Of a DNA stretch of 42,879 bases, positions 1-42,879 are shown piece by piece. A program made the translations under genes and the position numbers. Under the pieces are notes generated by a model. It was not told the DNA's origin, did no database searches, and worked only from the letters and a program-made list of their open reading frames with translations. Source of the DNA: a virus; IMG/VR virus record IMGVR_UViG_3300008954_000094, positions 1 to 42,879 of that record; one strand, 5' to 3'. Positions within the stretch are counted from its first letter, which is position 1. Every line of letters begins with the position of its first letter.

Positions 1-57
1 TGGTATTTCTTTTAATGCTTCGGTACAATTACCACATAAAATTTTATCCTTTATCAT
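1..57 (-). CDS. DNA methyltransferase, N-terminal 19 residues (runs off window)
   Basis: An ATG at base 57 overlaps the end of the preceding gene by 14 bases and opens a frame reading MIKDKILCGNCTEALKEIP to the window edge. The pattern K-I-x-x-G-N/D-C-x-x-x-L-K-x-I-P is the usual opening of beta-class N6-adenine or N4-cytosine DNA methyltransferases, just before the DPPY motif. Only the start is visible, so class and completeness are unknown. It would be the third methyltransferase in the window. Confidence 0.55.
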   Translation of the reverse strand, partial: MIKDKILCGNCTEALKEIP

Positions 58-211
58 CAATCACCTCAAATTTTACACTATTTGGGTCGCAAACAATCTT
101 ATGTCCGTCATCAGCAGCGAGAAGAATGTATCCTCGCTCCGAGCCAGTGTACCGACCGACCAAAACCAGCCCGTCAGACCAAGTGGCACGCACTAAATCA
201 CCCAGTTTCAT
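44..211 (-). CDS. small GDLV-family protein (55 aa)
   Basis: Begins MKLGDLVRATWSDG. The ATG overlaps the TGA stop of the upstream gene (ATGA), which decides this start over the longer open frame. It is the last member of the tandem family that fills the first 2.2 kb. Members share an N-terminal [KQ]-[VL]-G-D-L-V strand followed by alternating strand and turn segments of 50-90 residues, suggesting a small SH3/KOW-like beta barrel (inference). The function is unknown. The C-terminus, FEVIDDKG, keeps the family's EVI tail. Confidence 0.75.
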   Translation of the reverse strand: MKLGDLVRATWSDGLVLVGRYTGSERGYILLAADDGHKIVCDPNSVKFEVIDDKG

Positions 212-432
212 TGCGTATCGACCTCGCAAGTTACCTGAGCATGTTCCATGTTCTCGTCTTTGACCACATAAATCTTCTTACCGACCTCAATTTTGCATGG
301 AATCGCTGAGTTTTGCATCACAGCCATAGCTGGTCCACCATTGACAGCAGGGTTCGTGTTGAACTCTACCGTTGAAAGAACATCATCGTGTGATACGATG
401 ACACCAACCAGAACAAAAGATTTAAGAATCAT
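208..432 (-). CDS. hypothetical protein (74 aa)
   Basis: Starts at MILKSFVLVGVIVSHDD. The ATG lies 1 base past the previous stop, with a GGAGG Shine-Dalgarno about 8 bases upstream; longer in-frame starts would overlap the upstream gene. The first 14 residues are hydrophobic, but the segment is short for a membrane span. A strand-rich part with two Cys-free valine-rich stretches follows (IEVGKKIYVVKDEN). Not recognised. It sits inside the GDLV array and its pattern I-E-V-G-K-K-I-Y-V may be a diverged copy of the same fold. Confidence 0.65.
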   Translation of the reverse strand: MILKSFVLVGVIVSHDDVLSTVEFNTNPAVNGGPAMAVMQNSAIPCKIEVGKKIYVVKDENMEHAQVTCEVDTQ

Positions 433-629
433 TTTACCCCTCCCTTCGATATAACTTTTAAATGTGGATAAGAATAGTCTTCTCTCAAGTCCCATCCAAT
501 CCATTCAACCTCGACCACGCGGACATCCACACCGCTGTCGGTTGTCACCAGCCGAGGCTCAGACAGAACCACGCCCACTTGGTCTTCTTTCCCACGCAAG
601 TTGCCCGTCACTAAATCACCGACCTTCAC
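429..629 (-). CDS. small GDLV-family protein (66 aa)
   Basis: MKVGDLVTGNLRGKEDQVGVVLSEP at the N-terminus, then V-x-V-x-E-W-I-G-W-D-L. It fits the array's pattern: GDLV strand, a V-G-V-V-L strand and a hydrophobic strand ending in a tryptophan. The GTG start overlaps the previous gene by 14 bases; the previous gene's SEGR-stop is read out of frame from the same bases. No enzyme motif; probably a small beta-barrel domain of unknown role. Confidence 0.75.
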   Translation of the reverse strand: MKVGDLVTGNLRGKEDQVGVVLSEPRLVTTDSGVDVRVVEVEWIGWDLREDYSYPHLKVISKGGVK

Positions 630-801
630 TTGTCACCTCGCTTATCACTTCCAAATCTTCAACATATTCTTCAAGTATGGGCCCACAATCGTTCCACGAC
701 ACGGCAACGTGTCTTGGACCCGACTCCAAGATTTTAACCACGATGCCAATTGGCAACGTGCCGACTGAATCCTTTACCCCCACCAAGTCACCGACCTTCA
801 C
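616..801 (-). CDS. small GDLV-family protein (61 aa)
   Basis: MKVGDLVGVKDSVGTLPIGIVVKI, then HVAVSWNDCGP and a C-terminal LEVISEVTSEGR. The I-G-I-V-V-K-I strand and V-A-V-S-W strand are at the same spacing as in its neighbours. The GTG start at 801 is embedded in the last 14 bases of the upstream gene. The doubled tail, EVISEVTSEGR, looks like a repeated linker, as if the 3' seam had been duplicated. Function unknown. Confidence 0.75.
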   Translation of the reverse strand: MKVGDLVGVKDSVGTLPIGIVVKILESGPRHVAVSWNDCGPILEEYVEDLEVISEVTSEGR

Positions 802-1072
802 TTATCAACTCCAAATTATGCCTGAGAATGTTTCCCACTCCACCGTGGTTCCATAGAACCTTTGCACAACTATAAAACTCGCCGTCTTCTTCGCCATCTA
901 CGATGTGCCACTTAATAAATATGGCTGTTGGCGATGGCGCAGATTGCTCGGGCACATATTCGGGATACTCGTCATCATAATCGAATCTATAATACGAGCC
1001 GACAGTATACAGTCGCTTCAGGGACATGTCCCTGACTAAATCACCTGCCTTGACTAAATCATATGCTTTCAC
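788..1072 (-). CDS. GDLV-family protein (94 aa)
   Basis: Largest member of the 5' array. The start reads MKAYDLVKAGDLVRDM, which contains the family motif twice (Y-D-L-V and G-D-L-V), as if two starts had been joined. It continues with the family strands, including A-I-F-I-K-W-H-I-V-D-G, and ends LELISEGR. The 5' end overlaps the Smr-like gene by 14 bases. No catalytic motif seen. Confidence 0.75.
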   Translation of the reverse strand: MKAYDLVKAGDLVRDMSLKRLYTVGSYYRFDYDDEYPEYVPEQSAPSPTAIFIKWHIVDGEEDGEFYSCAKVLWNHGGVGNILRHNLELISEGR

Positions 1073-1271
1073 TGATTATTAACCTCCCGCTGTTACCCAG
1101 CTTTTCTTTCGCGTGCAATCCGAACGCTGCGACAGCATTCTCTACCACAGTTTTCATGGTTGCCGACTTACCCGTAATGACGATGAAGGGCAGGTCGCCT
1201 GCAACGCAAAGCTTTTCCAACACTGCATATACATCTCTGTGCCTGACACCATGCAGGTCAACCTCTTTCAC
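1059..1271 (-). CDS. Smr-domain protein, minimal (70 aa)
   Basis: From a GTG at 1271 the frame reads MKEVDLHGVRHRDVYAVLEK, then LPFIVITGKS and GRLIIS. This is the core of the Smr domain: D-L-H-G near the start, a hydrophobic strand before a T-G-K-S/H-G-x-G loop, and G-x-L-I at the end. Smr domains bind or cleave nucleic acid, and in bacteria one type acts on mRNA of collided ribosomes. This copy is essentially a bare domain. The start is chosen because GTGA overlaps the stop of the tiny membrane peptide upstream; a longer frame exists but would overlap it. Family moderately sure, role unknown. Confidence 0.65.
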   Translation of the reverse strand: MKEVDLHGVRHRDVYAVLEKLCVAGDLPFIVITGKSATMKTVVENAVAAFGLHAKEKLGNSGRLIISESI

Positions 1272-1351
1272 GCTATTGCCCACAATGTAATAGTGAGTGC
1301 CGATGCAAAAATTGCACCCACAAGCCCTACAACCATAATTACTGTTTTCAT
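1268..1351 (-). CDS. tiny membrane peptide (27 aa)
   Basis: ATG at 1351, 9 bases after the preceding stop, encodes one hydrophobic helix (MKTVIMVVGLVGAIFASALT...WAIA), almost entirely membrane segment. Its TGA overlaps the GTG of the Smr-like gene. Such peptides are common in phage early regions, but expression cannot be judged from the sequence; the ribosome-binding site (AAGTGGA) is weak. Confidence 0.4.
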   Translation of the reverse strand: MKTVIMVVGLVGAIFASALTITLWAIA

Positions 1352-1360
1352 TTCCACTTA

Positions 1361-1585
1361 TTAATGTCCTTCCATTTCCCAAATCATCACACGACGAGTC
1401 GGCACCCACTTGCGCTCGCCATCAATGTCGAGAACCGAAACGTGGTTCGCACTGGGTGGGTAAGGTTGACCAAAGGAATCAAACTCACAAACCAGCAGCG
1501 GAGTCCGCTCGCGGAACCGCTCTACCATCCAACGGGCATCACCCGTAGAAGTATTCTTAATTCTAACCAAATCACCGACTTTCAT
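1361..1585 (-). CDS. small GDLV-family protein (74 aa)
   Basis: MKVGDLVRIKNTSTGDARWMVERF, then LLVCEFDSFG and R-V-M-I-W-E-M-E. Same N-terminal strand and length as its neighbours, but the tail is RRVMIWEMEGH rather than the SEGR seam, consistent with the next gene (the membrane peptide) not being a family member. ATG start overlapping the upstream gene by 14 bases. Function unknown. Confidence 0.75.
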   Translation of the reverse strand: MKVGDLVRIKNTSTGDARWMVERFRERTPLLVCEFDSFGQPYPPSANHVSVLDIDGERKWVPTRRVMIWEMEGH

Positions 1586-1793
1586 TTATTACCTCAAGGG
1601 TTGCAAACACTTCCAATTGAAGTCCTCGGATATCTGACCATAGAATCAGCAGTCTTCCCATCCGGTACGGTTCCACCCCGCCGTGGCTACACAGCAATGT
1701 ATGGTCTTCAATCACCACGCCACCCACCTTTTGAATCGGTGTACGCTTGTCTGGTGTTGTGCTACCAAATCTTACCAAATCACCGACCTTCAC
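1572..1793 (-). CDS. small GDLV-family protein (73 aa)
   Basis: A GTG at 1793 gives MKVGDLVRFGSTTPDKRTP and a central GGVVIEDHTLLCSHGG, ending LEVINESR. The GTG is chosen over an upstream ATG because it reproduces the conserved family start and the 14-base overlap with the upstream gene. GAGGT five bases before the start serves as ribosome-binding site and also encodes the EV of the upstream gene's tail. Function unknown. Confidence 0.72.
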   Translation of the reverse strand: MKVGDLVRFGSTTPDKRTPIQKVGGVVIEDHTLLCSHGGVEPYRMGRLLILWSDIRGLQLEVFATLEVINESR

Positions 1794-2001
1794 TGAGAAC
1801 CTCCAGCAACGATTCGGCAATATCGTATGTCGCTCCAACCTTCGGGTAATAAACTGTCACACAAGGGTGGCTTGGCTCGCCCGCCATTTGTTTTGTCATG
1901 ACAACACCGTGCCCCAACAACTCACGCTGGTTAATCGCCGCCCTTGCTTTCCAATCAGGAACGTGCAGAATTCTTCTTATGACTAAATCACCGACTTGCA
2001 C
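1780..2001 (-). CDS. small GDLV-family protein (73 aa)
   Basis: MQVGDLVIRRILHVPDWKARAAI, then GHGVVMTKQ and C-V-T-V-Y-Y, ending LEVLSEGR. GTG start inside the last 14 bases of the upstream gene. G-H-G-V-V-M occupies the place of the second barrel strand seen in its paralogues. No enzymatic motif. Confidence 0.75.
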   Translation of the reverse strand: MQVGDLVIRRILHVPDWKARAAINQRELLGHGVVMTKQMAGEPSHPCVTVYYPKVGATYDIAESLLEVLSEGR

Positions 2002-2224
2002 TAATCACCTCAACTTTACCGTTCTCAAAGTCCGAACAGTCCAGTCGCCACTGCCCTGTGTCAAACTGCACAGCCCAGCTATTGCGCGGGGCTGGACCAA
2101 GAACCAAGCCGATACGGTTTGAGCCTGTGTCGCAGAAAAAGCAAGCACAAGCGCCAAAAAACCCCCGCCAATTTGAAGCTTCACACTCTTTTACTTTTAC
2201 TAGATTACCGATTTCGATTTGCAT
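1988..2224 (-). CDS. small GDLV-family protein (78 aa), first of the array
   Basis: MQIEIGNLVKVKECEASNWRG, then a cysteine-bearing insert (ACACFFCD) and I-G-L-V-L-G-P strand, ending VEVISASR. It is the promoter-proximal member of the tandem array, directly downstream of tRNA-Asn (20 bases), and has an AGGAGAAT Shine-Dalgarno. The D of the GDLV motif is N here. Function unknown. Confidence 0.7.
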   Translation of the reverse strand: MQIEIGNLVKVKECEASNWRGFFGACACFFCDTGSNRIGLVLGPAPRNSWAVQFDTGQWRLDCSDFENGKVEVISASR

Positions 2225-2243
2225 AATTAAATTCTCCTAAAAA

Positions 2244-2319
2244 TGGCTCCGACAGTAGGGCTTGAACCTACGACCCGATGATTAACAGTCATCTGCTCTA
2301 CCAACTGAGCTATGTCGGA
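2244..2319 (-). tRNA. tRNA-Asn (GTT)
   Basis: A 76-base cloverleaf read on the minus strand: acceptor TCCGACA pairs with TGTCGGA, D-arm AGCTCAGTTGGTAGAGC, anticodon loop CTGTTAA with anticodon GTT, T-arm with loop TTCAAGC, discriminator G and an encoded CCA. All stems are intact, so it should be functional. Its 5' end is one base from the CCA of the structured RNA upstream, so both probably come from one transcript cut by host tRNA-processing enzymes. Confidence 0.96.
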
Positions 2320-2320
2320 A

Positions 2321-2774
2321 TGGCAAGAAGGGGGTGGAATCGAACCACCGTCTGAACTGCAACCATCGCTAAACGGTCTTGCGCTCTCTGGGCATAGCAG
2401 CAGTCGCTCCAGCGACTGAATAATTTAACCACACAGCTAAACTACCAATTTTCAACCTTTGATATTGTGGTGTGTGCCACTCACAAAGCCCTTCCAAAAA
2501 GATGTTGAGGGTTCCCAACTTCCCTCAACTGAGTACAGCCTAACAGGTCATTACTTCGACCACGCTTACGCAACCACGTTGTTGCCCGTAGGCAACCCCT
2601 CTGGTCTGTACTCCCCACATTTCTCAAAGAACAATGCAGCATCTCTGAGGATGCCCGCCTTCCAGTTTTAAAGGGTGATGGGAACAACGAGGCAGAACCT
2701 ACTCCACGCTTTCGTCACACGGGGGATGAACCTTCCGGCTTTCGTCACGGGCGGGAACTCACTGCCCCCATCAC
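2321..2774 (-). ncRNA. large structured RNA (~450 nt) with tRNA-like 3' end
   Basis: No credible gene lies here, but the minus strand folds strongly. Perfect or near-perfect helices: 2767-2774 with 2675-2682 (GTGATGGG/CCCATCAC), extended by 2762-2766 with 2691-2695; 2606-2613 with 2531-2538 (GAGTACAG/CTGTACTC); hairpin 2581-2596 with a UACG tetraloop; 2504-2511 with 2522-2529; 2639-2654; 2401-2418. Two hairpins in the first domain share the loop TGACGAAAG. The 3' end carries a T-arm (2333-2349), a possible acceptor strand (2326-2332, pairing with 2489-2495) and CCA, one base before tRNA-Asn. The predicted start of the promoter at 2781-2809 falls exactly at the first base of the first helix. 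It is not an ordinary tRNA, and no tmRNA tag reading frame is evident. Large phage RNAs near tRNAs (GOLLD, ROOL) are known; membership is untested. Confidence 0.7.
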
Positions 2775-2780
2775 TTCTAT

Positions 2781-2809
2781 AATATACCATAAGCCTACGG
2801 CATTGTCAA
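2781..2809 (-). promoter_or_regulatory. sigma-70 promoter of the structured RNA and tRNA
   Basis: TTGACA (2804-2809), 17-base spacer, TATATT (2781-2786). The expected start is about base 2774, the first base of the outer RNA helix. Confidence 0.85.
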
Positions 2810-2827
2810 GCACTTTTTTAAATAAAA

Positions 2828-3457
2828 TTATAAATTATACGGAATTTTATGTGATTTCTTCTCAAACACCCAGAAATAAGAGTGAAACTTGCGTGCGTGC
2901 TTCTGATTACCGTGGTTGTGACCAATCAATCGGCTCTTTGCAGTCAGCACAAACATATCTCTAGGGTAAAATCCTTGTTGAATTGCCTTGTTCATGATAA
3001 AACAGTGCGAAAACCAGTTCTTGCCCGATGATACGGTGTCTTGGCACTTGAACACCAGCACCCCGTTCTTCTTCAGCACCCTGCTGAACTCACTCAAGCA
3101 CTCATCGTACCAATCCCACAGGTCGTTGACATACCTGAAGCCGTGGAACCTCTTGCCCATAACCCCAGTAGGCTTGGGCTTGGTGTACCCAGCAAGGAAC
3201 GGCGGGTCAAACATGATGCTCCCAACCGATGCGTCATCAAGCGGCAGGTTGTTCGCGTTAGCTTCCACCGTGTCGTCAGTCCTCGGGAACAAGTCGAACT
3301 TGCGGCGGGGCTGTTGCACTTCACCAGTTTTATAAAACACACCCTTGCTATACGTCGGGTCCACATCAAAACCATCTGGAACATATAGTTTCTCGATGCT
3401 TTTAATTATCTCATATTGGTTGTCGTATACTGTTTTAATAATATCGCCGTTGTTCAT
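2828..3457 (-). CDS. putative DNA methyltransferase (209 aa)
   Basis: Around residues 80-90 the protein has S-I-M-F-D-P-P-F, the D-P-P-[FYW] catalytic motif of N6-adenine/N4-cytosine methyltransferases. F-S-R-V-L-K-K-N-G-V-L-V-F-K-C follows, the strand and helix after motif IV in that fold. A clear S-adenosylmethionine F-x-G-x-G motif is not obvious, and the protein is short, so it may be a reduced or specialised enzyme. The ATG overlaps the stop of the upstream zinc protein (ATGA). It lies three genes after thymidine kinase in a block with a second methyltransferase. A non-DNA substrate is possible. Confidence 0.65.
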   Translation of the reverse strand: MNNGDIIKTVYDNQYEIIKSIEKLYVPDGFDVDPTYSKGVFYKTGEVQQPRRKFDLFPRTDDTVEANANNLPLDDASVGSIMFDPPFLAGYTKPKPTGVMGKRFHGFRYVNDLWDWYDECLSEFSRVLKKNGVLVFKCQDTVSSGKNWFSHCFIMNKAIQQGFYPRDMFVLTAKSRLIGHNHGNQKHARKFHSYFWVFEKKSHKIPYNL

Positions 3458-3687
3458 CGGTGAGTGTGCCTCGGTGCCTTAACAAATGCCAACTCCCGTG
3501 GCTTGAGAAGGTTCTCATCCACATCACCCGACGAAGCATTGGGCGTCATTGCCCGCAAGTTTGCCCTCGTTCGCGCCTCGTAGATAGTGCGAGCGTTATT
3601 GTCGCCACACTCCAAGCAAGTGTTATAGCCCAAAGCCTGACGCTTCGGGTTATATTCCTCACCACATTCAATACATTCTGGTGTCAT
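3454..3687 (-). CDS. small zinc-ribbon-like protein (77 aa)
   Basis: MTPECIECGEEYNPKRQALG, then C-L-E-C: a C-x2-C...C-x2-C pair at residues 5-8 and 24-27, a likely zinc-binding ribbon. A basic part with N-A-R-T-I-Y-E-A-R-T-R-A-N-L-R follows. The start at 3687 is chosen for its GGGAG site; a GTG at 3732 overlapping the upstream stop is an alternative adding 15 residues. Possibly a nucleic-acid or partner-binding protein; specific role unknown. Confidence 0.65.
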   Translation of the reverse strand: MTPECIECGEEYNPKRQALGYNTCLECGDNNARTIYEARTRANLRAMTPNASSGDVDENLLKPRELAFVKAPRHTHR

Positions 3688-3728
3688 AATGTTTATTCTC
3701 CCTTCTTTTTTAGTTAAATTAATTCTTT

Positions 3729-4487
3729 TCACTCTTCATCACTCTTCCGATGCTCATTCACCCGCTGAACCGCTGTCTGATAATATTCTTCTTCAATTTC
3801 CATGCCCACGAAGTTTCTATTCAAGTTGATGCAAGCAATCGCAGTCGTCGCGCTGCCCATTGTATTGTCCAGCACCGTATCACCCTCATCAGTATACGTC
3901 TTAATCATATACTCAAACAGGGGCAGGGGCTTGATTGTTGGATGCAGCCTTGATGTGTCGATATTAAACTTTTGCCAGCTTGATGGCACCCTCAGCTTTG
4001 AAATGGTGTGGTGCTTCCTCCCGCTAAACTTATTATAATTCTTGGTCTGGGTCTTATGCTCAACAGAATACTTGGCTCGGGCTGCGCCCGCTCCGGTGCG
4101 CTCTTGCATCTGCTTGTTGTACGTCCACTTGCCCTTGCTGAAGACGAGAACCTGTTCGTGTTCCTTCATCGGTTCCCTGACCGTGTTGGCAAAGTTACTG
4201 CCCCGGTTCTTAATCCATATCCATTCGTGCTTGAAGTATTTCACCTGACTCATGATAAGAGTGCTGGTGAATGGCTGCGATGCCGTGAGGCACACAATCC
4301 CGGTTGACTTCAGCACCCTCCAATATTCCTCCCACAGAGGCTCCAAGGGTATAATTGTGTCCCACTTGTTGCGGGTTGTCCCGTATGGCAAATCAGCCAG
4401 AACCATGTCGATGCTGCCATCTTCAAGCTGCTTCATCAATTCCAAGCAGTCACCCTTTCTTAAATCTATCTTCAAATTACCCTTCAC
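3729..4487 (-). CDS. beta-class N6-adenine DNA methyltransferase (252 aa)
   Basis: Transfers a methyl group from S-adenosylmethionine to DNA. Motif IV D-L-P-Y-G is at residues 32-36 (V-L-A-D-L-P-Y-G-T-T). A C-terminal H-P-T-I-K-P-L is followed by D-T-V-L-D-N-T-M-G-S-A-T, the SAM-binding motif I, so the order IV...X-I marks the beta class. The N-terminus, KIDLRKGDCLELMKQLEDG, is the typical family opening. Length is normal and all motifs are present. GTG start overlaps the stop of the small GDLV gene upstream. Probably protects phage DNA or modifies host DNA. Confidence 0.88.
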   Translation of the reverse strand: MKGNLKIDLRKGDCLELMKQLEDGSIDMVLADLPYGTTRNKWDTIIPLEPLWEEYWRVLKSTGIVCLTASQPFTSTLIMSQVKYFKHEWIWIKNRGSNFANTVREPMKEHEQVLVFSKGKWTYNKQMQERTGAGAARAKYSVEHKTQTKNYNKFSGRKHHTISKLRVPSSWQKFNIDTSRLHPTIKPLPLFEYMIKTYTDEGDTVLDNTMGSATTAIACINLNRNFVGMEIEEEYYQTAVQRVNEHRKSDEE

Positions 4488-4632
4488 TTATCACCGTCAT
4501 TTCATCCTCAAACACCACCATCACCTTGCCATCTAATAGCACATGCCAGATGATACCGCTTGATGCCGCCATACCTTCCTGCAAAACGAGAGCAGTCTTT
4601 CCGTGCCAGCTTACCAAGTCACTCACCTTCAT
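4477..4632 (-). CDS. small GDLV-family protein (51 aa)
   Basis: Read directly from the sequence: MKVSDLVSWHGKTALVLQEG, then I-I-W-H-V-L-L-D-G-K and the tail MTVISEG. A dispersed member of the GDLV family, sitting between thymidine kinase and the methyltransferase, overlapping them by 14 and 11 bases. The 14-base seam with the upstream gene has the same form as in the 5' array (CATGAAGGTGAGTGA read in two frames). Confidence 0.7.
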   Translation of the reverse strand: MKVSDLVSWHGKTALVLQEGMAASSGIIWHVLLDGKVMVVFEDEMTVISEG

Positions 4633-5200
4633 GCTGGCTTTTCCCTAACAAGATTTTCGTGTGCAACTCACCGTAATGTTTAAAGCACACAGGCTCATAC
4701 GCTTCGGCTCCACCAATCTCGATGACCTCGGTGCCACCGCTTGTCCTGCGTGTGTAATATGCGTCAGCATCGCAGTGGGCGCAAACGGCAGGGCATACCT
4801 CGATGGACGTGGCAAAGGGCAACAGCCTCGACACTTCCCGAAAGGGGAAAGGCTCGTAAGATAGCTGAAGGGTCGAGACGAGGACAGTCTTGCCTAACGC
4901 GAACAACTCCAACAGCGCATTAGCAGAACCGGGTATCATGAATTGCTCATCGACTGCGACTATCTCTGTGTCCTCTGGTAGATACTCAAGGATGGCGAAT
5001 CCGTCTGGTACTCGGTAAGCTTGCCACTCTGCACCTGAGTGCGTGACAACCATCTCGGTCGAGTAGCGATTATCTATCGACGGCTTGAACAGTGCGACCT
5101 TCTTCTTCTGGTAGACGTAACGCTCCAAGGCAGACAGAAGCTTGGTAGTCTTCCCCCCATACATTGGACCGATAAATATTTTTAATTCTGGATTATTAAT
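4619..5200 (-). CDS. tdk: thymidine kinase, TK1 type
   Basis: Phosphorylates thymidine for the dNTP pool. From the first ATG (5164) the frame starts MYGGKTTKLL, which cuts the Walker A loop G-P-M-Y-G-G-K-T-T. Coding sequence clearly extends upstream as NNPELKIFIGP, reaching an ATT at 5200 that overlaps the previous TAA. No ATG, GTG or TTG exists in that stretch, so an ATT (or ATA) start is likely; 5164 is the conventional fallback. Later motifs: V-A-V-D-E-Q-F (catalytic base loop), four zinc cysteines C-P-A-V-C-A-H-C...C-F-K-H, and Y-T-R-R-T lasso region. Normal length of about 190 residues. Confidence 0.92.
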   Translation of the reverse strand: MNNPELKIFIGPMYGGKTTKLLSALERYVYQKKKVALFKPSIDNRYSTEMVVTHSGAEWQAYRVPDGFAILEYLPEDTEIVAVDEQFMIPGSANALLELFALGKTVLVSTLQLSYEPFPFREVSRLLPFATSIEVCPAVCAHCDADAYYTRRTSGGTEVIEIGGAEAYEPVCFKHYGELHTKILLGKSQHEGE

Positions 5201-5462
5201 CTTCCACCACCTTGGGCATAAAACCTGCTGGGCTAAGTATTTCTATTTCATGTGTATCTTCATTCGCTACGCAGCGCATCCCGTCGCATATTACCACCCA
5301 AAGCTTTGATGACTCCCAAGGATTCCCTTCCTTACGATAAACCCTTTCGTGTGGCTCCATCGTATGGAAGTGTTCCGCAACAAGAGCAGGCGGCGACCAG
5401 TCGTTGCGGGTATTGCTGCCCTTAAAACGGAATCGGATTATGTCACCTACCTTTAATTGCAC
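5196..5462 (-). CDS. GDLV-family protein (88 aa)
   Basis: MQLKVGDIIRFRFKGSNTRND, a dispersed member of the family with I-I for L-V. A central L-W-V-V-I-C-D-G-M-R-C-V strand is followed by H-E-I-E-I-L. The gene overlaps the ParB-like gene upstream by 10 bases, and its stop overlaps the presumed ATT start of thymidine kinase. Function unknown. Confidence 0.72.
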   Translation of the reverse strand: MQLKVGDIIRFRFKGSNTRNDWSPPALVAEHFHTMEPHERVYRKEGNPWESSKLWVVICDGMRCVANEDTHEIEILSPAGFMPKVVED

Positions 5463-6454
5463 GGGAAATCAACCCACCTTACCAACTCGTCATGCTTCTC
5501 AGGGGCGTTGCCTTGAATTACTTGCGGAAGCACAGCGTATCGGTCGTACAAGTTACCATTAAGCAACGGGTTGCTGTTGATACCTTCCGCGACATCTTGC
5601 TGTTTTTCCCGAAACTCTGCCAAGTCACCGCCATTTTGATAAATCTTCTCATCGAAGCCAACCAAAAGCACCTTAGCGTTTGGGTGCGCCTTCTTCTTAT
5701 TGAGTGCAGAGTGTACACCGTTCTGGCGCACCCACACTTCGGAGCCTGCGAAGTACACAGCCCACTCTTGCCCGCCCTTGTCCTTACAAATCTCACCCGG
5801 CTTTGCAATTTGCATTCCCCACGGATTAATAATAGAGAAGGCACCCGCTGCATCTTCCTTGGAAGTATAGTTCGTATACTTCTTAACACCGGAGGGCAAC
5901 TCGACCATCACCTTGTTTACGATAGCGGTCACCGTCTTATGATGTGGGGCGGGCTTGTTGTGCGCTGTAAGATTCTTTAGCAGAAGCTTCTTCACGCTTT
6001 CTTTTGTTACCACATCAAACTTGGAGCCTAGAACCAAATTCTTTTTGATGTCCTTTACCAACACTGCAACATAATCACCATGACTCGCTGGTGTGCAAGA
6101 GGCATAGATGTTATCGCACAACATTCCCCAAAGCCTCTGCGATGGCGAATTGTAGTTGGACATGATACACTTGACTGTCTCGTAGCCCAAGGCTTTCAAC
6201 TCTCGGACACGGTTGTGCCCGTCATCCAAGGTGAACAAGTCGGGACCACCATGAACCGAGATGGGGCACCAATTACCATTGGTCACCTCTAACTCTTGTC
6301 TCAACTGAACGTCGGAAGTCTTTGTGGTAAGCCGCCCGTCGTTTCCTTCTTGGCGCTCGGTGTATTCAATCTGGTCAAGATTCAAGTAGAAGCAATTAGT
6401 TGCCTCCCACTTGGAGTCTTTTGCAATTGCGAACAGATAATCATCTTTGTTCAT
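5453..6454 (-). CDS. ParB/sulfiredoxin-fold protein (333 aa)
   Basis: Residues about 20-110 carry the ParB-like N-terminal pattern: an early Y-L-N-L-D-Q-I strand, W-C-P-I-S-V and the signature L-D-D-G-H-N-R-V-R-E-L-K-A-L-G-Y-E-T-V-K-C-I-M. Proteins with this fold include ParB CTPases, nucleases and phage DNA-binding proteins. The remaining 200 residues (K-N-L-T-A-H-N...) are not recognised. No helix-turn-helix is obvious, so chromosome partitioning is unlikely. It is the first gene after a sigma-70 promoter, so probably early. It lies next to thymidine kinase and methyltransferases, which suggests a DNA-related role. Confidence 0.72.
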   Translation of the reverse strand: MNKDDYLFAIAKDSKWEATNCFYLNLDQIEYTERQEGNDGRLTTKTSDVQLRQELEVTNGNWCPISVHGGPDLFTLDDGHNRVRELKALGYETVKCIMSNYNSPSQRLWGMLCDNIYASCTPASHGDYVAVLVKDIKKNLVLGSKFDVVTKESVKKLLLKNLTAHNKPAPHHKTVTAIVNKVMVELPSGVKKYTNYTSKEDAAGAFSIINPWGMQIAKPGEICKDKGGQEWAVYFAGSEVWVRQNGVHSALNKKKAHPNAKVLLVGFDEKIYQNGGDLAEFREKQQDVAEGINSNPLLNGNLYDRYAVLPQVIQGNAPEKHDELVRWVDFPCN

Positions 6455-6489
6455 GGGTGTGCCCTTTCTGTGTGTGTGATTATGAACCT

Positions 6490-6518
6490 ATTATGGCATA
6501 CTTTTTATTGTTTGTCAA
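6490..6518 (-). promoter_or_regulatory. sigma-70 promoter upstream of the ParB-like gene
   Basis: TTGACA (6513-6518) lies over the last codons of the upstream gene, with a 17-base spacer and CATAAT (6490-6495). The leader is about 30 bases. Confidence 0.8.
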
Positions 6519-6741
6519 GAAATTTTTTCGCACGCTTTTTCTGCGACTGGACAATCACGCCCATCGGGTTGCCGCTCTCGCCGTCCAACCAAATCAGATG
6601 CTCATCCTTGTTGACTTCTTCGACCTCGGTCAAATGTCCAATGACCTCCTTGGCTTTCTTGAGCGCAGCGGTTTGACTTCGATGCTTGGACACAAGCTCG
6701 CCTTTAATGCAGTGACCATCATATTTATAAATTTTCCACAT
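6505..6741 (-). CDS. hypothetical protein (78 aa)
   Basis: MWKIYKYDGHCIKGELVSKHR...ALKKAKEVIGH, with a basic tail Q-K-K-R-A-K-K-F-L-D-K-Q. AAGGAG lies 9 bases before the ATG. The mix of short strands and one helix with a strongly basic end suggests a nucleic-acid-binding protein. Its last codons contain the -35 element for the next transcription unit. Not recognised. Confidence 0.7.
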   Translation of the reverse strand: MWKIYKYDGHCIKGELVSKHRSQTAALKKAKEVIGHLTEVEEVNKDEHLIWLDGESGNPMGVIVQSQKKRAKKFLDKQ

Positions 6742-6747
6742 AAGAAT

Positions 6748-6915
6748 TTACTCCTTTTTCCTTTTGTTTGTTTTGACTTCCTCGTTCAAATATCTATTAC
6801 ACTCTGGGCAAATTGCCGGAAGTCGAACAATTATACCCGTTTGACAATGCACGCAAACATACTTCTTTGCCTCTTTGTTATCAAAATCTTTCCACATATC
6901 CCGATGTATTGTCAT
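6748..6915 (-). CDS. small zinc-ribbon protein (55 aa)
   Basis: Read directly: MTIHRDMWKDFDNKEAKKYV, then C-V-H-C and 12 residues later C-P-E-C, ending in a lysine-rich tail. Two C-x2-C knuckles make a compact zinc ribbon. The ATG directly abuts the upstream stop, and the gene ends 6 bases before the next start. Short but well formed. A role in binding nucleic acid or a host protein is a guess. Confidence 0.68.
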   Translation of the reverse strand: MTIHRDMWKDFDNKEAKKYVCVHCQTGIIVRLPAICPECNRYLNEEVKTNKRKKE

Positions 6916-7308
6916 TTAATCTCTCTCTGCTGATATAAGTAGTGCCGATGCGTCTCCGCATTCGTAAGTCGTATCAGGGGGTGCCGCTCTCGCATACTGA
7001 TGAGCAGCCTCGCTCCAAAGTATTAGCCAATAGTCGTTTGCGCGGAGGGCGTGCGAAGATTCTGGGAACGACTCTGCCTTCCACTCAGAACACCACAAGT
7101 TAATGTACCCTTCGCTAAGATTTTCATAGCCAACAGAGTTACAGCCTGCTTCTATCCACTTCCGCATCAACCCATCAAAACAATAAGATGGGAAAGATGG
7201 GGCTTGAGAAACTTTGATTGTCCCAGCGCCAGTTTCATAAGTTTCCCAATGAAGCTTGTGCTGGGCACAACCAGTGGCTAAAGCAAGCGCCATTAAACTC
7301 TTAATCAT
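6916..7308 (-). CDS. putative lipoprotein (130 aa)
   Basis: MIKSLMALALATGCAQHKLHW looks like a short lipoprotein signal with Cys14 as the lipidation site, although the box (A-T-G-C) is not perfect. The mature part is soluble and has five more cysteines (Y-C-F-D-G-L, E-A-G-C, L-W-C, Y-E-C-G-D), suggesting disulfides in the periplasm. Phage lipoproteins include superinfection-exclusion factors and outer spanins; neither can be assigned. Confidence 0.6.
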   Translation of the reverse strand: MIKSLMALALATGCAQHKLHWETYETGAGTIKVSQAPSFPSYCFDGLMRKWIEAGCNSVGYENLSEGYINLWCSEWKAESFPESSHALRANDYWLILWSEAAHQYARAAPPDTTYECGDASALLISAERD

Positions 7309-7513
7309 CGTGGGTCAACTCGCTCAGAACTGCTGTACACTCGCCGCCTTCAGCAATTTGTTTAGTCAGATTGACAATCTTGCCCGCTTGAAGCGGGGTG
7401 GCAGCTACGCCCACAGCATGGGTGAGATAAACCCGCAGGTTTGCCCCTGCCACTCGTTCTTGAGCCTCAAAATGTGCCATCGCAGCATCAATCAGTGCTT
7501 CTTTCACAATCAA
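7301..7513 (-). CDS. hypothetical helical protein (70 aa)
   Basis: MIVKEALIDAAMAHFEAQERV...VYLTHAVGVA, predicted mainly helical by composition. It overlaps the lipoprotein gene by 8 bases, so the two are probably translated together. No motif recognised. Confidence 0.6.
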   Translation of the reverse strand: MIVKEALIDAAMAHFEAQERVAGANLRVYLTHAVGVAATPLQAGKIVNLTKQIAEGGECTAVLSELTHDD

Positions 7514-7520
7514 TCACTCC

Positions 7521-7910
7521 TTATTTCCAAAATACTTGAACCATTAATATTAATACCGACAAGAAAATACATGTAAGAGTCTTGGCGGTGAATGGGGATT
7601 CGTGATGAAGCCACCATGTCAGCAGCGGGAATATAAAATATGATGCTGCGAAACCAACGAAGCGCCCTGCCCATAACTCTCCCGTTTCTTGATACATTAG
7701 TCGCGTGCCCAGCCAGAAGCACAAACCAATCGGTAGAGCATAAATGCTGACCGACAGCAGCGGCTTGTCTTTCCACCAATCCCAGATAAACTGAGAGTTT
7801 AGCTGGAACCAAGCACAAGCATGTCCCGCTGCAAAACAACTAACCGCTCCATAAACATTGTTAGAAATACCAAGCAAACTATACCTGTGTGTGCAATAAA
7901 AGTAGTGCAA
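7521..7910 (-). CDS. integral membrane protein (129 aa)
   Basis: Three hydrophobic spans are visible: S-V-S-I-Y-A-L-P-I-G-L-C-F-W-L-G-T, V-G-F-A-A-S-Y-F-I-F-P-L-L-T and a final C-I-F-L-S-V-L-I-L-M-V-Q-V. The pattern Q-F-I-W-D-W-W-K...LWAGRFVGF...KT is, from memory, shared by a small membrane protein of T4-like and marine phages; its function is not known to me. The given start is a TTG. A later start is possible, and a separate 17-codon hydrophobic frame (7880-7933) overlaps the 5' end, so the true N-terminus is uncertain. Confidence 0.65.
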   Translation of the reverse strand: MHYFYCTHRYSLLGISNNVYGAVSCFAAGHACAWFQLNSQFIWDWWKDKPLLSVSIYALPIGLCFWLGTRLMYQETGELWAGRFVGFAASYFIFPLLTWWLHHESPFTAKTLTCIFLSVLILMVQVFWK

Positions 7911-7953
7911 TTGAAATTGCTAAGAAAGACATAATGGAACCCCATGGAATCAT

Positions 7954-8286
7954 TTAAAAGCTGCGGAACTCCTTGCCGCGCCGCTTTACCTCAAACATAC
8001 GGTCAGCGAAGACCTTGGCAAAGCGAAGCCCTTCCCAGTCCTCCTTCTGTCGATAGGCATCCTTGCCCTCGTTCTCACAAAGAAGCGGGTCGTTAAGACC
8101 CTGCGCCTGAGCGACCTCGGCAGCGAACTGTCGAACCGCTTTGATAAACTCAATCTTGCCAAAGGATATTTTGTCATATCCTGACACGCGGCGGTTCGTA
8201 TATTCCAGAGCAAGATGGTCTATCGTCTTGATAGTGTTCTCCATGCCCTTGGGGTCTTCAGTGTCAAAACAAATGACCATCTTCAT
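7954..8286 (-). CDS. hypothetical protein (110 aa)
   Basis: MKMVICFDTEDPKGMENTIKT begins with a hydrophobic strand and an acidic loop (F-D-T-E-D), followed by two helices and a basic end (F-E-V-K-R-R-G-K-E-F). It lies after the Hsp20 terminator; no clear promoter is seen between, so read-through is likely. Not recognised. Confidence 0.65.
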   Translation of the reverse strand: MKMVICFDTEDPKGMENTIKTIDHLALEYTNRRVSGYDKISFGKIEFIKAVRQFAAEVAQAQGLNDPLLCENEGKDAYRQKEDWEGLRFAKVFADRMFEVKRRGKEFRSF

Positions 8287-8304
8287 AATTTTATCCTTGG
8301 TAAA

Positions 8305-8340
8305 AGAAAGGGTGCCCTCCCCCCGAAAGGGGAGGGCGTG
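8305..8340 (-). terminator. rho-independent terminator after Hsp20
   Basis: A 9-bp G+C stem (8314-8322 with 8329-8337, GCCCTCCCC/GGGGAGGGC) with a six-base loop, followed on the minus strand by ACCCTTTCTTTT. It lies directly downstream of the Hsp20 stop. Confidence 0.75.
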
Positions 8341-8350
8341 TTGGTGGGTT

Positions 8351-8806
8351 CTACTTTACAGCAATGGTGCGACCCTCAGAAGCCTTCGCATGTGTCCGAG
8401 GCACCGTAATGGTAAGAATACCATTGTCGGACATAGCGGCAATTCCCTCAACATCAATACCTTCAGGAAGTGTCCATGACTTCGTGAATGATGTGGAGAA
8501 GACAGCGGAATTATAATCGTCGCCAGATGCTTCATACCCAACAATCAAAGTGTTGTCACCCACAGTAACATCAACCGCATCCTTCGGAACACCGGGAAGG
8601 GCGATGCTAATCCGATGTTCAACATCATCGGTGGCAACATATGATTGTGGACCAACACTTGTGCCACGCTGAGGTGACACATAGAATCCATCGTTAAAAA
8701 TATCTCCAAACGCTCGGTCAAATTGATTAATCAAATTGGCTGAACCAGTGAATGTCGCTGGGGTATGGCGACGGTTAGTGTGACCCCAAGGTGTTAGAAA
8801 ACTCAT
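8351..8806 (-). CDS. small heat-shock protein Hsp20 (151 aa)
   Basis: ATP-independent holdase of the alpha-crystallin family. Residues about 57-150 form the crystallin domain: H-R-I-S-I-A-L-P-G-V-P-K-D-A-V-D-V-T-V at its start and the signature G-I-L-T-I-T-V-P-R near the end. The N-terminus (F-D-R-A-F-G-D-I-F-N-D) matches the short arm of the family. It has its own promoter 130 bases upstream and a strong terminator, so it is a single-gene unit. T4-like marine phages often carry Hsp20. It probably protects folding virion proteins alongside the GroEL encoded at 28 kb. Confidence 0.93.
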   Translation of the reverse strand: MSFLTPWGHTNRRHTPATFTGSANLINQFDRAFGDIFNDGFYVSPQRGTSVGPQSYVATDDVEHRISIALPGVPKDAVDVTVGDNTLIVGYEASGDDYNSAVFSTSFTKSWTLPEGIDVEGIAAMSDNGILTITVPRTHAKASEGRTIAVK

Positions 8807-8934
8807 TTATATCTCCTTATGCTGAGTTCATGTTAAGTATTGTATCATAGAAATTTTAGCCTGTTAAGGCTTTATGTGAATAAACTTACGAAGTGTCCAA
8901 TCTATCTCCCTTCCTATCAAAATCGGGTATATAA

Positions 8935-8962
8935 AATATAAGCACCCGTTTTGAATCGTCAA
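8935..8962 (-). promoter_or_regulatory. sigma-70 promoter of hsp20
   Basis: TTGACG (8957-8962), 16-base spacer, TATATT (8935-8940). The leader of about 120 bases before the Hsp20 ATG is long; I see no gene in it. Confidence 0.7.
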
Positions 8963-8969
8963 GTAATTT

Positions 8970-9260
8970 TTAAAACTTTGCTCCCTTAATGTGAGGGCAT
9001 GTCTTACGAAATTTAAAACCCTTGCAGCTACAATATCTCACCCCATTCGGATAGAGTTTTACAATGTGGTCACCAGTGCTGCCGGTGACAGTGGCAGTGC
9101 GGATAGCCGCTCTGTTGCGAACCGCTGCATTGCCGCAAGGCACGCAGCCCTCGGTGATACCATGCTCCGTGGTCGTATAGCAGCGAGAGCAATAGCGATA
9201 ATGCCAGCCCTCATCATTGTCAACCCATTGACCACCGCGTTTCCATTTAGCTAATTCCAT
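8970..9260 (-). CDS. SWIM-type zinc-finger protein (96 aa)
   Basis: The C-terminal R-Y-C-S-C-K-G-F-K-F-R-K-T-C-P-H-I fits the SWIM zinc finger (C-x-C-x(n)-C-x-H). Upstream, Y-C-S-R-C...C-V-P-C gives a second possible zinc site. SWIM fingers bind DNA or protein partners. ATG at 9260 has AGGAG 7 bases upstream, better than a TTG at 9266. Own promoter at 9295-9323. Role unknown. Confidence 0.75.
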   Translation of the reverse strand: MELAKWKRGGQWVDNDEGWHYRYCSRCYTTTEHGITEGCVPCGNAAVRNRAAIRTATVTGSTGDHIVKLYPNGVRYCSCKGFKFRKTCPHIKGAKF

Positions 9261-9294
9261 AAACAAACTCCTATCTTTTTTTTCTTACACTATA

Positions 9295-9323
9295 ATGTAA
9301 CATGAAATGTGGAGCCTGTCAAG
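9295..9323 (-). promoter_or_regulatory. sigma-70 promoter of the SWIM-finger gene
   Basis: TTGACA (9318-9323), 17-base spacer, TACATT (9295-9300). It overlaps the last codons of the upstream gene. Confidence 0.78.
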
Positions 9324-9648
9324 GACTTTCTTCATTTTTTTTTACTTTTGCAATCTTTATCAAACAATCTGCTGGCTCATGTGTCGTTGTGTTGTTCGGC
9401 GACCACAAGACCGAGACTCTATCAACCTTATCGCCCTCAGTCAAGCGTGAAGACAGCCCAGCCCCCTCATCATCCCAAGGTGCATAGATTGCCTCCGACC
9501 CTTGCGGACGATAATAACGATTGGTCACACTAGTGACCAGCCCTACTCGCTCGGTGTATTCAACATGAGTAGTATAGAGGACAGACTCTGGGTCAAGCGT
9601 CACTAAGTCACCCACATTAATCTTCGATTTCTTGATTGATGAGGACAT
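9319..9648 (-). CDS. GDLV-family protein (109 aa)
   Basis: MSSSIKKSKINVGDLVTLDPE carries the family strand after a nine-residue basic lead. Then V-G-L-V-T-S-V-T-N-R-Y-Y-R-P, D-R-V-S-V-L-W-S-P-N-N and C-L-I-K-I-A. A larger, dispersed member of the family filling the first 2.2 kb. Overlaps the upstream membrane protein gene by 32 bases. Function unknown. Confidence 0.72.
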   Translation of the reverse strand: MSSSIKKSKINVGDLVTLDPESVLYTTHVEYTERVGLVTSVTNRYYRPQGSEAIYAPWDDEGAGLSSRLTEGDKVDRVSVLWSPNNTTTHEPADCLIKIAKVKKNEESP

Positions 9649-9889
9649 TGCACTCTCTTACTTGCAGCTTCAGCCGCTCGTTCTCCTGTTTTGTATTAAT
9701 ATAATCTTGCCACAGCAGCGGGCAACCCCCTTGGGCGTCTTCGGCACAAATCTCTGCGAGCCTTTGATTGTCGTGGTTGAGCAGCCAGCCACTAACGACA
9801 AGGTATGCCATGAACCCAGATACAGTTACAAACGCTGTGATGCCCAGAGGCAGAACGATTAGCCATTTAATAAGTTTAGTCATTGTCAT
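9617..9889 (-). CDS. single-span membrane protein, possible inner-membrane spanin (90 aa)
   Basis: One strong N-terminal span (W-L-I-V-L-P-L-G-I-T-A-F-V-T-V-S-G-F-M-A-Y) followed by a periplasmic-looking helical part (N-T-K-Q-E-N-E-R-L-K-L-Q-V-R-E-C) that could coil. This layout is that of inner-membrane spanins and other small phage envelope proteins. No matching outer-spanin lipoprotein is next to it, so this stays a suggestion. Start is uncertain by two codons. Confidence 0.6.
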   Translation of the reverse strand: MTMTKLIKWLIVLPLGITAFVTVSGFMAYLVVSGWLLNHDNQRLAEICAEDAQGGCPLLWQDYINTKQENERLKLQVRECNVLINQEIED

Positions 9890-10136
9890 TTCTCACGATT
9901 AATTCTACACTGCTTGCGTCCGTATCTGTTTCAATCCAGCATCGCGCTCCGCAGCCAAGTGGCTTGTGAGGGCGATAGACCACACGCGCAACTTCAACCC
10001 CACCGCCATCACGGATGATGGCTTCATGTGCGTAGTTGTTTTCCTTATACGTCTTGACAGTAAGCACAGGCTCATCTGTGCCCTGCTTGGTGTTTCGCTT
10101 CAAGACATGTTGGTTGACGTGTATAATCTTTTTCAT
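9876..10136 (-). CDS. conserved phage protein of unknown function (86 aa)
   Basis: MKKIIHVNQHVLKRNTKQGT, then P-V-L-T-V-K-T-Y-K-E-N-N-Y-A-H-E-A-I-I and the C-terminal P-L-G-C-G-A-R-C-W-I-E-T-D. From memory this pattern recurs in small proteins of many phages and some bacteria, but I know no function. All-strand look; C-terminal acidic tail. Confidence 0.75.
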   Translation of the reverse strand: MKKIIHVNQHVLKRNTKQGTDEPVLTVKTYKENNYAHEAIIRDGGGVEVARVVYRPHKPLGCGARCWIETDTDASSVELIVRNDND

Positions 10137-10373
10137 TTATAACTCGGCTTTCCCATGCCAAACATAATTCCACGGAAACATCACCATCTTCTTCAGCCGT
10201 GTCCAGCGATTTGACCTTGGTTTCATAAGAATCAGCGGGTTTCCTGCACCCGAGTTCTGAAGGTTGTTGCCAAGCTTTAGCACACACTTGCCCTCTTTAT
10301 GTGCAAACGTGTCTTTAAGCTTCGCGATGAACCTTGAGGGCAGTGCCCTTACTTTATTAATAATCTCTTTCAT
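10137..10373 (-). CDS. basic hypothetical protein (78 aa)
   Basis: MKEIINKVRALPSRFIAKLK...CVLKLGNNLQNS and a basic, tryptophan-rich C-terminus (R-W-T-R-L-K-K-M-V-M-F-P-W-N-Y-V-W). High Lys/Arg content suggests binding to nucleic acid or membrane. AAGGGG site upstream of the ATG; longer in-frame starts overlap the small membrane peptide. Not recognised. Confidence 0.65.
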   Translation of the reverse strand: MKEIINKVRALPSRFIAKLKDTFAHKEGKCVLKLGNNLQNSGAGNPLILMKPRSNRWTRLKKMVMFPWNYVWHGKAEL

Positions 10374-10386
10374 TGTTGTATCCCCT

Positions 10387-10467
10387 TTATTTATCTTGTT
10401 GGTGTGCAATATAAAACATTGCAAACGCCATGAACAGCACCGCTGTTGATATAATTAGTCCTCCCAT
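10387..10467 (-). CDS. tiny membrane peptide (26 aa)
   Basis: MGGLIISTAVLFMAFAMFYI, then a short hydrophilic tail ending in K. One transmembrane helix. GGAGAAG sits 7 bases before the ATG, inside the 3' end of the upstream gene, which it overlaps by 13 bases. Size and site make expression plausible. Confidence 0.45.
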   Translation of the reverse strand: MGGLIISTAVLFMAFAMFYIAHQQDK

Positions 10468-10676
10468 GGCAACTTCTCCACTTTATAAATTTTCTGAATT
10501 TCCCACTCTGGGTGAACCTCTTTAAGAACCTCTAGAACCCTGTCCATCGTGTAAGCCTTATAGTTGGCGGTGATGTACCGCTTGGTAACAGTGGGTGGCG
10601 TTTGGTCTGGTGCGCTGCCTCTAACGCAATATTCAACTACCCATGGGCCCGAGAAAATATCACTGCCCATCTTCAA
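10455..10676 (-). CDS. hypothetical protein (73 aa)
   Basis: MKMGSDIFSGPWVVEYCVRG, then a helix D-R-V-L-E-V-L-K-E-V-H-P-E-W and a strand E-I-Q-K-I-Y-K-V. Alpha-beta pattern without known motif. Overlaps the upstream gene by 17 bases. Confidence 0.65.
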   Translation of the reverse strand: MKMGSDIFSGPWVVEYCVRGSAPDQTPPTVTKRYITANYKAYTMDRVLEVLKEVHPEWEIQKIYKVEKLPWED

Positions 10677-11019
10677 CCTCGGCTGGGTTGGCGGGTCGGT
10701 TAATCTTTGACAACAGCCTCAACTCGTCACCATAAAACCATCTGCTCATCATATAATCATCTTCCTCTGCGTTTAGCCACATTATTCGATAGGTCATAAG
10801 CGTGTTAGCCTCGTAATATCCAGTAAAATCGTTTTCCTTTGCATCCATAATAATCCCTATTGCTGGAGTTCTATTCTTTGCTCGTTCATAATATTCATCC
10901 CAGTATTCGTCAGGGGCGTAGTAAGGTGATAAAGCATATCCAAAACCATAGTGATTGTCAGCGAAGTACCAATGGTTAACTTTTTTTTCTGCAACCAAAT
11001 CACCTATCGAAAACTTCAC
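10660..11019 (-). CDS. GDLV-family protein (119 aa)
   Basis: The GTG at 11019 (GGAGGAA 5 bases upstream) gives MKFSIGDLVAEKKVNHWYFA, followed by a tyrosine-rich middle (Y-G-F-G-Y-A-L-S-P-Y-Y-A-P-D-E-Y) and P-A-I-G-I-I-M-D, Y-R-I-M-W-L. A longer frame reaches base 11106 but lacks a good start and runs through the structured element upstream. The aromatic insert sets this member apart. It is first after that element, which could act as its 5' leader. Confidence 0.72.
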   Translation of the reverse strand: MKFSIGDLVAEKKVNHWYFADNHYGFGYALSPYYAPDEYWDEYYERAKNRTPAIGIIMDAKENDFTGYYEANTLMTYRIMWLNAEEDDYMMSRWFYGDELRLLSKINRPANPAEVEDGQ

Positions 11020-11051
11020 TGAAATTCCTCCCCATGCATCGAAAAGAAAAT

Positions 11052-11237
11052 ACTGGCAAGGGAGCGGTGGAATCATTCCTCGCAGCGGATTCCAAGCCAG
11101 CCACACCTGATATTTATCCTACTCGTTTGTGACCGTAAGTAGTCGATGGGCACCAACCATTCTCTTACCGAGAACACCTTGCTGGCATCATACCCCACCA
11201 TTTTACCCTTATATTAGTTGTCCGCTCCCTTGCCAGT
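11052..11237 (-). ncRNA. 186-base structured element closed by a perfect 16-bp inverted repeat
   Basis: Bases 11052-11067 (ACTGGCAAGGGAGCGG) and 11222-11237 are perfect reverse complements. Inside, on the minus strand, are GGAATC/GATTCC, TTCTC/GAGAA, CTACT/AGTAG and GCCAGC/GCTGGC pairings, giving a branched RNA rather than a simple hairpin. T-rich sequence (TATTTTCTTTT) follows the 3' arm. The 240-base stretch holds no convincing gene; a 42-codon frame exists inside. It may be a small RNA, a leader element for the next gene or a mobile-element footprint. Confidence 0.45.
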
Positions 11238-11259
11238 TATCAAGACACGTCAGTCATAA

Positions 11260-11442
11260 CTAGTCAGCATCTGACTCCCCCTCGCCCTTTTCGGGCTTAT
11301 TGTCCTTTAATTTTTCCATTACACTCTCTAGAGCATCGTGCAACGTAGAAAAGCCCGTGCCCTCCAGAGCCAGCGCCAGTGCGGGGTTTGGCTCCACATC
11401 TGGCATCGCAGGCTGCTCAGTCTTCTTTGTTTTCTTCGTCAC
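11260..11442 (-). CDS. small hypothetical protein (60 aa)
   Basis: GTG at 11442 gives a lysine/threonine-rich start, then P-A-M-P-D-V-E-P-N-P-A-L-A-L-A-L-E-G-T-G-F, a helix and an acidic tail (E-K-G-E-G-E-S-D-A-D). It overlaps the upstream gene by 26 bases. Charge-segregated and probably partly disordered; not recognised. Confidence 0.55.
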   Translation of the reverse strand: MTKKTKKTEQPAMPDVEPNPALALALEGTGFSTLHDALESVMEKLKDNKPEKGEGESDAD

Positions 11443-11815
11443 TTTGTTGTGCCTCCATTTCAAATGCCATTTGTTGAGCCTTAGCGAAAGCCTCAAAGTT
11501 TGTTTGACGGGCGACGAACTCCCTATATTCATTCTGACTCAGATATTGGGCGTAAAAACCTCGGCGGCGTCCACCAAGATTGTCCATCAATCCAACCAGT
11601 TGCTTATTGTTAGTCACATCATCAGTCCTGTGAATGTCCCAGTGCCTGTCGATTTCATCCAGCCCTGCTCGCATAATGGTTTGCTGTCGCTGAATCTCCA
11701 AAAGAAGTTCTTCAACAACGTCAACGGCAAACTCCATTGGCTTCTCGTTTGACCACAGATGCTTCTTGAAACTCTCAAGCTGCTCATGGATTGTTTTCTT
11801 TTCTTGCTCACTCAT
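11417..11815 (-). CDS. helical hypothetical protein (132 aa)
   Basis: MSEQEKKTIHEQLESFKKHL and later E-F-V-A-R-Q-T-N-F-E-A-F-A-K-A-Q-Q-M-A-F-E are long amphipathic helices, with a short loop (L-G-G-R-R-R-G-F). Likely an all-helical, possibly coiled-coil protein. The ATG overlaps the nuclease-like gene stop (ATGA), so the two may work together. No known family. Confidence 0.65.
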   Translation of the reverse strand: MSEQEKKTIHEQLESFKKHLWSNEKPMEFAVDVVEELLLEIQRQQTIMRAGLDEIDRHWDIHRTDDVTNNKQLVGLMDNLGGRRRGFYAQYLSQNEYREFVARQTNFEAFAKAQQMAFEMEAQQSDEENKED

Positions 11816-12384
11816 TGACTGACCCTCACTTTATTAATTTTATGACCTCGCTTCGTCTTCTCCAAGCTTCCAAAGAAGCTGTATGCCTTCTTCTGTTCGA
11901 TGGCTTCATACAGTGCCTTCTTTGGATACCTTGTGCCGTAATAGTTTTTACCGCCCGGTAGCCAGTCGGACTTCTCCAAGTGCGCGAGAGCGAGAAAGCA
12001 ATTGTCCTTTGTGTCCTTGTCCCACGAAATCAGCAGGTAATCTGCTGGACGCTTAGAGAACGTCCCTCCAGTCCAAGCATCACCGCAAGTTACTTTAACC
12101 TCCAGCGGATATCCTGCGTCAACAAAAAACAAATCTGGGTCGTTGTCGCTGGTAGGATTAACGGCAGCTTCGCCGTACTCGCTGTAAACATCTGCGGCGA
12201 CCTTCTCAAAGATTTTACTCAGCAACTCAGACTGGTTTTTACTCCCGAACATTTCATCAAACTCAAGACCCGCAGCCTCACACGACTCCTGAAGTGCGCG
12301 GAACTTCGCAAAGGAATCTTCAACAATCTGGTGAACCAGCGAGTGCTGTGTGATGCCCATAAAATAATTATAACTATTCTTCAT
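11812..12384 (-). CDS. PD-(D/E)XK nuclease-like protein (190 aa)
   Basis: From the ATG at 12384, residues 80-97 read D-N-D-P-D-L-F-F-V-D-A-G-Y-P-L-E-V-K, the P-D...E-V-K core of the restriction-endonuclease fold (D84, E95, K97), preceded by helix K-I-F-E-K-V-A-A-D-V. It is followed by G-G-T-F-S-K-R-P-A-D-Y-L-L-I-S-W, a strand typical after that core. The cut specificity cannot be read. With several DNA methyltransferases in the window it may degrade unmodified host DNA or act in DNA processing. A longer frame to 12438 overlaps the upstream gene and is less likely. Confidence 0.65.
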   Translation of the reverse strand: MKNSYNYFMGITQHSLVHQIVEDSFAKFRALQESCEAAGLEFDEMFGSKNQSELLSKIFEKVAADVYSEYGEAAVNPTSDNDPDLFFVDAGYPLEVKVTCGDAWTGGTFSKRPADYLLISWDKDTKDNCFLALAHLEKSDWLPGGKNYYGTRYPKKALYEAIEQKKAYSFFGSLEKTKRGHKINKVRVSQ

Positions 12385-12643
12385 TTGATGCCTCTCCGTT
12401 GTCCCAAATGTCAACGCCTTGTTGGTCGCTGCGCTCATGTACTCTCCAACTATCTTTTACAGCATCGCCCAAGAAATTCTTGAACCAAGTGCTGAACTTT
12501 TCCTCATCCCACTCGTTAAGACCGTGCGCCTCAACGAACCACTTTTCAAACTCTGGCTGAACCTCCACCGTCATGCCGAGTGGATTTCCATCCTCGGCTG
12601 GTGCAATCTTCAGCAACTCAAAAGGTACTCTTTTCTTTTCCAT
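12374..12643 (-). CDS. hypothetical protein (89 aa)
   Basis: MEKKRVPFELLKIAPAEDGN...TVEVQPEFEKWFVEAH, then a helix-rich acidic C-terminus with W-F-K-N-F-L-G-D-A. ATG overlaps the previous TGA (TGATG). Acidic (many Glu, Asp). No recognised family. Confidence 0.65.
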   Translation of the reverse strand: MEKKRVPFELLKIAPAEDGNPLGMTVEVQPEFEKWFVEAHGLNEWDEEKFSTWFKNFLGDAVKDSWRVHERSDQQGVDIWDNGEASNEE

Positions 12644-13014
12644 CAAAACGCTCCCATAAATTTTGCCCAATATTTGTCATCAGTGATAAGTTCTGCGGCA
12701 AGACCATAATGCTCGACGCTCTCAATAAAGTTTTCCGCGCCTGCTCTTGTAAGAAAGTTTTTAATTGAATATGACTTCTCGTCATACAACACCTTCACCA
12801 TCGTCTTATGTACTTCACCGGGATGTCGGATGCCTGTCCCATGCTTCATGTGCCACTGGTCAAGCAACTCATCGCTTAGGCGTGCGGGTGCGCCTTGCGG
12901 TCGATAATACGCCTTTGAAGCCTGTGCCCAGCGTTCTTCTTCTTGTTTGTAGAAATGCTCGGCAAGGTCTTTCTTTTCTTCTTTCGTGAGGTTGAACTCT
13001 TTCCTCTTTGTCAC
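12643..13014 (-). CDS. hypothetical protein (123 aa)
   Basis: MTKRKEFNLTKEEKKDLAEH...YYRPQGAPARLSDELL, followed by Y-S-I-K-N-F-L-T-R-A-G-A-E-N-F-I-E-S-V-E-H-Y-G-L. The C-terminal third resembles the strand-helix of a small alpha-beta domain that also occurs in the preceding 58-residue protein (V-A-R-V-A-M-Q-R-L-L-K-S-G), but the similarity is weak. Function unknown. Confidence 0.65.
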   Translation of the reverse strand: MTKRKEFNLTKEEKKDLAEHFYKQEEERWAQASKAYYRPQGAPARLSDELLDQWHMKHGTGIRHPGEVHKTMVKVLYDEKSYSIKNFLTRAGAENFIESVEHYGLAAELITDDKYWAKFMGAF

Positions 13015-13187
13015 CCCGACTCCTTCGTTGTAAGTGATGCATATCGCCCTGACTTCAACAGCCTTTGCATTGCCACACGCGCCACATTATAATCACTGTA
13101 CACTGAATATAGAATAGGCTTGCCCTTGTGGATGCCCAGCGTGCCTTCAATCCAGACTTCATAGTTTTTGACTTTTTTAATTTCCAT
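13011..13187 (-). CDS. small hypothetical protein (58 aa)
   Basis: MEIKKVKNYEVWIEGTLGIH...ILYSVYSDYNVARVAMQRLL, a compact strand-strand-strand-helix protein. The ATG at 13187 lies about 7 bases past the -10 box, which would make the message nearly leaderless; an ATG two codons earlier would fall in front of the expected transcript start. Confidence 0.65.
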   Translation of the reverse strand: MEIKKVKNYEVWIEGTLGIHKGKPILYSVYSDYNVARVAMQRLLKSGRYASLTTKESG

Positions 13188-13193
13188 AACCAT

Positions 13194-13222
13194 AATATAA
13201 CATAAAACGAAAGCCCCGTCAA
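13194..13222 (-). promoter_or_regulatory. sigma-70 promoter abutting the gene start
   Basis: TTGACG (13217-13222), 17-base spacer, TATATT (13194-13199). The start codon of the next gene is within 7 bases of the -10 box. Confidence 0.78.
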
Positions 13223-13251
13223 GGACTTTTTAAAAGAATATCTAAATTTAA

Positions 13252-13479
13252 TTAGTTTGCAAATGAACGAACGACCACCAGCGAATCTTTAATCCTGTGC
13301 GGCAGTCCCGTAATCATAAAATAGTGGCGGTGGAGGTGGGAGTCATCGAAGTCACCGAAACCCGGTTCCTCAACCAGCTTATAAACCAGCCCAGTAATGC
13401 CAGTCAGTTGCCCCATGGGGTTCATCACTTCTACAAGGTCACCAACTCTCGCGTGACTTCCGTGATTATTTCTTTCCAT
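13252..13479 (-). CDS. GDLV-family protein (75 aa)
   Basis: ATG at 13479 overlaps the stop region of the upstream gene. Reads MERNNHGSHARVGDLVEVMN, then I-T-G-L-V-Y-K-L-V-E-E and a histidine-rich turn (S-H-L-H-R-H-Y-F). The family strand follows an 11-residue hydrophilic lead. Dispersed member next to a second one upstream. Function unknown. Confidence 0.72.
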   Translation of the reverse strand: MERNNHGSHARVGDLVEVMNPMGQLTGITGLVYKLVEEPGFGDFDDSHLHRHYFMITGLPHRIKDSLVVVRSFAN

Positions 13480-13711
13480 GTATCTTACCCACAACAATAA
13501 AATTATCCAGAGCGAATGAGGAAGTTTTTGTCCACCGACCGCCATGCTCAACGGGCTTCAACCACTCAACACGAACGTATGCTATTCCTCGGTCGTTAAC
13601 GCGGTGGTTTGTGCATAGCCCAACTGCGCCACCGAAGACTTCGTAAACGGGCGCAGTTGGGTGATATAACTCACGTTTCGCGCAATCAAATCGCAAGAGA
13701 GAACCAATCAA
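13466..13711 (-). CDS. GDLV-like protein (81 aa)
   Basis: The TTG at 13711 overlaps the previous TGA and gives M-I-G-S-L-L-R-F-D-C, a diverged form of the family strand; a GTG four codons upstream is the alternative. Then G-A-V-G-L-C-T-N-H-R and A-Y-V-R-V-E-W-L-K-P fit the second and third strands. Function unknown. Confidence 0.65.
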   Translation of the reverse strand: MIGSLLRFDCAKRELYHPTAPVYEVFGGAVGLCTNHRVNDRGIAYVRVEWLKPVEHGGRWTKTSSFALDNFIVVGKIHGKK

Positions 13712-13998
13712 CGCTGCTCCCACAGTTTCCAGCCTGCACGGGACAGCGCGTCACCAGTTTGACCTTTCTGCTTTTTATGAGAAGCGAACACCTCTGTGCC
13801 GTCTGGCATCCTCAAGAGATACTGTGACCCTCGGATGTGTTCAACAACAAGGGCACCCTGAAAGCCATCTTGACTCAGCAGTTTACCACAGATTGCTCGA
13901 CGCTCCCTAGCGAACTGCGCTCGTTGCTCTGCTGTTAGCCGCTGCCGACCTTCAGCAGCCGAAATATGCCTGCGGTTTCTACGTTTTCTCTCAGCCAT
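13708..13998 (-). CDS. hypothetical basic protein (96 aa)
   Basis: N-terminus is arginine-rich (A-E-R-K-R-R-N-R-R-H) and helical (Q-R-L-T-A-E-Q-R-A-Q-F-A-R-E-R). The C-terminal half is strand-rich: G-A-L-V-V-E-H-I-R-G-S-Q-Y-L-L-R-M-P-D-G-T-E-V-F, perhaps another small barrel. AAGGAG fits the second of two adjacent ATGs. Could bind nucleic acid; not recognised. Confidence 0.65.
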   Translation of the reverse strand: MAERKRRNRRHISAAEGRQRLTAEQRAQFARERRAICGKLLSQDGFQGALVVEHIRGSQYLLRMPDGTEVFASHKKQKGQTGDALSRAGWKLWEQR

Positions 13999-14008
13999 CA
14001 TAAACTCC

Positions 14009-14518
14009 TTATGCCGCAGCAGCGACCAATTGAATGTCCCGCTCGGGATATCCGTAGTTGTAACGTGGTGGGTATTCTTCGCCCAGCCATTGAATCTTGA
14101 CGCTGCTACTGGAAGCCTCCATCACAAGCCCAGTCTTCCCAGCATAGCCTTGTCGAATCGCCCGCTTGTTTTCCTTGCCTCGGACAAGGGCACCAACAGC
14201 AAACTTTGGTGCTGGTGGCTTAAAGGCATGAATGAACTGGGTGCAATTGGAGCGGAAAGAACCGGCAAAGTAATCCGTCATCATGTCAGAGTGGTCATTC
14301 TCACGACGAATGTGCCAGTTATGAGCGTAGGCTTCGTCCTTCGGCCCATAGTTACCATCGGCATCTTCACCGTAGGCTTGCTGCGTCAGGAAAGACCCAA
14401 CGTAGTTTCCGTAAGTGAAGTAATACTTCGCATGATATTTGGTGTCGTTGTGACCTCCCCTTGTGACTTTGACGCCAAGGGCTTTCTCAATTTTTTTGAT
14501 TGCTTTTGAAACTTCCAT
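14009..14518 (-). CDS. two-domain protein with C-terminal GDLV-like barrel (169 aa)
   Basis: The N-terminal 100 residues (M-E-V-S-K-A-I-K-K-I-E-K-A-L-G-V, then Y-Y-F-T-Y-G-N-Y-V-G-S-F) are not recognised. From about residue 107, F-A-V-G-A-L-V-R-G-K-E-N-K-R...G-Y-A-G-K-T-G-L-V-M-E-A-S-S-S-S-V-K-I-Q-W matches the barrel pattern of the small family, here fused to another domain. First gene after a sigma-70 promoter; AAGGAG 7 bases upstream of the ATG. Confidence 0.7.
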   Translation of the reverse strand: MEVSKAIKKIEKALGVKVTRGGHNDTKYHAKYYFTYGNYVGSFLTQQAYGEDADGNYGPKDEAYAHNWHIRRENDHSDMMTDYFAGSFRSNCTQFIHAFKPPAPKFAVGALVRGKENKRAIRQGYAGKTGLVMEASSSSVKIQWLGEEYPPRYNYGYPERDIQLVAAAA

Positions 14519-14558
14519 TTTTTACTCCTTGTAGGTTTCTCTCTCACCCTACATATAC

Positions 14559-14587
14559 ATTATGCCATAGATTCTAACGAATGTCAA
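14559..14587 (-). promoter_or_regulatory. sigma-70 promoter
   Basis: TTGACA (14582-14587), 17-base spacer, CATAAT (14559-14564), 40 bases upstream of the gene ending at 14518. Confidence 0.78.
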
Positions 14588-14625
14588 GGCCAAAGCGGAC
14601 AAATTATGTCCGACTTCAAACTTTT

Positions 14626-14826
14626 TTAAAGCAGCATGGCTGCATCGTCAGCATCGCCCTGCATATACAGGACACGCCACAACACCGCTGGTTCCTCACC
14701 AACTGGGCTATATTCTTTCCTGAGAATCATATCGTCGGCACGGTTGTTCCGTTCCCACTGTCCGAACTCATTTGCGTTCATGGGTCGCGGGCATTCAAGC
14801 ACGACCTCAACCAATTCCAAGCCCAT
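14626..14826 (-). CDS. small hypothetical protein (66 aa)
   Basis: MGLELVEVVLECPRPMNANE, with W-R-V-L-Y-M-Q-G-D at the C-terminus. The start is fixed by AAGGAG seven bases before the second ATG; the first ATG would be only one base from it. Has its own promoter 50 bases upstream. Function unknown. Confidence 0.65.
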   Translation of the reverse strand: MGLELVEVVLECPRPMNANEFGQWERNNRADDMILRKEYSPVGEEPAVLWRVLYMQGDADDAAMLL

Positions 14827-14875
14827 GGGCATTCTCCTTGCTTCATGTGAAAGGCAAAGCCCCCCTCACATTGTT

Positions 14876-14904
14876 AATATACCATTATAGGGGGTGGTTG
14901 TCAA
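14876..14904 (-). promoter_or_regulatory. sigma-70 promoter
   Basis: TTGACA (14899-14904), 17-base spacer, TATATT (14876-14881). Confidence 0.8.
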
Positions 14905-14909
14905 GTAAA

Positions 14910-15215
14910 TTATGGATTTTTTTTAATATTTTCTTTTTTAATTAGCACGAACGGCAGATGAACCTGCGGATTTACTCTCGCCTGATTCCAAAGCAGCGTT
15001 GCTGGTGGCACCAGTGGCGGTAGTGCAGCGCCAACGTCCTCGCCTTCTGGAACCGGCTCCCTTAGACGAATCATGAGAAGTTCAGTCGATACGATACTCT
15101 CCTGCTGGTTTAGAACCAAGTCGGGTGGGGCTGTCTGTGTTGTGTGTGTCGGCTTGTCACTTGCTGCTGCCGTAGTAGTAATCATCAGGCATAGCAGTGC
15201 GGTTGTGGTTTTCAT
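14910..15215 (-). CDS. secreted periplasmic protein (101 aa)
   Basis: The first 19 residues (MKTTTALLCLMITTTAAAS) are a clear signal peptide with an A-A-A/A-x-S cleavage zone. The mature part is proline-rich (P-P-L-V-P-P-A-T-L) and lacks cysteines. The signal implies export in a Gram-negative host before lysis, for instance to alter the envelope. No family recognised. T-rich sequence follows the stop. Confidence 0.65.
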   Translation of the reverse strand: MKTTTALLCLMITTTAAASDKPTHTTQTAPPDLVLNQQESIVSTELLMIRLREPVPEGEDVGAALPPLVPPATLLWNQARVNPQVHLPFVLIKKENIKKNP

Positions 15216-15217
15216 GG

Positions 15218-15541
15218 CTATTGTTTTTCACTCCTAATTGCTTTATTAACAATTTCAATCTCAGAATCGTACATCCAAATCGGCTTCGACGAAAACGTGT
15301 GGTCATCTGCCGAGTGCCACAGAACAAGATAAACGGGCGTCTTTAATAACTGCTTTTCTTCTTCTGATAGGCTTTCTGGTTCAAAGTGTTCCTCGACTGA
15401 AGTCATGTAATCATTGAAATTCTCTAGGATAGCAACCGCTAACTCGTATGTATCATCTCTTTTATCAAGTACAATACCAATACCGACAAGCATATGCTCA
15501 TCATCTTTAAGACGTATGAGGTCACCAATTCCTATTGACAT
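15218..15541 (-). CDS. GDLV-family protein (107 aa)
   Basis: MSIGIGDLIRLKDDEHMLVG, then I-G-I-V-L-D-K-R-D-D, V-Y-L-V-L-W-H-S-A-D and E-I-E-I-V-N-K. An acidic insert (E-E-H-F-E-P-E-S-L-S-E-E-E) splits the barrel strands. GAAGAAGGAG precedes the start. An ACTATTTA-type element lies 30 bases upstream. Function unknown. Confidence 0.72.
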   Translation of the reverse strand: MSIGIGDLIRLKDDEHMLVGIGIVLDKRDDTYELAVAILENFNDYMTSVEEHFEPESLSEEEKQLLKTPVYLVLWHSADDHTFSSKPIWMYDSEIEIVNKAIRSEKQ

Positions 15542-15567
15542 ACATAGTACGCTCCTTCTTCTTCTAA

Positions 15568-15580
15568 CTTATAAATAGGA
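15568..15580 (-). promoter_or_regulatory. putative late-promoter element
   Basis: Minus strand reads CCTATTTATAAG, about 30 bases before the gene start at 15541. One of six intergenic copies of (A/C)CTATTTA followed by an A/T-rich triplet. Confidence 0.35.
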
Positions 15581-15628
15581 AGAATGAAACGATAATGTCC
15601 TCAAAAAACGATAACTGGTTATAAATGT

Positions 15629-16186
15629 TTAACTTTCATCAGGCTGAGGTGGAGTCCACATGGACTGGACTTCCTCGTCAGGACTGCGTGGAAACGTAGC
15701 AATCTCGACGCCACCGAACCCGCCATCTTTTAACTTCCGCACATTTGGAAGCGAATCGCCAGCAAATATCATTCTCTTTACAAACTGAAATGGGATGTTT
15801 GTACCCAACTTATCAACCATATCATGCACACCATGCCCAGACGTATAAGCAGAATCGGTCATACCGATACGGACACCAGTTTCACCGTTGGGGTTTAAGG
15901 TGTACTGACCCGAGCCTGCAAGCCCCTCGCCATCCAACTCCAAAACTACATCGCCATGCCTTTGTGCATCGTTCATGTCTAACGAGCAGGGCACGCCAGT
16001 GCTATCTTCTTCAAAGTCCACCTCGCTGGGAAGGTTTGTAATGCCGTTGTCCCTGAGACTATCAAGCTGGTCAGAACTAACCGCATGATACATCTGCTGT
16101 GGTGTATCTTGCATCGTAGCTGCTGATTGTGAATCTTGTTCTTTTAGGAAAGTCCTAAAGCTTTCCATAATCAATTTCATACCCAT
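15629..16186 (-). CDS. head-targeted ADP-ribosyltransferase-like protein (185 aa)
   Basis: Starts MGMKLIMESFRTFLKEQ, the shared head-targeting peptide with a predicted prohead-protease site after F-L-K-E. The next block, Q-M-Y-H-A-V-S-S-D-Q-L-D-S-L-R-D-N-G-I, fits the Y-H-x-[ST]-x4-L-x-x-[IL]-x-x-x-G-[IL] opening of ADP-ribosyltransferase and RNA 2'-phosphotransferase-like folds. Later V-V-L-E-L-D-G-E-G-L and a C-terminal V-R-K-L-K-D-G-G-F-G-G-V-E-I agree with that fold; catalytic residues cannot be fixed. T4 Alt, a packaged ADP-ribosyltransferase, is the known parallel. Start could be three codons upstream or two downstream. Confidence 0.55.
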   Translation of the reverse strand: MGMKLIMESFRTFLKEQDSQSAATMQDTPQQMYHAVSSDQLDSLRDNGITNLPSEVDFEEDSTGVPCSLDMNDAQRHGDVVLELDGEGLAGSGQYTLNPNGETGVRIGMTDSAYTSGHGVHDMVDKLGTNIPFQFVKRMIFAGDSLPNVRKLKDGGFGGVEIATFPRSPDEEVQSMWTPPQPDES

Positions 16187-16217
16187 GTCTTGTTCCAACT
16201 CCTTGTGAACGTGCTAA

Positions 16218-16228
16218 TAATAAATAGT
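16218..16228 (-). promoter_or_regulatory. putative late-promoter element
   Basis: Minus strand reads ACTATTTATTA, about 35 bases upstream of the head-targeted gene at 16186. Confidence 0.35.
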
Positions 16229-16245
16229 ACCAACAATCGTAAATG

Positions 16246-16482
16246 CTATATCATTGTTTTAGGATGGAATGTCGCCTTGCAGCGGACAGACTGCCCTCGA
16301 TATTCCATATCCAAACTACCCGTGAACACCTTGTGCATGTGCCCCTTGTCTTCTTTATATTTTGCGAGTGCGACCACCTGACGATTCAAGTAATCCAGCC
16401 TTTTCTGATAAGTGTGTATCATGAGATACTGCAAGCCGATGACCAGCGTTAACATAATCCCGACGAATACATCGAAAAACAC
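16246..16482 (-). CDS. small membrane protein (78 aa)
   Basis: GTG start overlapping the previous stop (TAGTG). An N-terminal span (F-V-G-I-M-L-T-L-V-I-G-L-Q-Y-L-M-I) is followed by a helical stretch (Y-Q-K-R-L-D-Y-L-N-R-Q-V-V-A-L-A-K-Y-K) and a soluble strand-rich end. The layout resembles inner-membrane spanins or holin-associated proteins. It lies after another small membrane protein; together they may form a lysis or envelope pair (inference). Confidence 0.6.
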   Translation of the reverse strand: MFFDVFVGIMLTLVIGLQYLMIHTYQKRLDYLNRQVVALAKYKEDKGHMHKVFTGSLDMEYRGQSVRCKATFHPKTMI

Positions 16483-16643
16483 TATTCCCTCTCTTTCGTG
16501 GTATAAATCCCGATGAGGCAGCACCCGGCAGAGCCGAGAGCCAGCAGTGATAAGTCAGCCGATGGCAGGCTGAATCCTATGATGAACACAACCGCATTAA
16601 CACCGACCGCCATCCACAACATTGAGCGCAGAAACTTATTCAT
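16482..16643 (-). CDS. small membrane protein, two spans (53 aa)
   Basis: Read directly: MNKFLRSMLWMAVGVNAVVF, a hydrophobic run to F-S-L-P-S-A-D and a second span L-S-L-L-A-L-G-S-A-G-C-C-L-I-G-I-Y, ending in charged T-T-K-E-R-E. Two short helices with a basic start and charged end are typical of small holins. Coupled by TAGTG to the next gene. Holin function is possible but unproved. Confidence 0.55.
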   Translation of the reverse strand: MNKFLRSMLWMAVGVNAVVFIIGFSLPSADLSLLALGSAGCCLIGIYTTKERE

Positions 16644-16650
16644 AAATTAA

Positions 16651-16848
16651 TTAGTCACTCATTCCACAAAGCCGCTTGGCTTCATCTGAAATTGTCACCA
16701 CGTCCTCTTTCTGCCTCTGCTGCTTCTTCTCTTTCTTATCCCGCTGCTGGTGGTGCTGATTTGCTTCGGGGTTTGATTGGCTCGTCTTCGTAAGGGGCTT
16801 TATTTTCCTGCCCACCGTCGCCAAGTATCTCGTCTTTATTTCGTTCAT
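16651..16848 (-). CDS. small charged protein overlapping the HD gene (65 aa)
   Basis: MNEIKTRYLATVGRKIKPLT, a Gln/Lys-rich low-complexity middle and the tail D-V-V-T-I-S-D-E-A-K-R-L. That tail resembles the D-x-V-x-[IL]-S-x-E-A-x-x-L end seen in FlgM-like and some phage proteins. The frame overlaps the 3' end of the HD-domain gene by 113 bases. Either the genes truly overlap or a frameshift once joined them, this being the original C-terminus of the HD protein. Confidence 0.45.
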   Translation of the reverse strand: MNEIKTRYLATVGRKIKPLTKTSQSNPEANQHHQQRDKKEKKQQRQKEDVVTISDEAKRLCGMSD

Positions 16849-17410
16849 GGTCTGTCACCCTTTCTGATTCTTTCTGCCAGTCTCGCTCGCTAATTTCACT
16901 CTCGACGCCCAACAAAGAAGTCAGTGCTTCCCAGTGAGCGTCATTGATTCCACTTGGCTTGCCACCGAGGGCAACAAGCGCATTGTGGTATTTATTATAT
17001 TGTTTGGAGTCAGGACGCAAATCCTGTGAATTGTGATACATGTCCAGCAGCTTCACGGCTACCGCCTCAGAAGACAGCGACATCACATAGTCAGTATACT
17101 CCACTCCCTTATCATGCGTCAACTCTTTTACGATAGGAAGTGCTTCGGGGCACACACTTTTTATTAATTCTGCCATCTCTGCTGGGTCATGGTAATCTTC
17201 TAATGTATCATGAAGGAGTGCTGCATCGGATATTGCGTCAGAGTATCCGAATTCTTTTGCGTATTCAGATGCGGCTTTGGGGTGAGTTATATATGGTTCA
17301 CCGCCCCTTCGGGTCTGCCCTTGGTGTGCGAAAGTTGCAAGCTGCTCCACTTCATCCTCGTCACATTCTTCGTCAATATACTTGCGCCATCGCTCCATCA
17401 ACAGCTTCAT
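16736..17410 (-). CDS. head-targeted (p)ppGpp hydrolase-like HD protein (224 aa)
   Basis: Begins MKLLMERWRKYIDEECDEDE, the head-targeting peptide. From residue 23 follows a SpoT/Mesh1-type HD domain: F-A-H-Q-G-Q-T-R-R-G-G-E-P-Y-I-T-H-P (R35, H43), A-A-L-L-H-D-T-L-E-D (H67, D68, E71, D72) and V-K-L-L-D-M-Y-H-N (D123, N127). All metal and catalytic positions expected for the hydrolase are present; no synthetase domain exists. The natural substrate would be (p)ppGpp, the starvation signal. The last 60 residues are charged and look disordered. If packaged, it would remove the host alarmone at the moment of infection. ATG overlaps the previous stop (TGATG). Confidence 0.82.
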   Translation of the reverse strand: MKLLMERWRKYIDEECDEDEVEQLATFAHQGQTRRGGEPYITHPKAASEYAKEFGYSDAISDAALLHDTLEDYHDPAEMAELIKSVCPEALPIVKELTHDKGVEYTDYVMSLSSEAVAVKLLDMYHNSQDLRPDSKQYNKYHNALVALGGKPSGINDAHWEALTSLLGVESEISERDWQKESERVTDHERNKDEILGDGGQENKAPYEDEPIKPRSKSAPPAAG

Positions 17411-17598
17411 CACATTTGCTCCGCTGTATCTTCTTCGCCTGCTTCCGGCAAATCATCAAGTTCTTCTTCATCCAATGCCGGTAAATCATAAGTGCGTGGC
17501 ACCAGCGGGTCCACCTCTACTTTTTTTTTACAGCCGACTGTCATCCATGCGACAGCAGCCAAAAGCACTACACTAAATAAATAATCTCTTTTTCTCAT
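17410..17598 (-). CDS. small acidic lipoprotein (62 aa)
   Basis: MRKRDYLFSVVLLAAVAWMT, then V-G-C-K-K-K: a basic start, a hydrophobic core and Cys23 in a lipobox-like V-G-C. The mature 40 residues are acidic (D-E-E-E-L-D-D-L-P-E-A-G-E-E-D). It could be an outer spanin, often a short lipoprotein, but it lacks the usual proline content and has no clear partner next to it. Confidence 0.6.
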   Translation of the reverse strand: MRKRDYLFSVVLLAAVAWMTVGCKKKVEVDPLVPRTYDLPALDEEELDDLPEAGEEDTAEQM

Positions 17599-18347
17599 AC
17601 CTCAATCAACCTCCCTGCGGCTTTCAAAGCCTTCATAACATCTGCGCTGGGCTTGTAATACATCTTGGATAATGGCGTGTCTGCCCACTTCTCTTTGCCG
17701 ACCTGAATCGCCTTGCTTTGGTCACAGTCATCCTCGGGCTTGTCTGGTGTCAAATGTGGGAATTGCTTTCTCTTTTTCGGCAAGCCATCCTTCGCCCACA
17801 TTTGAGTATGGTCAATGTCCATCTGCTTTGTATCCACATCACCACGCTTCTCGTACTTTGCCCAGACCGCTTGTGCCTCGTCGGAAACAATTGCACGGTC
17901 AGCAGTCAAGCCACCGCCACGTTGCGATGCCCACTCAAGCGCGACCTCGTATAACAGCGGACCCCAGCCATCCGCAGCATTTGTAGCCATGATGATATGC
18001 CCATCGTAACACTCGCCGTCGCCCTGTGGCTCCGATTTATAAATTTCAACCTGACCGTAAATCTCATACTTCTCTGGGTTTATGTAATAATCGTCCTCAT
18101 CTTGACCTTGGGCATCCAACTTGGCTGGTGTCATGTCACCGGGGAACGCCATATCCATAAACTGTGGATGCTCTGCTTCTGGGTCAGTAATAAAAACATA
18201 TCTGAAAGCCTTGCCGAAGCCGTCGCTTGTAATCGCAACACCAATTTCAGGAAACCGAAGAAGTGCATCCAACTGCTTTTTGATGCGCGGGTCGATGCCC
18301 TCGTTGATAGCAACATACCTTCGCCAATGTTCCATCAGTTGTTTCAT
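17595..18347 (-). CDS. head-targeted acyltransferase-like protein (250 aa)
   Basis: ATG at 18347 overlaps the previous TGA and gives MKQLMEHWRRYVAINEGIDP, the head-targeting peptide with a predicted cut after I-N-E. Around residues 130-170 it has G-W-G-P-L-L-Y-E-V-A-L-E-W-A-S and G-G-L-T-A-D-R...A-Q-A-V-W-A-K-Y, a pattern I associate with GNAT-like phage proteins. The acetyl-CoA loop is not certain. C-terminus is basic. Possible role: modifying a host target after injection (inference). Confidence 0.6.
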   Translation of the reverse strand: MKQLMEHWRRYVAINEGIDPRIKKQLDALLRFPEIGVAITSDGFGKAFRYVFITDPEAEHPQFMDMAFPGDMTPAKLDAQGQDEDDYYINPEKYEIYGQVEIYKSEPQGDGECYDGHIIMATNAADGWGPLLYEVALEWASQRGGGLTADRAIVSDEAQAVWAKYEKRGDVDTKQMDIDHTQMWAKDGLPKKRKQFPHLTPDKPEDDCDQSKAIQVGKEKWADTPLSKMYYKPSADVMKALKAAGRLIEV

Positions 18348-19141
18348 CGTGATTGGTCCTGAATCTGTGTATAAAGTTTTTTCCAAAACTTCTGAAGCTC
18401 TTTCGGCTGGTCACTTAGCGCGTCAACATAGTCAGCTACCACGCCTCCAACGTCTGGGTTCTTTCGACTAATTATATCAAGAGCTTCTTCAGCGGAATAT
18501 TTATCTAATAATTCTTCAGCGGCTTCGTGGGCAAACGCATCGACCTCGATGTGTCGGCTCAAGTACCCACCGCGTGTTCCGCTCTTATCCATCTGTTTTG
18601 GGTCATCTAACAATTCTTCCCACGCATCTTCATCAGAGATACCCTTGCTTGCCGACTGCTTCTTCAACTGGTTATAGTGTACCAATTCATGATTGAGCGT
18701 CAGAGAGATTTTCTTTACCAACTCGTCTGAGTTTAAATCTTCCATGTTAAAATCTTCTGAGATGGGGCGCAACTCAATCCAAATAACATGCAGCCCGTCT
18801 TGCGGTCCACGATACTGTCCCTGCATCATCCAGTTGTTGGGGTATCCTCCAAACTGGTCTTCGGGCGCAAGTTCGTAGCCTTCTTCGGCGGTCACTGTAA
18901 TGACAAAGTTTAAATCTGTGCCGAGTTCCTCAGCCTTGGCATTAAGTGCAGACATAAGGGCTTCACTGGCAGGGGAACCCAAGTTGGTTGTACCACCAAC
19001 TTCGTCTACATCGTCTTCAGTATGCGGCTGAGTCCAAAAGTTTGAGTCAGCGATAGCCTGCCTAAAACCTGTCTTTTGGTCTTCAGGTACAGCCGTAGCT
19101 TCAACTATATACTTCCTCCAACTTTCCATTATCAGCCGCAT
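18344..19141 (-). CDS. head-targeted zinc metalloprotease-like protein (265 aa)
   Basis: MRLIMESWRKYIVEATAVPE is the head-targeting peptide with the predicted cut after I-V-E. At residues 145-160, I-S-L-T-L-N-H-E-L-V-H-Y-N-Q gives the H-E-x-x-H zinc site (H151, E152, H155). H-I-E-V-D-A-F-A-H-E-A-A-E-E-L (E199 as third ligand) follows at suitable distance. This matches a gluzincin-like arrangement. AAGGAG before the ATG. A packaged protease might act on host or internal head proteins; the target is unknown. C-terminal helix is charged. Confidence 0.68.
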   Translation of the reverse strand: MRLIMESWRKYIVEATAVPEDQKTGFRQAIADSNFWTQPHTEDDVDEVGGTTNLGSPASEALMSALNAKAEELGTDLNFVITVTAEEGYELAPEDQFGGYPNNWMMQGQYRGPQDGLHVIWIELRPISEDFNMEDLNSDELVKKISLTLNHELVHYNQLKKQSASKGISDEDAWEELLDDPKQMDKSGTRGGYLSRHIEVDAFAHEAAEELLDKYSAEEALDIISRKNPDVGGVVADYVDALSDQPKELQKFWKKLYTQIQDQSR

Positions 19142-19155
19142 ACTTCAGTATCTCC

Positions 19156-19296
19156 TTACAGCAGGCAGCTTCCAATAGCCAAGCCAGCAGCGAATGCGCT
19201 GCCAATCAACAAGTAATCTGTTCGGGCACCCTGCCCCTTCGCTAGTTTTAGCAACAGCGTTGCTGTATCCTTAATGTCTTTACATAAATCTTTCAT
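19156..19296 (-). CDS. small membrane protein (46 aa), copy of the one at 19827
   Basis: Read directly: MKDLCKDIKDTATLLLKLAK, then D-Y-L-L-I-G-S-A-F-A-A-G-L-A-I-G-S-C-L-L. The C-terminal span matches the 53-residue protein at 19827-19988 (D-Y-M-V-V-G-A-C-F-A-A-G-V-A-L-G-S-C-L) nearly position by position, while the N-terminal part differs. GGAGGT precedes the ATG. A product of the local duplication. Confidence 0.65.
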   Translation of the reverse strand: MKDLCKDIKDTATLLLKLAKGQGARTDYLLIGSAFAAGLAIGSCLL

Positions 19297-19298
19297 GG

Positions 19299-19379
19299 TT
19301 ATTTACCTCCTTCGTCCCTTTCCATGTCAAGGGTTTTCTTAGACTTTTTCTCATCTGGCAAGTGGTTCGCTGATTCCAT
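19299..19379 (-). pseudogene. duplicated 3' remnant of the gene at 19981-20433 (26 codons)
   Basis: Encodes M-E-S-A-N followed by HLPDEKKSKKTLDMERD, nearly the exact C-terminal tail of the protein at 19981. The DNA is 41/43 identical over 19316-19358 versus 20007-20049. The rest of the gene is missing and no Shine-Dalgarno is visible before the ATG, so it is probably a fragment left by duplication. It might still be translated, as GGAGGT for the next gene lies in its last codons. Confidence 0.6.
19316..19358. repeat. direct repeat, copy 1 (43 bp)
   Basis: Matches 20007-20049 with two mismatches, in the same orientation. Marks a tandem duplication of a gene tail plus a small membrane-protein gene. 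Confidence 0.9.
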
Positions 19380-19382
19380 TAT

Positions 19383-19392
19383 ATTAAATAGT
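19383..19392 (-). promoter_or_regulatory. putative late-promoter element
   Basis: Minus strand reads AACTATTTAATATAATGG, the shared ACTATTTA element followed by a TATAAT-like run, just upstream of the remnant and small membrane protein. Confidence 0.35.
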
Positions 19393-19406
19393 TTGGGAAG
19401 ATTCTT

Positions 19407-19814
19407 TTATTTATTTGTTCCCGCAGGTTTGGCGATGTTCATAACAAATCCTGTCTTACCAACAAGTATAGTGTGGTCGTTGTTCTCATCTTTACCGAAG
19501 GCTCCTACTTCATAATCTTCGCCCGTTGTCCTGATTTCGTAGGTCTTTCTCTCGGCAGAGCCGTCAATAACCACTAACTTGGTTTGTGAGCCCTTGGCTG
19601 TCCCTCTGTCAGTTAGTGCCCCGATGACACGATAAACAGGCTTGCGGCTGCCGATAGTAAAAGTGTCGCCTCTATCTAAGCCAACCAAATCGTCATAGTG
19701 AGAAGAGCGTCCTTCTGATTCCCCACGCTCTTCATCAGAAAACCCGAAAGCATCCCAGTCAAAGTCGTCTGCTTCTTTCATAAACTTCCGCCAATTCTCC
19801 ATTAAAAGTTTCAC
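19407..19814 (-). CDS. head-targeted protein with small beta domain (135 aa)
   Basis: MKLLMENWRKFMKEADDFDW is the head-targeting peptide; predicted cut after F-M-K-E. From residue 45 a strand-rich domain follows: L-D-R-G-D-T-F-T-I-G-S-R-K-P-V-Y-R-V-I-G, K-L-V-V-I-D-G and K-T-G-F-V-M-N-I-A-K-P. It resembles the barrel fused to other phage proteins here. GTG start with GGGGAG upstream. No catalytic motif seen. Confidence 0.65.
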   Translation of the reverse strand: MKLLMENWRKFMKEADDFDWDAFGFSDEERGESEGRSSHYDDLVGLDRGDTFTIGSRKPVYRVIGALTDRGTAKGSQTKLVVIDGSAERKTYEIRTTGEDYEVGAFGKDENNDHTILVGKTGFVMNIAKPAGTNK

Positions 19815-19826
19815 TTGTTATCTCCC

Positions 19827-19988
19827 CTACAAGCAAGACCCCAAGGCTACGCCTGCGGCAAAGCACGCACCGACGACCATGTAATCCTGCATGTGTGCTT
19901 TGCACATCACCAACTGCTTCACGGTCAGGCAAGCACTAAGCGTGGACTCCTTGACCTCGCTCAAAATATTTTTAATTTTACTAATCAT
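19827..19988 (-). CDS. small membrane protein (53 aa)
   Basis: ATG at 19988 overlaps the previous TAG (ATGATTAG). An N-terminal helix (M-I-S-K-I-K-N-I-L-S-E-V-K-E-S) precedes the C-terminal span Y-M-V-V-G-A-C-F-A-A-G-V-A-L-G-S-C-L. The span is rich in small residues (G/A-x3-G), favouring helix packing in the membrane. Paralogue at 19156-19296. Role unknown. Confidence 0.65.
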   Translation of the reverse strand: MISKIKNILSEVKESTLSACLTVKQLVMCKAHMQDYMVVGACFAAGVALGSCL

Positions 19989-20433
19989 TTGATTTATCTC
20001 CTTTATCCCTTTCCATGTCAAGAGTCTTCTTAGACTTTTTCTCATCTGGAAGGTGCTTCTCGATTCTGAATTTTAAAATTGGTTTGCCATTAACGGTTGG
20101 CTGTCCAAGTTCATCGGTGCCAATCTCTTTGACTTCCATGCGCTTGTTTTTATATTTACCGCCAAGAATAACGTCTCCGACTTCAATGTCAAGAGAGATG
20201 GCTTCGTTCACTGGTTCAGGTTCCTCGCCCAAGCCAAGCTGCTGGATGGCTAAGTCAACGATACTATGTACCTGCTTCTGAATCCTTGTTCTGTCCGTAG
20301 GCTCGCCAGCGTTCATGCCCATCGTCTGCATCTGCCCCATCACAAAATCAATAACAGCATCTTGGAACTGTTGCTCGTTGGGGTTGCCGCGCTCGTTGAG
20401 ATGCTTTCGCCAATTTTCCATTAGCTGTTTCAC
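19981..20433 (-). CDS. head-targeted protein with C-terminal barrel (150 aa)
   Basis: MKQLMENWRKHLNERGNPNE is the head-targeting peptide; predicted cut after H-L-N-E. After a helical middle (Q-F-Q-D-A-V-I-D-F-V-M-G-Q-M), residues 80-128 read L-D-I-E-V-G-D-V-I-L-G-G-K-Y-K-N-K-R-M-E-V, then V-N-G-K-P-I-L-K-F-R-I, a small barrel related to the GDLV family. The charged tail D-E-K-K-S-K-K-T-L-D-M-E-R-D is copied 690 bases downstream. GTG start overlaps the previous stop (TAGTG). Confidence 0.7.
   Translation of the reverse strand: MKQLMENWRKHLNERGNPNEQQFQDAVIDFVMGQMQTMGMNAGEPTDRTRIQKQVHSIVDLAIQQLGLGEEPEPVNEAISLDIEVGDVILGGKYKNKRMEVKEIGTDELGQPTVNGKPILKFRIEKHLPDEKKSKKTLDMERDKGDKSND
20007..20049. repeat. 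direct repeat, copy 2 (43 bp)
   Basis: Encodes the charged C-terminal tail of the protein at 19981-20433; 41 of 43 bases match 19316-19358. Confidence 0.9.
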
Positions 20434-20837
20434 TATGCAATCCTCTTATCGACAACCTTAATTGCAGCAGGCTGAACAACACCATGATACTCAACTGTGT
20501 CGCCCTCATTGTCTGCCACGTTGCTGTCCAACTTGAATAACTCTGGGTTCAATTGTGTGGTGTCTATTTCCATGATGACAATCTCTAGTCCATCTTCACC
20601 CTCAAACTTATCCCACGCATCGTCAGATGTTTCGGCATAAGAAAATGCCACTTCGGGGTCAAGCGCAAGATAGACAACACCACGAGCAGAGTCTTCCCAA
20701 TATGTTTCTCTGTCGCCACCAAGACCATCTTTCTGAATAGATGGGATTAGCGGTCCATAGCTTGCGTGATAAAGGACGGGAGGAACTTCATAGTTCTCTT
20801 TGAGGTATCGTCGCCAATTTTCCATTAACTGTTTCAT
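20433..20837 (-). CDS. head-targeted ADP-ribosyltransferase-like protein (134 aa)
   Basis: MKQLMENWRRYLKENYEVPP, the head-targeting peptide with a cut predicted after Y-L-K-E, is followed at once by V-L-Y-H-A-S-Y-G-P-L-I-P-S-I-Q-K-D-G-L, the Y-H-x-[ST] opening of ADP-ribosyltransferase-like folds. Then G-V-V-Y-L-A-L-D-P-E-V-A-F-S-Y-A-E and I-V-I-M-E-I-D-T-T-Q-L, strands expected of that fold, and V-E-Y-H-G-V-V-Q-P-A-A-I-K-V-V at the end. The protein is almost only this domain. Activity is untested; a related RNA 2'-phosphotransferase-like role is an alternative. Confidence 0.62.
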   Translation of the reverse strand: MKQLMENWRRYLKENYEVPPVLYHASYGPLIPSIQKDGLGGDRETYWEDSARGVVYLALDPEVAFSYAETSDDAWDKFEGEDGLEIVIMEIDTTQLNPELFKLDSNVADNEGDTVEYHGVVQPAAIKVVDKRIA

Positions 20838-21535
20838 TTCTTTCTATTCTCCCGCAGTTTACGCACGACAGCTTTCCTGATACGCTCTCTCAAATCTTGG
20901 TCTGATTGGTGACGCCACTCGTAATGCTCATCAGCCTCGGCATCGTATGGCTGGGGTTCTTCTTGGTCGGACATCATGTCACCGATGACACCCTCAATAT
21001 CTTCTAAGCCAACTCCGTACTGCTGCATAATTTCCGACAAGGCATCTTGGATTTGAATGTGAAGGTCACCCATGCGACTTTCATGAATCTTATTTCTTTT
21101 CTTGCTTTCGCTGTAATACGACTCAAAATCATACTCGCCATCATCTTCATACTCGTCTTCGGCTTCAGGCATTTGCTCAAGCTCCATGTTATTCATCTTA
21201 CCCCAAGCTTGGAGAATCTTTTGATTGTCTGCACCATAGTAATCTTCAAAGACGCTGCTGTCCCACTTCTGCATTCCACCTTGATTTTTGTTTGGGTCTG
21301 CGTTGACAGCCATCATTCTATCAATTTGTTCTTCGGGTGCCCAGCCTCCGACCCCAGCATCAGCCAAGTCGAGAACCATCATTCCTAGAGTCTGCTCTGT
21401 CTCTTCGCCATTCTCATCGAAGAATTCATACACATCCCCATAGCCAGTGTTGGATACAGAATACTGAAGCTTGCCTTCGGTGAGCCTCCATCTGTCCCAG
21501 CCCTCATTCAGCTTTTTAAAATCTTTAAGTTTCAT
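20834..21535 (-). CDS. acidic virion-type protein with variant targeting peptide (233 aa)
   Basis: Starts MKLKDFKKLNEGWDRWRLTE, with two L-x-E sites (K-L-N-E, R-L-T-E) that fit the prohead-protease pattern. The middle is rich in Asp/Glu and Tyr; the C-terminus is helical (L-R-E-R-I-R-K-A-V-V-R-K-L-R-E-N-R). N-terminal part W-R-L-T-E-G-K-L-Q-Y-S-V-S-N-T-G-Y-G-D-V-Y looks strand-rich. No enzyme motif. Possibly an internal head or core protein. Confidence 0.6.
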   Translation of the reverse strand: MKLKDFKKLNEGWDRWRLTEGKLQYSVSNTGYGDVYEFFDENGEETEQTLGMMVLDLADAGVGGWAPEEQIDRMMAVNADPNKNQGGMQKWDSSVFEDYYGADNQKILQAWGKMNNMELEQMPEAEDEYEDDGEYDFESYYSESKKRNKIHESRMGDLHIQIQDALSEIMQQYGVGLEDIEGVIGDMMSDQEEPQPYDAEADEHYEWRHQSDQDLRERIRKAVVRKLRENRKK

Positions 21536-21552
21536 TTTGTAGTTTCTCCTTC

Positions 21553-22188
21553 CTATAAAGCGTCGGGCCCAAGCCCTAATATAACACCAGCGACAGCCAA
21601 AGCTTCGTCAGCAATTTTAAAAATCTCTCTGGGTCGCTTCGTTTCGCCAAAGCCTGTTTCCAGATAATGATGAATTTCATTTTCAAGGGCTGCACCACTG
21701 TGGGCACCAGCATCAGGAATTGTCTCTAGAGCCGCCTGTGCCGCTTCAACCGCTTCTTCTGAATATTGAGCGAGCAGGTCGGAGTCCGCACCAGCTTCAC
21801 CTTCCGGCGCAACCCTTTGTGAATCTGCGAACTTCTTGTCTGCGAGGGTTTCATATTCATCGCTATACCAATCACCCTCCGAACCCCCGTCAGTGGAGCC
21901 TCCAGACTCCATCATTGGCGGTGCGCCAACGGGGTCAACCGGGTCAACTGCGGTGCCAAGCAAGCCCTTGCTAAGAAGCAAGTCAACAACTCCCTGAGCC
22001 ATGGCGGGGTCAAGCCCGATAGCGCCCAACTCGGCAGCTAATGCCATCGGGTCTGCATCGTCGGACGGGATTGGCACTGCACTGGGCATGGGTGGTTCCG
22101 GTGGCATCTCGCCACACTCTTTAACGGGGTTTTGTACACTTTCTTTTAAAAATGTCTTCCACTTTCCTCTGTTATAAAATTTACTCAT
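21553..22188 (-). CDS. proline/acid-rich virion-type protein (211 aa)
   Basis: ATG at 22188 overlaps the previous stop (ATGAGTAA). MSKFYNRGKWKTFLKESVQN is a variant of the targeting peptide with F-L-K-E. Then a proline-rich low-complexity stretch, a small helical part (P-M-A-L-A-A-E-L-G-A-I-G-L-D-P-A-M-A-Q-G-V), and a C-terminal domain with H-H-Y-L-E-T-G-F-G. No known family. Likely an internal head protein. Confidence 0.6.
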   Translation of the reverse strand: MSKFYNRGKWKTFLKESVQNPVKECGEMPPEPPMPSAVPIPSDDADPMALAAELGAIGLDPAMAQGVVDLLLSKGLLGTAVDPVDPVGAPPMMESGGSTDGGSEGDWYSDEYETLADKKFADSQRVAPEGEAGADSDLLAQYSEEAVEAAQAALETIPDAGAHSGAALENEIHHYLETGFGETKRPREIFKIADEALAVAGVILGLGPDAL

Positions 22189-22555
22189 TTGTTTCTTCCT
22201 CTGCCTCATCATCATTCTGTCCAAATGTCTGCTGCTCGCCATCTTGATATGTGATGATGGTCTTGTTCGCAGGATGTGGACCGATGTGGACTCTAATAAA
22301 ATCGTTCATGCTATCGAAAATAGCAATGCCGCCTCTGGGCGGCGGGTAAAGCCAGTGTACAATACACTGCCCTGTTGCAAGCACAACGCCCTCTATGACA
22401 ACACCAGTGCCTGACACACCAGTTTCGTCCGCACGGCGGGCTACCGTGAATGTTTTGATACCGCGTGCTGCCAGCTTGGGTGGAGCGGACGGCAACAGTT
22501 CATTGTCTGAAATCTCAAGCCCCAATATGGACTCGCCATTATTATCCTCACTCAT
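22181..22555 (-). CDS. hypothetical protein of the head-cargo operon (124 aa)
   Basis: MSEDNNGESILGLEISDNEL...V-S-G-T-G-V-V-I-E-G-V-V-L-A-T-G-Q-C-I-V-H-W-L-Y-P-P-P-R-G-G-I-A-I-F-D. The central part matches a compact phage beta domain, perhaps barrel-like. The acidic tail ends D-D-E-A-E-E-E-T-N-E. The start at 22555 has GGGGGTGA upstream. It lacks the targeting peptide. Confidence 0.62.
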   Translation of the reverse strand: MSEDNNGESILGLEISDNELLPSAPPKLAARGIKTFTVARRADETGVSGTGVVIEGVVLATGQCIVHWLYPPPRGGIAIFDSMNDFIRVHIGPHPANKTIITYQDGEQQTFGQNDDEAEEETNE

Positions 22556-22559
22556 TGAA

Positions 22560-23192
22560 TCACCCCCTAATATTTGCAAGTGTCTTCCATCTGCTCAAGA
22601 TGCCCTCGTTAAGCTTTTCTTCAAGCCCTTCTTCTTCGCCGCCCTCGGCAGGTTCCTCTGCCTGAGCCTTCTCTGCTGGTGGTGCTTCTTCTGGTTGTGC
22701 CGCTCCTTCTTCTTCTGCTGCTGCCGATTCTTCTTCTGCCGACTCAGCTTCTTCTGCCGCTTCATCTTCAGCTTCAGCCGCTTGGTCTTCGGCTTCTGCC
22801 TCGGCTTCTGCCTCGGCTTGTGCAGCTTCGTCTTCAGCCGCTTTCGCTGCTTCTTCTTCCTTCTGCTTTTGAATTTCAAAGTGTGTGTTCAGGCTAGTAA
22901 AGAATTCTTCCAACTGGGGGAGGAATTCAACAGCAGCCTCCATCCGCTTCAAGTTGTCAGGACTCAAGTAGTCCTGCAATGTGGTCAACTGCCCAACAGC
23001 ATCTTCCAGCGCAGCCTGTACCTGCTCTGGGTCCATGTCGGCTCCTTCGTTGAGAACGCGCCTTCGCTTCCCAAGAGAGCGATAGGACTCCTTTAGTGAT
23101 TTCAAATAATAATAAGTAACACTCGACTTAGTTGGCTTAACGCCATTCTTTTTTAAAGCCTCTGTTACCACGTCAACGATATCTTTTGCCAT
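22560..23192 (-). CDS. Ala/Glu-rich, scaffold-like protein (210 aa)
   Basis: N-terminal 60 residues are helical and basic (L-K-E-S-Y-R-S-L-G-K-R-R-R-V-L-N-E-G), with a V-L-N-E site of the protease type. A middle helix follows, then about 80 residues almost wholly Ala and Glu, and a C-terminal E-E-K-L-N-E-G-I-L-S-R-W-K-T-L. Such charged, low-complexity helices are typical of phage scaffold or core proteins. It opens the cargo operon behind an ACTATTTA element. Identity as scaffold is an inference. Confidence 0.62.
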   Translation of the reverse strand: MAKDIVDVVTEALKKNGVKPTKSSVTYYYLKSLKESYRSLGKRRRVLNEGADMDPEQVQAALEDAVGQLTTLQDYLSPDNLKRMEAAVEFLPQLEEFFTSLNTHFEIQKQKEEEAAKAAEDEAAQAEAEAEAEAEDQAAEAEDEAAEEAESAEEESAAAEEEGAAQPEEAPPAEKAQAEEPAEGGEEEGLEEKLNEGILSRWKTLANIRG

Positions 23193-23225
23193 TGGTAAAA
23201 ACCTCCATGATTCCTGTGGTCACCT

Positions 23226-23236
23226 TATAAATAGTT
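23226..23236 (-). promoter_or_regulatory. putative late-promoter element
   Basis: Minus strand reads AACTATTTATAAGG, 35 bases before the start of the Ala/Glu-rich protein and just after a terminator-like hairpin. Confidence 0.4.
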
Positions 23237-23255
23237 GCTCCACGAACAAAAGTGC

Positions 23256-23281
23256 GGTTTTCCGAGTAGTACCGAAAAACC
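23256..23281 (-). terminator. terminator-like hairpin
   Basis: A 10-bp stem (GGTTTTTCGG with TCGGAAAACC, including two G-T pairs) and a six-base loop, followed by GCACTTTTG on the minus strand. The T-run is short, so termination may be partial. It separates the Mom-like gene from the cargo operon. Confidence 0.45.
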
Positions 23282-23345
23282 TGTGAATTTTATAAAATAT
23301 AGTGAGATGAAACACTGTCCGTCCTAATTATAAAAGCGAAAAAAC

Positions 23346-24275
23346 TCAACGACCTCGCAAGGCTGGATACGGTAATCCAACCTTTTCGGGGCTATGATGT
23401 TCAAACAACTTTTTATAAAACTTAGTTTCTTTCTTGGACTTTCCAAGAATATAAACATACTTGTGCTTGGATGGGGATGGTCTTTGCTGGCACCGCGCCT
23501 TGTGAGATGTGCGCTCTTGTTTCAGCCGCTGAGTAACTTGTTCGGGGATTGCTGACCAGTCAACCTTTCTATAGTTCTTCTTTGAGCCGACCATCTTGTA
23601 CCACTCAGGTTGCCACTCAATGCCCAGCTTCTTGGCATACCTGACAATCTGGCTCCTGTCGCTAAACCCAGACGAACCAAACCAGCCGCGCTTGGGATTA
23701 GCAGGGTCTAAAAATTGTTTGCCGGTGCCAAACTTCTGCCCCAAATAAATAAAGTTGCACGCCTGATAAATTGTTCCCAACTCTTTAGCTTCTGGGTCAC
23801 TGTAAGCAGTGAAGAATCTGAATTCTGTATTCGCCACCATCCAGCGCACGGCACTCATGATTAGCCACGAACCCATGTTCTTTGGCGACCACGATATACT
23901 AGCGCCACGGGAGATTAGCTTTTCTTTCCCCTTGTTCTCGCGCCCCAGCAGGTTTGAAAAAGTGTTCGGCGTAGCCATGACAACAACGCCTGCGAGGATT
24001 CCGCTGCCCCTTAACCGTGCCGTGAATCTTTGCGTTGCCCAGATGGGCATCTTACCAAGCCATTCGTGTCGCTCAATAAAATCTTTAATCTCTTGGCACA
24101 CCTCTTTGTTTTCTTTTGGAACAAAGGCGAATTCAAAATCCGATATAGACAGCTTTTGTGCTTCTTCTTCACTCAGCCCAGACTCTTTAAGGTCTAAAGA
24201 AAGATTTTGCTGGCGTATTTCATACTGCCAGCAGTGGTTTTCAGCGTAGTTCTCAAACCTCTCATATACATTCAT
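23346..24275 (-). CDS. Mom-like acyltransferase protein (309 aa)
   Basis: Central residues 85-190 have a GNAT-like layout: F-T-A-R-L-R-G-S-G-I-L-A-G-V-V-V-M, S-W-S-P-K-N-M-G-S-W-L-I-M-S-A and the striking F-F-T-A-Y-S-D-P-E-A-K-E-L-G-T-I-Y-Q-A-C-N-F-I-Y-L-G. The last pattern (Y-S-D-P/tY-x-A-x-N-x-x-Y-x-G) is, from memory, that of the Mu Mom protein, which modifies adenine in phage DNA, and of related phage proteins. The basic C-terminus (Q-R-L-K-Q-E-R-T-S-H-K-A-R) could bind DNA. Moderately sure of family, not of substrate. Confidence 0.55.
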   Translation of the reverse strand: MNVYERFENYAENHCWQYEIRQQNLSLDLKESGLSEEEAQKLSISDFEFAFVPKENKEVCQEIKDFIERHEWLGKMPIWATQRFTARLRGSGILAGVVVMATPNTFSNLLGRENKGKEKLISRGASISWSPKNMGSWLIMSAVRWMVANTEFRFFTAYSDPEAKELGTIYQACNFIYLGQKFGTGKQFLDPANPKRGWFGSSGFSDRSQIVRYAKKLGIEWQPEWYKMVGSKKNYRKVDWSAIPEQVTQRLKQERTSHKARCQQRPSPSKHKYVYILGKSKKETKFYKKLFEHHSPEKVGLPYPALRGR

Positions 24276-24662
24276 TCAGTGAATCTCAAAAGAAATATTG
24301 TGCCTCACCTCAACGCTCTTTTTGAGCGCCCTCATAGTCTCCATCAAGCCGACGAAGCCCATATACTCATCGCCTGATACGCAGATGCCACCGCCTTCGA
24401 CCCTCTCTCGGTACTGTGGTGGTGGCTCTTGCTTCATCAGGTGTTCAAGCATACCAATGCACGCACGGGAGCCAGAGTATAATTCTGCTATCTCTGGTAT
24501 TGCAGTGGATTCCCAATGTTCGACATCAGACTCGCCAGCAAAATACTTTAGCAAATGCGAAGAAATGTCCTGAATCTCTTTTAATTCTATCATGGCTATC
24601 ATCGCTTGATAGCCGGGGAGCAGATAATAAGATGCGTTACTCACTTCATTCACCGTTTGCAC
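24276..24662 (-). CDS. hypothetical helical protein (128 aa)
   Basis: Mainly helical: I-Q-D-I-S-S-H-L-L-K-Y-F, A-C-I-G-M-L-E-H-L-M-K-Q, and a last helix L-M-E-T-M-R-A-L-K-K-S-V-E-V-R. GTG starts at 24662 or 24653, both overlapping the glutaredoxin gene; I give the longer. No family recognised. It directly precedes the Mom-like gene with no gap. Confidence 0.6.
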   Translation of the reverse strand: MQTVNEVSNASYYLLPGYQAMIAMIELKEIQDISSHLLKYFAGESDVEHWESTAIPEIAELYSGSRACIGMLEHLMKQEPPPQYRERVEGGGICVSGDEYMGFVGLMETMRALKKSVEVRHNISFEIH

Positions 24663-24918
24663 CTATAAATCTACACAAATTATCATAGCCTCCAACAAAA
24701 GTTTCCTTAATGTCATCCCCGTGGACAGTCACATGCGTGACCATGGGAACCGTCTGCCAATTATTGCGCTCTTTCGCCTCTTGGAGTTCTTGTGTGCCTC
24801 GCTCATAGTACATCATATGCACATCCGCGCCGCTTTCCTTCAGCAAGGCGTGAGCCTTGACGCACCACGGGCATCGCTCCCACGCTACGATGCGATAATA
24901 TTCTGATAACTCAGCCAC
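24646..24918 (-). CDS. glutaredoxin-like protein (90 aa)
   Basis: A thiol-disulfide oxidoreductase of thioredoxin fold. Y-R-I-V-A-W-E-R-C-P-W-C-V-K-A-H-A-L-L-K-E at residues 8-28 holds the C-P-W-C active site; T-V-P-M-V-T gives the conserved cis-proline and G-G-Y-D-N-L the GSH-binding C-terminal element. Length is normal. In T4-like phages glutaredoxin serves the phage ribonucleotide reductase, which is not in this window. GTG start overlapping the previous gene by 8 bases. Confidence 0.85.
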   Translation of the reverse strand: MAELSEYYRIVAWERCPWCVKAHALLKESGADVHMMYYERGTQELQEAKERNNWQTVPMVTHVTVHGDDIKETFVGGYDNLCRFIGANGE

Positions 24919-25225
24919 GAATTACCTCCCTACCATCTACACCCAGCGTGCGCTGTGTTTGCTCAAGACTACCAACAACAGTCAGGTCAATGCCGCTCTG
25001 CCCTCTGTCAAGGTAGATACGAGTAAACCTTTGACGGCTGTCAATATCTTCAGGCAATCGACCCTCGGTCAACCGCTGATTCATGTTGATATCTTCCCTC
25101 AAACACACAACGTGGTTGGGATTGACCGTCACCTCTCGCAAACTATAAGAATTGCCCTTTGTGTTCTCTGCCTTTTGCGAATAATTCCGCTTAACCTCAA
25201 TAACTTCAACCAATTTCACTAACAT
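24911..25225 (-). CDS. conserved phage protein of unknown function (104 aa)
   Basis: MLVKLVEVIEVKRNYSQKAE, then S-L-R-E-V-T-V-N-P-N-H-V-V-C-L-R-E-D, G-R-L-P-E-D-I-D-S-R-Q-R-F-T-R-I-Y-L-D-R-G-Q-S-G-I-D. The run from N-P-N-H-V-V to the end is a pattern I recall from marine and T4-like phages without a known role. ATG at 25225 overlaps the previous gene by 20 bases. Confidence 0.72.
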   Translation of the reverse strand: MLVKLVEVIEVKRNYSQKAENTKGNSYSLREVTVNPNHVVCLREDINMNQRLTEGRLPEDIDSRQRFTRIYLDRGQSGIDLTVVGSLEQTQRTLGVDGREVIRG

Positions 25226-25466
25226 TTGTATGCTCCTTTTGTACTTCATACACATTGTTTGAATTTACATACCACGATGCGCCTTCATAAATGATTTTAT
25301 ATCTCTTGTGACCCTTGCTTCCAACGCCCACCACTAAACAATTGACGGGCTTGGTGGTCACGACATAATCTTTAACATAAGTATCATAGTCGCTGGGGTC
25401 AGCACTCTCTTTAATCAATCTTACATTCGCTGGCACATAGACCAGCGTTCCCTTTTCAACCTTCAT
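25206..25466 (-). CDS. small barrel-like protein (86 aa)
   Basis: MKVEKGTLVYVPANVRLIKE begins with a variant of the GDLV strand (K-G-T-L-V). Then V-N-C-L-V-V-G-V-G-S-K-G-H-K-R-Y-K-I-I-Y-E-G-A-S-W-Y-V, a clear strand pair. Probably the same small-barrel fold as the GDLV family. Starts inside the previous gene (11-base overlap). Confidence 0.65.
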   Translation of the reverse strand: MKVEKGTLVYVPANVRLIKESADPSDYDTYVKDYVVTTKPVNCLVVGVGSKGHKRYKIIYEGASWYVNSNNVYEVQKEHTNVSEIG

Positions 25467-25950
25467 CGTCAGCCCCTTCTGACCCAATGTCAAGGTCTGG
25501 GTCGAAGCCGAGATTCATCGTTCTGCGTAAAGCATCTGTTTCCCGCTTGTGGGCGGTTAGGCTCGCTCGTACCATGTTCATAGTTTCTTCCGATGCTGCG
25601 GCTGGCTTGCCCACATCCACATGAACGACCTCTGTTTCAGAGATAACCGGCTCTGGCTCTGGTTCCGCTGTGGTGGCATTAGCCACCTCTTGCTGGACGA
25701 TAGCTGCCTGCTGGACAGCCCAAGCTTTTAGAAGCCCGCTTACATCCGATAAACGCTCATCAACCTCATACAGCAACTTGCGAACTTCATCAATCTCCAC
25801 TGCGATATGGTCAGTCCTATCATCAAAGTCAAGCGCAGACGTTCGCAGCATTGCCACCCTAAGACGGTCAGTCACCGTAGACTCAATTAGCTTTTCTAAT
25901 TCATCTGGCAAGTCATTAAGTTCAACCGAATACTGAATATTTACCCTCAT
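25456..25950 (-). CDS. coiled-coil hypothetical protein (164 aa)
   Basis: MRVNIQYSVELNDLPDELEK, then a long helix region (A-V-E-I-D-E-V-R-K-L-L-Y-E-V-D-E-R-L-S-D-V) and a loose, acidic C-terminus. The opening N-I-x-Y-S-V-x-L-x-D-L-P is one I recall from other phage proteins of unknown role. GGAGG sits before the ATG. First gene of the block after the operator-like site at 25982. Confidence 0.68.
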   Translation of the reverse strand: MRVNIQYSVELNDLPDELEKLIESTVTDRLRVAMLRTSALDFDDRTDHIAVEIDEVRKLLYEVDERLSDVSGLLKAWAVQQAAIVQQEVANATTAEPEPEPVISETEVVHVDVGKPAAASEETMNMVRASLTAHKRETDALRRTMNLGFDPDLDIGSEGADDEG

Positions 25951-25968
25951 TAATCCTCCATATATACA

Positions 25969-25998
25969 AGTATACACCCGAAAGTGTACACTTGTTAA
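25969..25998 (-). promoter_or_regulatory. promoter with operator-like palindrome
   Basis: TTAACA (25993-25998), 18-base spacer, TATACT (25969-25974). The spacer holds a perfect 12-base palindrome AAGTGTACACTT (25982-25993) and a second, related half, GTGTATACTT. This arrangement suggests repression at the promoter. Confidence 0.45.
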
Positions 25999-26014
25999 GT
26001 AAAATAATTATTTT

Positions 26015-26797
26015 TTAGAAGCGACCCCGCTTGAGGTGTCGCTCTTCACAGAAAATGGGAGTTGGCTCGCCAACGGGGAGAACCATGTAGACCTTGGTGC
26101 CACGCGCAGCGTTGGTAACTGGCTTTGCATCGGTCTTCATGATAAAGCCCATCTTGCCCTTGATACCATAGGGAGCGTTAGCCCGAGCCTCCACCTTTGC
26201 CCCAACTGGAAACGTAGGAGCCGCGAAGTGAGCAGCAAGCACCTTGATAGTATACTTGTTCTCAGTCAACGCACGGTACTGCCGCTCGGTGGGAACGAAG
26301 TCAGCGTTGTTAAGAACCTGCCGAGACAGGTCGCCGTAATAAGGCGGGTTGGCAAGGTAATAGCGAGCGGCAACTTGCATACGCTCAGACATTTCGTCAG
26401 TCCAGCAGCCAGCCCACGAAGCCTTTTTATCAATCGCGTCTTGACTGTAGCGTTCTTCAATCTTGCCCAAAATCTCAAGCTGGCGGCTGCTCAACTGTCC
26501 ACGCTCACGATTCTGCTGAAGGACGGAACCCAAGAAGTTGTGGTCCCATGTATCCTCTTGGGTGCGAGCCATCACGTCCACAATACGCGCCGTTACGCCC
26601 GTGTCACTGTTGTCAGGAGCGTCTTCAGCATAGCGAGCCTCAAGACGGTCAACCCAAGTCCTGCGACCAGAGGTGAGGCGTCCTGTGCGCTCATAATAAG
26701 CCAGCAGAGATTTAGCGAAGTCGAGGTCGCGTCCCGCAAATTGAATGCGGGGATTAGCAACCAAGGCATTAAGGCGTTCACGAAGATTCTTTTTCAT
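26015..26797 (-). CDS. hypothetical protein with C-terminal barrel (260 aa)
   Basis: MKKNLRERLNALVANPRIQF begins a 190-residue helical part with repeated blocks (S-L-L-A-Y-Y-E-R-T-G-R-L-T-S-G-R...; V-L-Q-Q-N-R-E-R-G-Q-L-S-S-R-Q-L-E-I-L). Each is a helix ending in R-G-x-L-T/S-S-x-R, so two or three helical repeats are likely. The end, F-P-V-G-A-K-V-E-A-R-A-N-A-P-Y-G-I-K-G-K-M-G-F-I-M-K, is a barrel of the GDLV type. Own sigma-70 promoter. The repeats recall small helical motifs of phage nucleic-acid proteins, but no function can be named. Confidence 0.68.
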   Translation of the reverse strand: MKKNLRERLNALVANPRIQFAGRDLDFAKSLLAYYERTGRLTSGRRTWVDRLEARYAEDAPDNSDTGVTARIVDVMARTQEDTWDHNFLGSVLQQNRERGQLSSRQLEILGKIEERYSQDAIDKKASWAGCWTDEMSERMQVAARYYLANPPYYGDLSRQVLNNADFVPTERQYRALTENKYTIKVLAAHFAAPTFPVGAKVEARANAPYGIKGKMGFIMKTDAKPVTNAARGTKVYMVLPVGEPTPIFCEERHLKRGRF

Positions 26798-26823
26798 TAG
26801 TAACAACTCCCTCTCACATTATA

Positions 26824-26852
26824 AATATAGCATAGGCAGGTATATTTGTCAA
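26824..26852 (-). promoter_or_regulatory. sigma-70 promoter
   Basis: TTGACA (26847-26852), 17-base spacer, TATATT (26824-26829), about 25 bases before the gene start at 26797. Confidence 0.85.
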
Positions 26853-26889
26853 GCACTTTCTCATTAATTCCGGTCAATTTCTGTCCCAT

Positions 26890-27231
26890 CTATCGACAGC
26901 CATACGGAGTGAGCGCCACAATCTCTTGGTCGAAGATGCTTCCACGCACATAGTTCAGTGCGGGAGCCTTCCAAGTCGCAGCCTTGAGGATTGCACCATC
27001 GGCAGCACGAACGAAACACCACACGCTGGTCTGATTGTCGCGCTTGGCAATCTTAATATATTTTCGACCACCAGCCACGAAAACTTCTGGCGGGGTCAGG
27101 TTTGCAAACCTACCTGTATAATGCTCGTTCATCATTGTTTGAAGTTTTGCCACAAAGTTTGGCAGTTCTTCTTGCACCATGGCAGGGCAGCGGGTTGAAT
27201 CCAGTTCCAGTCTTGGGTCGGCAATAGTCAT
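26890..27231 (-). CDS. conserved phage protein of unknown function (113 aa)
   Basis: M-T-I-A-D-P-R-L-E-L-D at the start, then G-R-K-Y-I-K-I-A-K-R-D-N-Q-T-S-V-W-C-F-V-R-A-A-D-G-A-I-L-K-A-A-T-W-K-A-P-A. The latter strand run is one I recall in many phages and giant viruses with unknown role (family recollection, not verified). Single gene behind its own promoter. Confidence 0.7.
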   Translation of the reverse strand: MTIADPRLELDSTRCPAMVQEELPNFVAKLQTMMNEHYTGRFANLTPPEVFVAGGRKYIKIAKRDNQTSVWCFVRAADGAILKAATWKAPALNYVRGSIFDQEIVALTPYGCR

Positions 27232-27257
27232 AACTCTCTCTCCTTTATTACATTAGT

Positions 27258-27286
27258 AATATAACATAAGGAACGGGGAGTGTCAA
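27258..27286 (-). promoter_or_regulatory. sigma-70 promoter
   Basis: TTGACA (27281-27286), 17-base spacer, TATATT (27258-27263), 27 bases before the start codon at 27231. Confidence 0.85.
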
Positions 27287-27316
27287 GCAAAATCTCATAA
27301 TTTATTAAAAAAAATT

Positions 27317-27703
27317 TTAAACACCGGGCACAATAACAGACATGAAAGCTTTTACCATAAGCGCCAAGACGCCCGCGCCGATTGCCCATGTAACCTTGTT
27401 GTATAGCTGGACTTGCATCTCTAATTTCAGCAGTCGCTCGTCCTGCTGCCGGTTGCCATCCAGTGTCGCATCCGCTCGGCTTCTCCAATCAGACAACTCT
27501 TTAACCCGTGCGATTGTGCCTGACACTGGGTCGTTCAAAGCTATCTCCATTGCGCCAAGGCGAGCGTCAATCCTCTCAATCATGCCCATCAGGTCAGCCC
27601 AGCCACCATTTTGTGATGGATGGTGCTTAACCGTTTCCAACTGAGCCTCAATGTTGGTAAGCTGTGCTGCGATGGCTGCTAACTGTTGATTTTCTTCTGA
27701 CAT
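27317..27703 (-). CDS. coiled-coil protein with C-terminal membrane span (128 aa)
   Basis: Two heptad-like helices (L-A-A-I-A-A-Q-L-T-N-I-E-A-Q-L-E-T-V; L-M-G-M-I-E-R-I-D-A-R-L-G-A-M-E) lead to a hydrophobic end (Y-N-K-V-T-W-A-I-G-A-G-V-L-A-L-M-V-K-A-F-M-S-V). Coiled coil plus terminal span is the layout of XhlA-type phage lysis proteins, so a lysis role is possible. An ACTATTTA element lies about 55 bases upstream. Confidence 0.62.
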   Translation of the reverse strand: MSEENQQLAAIAAQLTNIEAQLETVKHHPSQNGGWADLMGMIERIDARLGAMEIALNDPVSGTIARVKELSDWRSRADATLDGNRQQDERLLKLEMQVQLYNKVTWAIGAGVLALMVKAFMSVIVPGV

Positions 27704-27756
27704 TTCTTTCCCTCCAAGAAATGAAATTCCCCCCGACGTGAAAATTACATTCTGGA

Positions 27757-27766
27757 GTAAATAGTT
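27757..27766 (-). promoter_or_regulatory. putative late-promoter element
   Basis: Minus strand reads AACTATTTACTCC between groEL and the coiled-coil membrane protein. Confidence 0.3.
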
Positions 27767-27775
27767 GTAAAGAAC

Positions 27776-29359
27776 CTATTTTGTCTCGACAATTCCATGA
27801 CTTGTGGTGATTAGTGTGCCCGCTGCGGACACAGCGTTTGTAAGAGCAGATTTAGTTACCTTCACTGGGTCGATGATACCTTCGTCCATCATTGCCACAT
27901 CATCTTCGCCCGTAAAGAAATTATATCCGCACCCAAAATTCAGAGAATTAATATTATTAATCATGATATCTGGAGACAATCCAGCGTTCAAAGCCATCTG
28001 CCTAACGGGTTCGGTGCAGGCATCAAAAACAATCTGGACGCCCACTTGCTCTGCGCTTGTCATCGCAGTGAAGTCCTCTTGACTAACTACCTCGACAGCG
28101 TTCAACAGAGCGACACCGCCGCCTGCAATGACACCCTGTTCTTGAGCAGACTTCACAGCCTTGAGCGCATCGTCAGCACGATGCAGTGCCTCCATCATTT
28201 CAATCTCTGTGCTTCCACCGACCTTGATAATGCCGATGCCACTAGCAAGTCGGTTGATTCTCCGCTGGATGGAGTCGCACTCCTTCATGTTCTCGGTCTG
28301 AAGTATTTCTTCCTTGAGATTATTAATTCTTTCCTCGATTACATCGGGGTCGCCTCGACCGCCGACAAACGTAGACCAGTTCTTCTTAGCCTCGACAGTG
28401 TGAGCCTGCCCCAAGTCAGTCAACTTGGTATTCTTTAGAGTTGTGCCGTGGGCTGGACCTATCAGAGTCCCGCCAACGGACATGGCGAGGTCGCTCAAGC
28501 AAGCGCGGCGTTCTTCACCGTAGCCCGGTGCCTTCACAGCAGCGACCTTCATGGAGCCTCGCGTGACATTGGTAATCAACGCCGCAAGTGCTTGGTCCTT
28601 TACATCTTCAGCCACCACAGTCAAGGCTCTACCCTCTCTGGCAACGAGTTGCAACACGGGAAACAATTCCTCCACCGAAGAAATAACCCCGTCGTATACA
28701 AGGACAAGTGCGTTCTCATGACGCACTGTCCACCTACGCCTGTCGGTAACGAAAGTCTTGGACAGGTATCCAGAATCAAACTGGAAGCCCTCAATCAATT
28801 CAAGCGTGGTGTTCTGTGAATTAGCTGGTTCAATCTGAATTGCGCCATGCTTTCCCACTTGGTCGATAGCTTGAGCAATCAAACCGCCCAACTTCTTATC
28901 GCCATTGGCAGAGATAACTGCGATGTTCTCGACCTGTTCAAAAGATGTGAGAGGCTTTGCCACTTTGGTCAAGGACTCTAGTAGCTGCGTCATGGCAAAA
29001 TCCATCCCGCGTTTAATCTCAGTAGGAGACACCCCAGCAATCAAGTGCTTGGTCGCACCCTCAACAATGCCTCTCGCAATCATCGTAGACGTGGTAGTGC
29101 CATCGCCTGCTTCTTCTGCTGTCACCTGAGATGCTTGCTTGACCACTTGGATGCCCAGATTCTCAAACGGGTCTTCAGCGTCCACGAATGAAGCAACGGT
29201 CACGCCGTCCTTCGTAATGACAGGGCGTTCGCCTGCCTTTTGCAGAATCACATTTCGACCCTTTGGTCCAAGGGTCGCCCCCACGTTATCTGCCAACAGG
29301 TTAACACCTGTTGCAATCTTTTTAATCAACGATAGATTAGAATCATATACCTTACTCAA
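27776..29359 (-). CDS. groEL: chaperonin GroEL (527 aa)
   Basis: A 60-kDa chaperonin subunit forming a double-ring folding chamber. N-terminus: L-A-D-N-V-G-A-T-L-G-P-K-G-R-N-V-I-L-Q; ATP site G-D-G-T-T-T near residue 85; equatorial C-terminal block A-D-D-A-L-K-A-V-K-S-A-Q-E-Q-G-V-I-A-G-G-G-V-A-L-L. Apical domain is present. It lacks the Gly-Gly-Met tail and ends at E-T-K. It uses a TTG start with GGAGG 7 bases upstream. No groES is found in the window, so it may use the host or a distant phage co-chaperonin, or act alone as reported for some phage chaperonins. Promoter at 29394-29422. Confidence 0.98.
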   Translation of the reverse strand: MSKVYDSNLSLIKKIATGVNLLADNVGATLGPKGRNVILQKAGERPVITKDGVTVASFVDAEDPFENLGIQVVKQASQVTAEEAGDGTTTSTMIARGIVEGATKHLIAGVSPTEIKRGMDFAMTQLLESLTKVAKPLTSFEQVENIAVISANGDKKLGGLIAQAIDQVGKHGAIQIEPANSQNTTLELIEGFQFDSGYLSKTFVTDRRRWTVRHENALVLVYDGVISSVEELFPVLQLVAREGRALTVVAEDVKDQALAALITNVTRGSMKVAAVKAPGYGEERRACLSDLAMSVGGTLIGPAHGTTLKNTKLTDLGQAHTVEAKKNWSTFVGGRGDPDVIEERINNLKEEILQTENMKECDSIQRRINRLASGIGIIKVGGSTEIEMMEALHRADDALKAVKSAQEQGVIAGGGVALLNAVEVVSQEDFTAMTSAEQVGVQIVFDACTEPVRQMALNAGLSPDIMINNINSLNFGCGYNFFTGEDDVAMMDEGIIDPVKVTKSALTNAVSAAGTLITTSHGIVETK

Positions 29360-29393
29360 TTTATCCTCCGAGTGATGTAGATTTATTGTTTAT

Positions 29394-29422
29394 AATATAA
29401 CACTATTTTTGTGCTTTGTAAA
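29394..29422 (-). promoter_or_regulatory. sigma-70 promoter of groEL
   Basis: TTTACA (29417-29422), 17-base spacer, TATATT (29394-29399), with a leader of about 35 bases. Confidence 0.72.
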
Positions 29423-29434
29423 GTTTATTTTTTA

Positions 29435-31225
29435 TTAATATTGCACTTCAAACGAAGTGACCTCAAGACCAACCGCTTCCAGCAGATAAGAGAAGCCTTT
29501 CTGGAAAAGGTTTTTAATATATTTTGCAGCCCTTGCAATAAATCCTGCAATTTTTTTCCACACCTTGCTGGCAATATCTTTTGCCTTTGAAGCAGCGCCC
29601 TTGATGGCGTCCCAAATGGCACCTTCTTGTAACAATTGGGTTTCCATAAAATGAGAATAAATATCTTCGGTATGAAGTTCAATCTCTCTCATATCTTCGT
29701 CTGAAAAAGAGAAACCTACATCCAAAAGCCCCAGCGATTCTTTGATTCTATTGCCGTCTTTGTCTACTTCATACTTATCCATCTCTGCGCGGGTTCCGCT
29801 CCCTCGGGCAGTCGCCTTGCCTCGTTCGCGCACTTCCAGTTTGGCGCGGGCTGCGACTTTGCTAAACCATTCTTCGTCCCACTTCCCATTTGCATAAAAG
29901 ACAGTAAAGTCAGCCTTGCTTGGGTCTTTCGCACTCCACTTGAACATTGAATACGCCTTGGGTTCGTCTTCATTGAACTTACCAAACCCAGTAATCCCCT
30001 CTTTACACACCGCAGCCTTGAAGCTGGGGTCAAACAAAACATCTTTCACTGATTCTCTCAAATTCATGAAACTTTCTGCTCCCGTATCCTCAAGTGCGAT
30101 TGTTAATTGTTGCTTTTCTTCTGGCGTCAAATCATCAAGGTCATCAATGTTTATAGCCTTTGTTATTAATTTTCCGAACAACGTGTCTGATTCCCCCGTT
30201 GCCGTAGCCAACTGTTGTTTAGACTGATACCATGAAGCTGCACCTTTAGTAAGTTCACCGCTTTCAGCATCCTTGGCATGTGCTTTCTTTTCAGAACCAA
30301 TTGCCCTTTGCAAACTGTTGACGAATTCATCAATCTCGCTAGACAAATCTGCCTTTTGTTGAGTAGCCAATTGATTCATCACAACGTCCATGACTGCCGC
30401 CATTTCTGGACCTTGAGCAGACATAAACTGTGCAGCCTCCTTCTTCTTTACGCTGCAACCAACACCGCCCACAATCATATCAGCTTTCGCTTCGGTACTC
30501 TTTGCCCCATGAGCAACATAGGGTTCGGTAAGAGTGGCTGCAATCTCACCACCAGATGCACGCTTAGAATCACTGGGGTCTAAGCCATACTCTTTAATCT
30601 TTGGCATAGCCGATTTAGCTGCGCTGATACCAGCCTTTAGTGCAACTTCCGAACAAACGATGCCCTTGTCTTGGGCGCGTGCCTGTTCCAGATATGATTT
30701 TGCAGCATCTTCGCCACTAGAAAGATAAAGAAGACCGTATACGAGATTGCCTTCAAACGCTGTTGAGTCCATTACCTCGCAAGCATCGGAGCCTTCAGCA
30801 GAAGCGCCGCCGCCGCCTTGCACAAGGTCAAAAATCTGATTTCCTATTCTCATTCTTTTATACTCATCGCCCATGCCACCAGCAGAAATTTGCTCGGCAT
30901 CTTTTCCCGCCTTTGCAACAAGGTCTGCAATTTTTGTTCGCTGTGCTTTTGTTCCCAAGTTTGTAAGGCGAACTCTTGGACTTTTACCTCCAACCATTTT
31001 TTCTATCGCAACATTTTCATACCCATTCTTCCGCAAGAAATCAAGAAACCATTTAACTGTTTCCGGCTCGGTCGCTGCTGAGTAGTCAGGGTCTTCATTC
31101 TTATCTTCCTGTTCTTCTTCCTCGCCCAGCATTTCCAGAATCAATTTATCAATAGCGTCTTGACCCCACTTGTCAGGGCGATTCTTTTTATAATAATTCT
31201 CAACGAGCAGGTTCCAGTCGGGCAT
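29435..31225 (-). CDS. large virion-type protein with nuclease-like core and amphipathic C-terminus (596 aa)
   Basis: The N-terminus, P-D-W-N-L-L-V-E-N-Y-Y-K-K, has head-protein flavour. Residues 247-270, K-A-D-M-I-V-G-G-V-G-C-S-V-K-K-K-E-A-A-Q-F-M-S-A-Q-G, fit the D...[S/E]-V-K core of a PD-(D/E)XK-like fold seen in several phage head proteins (from memory). The last 75 residues are strongly amphipathic and basic (A-S-K-A-K-D-I-A-S-K-V-W-K-K-I-A-G-F-I-A-R-A-A-K-Y-I-K), suitable for membrane interaction. Possibly injected with the DNA. No family name can be given. Confidence 0.65.
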   Translation of the reverse strand: MPDWNLLVENYYKKNRPDKWGQDAIDKLILEMLGEEEEQEDKNEDPDYSAATEPETVKWFLDFLRKNGYENVAIEKMVGGKSPRVRLTNLGTKAQRTKIADLVAKAGKDAEQISAGGMGDEYKRMRIGNQIFDLVQGGGGASAEGSDACEVMDSTAFEGNLVYGLLYLSSGEDAAKSYLEQARAQDKGIVCSEVALKAGISAAKSAMPKIKEYGLDPSDSKRASGGEIAATLTEPYVAHGAKSTEAKADMIVGGVGCSVKKKEAAQFMSAQGPEMAAVMDVVMNQLATQQKADLSSEIDEFVNSLQRAIGSEKKAHAKDAESGELTKGAASWYQSKQQLATATGESDTLFGKLITKAINIDDLDDLTPEEKQQLTIALEDTGAESFMNLRESVKDVLFDPSFKAAVCKEGITGFGKFNEDEPKAYSMFKWSAKDPSKADFTVFYANGKWDEEWFSKVAARAKLEVRERGKATARGSGTRAEMDKYEVDKDGNRIKESLGLLDVGFSFSDEDMREIELHTEDIYSHFMETQLLQEGAIWDAIKGAASKAKDIASKVWKKIAGFIARAAKYIKNLFQKGFSYLLEAVGLEVTSFEVQY

Positions 31226-31226
31226 T

Positions 31227-32168
31227 TTATAATTCCTCTTTTACTTCTTTAATTAGTATGTCAAGCTGCAAACCAGCACAATCAATTTTGTTCTTTGTAA
31301 TATTATAGTGATTATGGAAGCCCTCAAATCTGCCACCCGTAACGTCCGAGTGTACTGTTGTGCAGAGACTGCCGTCGCGGTTCTTTGGATACTCCAAGGG
31401 AATACCAAGCCCGAGATGCAGCGCCTTCCACAGCTTCTTTAGGGCTTCAATCTGCACAGGATAGAAATCTAGATGCTCGTCCAAGCCTCGCCCGTGGACA
31501 ATTGCCTCACCCTTCGGAACGACTGGTCTTGATTCGCCCAAATTCTTTTCGTACCACCCTTGGTACTTCGTGTAATAGGCGTTAGAAATTTCCACACCGA
31601 TGCCCTGCTTGTTGCCATACCAATGACCAGCGTGCCACGCACCATGTTGAGTGTCGAGCATCTGGTAAATGGTGCCATCGTTGTCAATACAAAAGTGAAC
31701 CGAAATGCCGCGCTTATTTAAAACTTTGGCACAAGTCTCTGCACTCAGGCAAACGTCCCAATGATTAGTAAAGTTGTTTGGCTTGCGGTCTTCCTTGCCA
31801 GCATTATTATAATAGTTTCCAGCATCTGCCTTCAAACCATCTGGTTCATCCCACAAAACAACCTTATCCCATTCAATAGGAATAAACTTGCTGTTGTGAA
31901 CAATAAACTTATTCCCACAGGACTGGCTTGTGCTTTTATATCCAAAAGGGCTGGGCACATAGTCGTGGATGTCTGCTTGCCGCTCAGTCCAGACTCTCCT
32001 ATATGTGCTAGGACCACACATGCCATCGGCAGTAATCTTGTTTCGTCGCTGCCACTTTTTAATGGCTTCAACCAAGTCTTCGTCGTGATGCTCGCACCCG
32101 AACCATGATGGCTCCCAGTCAAGCTTGGTCGCGGATGCTTGGTTATAAAAAACCTTGTCAACAGCCAT
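31227..32168 (-). CDS. N-acetylmuramoyl-L-alanine amidase endolysin (313 aa)
   Basis: Cuts the amide bond between MurNAc and the peptide of peptidoglycan at lysis. Residues 30-62 (L-V-E-A-I-K-K-W-Q-R-R-N-K-I-T-A-D-G-M-C-G-P-S-T-Y) form a peptidoglycan-binding repeat. From residue 85 the amidase_2 domain follows: F-I-V-H-N-S, T-N-H-W-D (H136), V-H-F-C-I-D-N-D-G-T-I-Y-Q-M, G-A-W-H-A-G-H-W, G-I-G-V-E-I-S-N, and the C-terminal F-H-N-H-Y-N...C-A-G. Binding domain first and catalytic domain second is typical of Gram-negative phage lysins. No signal peptide, so it needs a holin. Confidence 0.9.
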   Translation of the reverse strand: MAVDKVFYNQASATKLDWEPSWFGCEHHDEDLVEAIKKWQRRNKITADGMCGPSTYRRVWTERQADIHDYVPSPFGYKSTSQSCGNKFIVHNSKFIPIEWDKVVLWDEPDGLKADAGNYYNNAGKEDRKPNNFTNHWDVCLSAETCAKVLNKRGISVHFCIDNDGTIYQMLDTQHGAWHAGHWYGNKQGIGVEISNAYYTKYQGWYEKNLGESRPVVPKGEAIVHGRGLDEHLDFYPVQIEALKKLWKALHLGLGIPLEYPKNRDGSLCTTVHSDVTGGRFEGFHNHYNITKNKIDCAGLQLDILIKEVKEEL

Positions 32169-32169
32169 T

Positions 32170-32913
32170 TTAAAATACCTCGTCTGCGATTCCGTATTCT
32201 ACTGCTTGCTGTGCTGTTAAATAGATATTAACTTTTCTACCCAGCATCTTCTTGACCATTGCCTTTGTCATGTCGGACTCGGAAACCAGCGTTTCAATAT
32301 ATCTTTCCTGCATCCATCGAATCTCATCCATCTCGTTTTCAAGATTGTGCATAGCACCGTGGGTTCCACCAACGACTGAGTGAATCATCACACGACAATT
32401 CTTTCCAATCCTTCGTTTGCCCTTCGTGCCTGCCGCAAGAATAAGGACGCCAGCCGACATCACCTTGCCAACGCCGGTTGTTGCAATGTCCATATCATCT
32501 CTGATGTGTCTCATCATGTCGTAGATACCGAACATGTCGCTTGCGCTACCACCGTGTGTTGAGCAGATAATTTCTATTGGCTCATAGGATGTTACGATAT
32601 CAGACGAGGGGTCTTCGGGTACACTAAATTCTTCCCGCTTGCCAGTCTCCTTCAGCGAAAGCATACCATAGATTAACTCGCTCGCCTTTTCCTCATCTAC
32701 GTCGCCAATCATTCCAAGGACACGAATCTTTCCATCCGAACGCCCAGCCCCTCCACCTAACATATCAAAGAGCGGTGGCAACATAATGATTGACTTCTTT
32801 GATTCTTCTTTTTCTTCTTCAGCCTCGACTCCTTCGGATTCCGACTCTGCTTCCGCAGATTCTGCAACCTTCTCAACTTCTTCAACTTCTTCAGTTTTCT
32901 TTTTTCTTGGCAT
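32170..32913 (-). CDS. ClpP-like protease with altered triad (247 aa)
   Basis: A 40-residue acidic, disordered N-terminus precedes a ClpP/crotonase-fold domain: I-E-I-I-C-S-T-H-G-G-S-A-S-D, G-V-G-K-V-M-S-A-G-V-L-I-L-A-A-G-T-K (Ser153 as nucleophile) and R-V-M-I-H-S-V-V-G-G-T-H-G (His178). At the place of the catalytic Asp the sequence reads K-V-N-I-Y-L-T-A-Q-Q-A-V-E-Y-G-I-A-D, so Asp seems to be Asn229. ClpP needs Ser-His-Asp; an Asn is unusual, but some relatives work with Ser-His. It could be a host-Clp partner, a modulator or a head protease. Confidence 0.85.
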   Translation of the reverse strand: MPRKKKTEEVEEVEKVAESAEAESESEGVEAEEEKEESKKSIIMLPPLFDMLGGGAGRSDGKIRVLGMIGDVDEEKASELIYGMLSLKETGKREEFSVPEDPSSDIVTSYEPIEIICSTHGGSASDMFGIYDMMRHIRDDMDIATTGVGKVMSAGVLILAAGTKGKRRIGKNCRVMIHSVVGGTHGAMHNLENEMDEIRWMQERYIETLVSESDMTKAMVKKMLGRKVNIYLTAQQAVEYGIADEVF

Positions 32914-32914
32914 T

Positions 32915-33190
32915 TTAATTAATTCCTCTGGGTTGTTTTGTCAAGCCCTCAAATTCCCAGTTTAAATCAGCCTCATCGTTCAAATACTCATCTATATATG
33001 AAAGGTATAGCTTCATCTCACCGATACTCATCTCTCCGCTTGCAAGCTTGGCATAAATTTTATTCATTATGCCACTGACTTTAAATAGCTTCTCACAATA
33101 TAAAATGTTGTCTTCTTCTTTAAGGCAGCGGGGGTCTTTGGTAAGAGCAGAAACAAATTCTCTTATCGCTTCTAACCGAAAATCCGACAT
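32915..33190 (-). CDS. hypothetical helical protein (91 aa)
   Basis: All helical by composition: L-E-A-I-R-E-F-V-S-A-L, L-F-K-V-S-G-I-M-N-K-I-Y-A-K-L, M-K-L-Y-L-S-Y-I-D-E-Y-L. Two cysteines (R-C, Y-C-E-K). No clear Shine-Dalgarno. It lies between the kinase and ClpP-like genes. Not recognised. Confidence 0.65.
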   Translation of the reverse strand: MSDFRLEAIREFVSALTKDPRCLKEEDNILYCEKLFKVSGIMNKIYAKLASGEMSIGEMKLYLSYIDEYLNDEADLNWEFEGLTKQPRGIN

Positions 33191-33195
33191 ATATT

Positions 33196-34386
33196 TTATG
33201 ATGAACTGTTTTTCATCATCTCCCAGATAGCCCTTTCGATTTTAGCCGCAAGCTTCTGTTCGTTAACTGGTGCATCTGGAGCCAAGTCGCGAATCGACGG
33301 GTCTTTGCCGTCCTTGCCATCGACACCAAATTTCTCACCCGGCTGCTTGCGACCACGCTGAGAGCCTGCAAGCGGAACCTCGACGCCGCCCATGTCTGCA
33401 ATGAGTTTCGTCGCCTGCACAACGGCTGGGTCATCGGTGGCAACGCCAGCTTTAGCAGCGGAGCCAAAATCAAGCATGTTCTGCCCAAGCTTGCCGCCGG
33501 AAACTTTAACCAACGCCTTCATCCCAGATAAAATAGTCTGACCTGTGGGGTTTTTTGGCTCTGCGGTTGCCCAGTTTTCAAGGTCGTTTCGTGCCGATGC
33601 CAATAAGCTGGCTGCATATTCGGCTGTGAACGGCTTACCGTCCACCGTCTTCATTGCGTTGACATGCTCATCGGTAATACCGGGAAGCAAGCTGTTGTCA
33701 CGAAGGTCATATAAGTTTGCATAAATATCCCCACCAAGCATAGTAGCATATGGCTGGTCTGCTAGCGCCTTAAAGTATCCACGCTCTTGGACAACCTGCT
33801 TCTGATAGTCTGCGGAGATTGTCTTCGTTGGCTCGCCAACGGTTCGCTTTCGGTTGTCATCGCGGCTAACGGAAACATCGACAGGCACATTAACCTGAAA
33901 GACTGCAACATCATAGCCGATTTTCATAAGATTCTTCATGCGCTTCACAATCTTTCCCACATCCTCGCCAGTCGTATCAAACACAATAGGGTTTGCAATT
34001 GAAAGCATATTGTGAGTGTGACCTTGGGATGCGTTCTGTAAAACTTCACGGGCTGTCTGTTGAGCCTTTGCGATTGGGCTAGACTGCTTTTCTGCGCCTC
34101 GGTCGAACGTGCCTTGACGGAAGTCCATGCTCATTCCGAAGGTCGGGAATACATCTTCAATACGCTCATCTGGATTGGAGACAACAAAGTCCTTTGGAAT
34201 GCCGATTTGCTTGGACAAGAAAGACTTGCCTGCCCCTGCTGGTCCAAAGATAAAAATAGCCTTGAAGGGGTGCTTATTTTTTAAGATACTCTTTTCTGCA
34301 AGCATCTCAGGAGATTCTATAAGGGAAGTGTCTTTTCCTAATTCTTCCAGAACCATTCTCTTGAGTGCATCATATTTTAACTTCAT
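33196..34386 (-). CDS. P-loop kinase, zeta-toxin-like (396 aa)
   Basis: Residues 45-56, F-I-F-G-P-A-G-A-G-K-S-F, are a Walker A loop. F-V-V-S-N-P-D-E-R-I-E-D (zeta-type N-x-D/E after it), N-P-I-V-F-D-T-T-G-E-D and G-Y-D-V-A-V-F-Q-V-N-V-P-V-D-V-S-V-S-R-D-D-N-R-K-R-T follow; this order and the R-x3-R near the end match AAA_33/zeta-toxin kinases. The C-terminal 180 residues are not recognised. The first 19 residues, M-K-L-K-Y-D-A-L-K-R-M-V-L-E-E-L, are a targeting-like helix. Substrate unknown (zeta toxins act on UDP-sugars, others on polynucleotides). Confidence 0.75.
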   Translation of the reverse strand: MKLKYDALKRMVLEELGKDTSLIESPEMLAEKSILKNKHPFKAIFIFGPAGAGKSFLSKQIGIPKDFVVSNPDERIEDVFPTFGMSMDFRQGTFDRGAEKQSSPIAKAQQTAREVLQNASQGHTHNMLSIANPIVFDTTGEDVGKIVKRMKNLMKIGYDVAVFQVNVPVDVSVSRDDNRKRTVGEPTKTISADYQKQVVQERGYFKALADQPYATMLGGDIYANLYDLRDNSLLPGITDEHVNAMKTVDGKPFTAEYAASLLASARNDLENWATAEPKNPTGQTILSGMKALVKVSGGKLGQNMLDFGSAAKAGVATDDPAVVQATKLIADMGGVEVPLAGSQRGRKQPGEKFGVDGKDGKDPSIRDLAPDAPVNEQKLAAKIERAIWEMMKNSSS

Positions 34387-34403
34387 TTGTAGACTCTCCT
34401 TTT

Positions 34404-34769
34404 TTATCTTTTCTTTTCTAAAGTTTGCATAGCCGTGCGCCAGTCATACCACTTCACCCCTTGTTTATAGGGGTGTGCCTCGTAAATAGCTTGTACAGAA
34501 GACTTTTGCCACTGCTTGTGACTAAACTCTAGACTGTTGATGACACGAATTATTTCATTATCGCGCTCAGTCGCCTCACCCGCTGTTTTCAGCATGTGTA
34601 ATGACTGGTAATAATGTTCATGTGCGCGACCTAACATCGTAAGGCTTTTCCTTTCAGCTATTGCGGCAAGCATGATTAGCTTTCCACTAATATATAGTCT
34701 GCTAATTGCACCATTAGCCACCCAGCCAGCAAAAAATGCTGTGACTCCAATAATAAATGTATCTGTCAT
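34404..34769 (-). CDS. single-span membrane protein (121 aa)
   Basis: ATG at 34769 gives MTDTFIIGVTAFFAGWVANG, a hydrophobic N-terminal helix ending in R-L-Y. A mostly helical cytoplasmic or periplasmic part follows (L-I-M-L-A-A-I-A-E-R-K-S-L-T-M-L-G-R-A-H-E-H-Y). GAGGGAACAAC precedes it. Not recognised; topology not determined. Confidence 0.65.
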   Translation of the reverse strand: MTDTFIIGVTAFFAGWVANGAISRLYISGKLIMLAAIAERKSLTMLGRAHEHYYQSLHMLKTAGEATERDNEIIRVINSLEFSHKQWQKSSVQAIYEAHPYKQGVKWYDWRTAMQTLEKKR

Positions 34770-34797
34770 GTTGTTCCCTCTCTTACCGTTGTTGGTA

Positions 34798-34834
34798 GAT
34801 AAAAAGAAAGCAGACACATGTGCCTGCTTTCTTG
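34798..34834 (-). terminator. rho-independent terminator
   Basis: Minus strand AAGAAAGCAG, a 10-base CACATGTG-type loop, CTGCTTTCTT, then TTTTTATC. A perfect 10-bp stem, about 45 bases after the stop of the acidic head protein. Confidence 0.88.
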
Positions 34835-34878
34835 AAATCGCACGTTGTTAAATATTCATATCATTCGGGGGGAATATT

Positions 34879-35370
34879 TCACTTCTTGCGGGACATACGA
34901 ACGAGCCGTCGTGCCACCCTTCGTGCTACTTCATTAACCACTCTGCGCTCCATAGCCATGGGGTCTTCTTCTTCCCCTGCTGCGGCAGCAATTTCTTCCT
35001 CGCCACCAGCCATTGGGTCTTCGACAGGAACCTCTGCTCCTTCTTCGGGAACGCGCTCAAGAGGAACACCAGTTTCTTGTTCGATACCAGCAAGCACAGC
35101 ATCAACGATAGCTTCCACCTTGTCTTGGGGAATCTCACCGCCAGCGGCGGGGTCTTCGACAGGGGCATCGACAGGAGCCTCAGCGTCGGCTGCAAGAGGG
35201 TCTTCTTCTTCGCCTCCAGCCAAAGGGTCTTCGACGGGTGCTTCTTCCTCGTCTTCCTCATTAAAACGTGAAAACTTATCTGAAATAAAGCTTTCGCCAA
35301 TTGCGGGAATTCCAGACAACTGGAACATTCTTCTTACCTGTGCCTCTTCAAGCAACTTCTTTTTACTCAT
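34879..35370 (-). CDS. acidic head-core-type protein (163 aa)
   Basis: MSKKKLLEEAQVRRMFQLSG begins the protein; from memory, L-L-x-E-x-x-V-R-R-[FM] is shared by head-associated proteins of marine T4-like phages. Then five short acidic repeats around E-D-P-[LAM]-A-G-G-E-E, a helix (D-K-V-E-A-I-V-D-A-V-L-A-G-I) and a basic end (R-R-V-A-R-R-L-V-R-M-S-R-K-K). Charge-segregated like scaffold or core proteins. A strong terminator follows. Confidence 0.62.
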   Translation of the reverse strand: MSKKKLLEEAQVRRMFQLSGIPAIGESFISDKFSRFNEEDEEEAPVEDPLAGGEEEDPLAADAEAPVDAPVEDPAAGGEIPQDKVEAIVDAVLAGIEQETGVPLERVPEEGAEVPVEDPMAGGEEEIAAAAGEEEDPMAMERRVVNEVARRVARRLVRMSRKK

Positions 35371-35431
35371 GTTTGTAATCTCCTAAACAGTTTAAATTTC
35401 AGCCGCTTCAAAGGCTGTATCGTGTATCACT

Positions 35432-35442
35432 TATTAAATAGT
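35432..35442 (-). promoter_or_regulatory. putative late-promoter element
   Basis: Minus strand reads CACTATTTAATAAG, about 62 bases before the acidic head-type gene. A 5-bp hairpin (CAGCC/GGCTG) lies between. Confidence 0.35.
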
Positions 35443-35486
35443 GCGCTGTATGCAAAACGGACGAACACTAAAGCGAATTTATATCT

Positions 35487-35732
35487 CTATGGTGCGTAAT
35501 CCTTAAATTTTCTACGCATCATGGGCATTAGCTTGTCCTCAATTTGACTTACACGCACATGTGAAATGCCTTCTCGCTTCGCCACGTCCCGCAAAGTCAT
35601 CGGTCCGTTTTTCTCCACTGCAACGAACGTACAGTTTAAGTCATCCTCATAGTTAATCCAATATCGGCAATCGGAATTCTCTTTTGGACATGGCTCGTTC
35701 CACCGCTCACACGCTTTACTACATTCTCTCAT
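35487..35732 (-). CDS. sigma-region-4-like DNA-binding protein (81 aa)
   Basis: N-terminal half has four cysteines (M-R-E-C-S-K-A-C...P-C-P...D-C-R-Y-W-I) and N-C-T-F, a likely zinc-bound part. The C-terminal half, M-T-L-R-D-V-A-K-R-E-G-I-S-H-V-R-V-S-Q-I-E, is a helix-turn-helix of sigma-70 region 4 type (T-L-x-x-[VI]-A-x-x-x-G-[IV]-S-x-x-[RT]-[VI]-x-Q-I-E). Such small proteins regulate transcription; here perhaps late genes. ATG overlaps the previous stop. Confidence 0.75.
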   Translation of the reverse strand: MRECSKACERWNEPCPKENSDCRYWINYEDDLNCTFVAVEKNGPMTLRDVAKREGISHVRVSQIEDKLMPMMRRKFKDYAP

Positions 35733-36055
35733 AGGTCTGGATGCTCCTTCTCAATTAAATCAAAAATATCACTAATCTCGTCTGTCTTTAGTGAAAAAGA
35801 ATTTTTTATTTTCCCTGCGGCTTCTTCTTCCTTGCTTACCGCATTTCGCTGCCGCTTACTCTGAACGTCACTGCTCTCCTTGTGAGAGCGTAGAAAGTCA
35901 GAAAAGTATTCATCATCGTCAATCAACCCCGATACCACCGCCCTGAAAAATGCTGCTTGTGTCATGCCATGATACTGCAACTTTATCTTTAGAGCAACGT
36001 GTCGGTCATCAGTGTCATAAAACACTATCTTCTTTTTATTGCCGCCGTAATCCAT
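35729..36055 (-). CDS. putative phage regulator (108 aa)
   Basis: K-K-K-I-V-F-Y-D-T-D-D-R-H-V-A-L-K-I-K-L-Q-Y-H-G-M-T-Q-A-A-F-F-R-A-V-V-S-G-L-I-D-D-D at the N-terminus looks like a ribbon-helix-helix: a strand followed by two helices with M-T-Q-A-A-F-F-R. The charged C-terminus is unstructured then helical. It overlaps the sigma-like gene and the IMPDH-like gene, so it may share regulation with them. Confidence 0.55.
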   Translation of the reverse strand: MDYGGNKKKIVFYDTDDRHVALKIKLQYHGMTQAAFFRAVVSGLIDDDEYFSDFLRSHKESSDVQSKRQRNAVSKEEEAAGKIKNSFSLKTDEISDIFDLIEKEHPDL

Positions 36056-37098
36056 TAGCCCACACTTATCACATGGGCATCGCTTTCTGTTCTGCCCGCA
36101 TCGGTCTGGCGAATGAAGACTGCTCGCCTGTGAAGTTCGTCAACTGTGCGGGCACCGGAGTATGACAATCCACTTCGGACTCCACCTTCCAGCTTGGTTA
36201 GGATTTCTCCAACCCTTCCCTTGTATGGTATAGTTGTTGCGACACCCTCCAAGCTTGACGTGTGCCCTCGCCATTCGTTCTGGGCATCGGCACTTGCCAT
36301 ACCTCGATAAACTTTCCGACTATTACCCTGCTTGTTACCAAAATTCTGAATCAACTCGCCCGGTGCTTCTGTCGTTCCTGCAAGAAGCGAGCCAAGCATC
36401 ACAAAGTCTGCGCCTGCCGCAAGAGCCTTGACAATATCTCCAGAATTCTTGACGCCGCCATCCGCGATAATCTTAACATCGCCAGCCCACTCGCTTGCCG
36501 CACATTCAAAAATTGTATGCAAGCCCGGTACGCCATGACCAGTCTGAATTCTCGTTGTACAGATGGAACCGCTGCCTATATTACACCTCACGGAATCTGC
36601 ACCCCACTCAGCCAAAGCGTTGAACCCAGCCAAGGTTGCCACATTGCCAGCCATGATATGGGCATCGTCTCCGAGACTGTCGCGCAAACTTTTGATTGCA
36701 CCCTCGACAAGAGCATGGTGACCATGAGCCACATCCACGCAAATAACTTGGACGCCTTCGTCGCAGAGCGCAATCGCCCTGTCCAGATAGTCTCCAGTGA
36801 CACCCACAGCGGCGCCGACGTTCTTTGCCCCAGCTTGGAAAGCCTTGTAGACGTGCGATACCTGCTCGTCAACCGAGTTGTATCGGTGGATGATTCCGAT
36901 GGCACCCGCCTTGTCCATCGAATGACACATGCTCCACTCTGTCACGGTGTCCATTGGGCTGGAAATTATAGGCAGGCGCAGGCGCGTGCTTGATAACGTA
37001 CCGCCAACATCAATTTGACGCCTCGATTCGATATCACTGTACTGAGGGACTAACAGCACATCGTCGTATGCAAGTACCTCTTTAATCCTGTTGTTCAT
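36055..37098 (-). CDS. IMP dehydrogenase-like enzyme without CBS domain (347 aa)
   Basis: TIM-barrel purine enzyme. N-terminus [16 protein letters not shown]; active-site loop G-S-G-S-I-C-T-T-R with Cys180; [13 protein letters not shown]-terminal S-S-L-E-G-V-A...P-Y-K-G and [12 protein letters not shown], the IMPDH rather than the GMP-reductase flap style. The usual CBS pair after residue 70 is absent, which would remove allosteric control by nucleotides. IMPDH makes XMP towards GTP. Start at 37098 with an AAGGAAAAAGGG site. Reductase activity cannot be ruled out. Confidence 0.88.
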
Positions 37099-37372
37099 TT
37101 TGCCCTTTTTCCTTATAAAAATCTTTAACAACTGTTGTCGCTGTTTGCCAACAATCTGGGCAATATAAATTTACTTTCTTTTGTGCCTCTTTCACAACCA
37201 CCGTCCATGTCTTGACCATCTCCCCATTAGTTTTGTCAAAGGGAGAGAGGCACGACAAGCACGCCTCTGGTAACCGAGAAAACATATTCATCTTCTGCGC
37301 CACCTCTTTCTTTAGTTGCTTCTCTTTCTTTTGGGCTTTCTTTCGTTCAACGCCTCGCTTCATGCTTCCCAT
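37082..37372 (-). CDS. zinc-finger phage protein (96 aa)
   Basis: Basic N-terminal helix (K-R-G-V-E-R-K-K-A-Q-K-K-E-K-Q-L-K-K-E), then L-P-E-A-C-L-S-C-L-S-P-F-D-K and N-L-Y-C-P-D-C-W-Q-T-A, a C-x2-C...C-x2-C zinc site around a strand pair. I recall this arrangement from cyanophages and other T4-like phages with unknown role. It may bind nucleic acid. ATG overlaps the dUTPase stop (TGATG). Confidence 0.78.
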   Translation of the reverse strand: MGSMKRGVERKKAQKKEKQLKKEVAQKMNMFSRLPEACLSCLSPFDKTNGEMVKTWTVVVKEAQKKVNLYCPDCWQTATTVVKDFYKEKGQNEQQD

Positions 37373-37854
37373 CAGTCCTCCACCAGTGGATTCTGGTTGG
37401 TCGAACCCAATGCGCCGTCGCCACGGTCACTCATTGTAATAGGATACCAATCGTATAAATTGTCCTGCCTTGTCTCAACTGCTCGGAAGTGTACGACGGG
37501 AGTCATAACCAACTGGGCAATCTTCTCATAAGGTTCAACATGCTCTGTTTCGATTCCAACATTGTGAAGATTAACGAAGACCTCACCGTCGTAACCGCTG
37601 TCAACTACACAGGCTCCAACCAGTAAGTGGCGCTTGGCAGCAACACTTGAGCGGTTCTTGACCTCCAGCATGTACCCATGAGGCACACCAAATTTCAATC
37701 CCGTTTCCAACAAAACACTTCCTCCCGCTCGTACCACCTTAGCAATCGTGGCGGCATCGGATGGGCACCAGTAAACATCCAGACCAGCATCTGAAGGGTT
37801 TGCTCGCTCTGGTGGTCGAACATCGGGACGAAGCCTTACATACTCTATCATCAT
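37372..37854 (-). CDS. dut: dUTPase (160 aa)
   Basis: Hydrolyses dUTP to dUMP and pyrophosphate, keeping uracil out of DNA. All five trimeric dUTPase motifs are visible: S-D-A-G-L-D-V-Y (1), K-N-R-S-S-V-A (2), V-V-D-S-G-Y-D-G-E-V (3, with the catalytic Asp), E-K-I-A-Q-L-V (4) and R-G-D-G-A-L-G-S-T (5). Normal length. In the same cluster as the polymerase and purine enzyme. Motif 3 has G-Y-D-G for the common D-Y-R-G. Confidence 0.95.
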   Translation of the reverse strand: MMIEYVRLRPDVRPPERANPSDAGLDVYWCPSDAATIAKVVRAGGSVLLETGLKFGVPHGYMLEVKNRSSVAAKRHLLVGACVVDSGYDGEVFVNLHNVGIETEHVEPYEKIAQLVMTPVVHFRAVETRQDNLYDWYPITMSDRGDGALGSTNQNPLVED

Positions 37855-38180
37855 GCTTCACCGCCTTCATCGCCGTTGTCACCGTCATCTTCGGTGCCGT
37901 CAGCGGCGGGCTGCTGCATTGCGCGGATGACCTTCGCAGCGTTCTCCAGCGAGTCAGCAAATTGTGCCGCTGCTTTATTAATTTCCTCCTGCGATGGCGG
38001 CTTGAACAACTCACCAAATGCCTCAAGGATATTCACGAAATCATCAGGGGCAGCTTTTGTCTCCTGATTCTTCTTATCTTCTTGTGCAGCAGCCTTCTGC
38101 TTATTTAACTCATCCATCGCCTTTTTAAAAGCGTCGAAGTTAAACACGTTGCTGCCGTCTTTACCATTATCTTCAGCCAT
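37851..38180 (-). CDS. hypothetical acidic helical protein (109 aa)
   Basis: N-F-D-A-F-K-K-A-M-D-E-L-N-K-Q-K-A-A-A, a helix, then F-V-N-I-L-E-A-F-G-E-L-F-K-P and I-N-K-A-A-A-Q-F-A-D-S-L-E-N-A-A-K-V-I-R-A-M. The tail is acidic (D-D-G-D-N-G-D-E-G-G-E-A). Probably a small helical adaptor; not recognised. Overlaps dUTPase by 4 bases. Confidence 0.65.
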   Translation of the reverse strand: MAEDNGKDGSNVFNFDAFKKAMDELNKQKAAAQEDKKNQETKAAPDDFVNILEAFGELFKPPSQEEINKAAAQFADSLENAAKVIRAMQQPAADGTEDDGDNGDEGGEA

Positions 38181-38405
38181 TTAAGCCTCTCCTGTTTCTA
38201 TGTTGTCTATGACAGTGTTTTTAAAATGCTCCACCAGCTTATCTTTAAACGACCTGCCGACAGACTCCTGCATCGCCTCGTATTCGGCAATAAGAAAGTC
38301 CAACATTGCCACTGTCTCTTGAAGCATATCGACAAGTTCAATCAACTCATCTTTTGTTTTACCCTGAAGCATTTCCTTCGGGTATCTTTTTTCATCTTTA
38401 CTCAT
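38181..38405 (-). CDS. hypothetical helical protein (74 aa)
   Basis: One long amphipathic helix run: K-T-K-D-E-L-I-E-L-V-D-M-L-Q-E-T-V-A-M-L-D-F-L-I-A-E-Y. Probably coiled coil. GGAGAAAATAATG start region after the polymerase gene. No known family. Confidence 0.65.
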   Translation of the reverse strand: MSKDEKRYPKEMLQGKTKDELIELVDMLQETVAMLDFLIAEYEAMQESVGRSFKDKLVEHFKNTVIDNIETGEA

Positions 38406-38416
38406 TATTTTCTCCT

Positions 38417-41400
38417 TTATGCCAACAGACGGAAATTGTGTCGAATACTTCTGGTACTAAAGCCCCACTGCTCACTATAGTCTAACTTAGCCATGTACGG
38501 TCTGTTAATAAAAAGATTGTCTACACCCTTTTTAATCCCCCAGCACTTGATAGAAGCAACAGAACTAGTTGAATCAATTACCTTTACAATCCAGTAATCC
38601 TTCCCGTTCTTTGTCTTCTTCTCAATAATCTCCCGAGGGATGAACCAAGCAATCTTTAGCTCAGGGTCAAACTCACCAAGCGGGGGGCACCCACAAGAGT
38701 CGAGCGTTTCAAGAACATCACCAGTAATTACCAACTCAAACGGAAAGATGCCAGTCAAATCGACCTGATGTTCAATCATTTCTTCATCAGTAAAGTCAGC
38801 CTCGGGTGCATACAACTCAATATTTTCACCAAACTTCTTCTTGGTCTTTGCCCTGTCAACCGCTACGACCGACCAAAAGTGTTTCCGACCAGTGAACCGT
38901 TCATCCATCAGGCTATTTAATGCTTGACTCCGAACTAACACATCCAGCGCCTTCTTGTTCAGCTTAGAATAAACCATATCGTCGTTGAAAAGAAAGTGTT
39001 CAATATCAGTAAACGGTCGATTGTTTAGTATTTGGTCAATCGCTGCATCGCCCAAGCCCTTCACAGAAGAAAATGGTTGCACCAGCGTAGTGTCATCGGC
39101 AATCTGCCAGTCCCTATCAGACATATTAATGTCAATCGGCACAACCTCAAAGCCCATCTTCTTCGCAGCATTGATAGCACGCTCCTTGCGGGACTCTGGC
39201 TCCTTGTCCAAGAACGCAGCAATCCATTCTACTGGATAGTAGTGGAACAACCAAGCGCACTGATAAGACAGAATGCTGTATGAAACGGCGTGCGACTTAT
39301 TGAAGCCATAGCCCGAGAAGAACTCAAATGTCTCCCAAAGCTTTTCCGAATCTCGCACAGAGATGCCCTTCTCAGAACAGCCACCAACAAACTTATCGCG
39401 CAACTTAATTTTAATGTTGCCCTTGCCCGTGCCCTTCTTGGTCAGAACCTTGCGAAGCATGTTGCCCTCATCGAGCGTCAAGCCGCCCAGCTTGTGAGCC
39501 AGCAATGCAATCTGCTCTTGGAAGATAAGGAAGCCAAAAGTTTCTTCGGTCACCTCACGGACGGTATCATTGAGATACTTAATGCCAGCGGGATTCTCCT
39601 TGGCTTCGACATAATTCTTATCGACCTTTGCCGACAACGGACCCGGACGAAAGATAGAAGTGATGGCAGAAATATCAATGATACTTCTCGGCTTCGCATT
39701 GACACAAAATGTTTGTGCCCCGGCTTCAGTAAACTGAAAGATTCCTGCCCAACGACCCTTGTGAAAAATATTTTCATAAACATCTTGGTCATCAAAATTT
39801 ATAACATCTGGGTGAAGCTGCTTGTCATAGAAATCACGAACTTCGTTAAAGGTCGGATTATCATTTCCATGATGCCTGCGAAGAATATTCTTAATACAGT
39901 TGTGCATCATGCGGAGTGAAGCCAGTCCAAGGATATCGAACTTAATAAACCCCATTGGCTCAAGATGTCGAACATTCTGACCCTCTGACCACGGAGCCTG
40001 TCGCACACCCCCGCTAGTAATAAGCGGCATGTACTTATCCAAGTTTTCGGCAATCACAACGCCACCCGCGTGGCGAGAGCAAGAACGAACCTGCCCGTAC
40101 AACGCCTCGACGTGTGTTTTGACGTGTGGATACTTCCGCAAGAACGACTGGAGCGTTTCTGAGAACTCCATTACTTCTTCAAAGGTGGGAGCATAGACGC
40201 CCGCTGTGATGCCGTGTTTGCGCTTTGCTTTGGGAGTAGCCTCATGCAGCATCCGTCCCGTCACGGCGTTCACCTCGACAAACGGAATCTGATAGAATTT
40301 TGAGATGTCCTTAATCAGAGAGCGAAGCTGTAGAGTGTTCCAATTAGAGATAGGAACAACCGTATTCCTGCCCCATTCTTCTGCCAGACGCTCCTTCAAC
40401 TCCATAGGCTCCGCAACATCATAATCAATGTCGGGGTAGTCCTTCGCATCGGAACGCATGAAGCGGCTGAACAGCAGACCGTACTTAATGGGGTCAACTT
40501 GCGTGATGTTCAAGACATAAGATGCAAGCGAGCCAGCAGCGGAGCCGCGACCCGGACCAACAAGCTGAGTTTCAACAGCCTTGTCAGCGACCGCCTTCAT
40601 AGTCAAGAAATATTTGCTGAACCCACGGCTGTCGATGATTTCAAGTTCTTTCTTCAGGCGTGCCACATACTCGGGCTTCTCCATCAACCCCATGCTCCGC
40701 ATCCCGTCCAAGCACAGTGCCACCAAAGCCTGTGTTGCAGTCTTGCCCTCGGGCACAACAAAGTCTGGGAGGCGCACAGTAGAGTCTGGTAGAAAATTCT
40801 CGATGAGATTCATCGCAATGTTGTGAGTCTCTGTGATAGAAGCCCTTACAACGTCATCATTATAGTCAACGTCACATTCCTTAGAATAGTTTAAATATGA
40901 TTCCCACATCTGGTCGCCATTCTTGGGATACAACTCATAGCCAACCTCATCCAAGCCCGCAGGCAACTCGGAGGGAACCTCGTCCTTGCGACCCAGCCAG
41001 CCAAGCCTCTTATAAAGAATACGGTCTTTCCATGCATCTGGATTTGGATAGTGACTATCAGCCGTAGAAATCAGCTTCATGCCAAATTCTTCGGACATTT
41101 TAATAATGTACTGGTTCAATAGATGCTGCTCTGGAATATTATTCCACTGAAGTTCGCCATACCAGCGGTCACCAAAAATCTCTTGCATCTGGCTTGTTGT
41201 TTCCCGCATATCAGCAAGAATCCCCACTTCATCGAAGCGTGTCCGATTGCCCTCATCGTCATATACTGCGTTTCGCCACATGCAGCCAGCATAAACCCCA
41301 CCAAGGCACGCAGAGGCGGCGATAACGCCCTCAGAGTGCTTGGCAAGCAATTCATAATCAACACGGGGGAAGCGATAGTAGTTATCGCCTGAGAACGAGT

Positions 41401-41851
41401 CTGACACCATCTTGAAAATGTTATTCAAGCCTGTCTGGTTCTGAGCCAGCAGAATAAGATGATTGCGACGATTCACCAGCCCCTTGAAGTGCCTCTGTTC
41501 GTCTTCGACCACTGCGCCGCCTGTGCTGCCGTCCTTGAGTGCAGAAGCATTCTTCTTGACTTTCTTGGCTTCATCATAATCGTCCTTCCAGCCCGCGATG
41601 GACGGATGGAAATACGCCTCAACACCGTAAATCGGCTTAAATTCTTTTCCTTCGGCTCGCATCTTCTTCGTGTGCAAGACTTGATGAGCCAAGCCATTGC
41701 AGTTGCCGTGGTCGGTTAGCGCAAGGGCTTCCATGCCATTATTATAAGCGTAGTCCATATGCTCTTGGGGGTAACCAAGCGCATCGAACGGAGAACCCGC
41801 CACAGAGTGAGCGTGAAGCCCAACGAATGGAATAGTAGAATTATTTCGCAT
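38417..41851 (-). CDS. C-family DNA polymerase (DnaE-type, 1144 aa)
   Basis: The bacterial replicase fold, unusual for a phage. Start at 41851 gives M-R-N-N-S-T-I-P-F-V-G-L-H-A-H-S, the PHP domain opening (H13, H15). A-L-T-D-H-G-N (47-50) and A-D-S-H-Y (264-267) complete PHP metal motifs, so the PHP site looks intact. V-G-P-G-R-G-S-A-A-G-S-L (431-442) is the phosphate-binding loop, and K-D-Y-P-D-I-D-Y-D (470-478) holds the two palm aspartates D474 and D476. A finger and helix-hairpin-helix region follows (V-K-G-L-G-D-A-A-I-D-Q-I-L). The C-terminal OB part is short. It overlaps the preceding gene by 11 bases and has promoter-like sequences upstream. Confidence 0.96.
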   Translation of the reverse strand: MRNNSTIPFVGLHAHSVAGSPFDALGYPQEHMDYAYNNGMEALALTDHGNCNGLAHQVLHTKKMRAEGKEFKPIYGVEAYFHPSIAGWKDDYDEAKKVKKNASALKDGSTGGAVVEDEQRHFKGLVNRRNHLILLAQNQTGLNNIFKMVSDSFSGDNYYRFPRVDYELLAKHSEGVIAASACLGGVYAGCMWRNAVYDDEGNRTRFDEVGILADMRETTSQMQEIFGDRWYGELQWNNIPEQHLLNQYIIKMSEEFGMKLISTADSHYPNPDAWKDRILYKRLGWLGRKDEVPSELPAGLDEVGYELYPKNGDQMWESYLNYSKECDVDYNDDVVRASITETHNIAMNLIENFLPDSTVRLPDFVVPEGKTATQALVALCLDGMRSMGLMEKPEYVARLKKELEIIDSRGFSKYFLTMKAVADKAVETQLVGPGRGSAAGSLASYVLNITQVDPIKYGLLFSRFMRSDAKDYPDIDYDVAEPMELKERLAEEWGRNTVVPISNWNTLQLRSLIKDISKFYQIPFVEVNAVTGRMLHEATPKAKRKHGITAGVYAPTFEEVMEFSETLQSFLRKYPHVKTHVEALYGQVRSCSRHAGGVVIAENLDKYMPLITSGGVRQAPWSEGQNVRHLEPMGFIKFDILGLASLRMMHNCIKNILRRHHGNDNPTFNEVRDFYDKQLHPDVINFDDQDVYENIFHKGRWAGIFQFTEAGAQTFCVNAKPRSIIDISAITSIFRPGPLSAKVDKNYVEAKENPAGIKYLNDTVREVTEETFGFLIFQEQIALLAHKLGGLTLDEGNMLRKVLTKKGTGKGNIKIKLRDKFVGGCSEKGISVRDSEKLWETFEFFSGYGFNKSHAVSYSILSYQCAWLFHYYPVEWIAAFLDKEPESRKERAINAAKKMGFEVVPIDINMSDRDWQIADDTTLVQPFSSVKGLGDAAIDQILNNRPFTDIEHFLFNDDMVYSKLNKKALDVLVRSQALNSLMDERFTGRKHFWSVVAVDRAKTKKKFGENIELYAPEADFTDEEMIEHQVDLTGIFPFELVITGDVLETLDSCGCPPLGEFDPELKIAWFIPREIIEKKTKNGKDYWIVKVIDSTSSVASIKCWGIKKGVDNLFINRPYMAKLDYSEQWGFSTRSIRHNFRLLA

Positions 41852-42089
41852 CAGGACACATCCTCTTAATAGCAACCAGTAAAATCTCGGACGCCTCAAC
41901 CATTAACTCTCGCGCCATTGTGACATCCTCTATATTATCAGATTGGTCGGGTTTGTCAAGTGATTCAACGAAATTTTCCAAAAATAATTTTATGTTGGTG
42001 TCAAGCAAAAAATACCTTACTGGTAGCCCCGCCATTTCCTTATCTGTATAAGACATATCGTCAAAGGTTCTCTCAATCTGATTCTGCAC
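41841..42089 (-). CDS. small hypothetical protein upstream of the polymerase (82 aa)
   Basis: GTG at 42089 overlaps the nucleotidyltransferase-like gene by 17 bases. M-Q-N-Q-I-E-R-T-F-D-D-M-S-Y-T-D, then P-V-R-Y-F-L-L-D-T-N-I-K-L-F-L-E-N-F and a helix E-L-M-V-E-A-S-E-I-L-L-V-A-I-K-R-M. Not recognised. The 3' half holds a promoter-like site. Confidence 0.65.
   Translation of the reverse strand: MQNQIERTFDDMSYTDKEMAGLPVRYFLLDTNIKLFLENFVESLDKPDQSDNIEDVTMARELMVEASEILLVAIKRMCPDAK
41932..41959 (-). promoter_or_regulatory. sigma-70-like promoter inside the small gene
   Basis: TTGACA (41954-41959), 16-base spacer, TAATAT (41932-41937), within the gene 41841-42089 and about 75 bases before the polymerase start. 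Confidence 0.55.
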
Positions 42090-42879
42090 CCAATCCTCCC
42101 ATTTTATTCCACTTTTTTGGTTTAAAGAAATCGGGCTTTGTTAGTGACTCGCCACCCGACCAATATTCAGTCAATCCATCCCATGAGTCCACTCTGTGAT
42201 ACCACGGAACCTCAAACTTTGAATCTATATCTATTATAACATCTGAGAACACTTTGTCAAGGGAAAAGTTTCTTGCAGACCATCTTTTTTCAATTGGCAA
42301 GCGATTTCCGTCTGAATCGTGCAAAGACGTTCCTTCTTCACGCACCCTTCTCCTACATCTCTTGAAATCTTCACCATCGAAGGTAAATCCCAAATACTCA
42401 CCTGTTATAACAGAACCGCCTTTGTATGTCAAGCAAAAAGTTCCGTTTCTGGAAATTTTGCGGCGAAAATTTTTGAGCAATTCGGGATTATAGATTCCGT
42501 ATGGAAATGCACAATAAAATTTATCTGGGATGAGCCACTTACTGATGCGCTTAGAAATATAATAGGCACTGAGCGCACCGTACAAGGCTGACCACCCTAA
42601 GCAATCCCTTCTGTCTCTGTCCTTCGGATGCACGGGAACATAGTAAATCGGAATGCGCCTGCGCTTCTCAGATTGAAAGATTCCCTTTTGCAGCAGCGAG
42701 TTGGGGTCAAAAATCCACTCCCCCATGCGCTCTTTAATTAGTGGCTGCATGTCCCTATGGCACACGACCCAGATAGTTTCTGACCCAGCCCACGCACATT
42801 CCAGCACTGCTCGCTCCACTGCCAGATAATTTTTTCCTATCGGCATCAAGGAATCGTGCCACGGCATATCGAAGTCCAG
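42073..42879 (-). CDS. nucleotidyltransferase-like protein, 5' end beyond window
   Basis: The frame is open to the window edge, so the N-terminus with any G-x-G-T/S-R loop is missing. Visible: L-D-F-D-M-P-W-H-D-S-L-M-P-I-G-K-N-Y-L-A-V-E-R-A-V-L-E-C-A-W-A-G-S-E-T-I-W-V-V-C, which resembles the second part of nucleotide-sugar or MobA-type nucleotidyltransferases (P-x-P-x...A-x-x-x-x-x-x-G-x-x-x-I-x-V-V). I recall similar proteins in cyanophages. The rest (K-F-Y-C-A-F-P-Y-G-I-Y, F-C-L-T-Y-K-G-G-S-V) is unassigned. At least two promoter-like sequences lie inside the gene. Confidence 0.6.
   Translation of the reverse strand: MDFDMPWHDSLMPIGKNYLAVERAVLECAWAGSETIWVVCHRDMQPLIKERMGEWIFDPNSLLQKGIFQSEKRRRIPIYYVPVHPKDRDRRDCLGWSALYGALSAYYISKRISKWLIPDKFYCAFPYGIYNPELLKNFRRKISRNGTFCLTYKGGSVITGEYLGFTFDGEDFKRCRRRVREEGTSLHDSDGNRLPIEKRWSARNFSLDKVFSDVIIDIDSKFEVPWYHRVDSWDGLTEYWSGGESLTKPDFFKPKKWNKMGGLGAESD
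42233..42260 (-). promoter_or_regulatory. sigma-70-like promoter inside the nucleotidyltransferase gene
   Basis: TTGACA (42255-42260), 16-base spacer, TATAAT (42233-42238); full consensus boxes. Confidence 0.6.
42404..42432 (-). promoter_or_regulatory. second sigma-70-like promoter inside the same gene
   Basis: TTGACA (42427-42432), 17-base spacer, TATAAC (42404-42409). Confidence 0.5.

Follow-up and report, generated by a model that had tools for sequence, protein, structure and literature searches.

A short N-terminal peptide common to unrelated proteins of a T4-superfamily phage is probably a capsid-targeting propeptide

The window analysed in this study, a stretch of 42,879 nucleotides of viral DNA, carries on its minus strand seven neighbouring genes, adjacent and packed as tightly as in an operon, whose products start with M-[KR]-x-[LI]-M-E-x-[WF]-R-x-[YFH]-[LIMV] as part of a tag of 14 residues and are unrelated to one another in their mature parts (Table 1). 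A first-pass annotation of the same DNA had already pointed to seven genes with this common peptide, and we found all of them with the N-termini it described. The starts which it gave correspond to existing genes, except that the motif of the first begins at the ATG at 16180, position 16186 being an in-frame ATG two codons upstream. Written as a degenerate DNA pattern, the tag matched exactly seven sites in the window, which are the seven genes, whereas 100 shuffles gave 0.02 matches on average. Similarly, when an N-terminal profile was run on every ORF of the parent contig, which is 77 kb long and contains the window at 100% identity, the seven tagged proteins scored 25-39 and the next best ORF scored -9.7. 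The tripeptide [LIM]-x-E, also reported earlier to follow soon after the peptide, was present within 16 residues in all seven proteins (LKE, IDE, INE, IVE, MKE, LNE and LKE). The tag is predicted to form a short amphipathic helix, with L4, M5, W8, F11 and L12 sharing one face.

Table 1. Tagged and related genes of the window; a slash marks the putative cut after glutamate
Feature	Coordinates	Strand	N-terminus or sites	Remarks
Tagged protein 1	15629..16180	-	MKLIMESFRTFLKE/Q...	ART-like motif MYHAVSS.. in mature part; assignment by motif only
Tagged protein 2	16736..17410	-	MKLLMERWRKYIDE/E...	HD-domain phosphohydrolase
Tagged protein 3	17595..18347	-	MKQLMEHWRRYVAINE/GIDPRI...	GNAT acetyltransferase-like family of 14
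Tagged protein 4	18344..19141	-	MRLIMESWRKYIVE/ATAVPE...	HExxH (HELVH) motif; possible zinc protease
Tagged protein 5	19407..19814	-	MKLLMENWRKFMKE/A...	GTG start; small domain, function unassigned
Tagged protein 6	19981..20433	-	MKQLMENWRKHLNE/R...	GTG start
Tagged protein 7	20433..20837	-	MKQLMENWRRYLKE/N...	ADP-ribosyltransferase fold, closest KptA/Tpt1
Diverged-tag gene	20834..21535	-	..GWDRWRLTE/GKLQYSVSNTGYG
Variant-tag gene	21553..22188	-	MSKFYNRGKWKTFLKE/S..., KWKTFLKE/S	Probable cargo or core protein
Acidic Glu/Ala-rich protein	22560..23192	-	LNE/G near both ends; LKE and LNE sites	Tag non-standard

Several of the mature parts could be assigned. Protein 2 matched Pfam HD_4 (1e-6, from residue 24), above the cut-off, and PHROG 990 (1.4e-28, from residue 19), which bears out the HD hydrolase predicted earlier; its relatives bear other N-terminal peptides. 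The AF2 model of protein 7 (pLDDT 82) gave KptA/Tpt1 as the best PDB match in Foldseek (E 3.8e-5, TM about 0.5), so that an ADP-ribosyltransferase-like protein, as guessed earlier, is supported by a fold match; the modelled fold is that of an ADP-ribosyltransferase (ART), and the transferase role is putative. The protein 7 homologue in contig L210 carries another tag. For protein 3 the acyltransferase guess is moderately supported by the GNAT-like RGKG-type motif seen in several members of its family, and by weak PDB fold matches to acetyltransferases (AF2 pLDDT 68, best E 0.45); some members of this family also adjoin gp21 or gp23. Protein 4 may possibly be a metalloprotease, as had been proposed, judged from its HExxH motif, and its homologues have a different N-terminal peptide. 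The family of protein 1 includes two further proteins, L074:9891-10448 and L073:1899-2420, both of which are likewise tagged. In protein 6 a second site, VNE/AISLDIEVGD, aligns to the tag end of its homologue in the related contig G020, FLQE/AITLDIEVGD. The three genes described earlier as having variant forms of the peptide hold as weaker cases, with the reservation that the start of 22560-23192 looks different. At 20834-21535 the G020 homologue has a full-form tag at the same place (MKLLFENWRKYLTE/GKMKYSVSNTGYG), and the product of 22560-23192, which has a weak match to a PHROG head protein (0.0017), is a candidate core (scaffold-like) protein.

The parent contig starts inside gp23, and a T4-type tail module comes next; because of these two features, the virus is placed, on its gene content, as a bacterial phage of the T4 superfamily. 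Both the window and the parent contig are fragments starting just inside gp23 and lack gp21, as gp20-gp22 would fall off the fragment end at gp23. G020 is a close syntenic relative, with a gp23 88% identical and a homologous tagged cluster, and encodes a T4-type S77 prohead protease (gp21, C1:81460-81918) as well as gp23. A ClpP-like protein at 32170-32913 of the window matched PHROG head maturation proteases. We rejected it as the head protease of this phage, since G020 has its homologue plus the separate S77 protease.

To see the tag in a wider context, its pattern was searched in viral contigs, where the forward pattern gave at least 119 stretches and the reversed pattern 5, and in bacterial and archaeal genomes totalling 257 Gb, where just 15 stretches were found. 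At least 190 non-redundant tagged proteins were obtained, belonging to at least 117 families that are unrelated behind the tag, many of them without any database match. Most large genomes had 4-11 tagged genes each; with regard to the dialects of the peptide, the count of tagged genes reached 45 in one genome (G034). The enzyme-like and accessory families, which differ from phage to phage, included HD, GNAT, NUDIX, zeta-type kinase, cytidylyltransferase-like, C5 methylase-like and ART-fold proteins. The bare peptide had no match in isolated phages, nor did the N-terminal profile in T4 or in four further isolates of the T4 superfamily, Mel-JY01, immuto, RM378 and Va3.

Conservation extends no further than an [LI]-x-E that ends at position 14: the information content is 1.98 bits at E14 and falls to 0.2 by position 17. 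This tripeptide is the cleavage rule of gp21, the prohead protease of T4. Among the tagged proteins listed, 82% have [LI]-x-E at positions 12-30 versus 20% at the control positions 42-60, 114 of 190 have E exactly at 14 with L/I at 12, and about 5% are without [LIMV]-x-E near the tag. The codons of the tag vary synonymously while the residues stay, and therefore it is the peptide which is conserved. Furthermore, homologues of the domains of the window either begin with another peptide or lack one altogether, and it is at the [LI]-x-E bond that the sequences switch, as in MKLIMENWRKYLQE/GGNIF versus M/GGNVF. The tag is thus exchanged as a module at this bond, and we regard this modularity as the strongest evidence that it is a propeptide.

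The absence of a prohead protease gene had been named beforehand as a finding that would speak against head loading; besides G020, of the 16 contigs that bear the peptide and are 120 kb or longer, 15 were found to carry a gp21-type (S77) protease together with gp23, though such co-occurrence alone is weak evidence because large marine contigs often come from T4-type phages. Proximity is more telling when all 134 tagged genes are considered, 19 of which have gp21 within 4 kb against 4.1 expected (p = 3e-8). A clear excess is confined to this set; in the largest contigs alone the proximity is not convincing, since of the 18 that carry gp21 only about 5 show a tagged gene within 3 kb of it. Many of the tagged genes near gp21 lie between it and gp20, the position of the core genes 67/68 in T4, and the gp23 of tagged phages has similar LLxKWExxGLLEG segments.

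Combined together, these observations lead us to conclude, with a probability of about 0.88, that the N-terminal tag of 14 residues serves as a capsid-targeting propeptide of head-packaged cargo. The head loading proposed in the first-pass annotation gains support from the tag, its cleavage-type end, its modularity and the association with gp21, all visible in the sequences compared; from these we infer the core binding, cleavage, virion presence and injection of the tagged proteins, as well as the effector role of individual ones. We propose that the amphipathic helix of the tag would bind the core of the T4-type prohead during its assembly, thereby taking each tagged protein inside, that the gp21-type protease would then cut after [LI]-x-E, freeing the mature enzyme within the head, and that the mature enzymes would enter the cell along with the DNA when the phage infects. 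The operon (15629-21535, perhaps up to 23192) is very probably a cassette of such cargo, comprising the ADP-ribosyltransferase-fold protein, the HD hydrolase, the GNAT-like acetyltransferase, the putative zinc protease and others, and on our best reading this phage has about 7-10 tagged cargo proteins.

We argued that if adjacent genes packed like one operon share their N-termini, these could instead have been left over from gene duplication, or could be an element for starting translation, devoid of any targeting role. This is extremely improbable, as the tag is present on at least 117 unrelated families in many contigs, its residues are kept under synonymous codon change, and the same domains are found with different peptides. 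A signal for localisation within the cell that has nothing to do with the head, be it a membrane anchor, a means of binding to a compartment formed by the phage or a degron processed by a different protease, would agree with the ability of amphipathic helices to bind membranes and with the ClpP-like protease encoded in the window. It is nevertheless improbable, since conservation ends at a gp21-type site, peptides are exchanged at that very bond, tagged genes cluster near gp21, gp23 has the similar segments, and the ClpP-like protein occurs in G020 alongside its own S77 protease. It is also conceivable that the tag does target the prohead core and is cut, most of the proteins being structural or core assembly parts and not injected effectors; the tagged families lying at the place of the T4 core genes and the resemblance of 22560-23192 to an acidic core protein would fit with this. 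We consider it unlikely, as many of the tagged families are enzyme-like, accessory and variable between phages, which suggests cargo rather than scaffold.

A capsid-targeting propeptide has a well-characterized counterpart in T4, where the N-terminus of ipII/ipIII, MKTYQEFIAE/A, was shown experimentally to be a targeting sequence cut by gp21, and fusion to the IPIII targeting peptide has been used to package a foreign protein (PMC9026906). The tag resembles the T4 capsid-targeting sequences (IPI, IPII, IPIII and the Alt propeptide) as a short N-terminal peptide starting with MK and ending in [LI]-x-E, common to unrelated mature parts, in phages with a gp21-type protease and gp23; in addition, T4 Alt is an ADP-ribosyltransferase and one cargo here has this fold. 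On the other hand, the tag differs in sequence and has 14 residues with a Trp, compared with 10 in IPII/III, and there are more cargo proteins per genome and several peptide dialects. In accordance with the lack of a profile match in T4, homology to the IP propeptide MKTYQEFIAE was not found, the skeleton MK...E...F[IL]xE alone being alike. In Salmonella phage SPN3US, which belongs to a separate lineage, the prohead protease likewise cuts propeptides after glutamate, and the phage ejects a bolus of proteins into its host (PMC9026906, PMC5694885). The DarA/Hdf defence-against-restriction proteins of phage P1 are similar in that they are reported to be head-associated and linked to DNA ejection (PMC12810830).

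T4 thus provides a precedent for the packing principle, while in the literature searched we found no earlier description of the peptides, of their dialects or of the cargo. Neither peptide occurs there as such in the text, and virion proteomics was found neither for phages of this clade nor, specifically, for Flavobacterium phage immuto. To our knowledge, the proteins injected with the DNA are unknown for nearly all phages, because virion proteomics of cultured phage is needed. Should the tag be a packaging signal, sequence would directly reveal which proteins many uncultured marine T4-superfamily phages inject, candidates for host takeover and anti-defence could be drawn from the tagged families, at least 117 in number, and the peptides could act as tags to load foreign proteins into phage heads.

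The dialects of the peptide include MKLIMENWRKFLNE, MKITKRQLRRIIKEE...LLNE and MKLLREYIRSLLxE. The zeta-kinase-like protein at 33196-34386 of the window was considered as a bearer of the second dialect and dropped, its profile score being that of the background. We suggest, tentatively, that large marine T4-superfamily phages may possibly use several packaging peptides side by side as interchangeable address labels, each of which would be read by a different core component or would set the dose, position or release order, and that cargo genes would move from phage to phage by swapping their label at the [LI]-x-E bond. In that case the heads of G034 would hold as many as about 45 different proteins with such labels.

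All seven genes and N-termini that the first-pass annotation had listed were borne out on the minus strand (Table). In the first of them the motif begins at the ATG at 16180 (minus strand), and the start annotated at 16186 is another ATG of the same frame, lying two codons upstream. Two of the seven start with GTG, and the genes are closely packed, some of them overlapping, as genes 3 and 4 do. When the peptide, M-[KR]-x-[LI]-M-E-x-[WF]-R-x-[YFH]-[LIMV], was turned into a degenerate DNA pattern, it matched these seven sites of the window and no others, where shuffles gave an expectation of 0.02. With an N-terminal profile, the tagged genes of the 77-kb parent contig G001 scored 25-39 against -9.7 for the next best ORF, and those of another viral contig, G016, scored 20-42 while all its other genes scored 2 or less.

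Features in the window and in compared viral loci (a slash marks the predicted cut)
Location	Strand	Feature	Remarks
15629-16180	minus	Tagged protein 1	
16736-17410	minus	Tagged protein 2	HD phosphohydrolase
17595-18347	minus	Tagged protein 3	GNAT-like family, moderately supported
18344-19141	minus	Tagged protein 4	HExxH, zinc-protease-like
19407-19814	minus	Tagged protein 5	
19981-20433	minus	Tagged protein 6	
20433-20837	minus	Tagged protein 7	predicted ART fold
19156-19296, 19827-20045		Two related small membrane-type ORFs between tagged genes	both end in similar AFAAGLAIGSCL sequences
19301-19376, 19992-20066		DNA repeat	87% identical
20834-21535		Variant gene	RWRLTE/GKLQYSV
22560-23192		Acidic Glu/Ala-rich protein resembling those of prohead cores or scaffolds	LNE/G sites near both ends
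23346-24275		Mom-like DNA modification protein	PHROG 1384, 1e-16
32170-32913		ClpP-like protein, acidic N-terminal extension	conserved in G020; matches PHROG head maturation protease families and ATP-dependent protease
33196-34386		P-loop kinase-like protein	starts MKLKYDALKRMVLEELGKDTSLIE, loosely like the second peptide; scored as background for it
L110:1442-2416		Head-tagged C5 DNA methylase-like protein	directly downstream of gp23
L224-L233, G034 (201 kb), 83-161 kb		Second peptide MKITKRQLRRIIKEE...LLNE; third peptide MKLLREYIRSLLxE	36 genes; 9 genes

Information content per position, calculated from 145 training sequences, was high through position 11 save position 10, reached 1.98 bits at the glutamate of position 14 and was near background by position 17, with position 12 being mostly L, I or V. 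Among 190 non-redundant peptide-bearing proteins, collected from viral loci among the matches listed, 114 had E at 14 together with L or I at 12, and 82% had an [LI]-x-E somewhere between positions 12 and 30; for the control stretch, positions 42-60, the share was 20%. The prohead protease gp21 of T4 cleaves by the rule L/I-x-E (PMC9026906), and the tag ends by the same rule. Its codons vary synonymously, with six leucine codons at position 3 and six arginine codons at position 9, so selection acts on the peptide and not on the DNA.

Relatives of the window domains carry other N-terminal peptides, and the switch falls at [LI]-x-E. Protein 4 reads MRLIMESWRKYIVE/ATAVPEDQ in the window and MKITRRQLRQIIKEEILLCE/STAPDKEL in viral loci L217/L218; protein 7 reads MKQLMENWRRYLKE/NYEVPPVLYHAS in the window and MKLLREYIRVLLEQPDIGLPPTLYHAT in L210; and protein 2 reads MKLLMERWRKYIDE/E in the window, MKVSRKLIREILLE/K in L284 and MTNKITDNWQKYLRE/N in L047. 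An internal site of protein 6, VNE/AISLDIEVGD, aligns with the tag end FLQE/AITLDIEVGD of its relative in G020, a 184-kb genome; in protein 3 the spacing from tag to cut is two residues off that of G020, with [IL]NE/GIDPRI kept; and the variant gene matches the G020 protein MKLLFENWRKYLTE/GKMKYSV. Untagged homologues were also found for tagged proteins elsewhere: tagged MKLIMENWRKYLQE/GGNIF... corresponds to M/GGNVF... in the isolated Flavobacterium phage immuto, and the nucleotidase-like ...FLNE/EQEYEIYCDMDG to MKYQVFSDMDG.

The peptide pattern occurred in at least 119 stretches of viral contigs, against 5 for the reversed pattern. Bacterial and archaeal genomes (257 billion bases) gave 15 stretches, which is of the order expected by chance; our estimate, taking the pattern to hold about 36 bits, is 7-8. 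Behind the peptide, the 190 proteins form 117 groups, with no similarity detected between groups at E < 1e-4. Four text matches to the peptide in the literature searched were unrelated, and it was not found in print there.

The phage of the window is, by its genes and their order, a T4-superfamily myophage: the window is 100% identical to the reverse complement of G001 bases 33794-76672, and G001 begins within a major capsid gene of the gp23 type, after which come a head-tail adaptor, a tail sheath and a long tail module. Genes gp20-gp22 would be expected just beyond the contig end. The nearest large relative found, G020 (gp23 88% and DNA polymerase III 70% identical), has its head-tail genes in matching order, a tagged cluster that is homologous, and both an S77 prohead protease and gp23.

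Among the peptide-bearing contigs examined, 16 measured 120 kb or more; in 15 of these a gp21-type protease was above the Pfam cut-off, and gp23 was present in the same 15, the exception being a 125-kb contig with neither. Taken alone this is modest evidence, since many contigs of such length come from T4-type phages. More telling is proximity, as gp21 lay within 4 kb of 19 of 134 tagged genes against 4.1 expected if genes were placed at random in a genome of 180 kb (p = 3e-8). Many of these genes sit between gp20 and gp21, the place corresponding to that of core genes 67 and 68 in T4. The N-terminal segments of gp23 in peptide-bearing phages (e.g. ALLSKWERTGLLEG) and in T4 (ELLNKWKPLLEGE) resemble the tag, and the two may bind one shared core partner.

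In T4, the first 10 residues of IPIII are enough for packaging and are removed by gp21 (PMC9026906). Residues 4 and 7 are the main ones for T4 targeting, and residues 8 and 10 for processing. Positions 4, 5, 8, 11 and 12 of the new peptide are hydrophobic, and the cut is predicted after 14. By analogy, the tag would work like the T4 capsid-targeting sequence: its helix would bind the prohead core, the tagged protein would then be enclosed in the prohead, the protease would cut behind [LI]-x-E, and the enzyme so released, carried in the virion, would exit with the DNA at infection. The profile search of 14 peptide-carrying records returned between 1 and 11 tagged genes per record, and it returned none in T4, Mel-JY01, immuto, RM378 or Va3. 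Since T4 gave no profile match, membership of one family by sequence is not supported, and we class the tag apart in sequence though like the T4 signal in kind.

Among the domains proposed earlier for the cargo, the HD hydrolase held, and the ADP-ribosyltransferase-like assignment agrees with the modelled fold of protein 7, closest to KptA/Tpt1 (AF2 pLDDT 82, Foldseek E 3.8e-5). The acyltransferase-like proposal stands to the extent of the GNAT-like family of protein 3, and the motif of protein 4 is no more than a lead towards a zinc protease. Domains found behind the tag in other phages are zeta-toxin-type kinase, AAA_33 kinase, GNAT, NUDIX, cytidylyltransferase-like, C5 DNA methylase-like, LysM, DUF192 and DUF2441, and many of the tagged proteins scanned for domains had no match. 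The C5 methylase-like protein of L110 could suggest a DNA-modifying enzyme packaged together with the genome. A further tagged family (L026, L031, L050, L148) has a conserved DGHHRW motif and lies directly after gp21 in several phages.

When the N-termini of each genome were compared with one another de novo, the peptide ranked first or second among the shared N-termini of G016, G020, G030 and G002, and other dialects came to light. Per genome, 6 to 596 shared N-terminal pairs were counted at the protein start, and 0-3 at control offsets. The lowest counts, those of G036, immuto and Mel-JY01, are weak; in immuto, one cluster consists of ordinary signal peptides. The second peptide had no match in the literature searched and by profile scoring is absent from the window's contig. 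It is carried by about 10-12 genes of G002, where MKKLLTEWRKFLKE is a variant N-terminus, and in viral contigs its matches, like those of the first peptide, run to at least the number listed. Past position 15-16 its conservation declines, and glutamate peaks a second time at 22.
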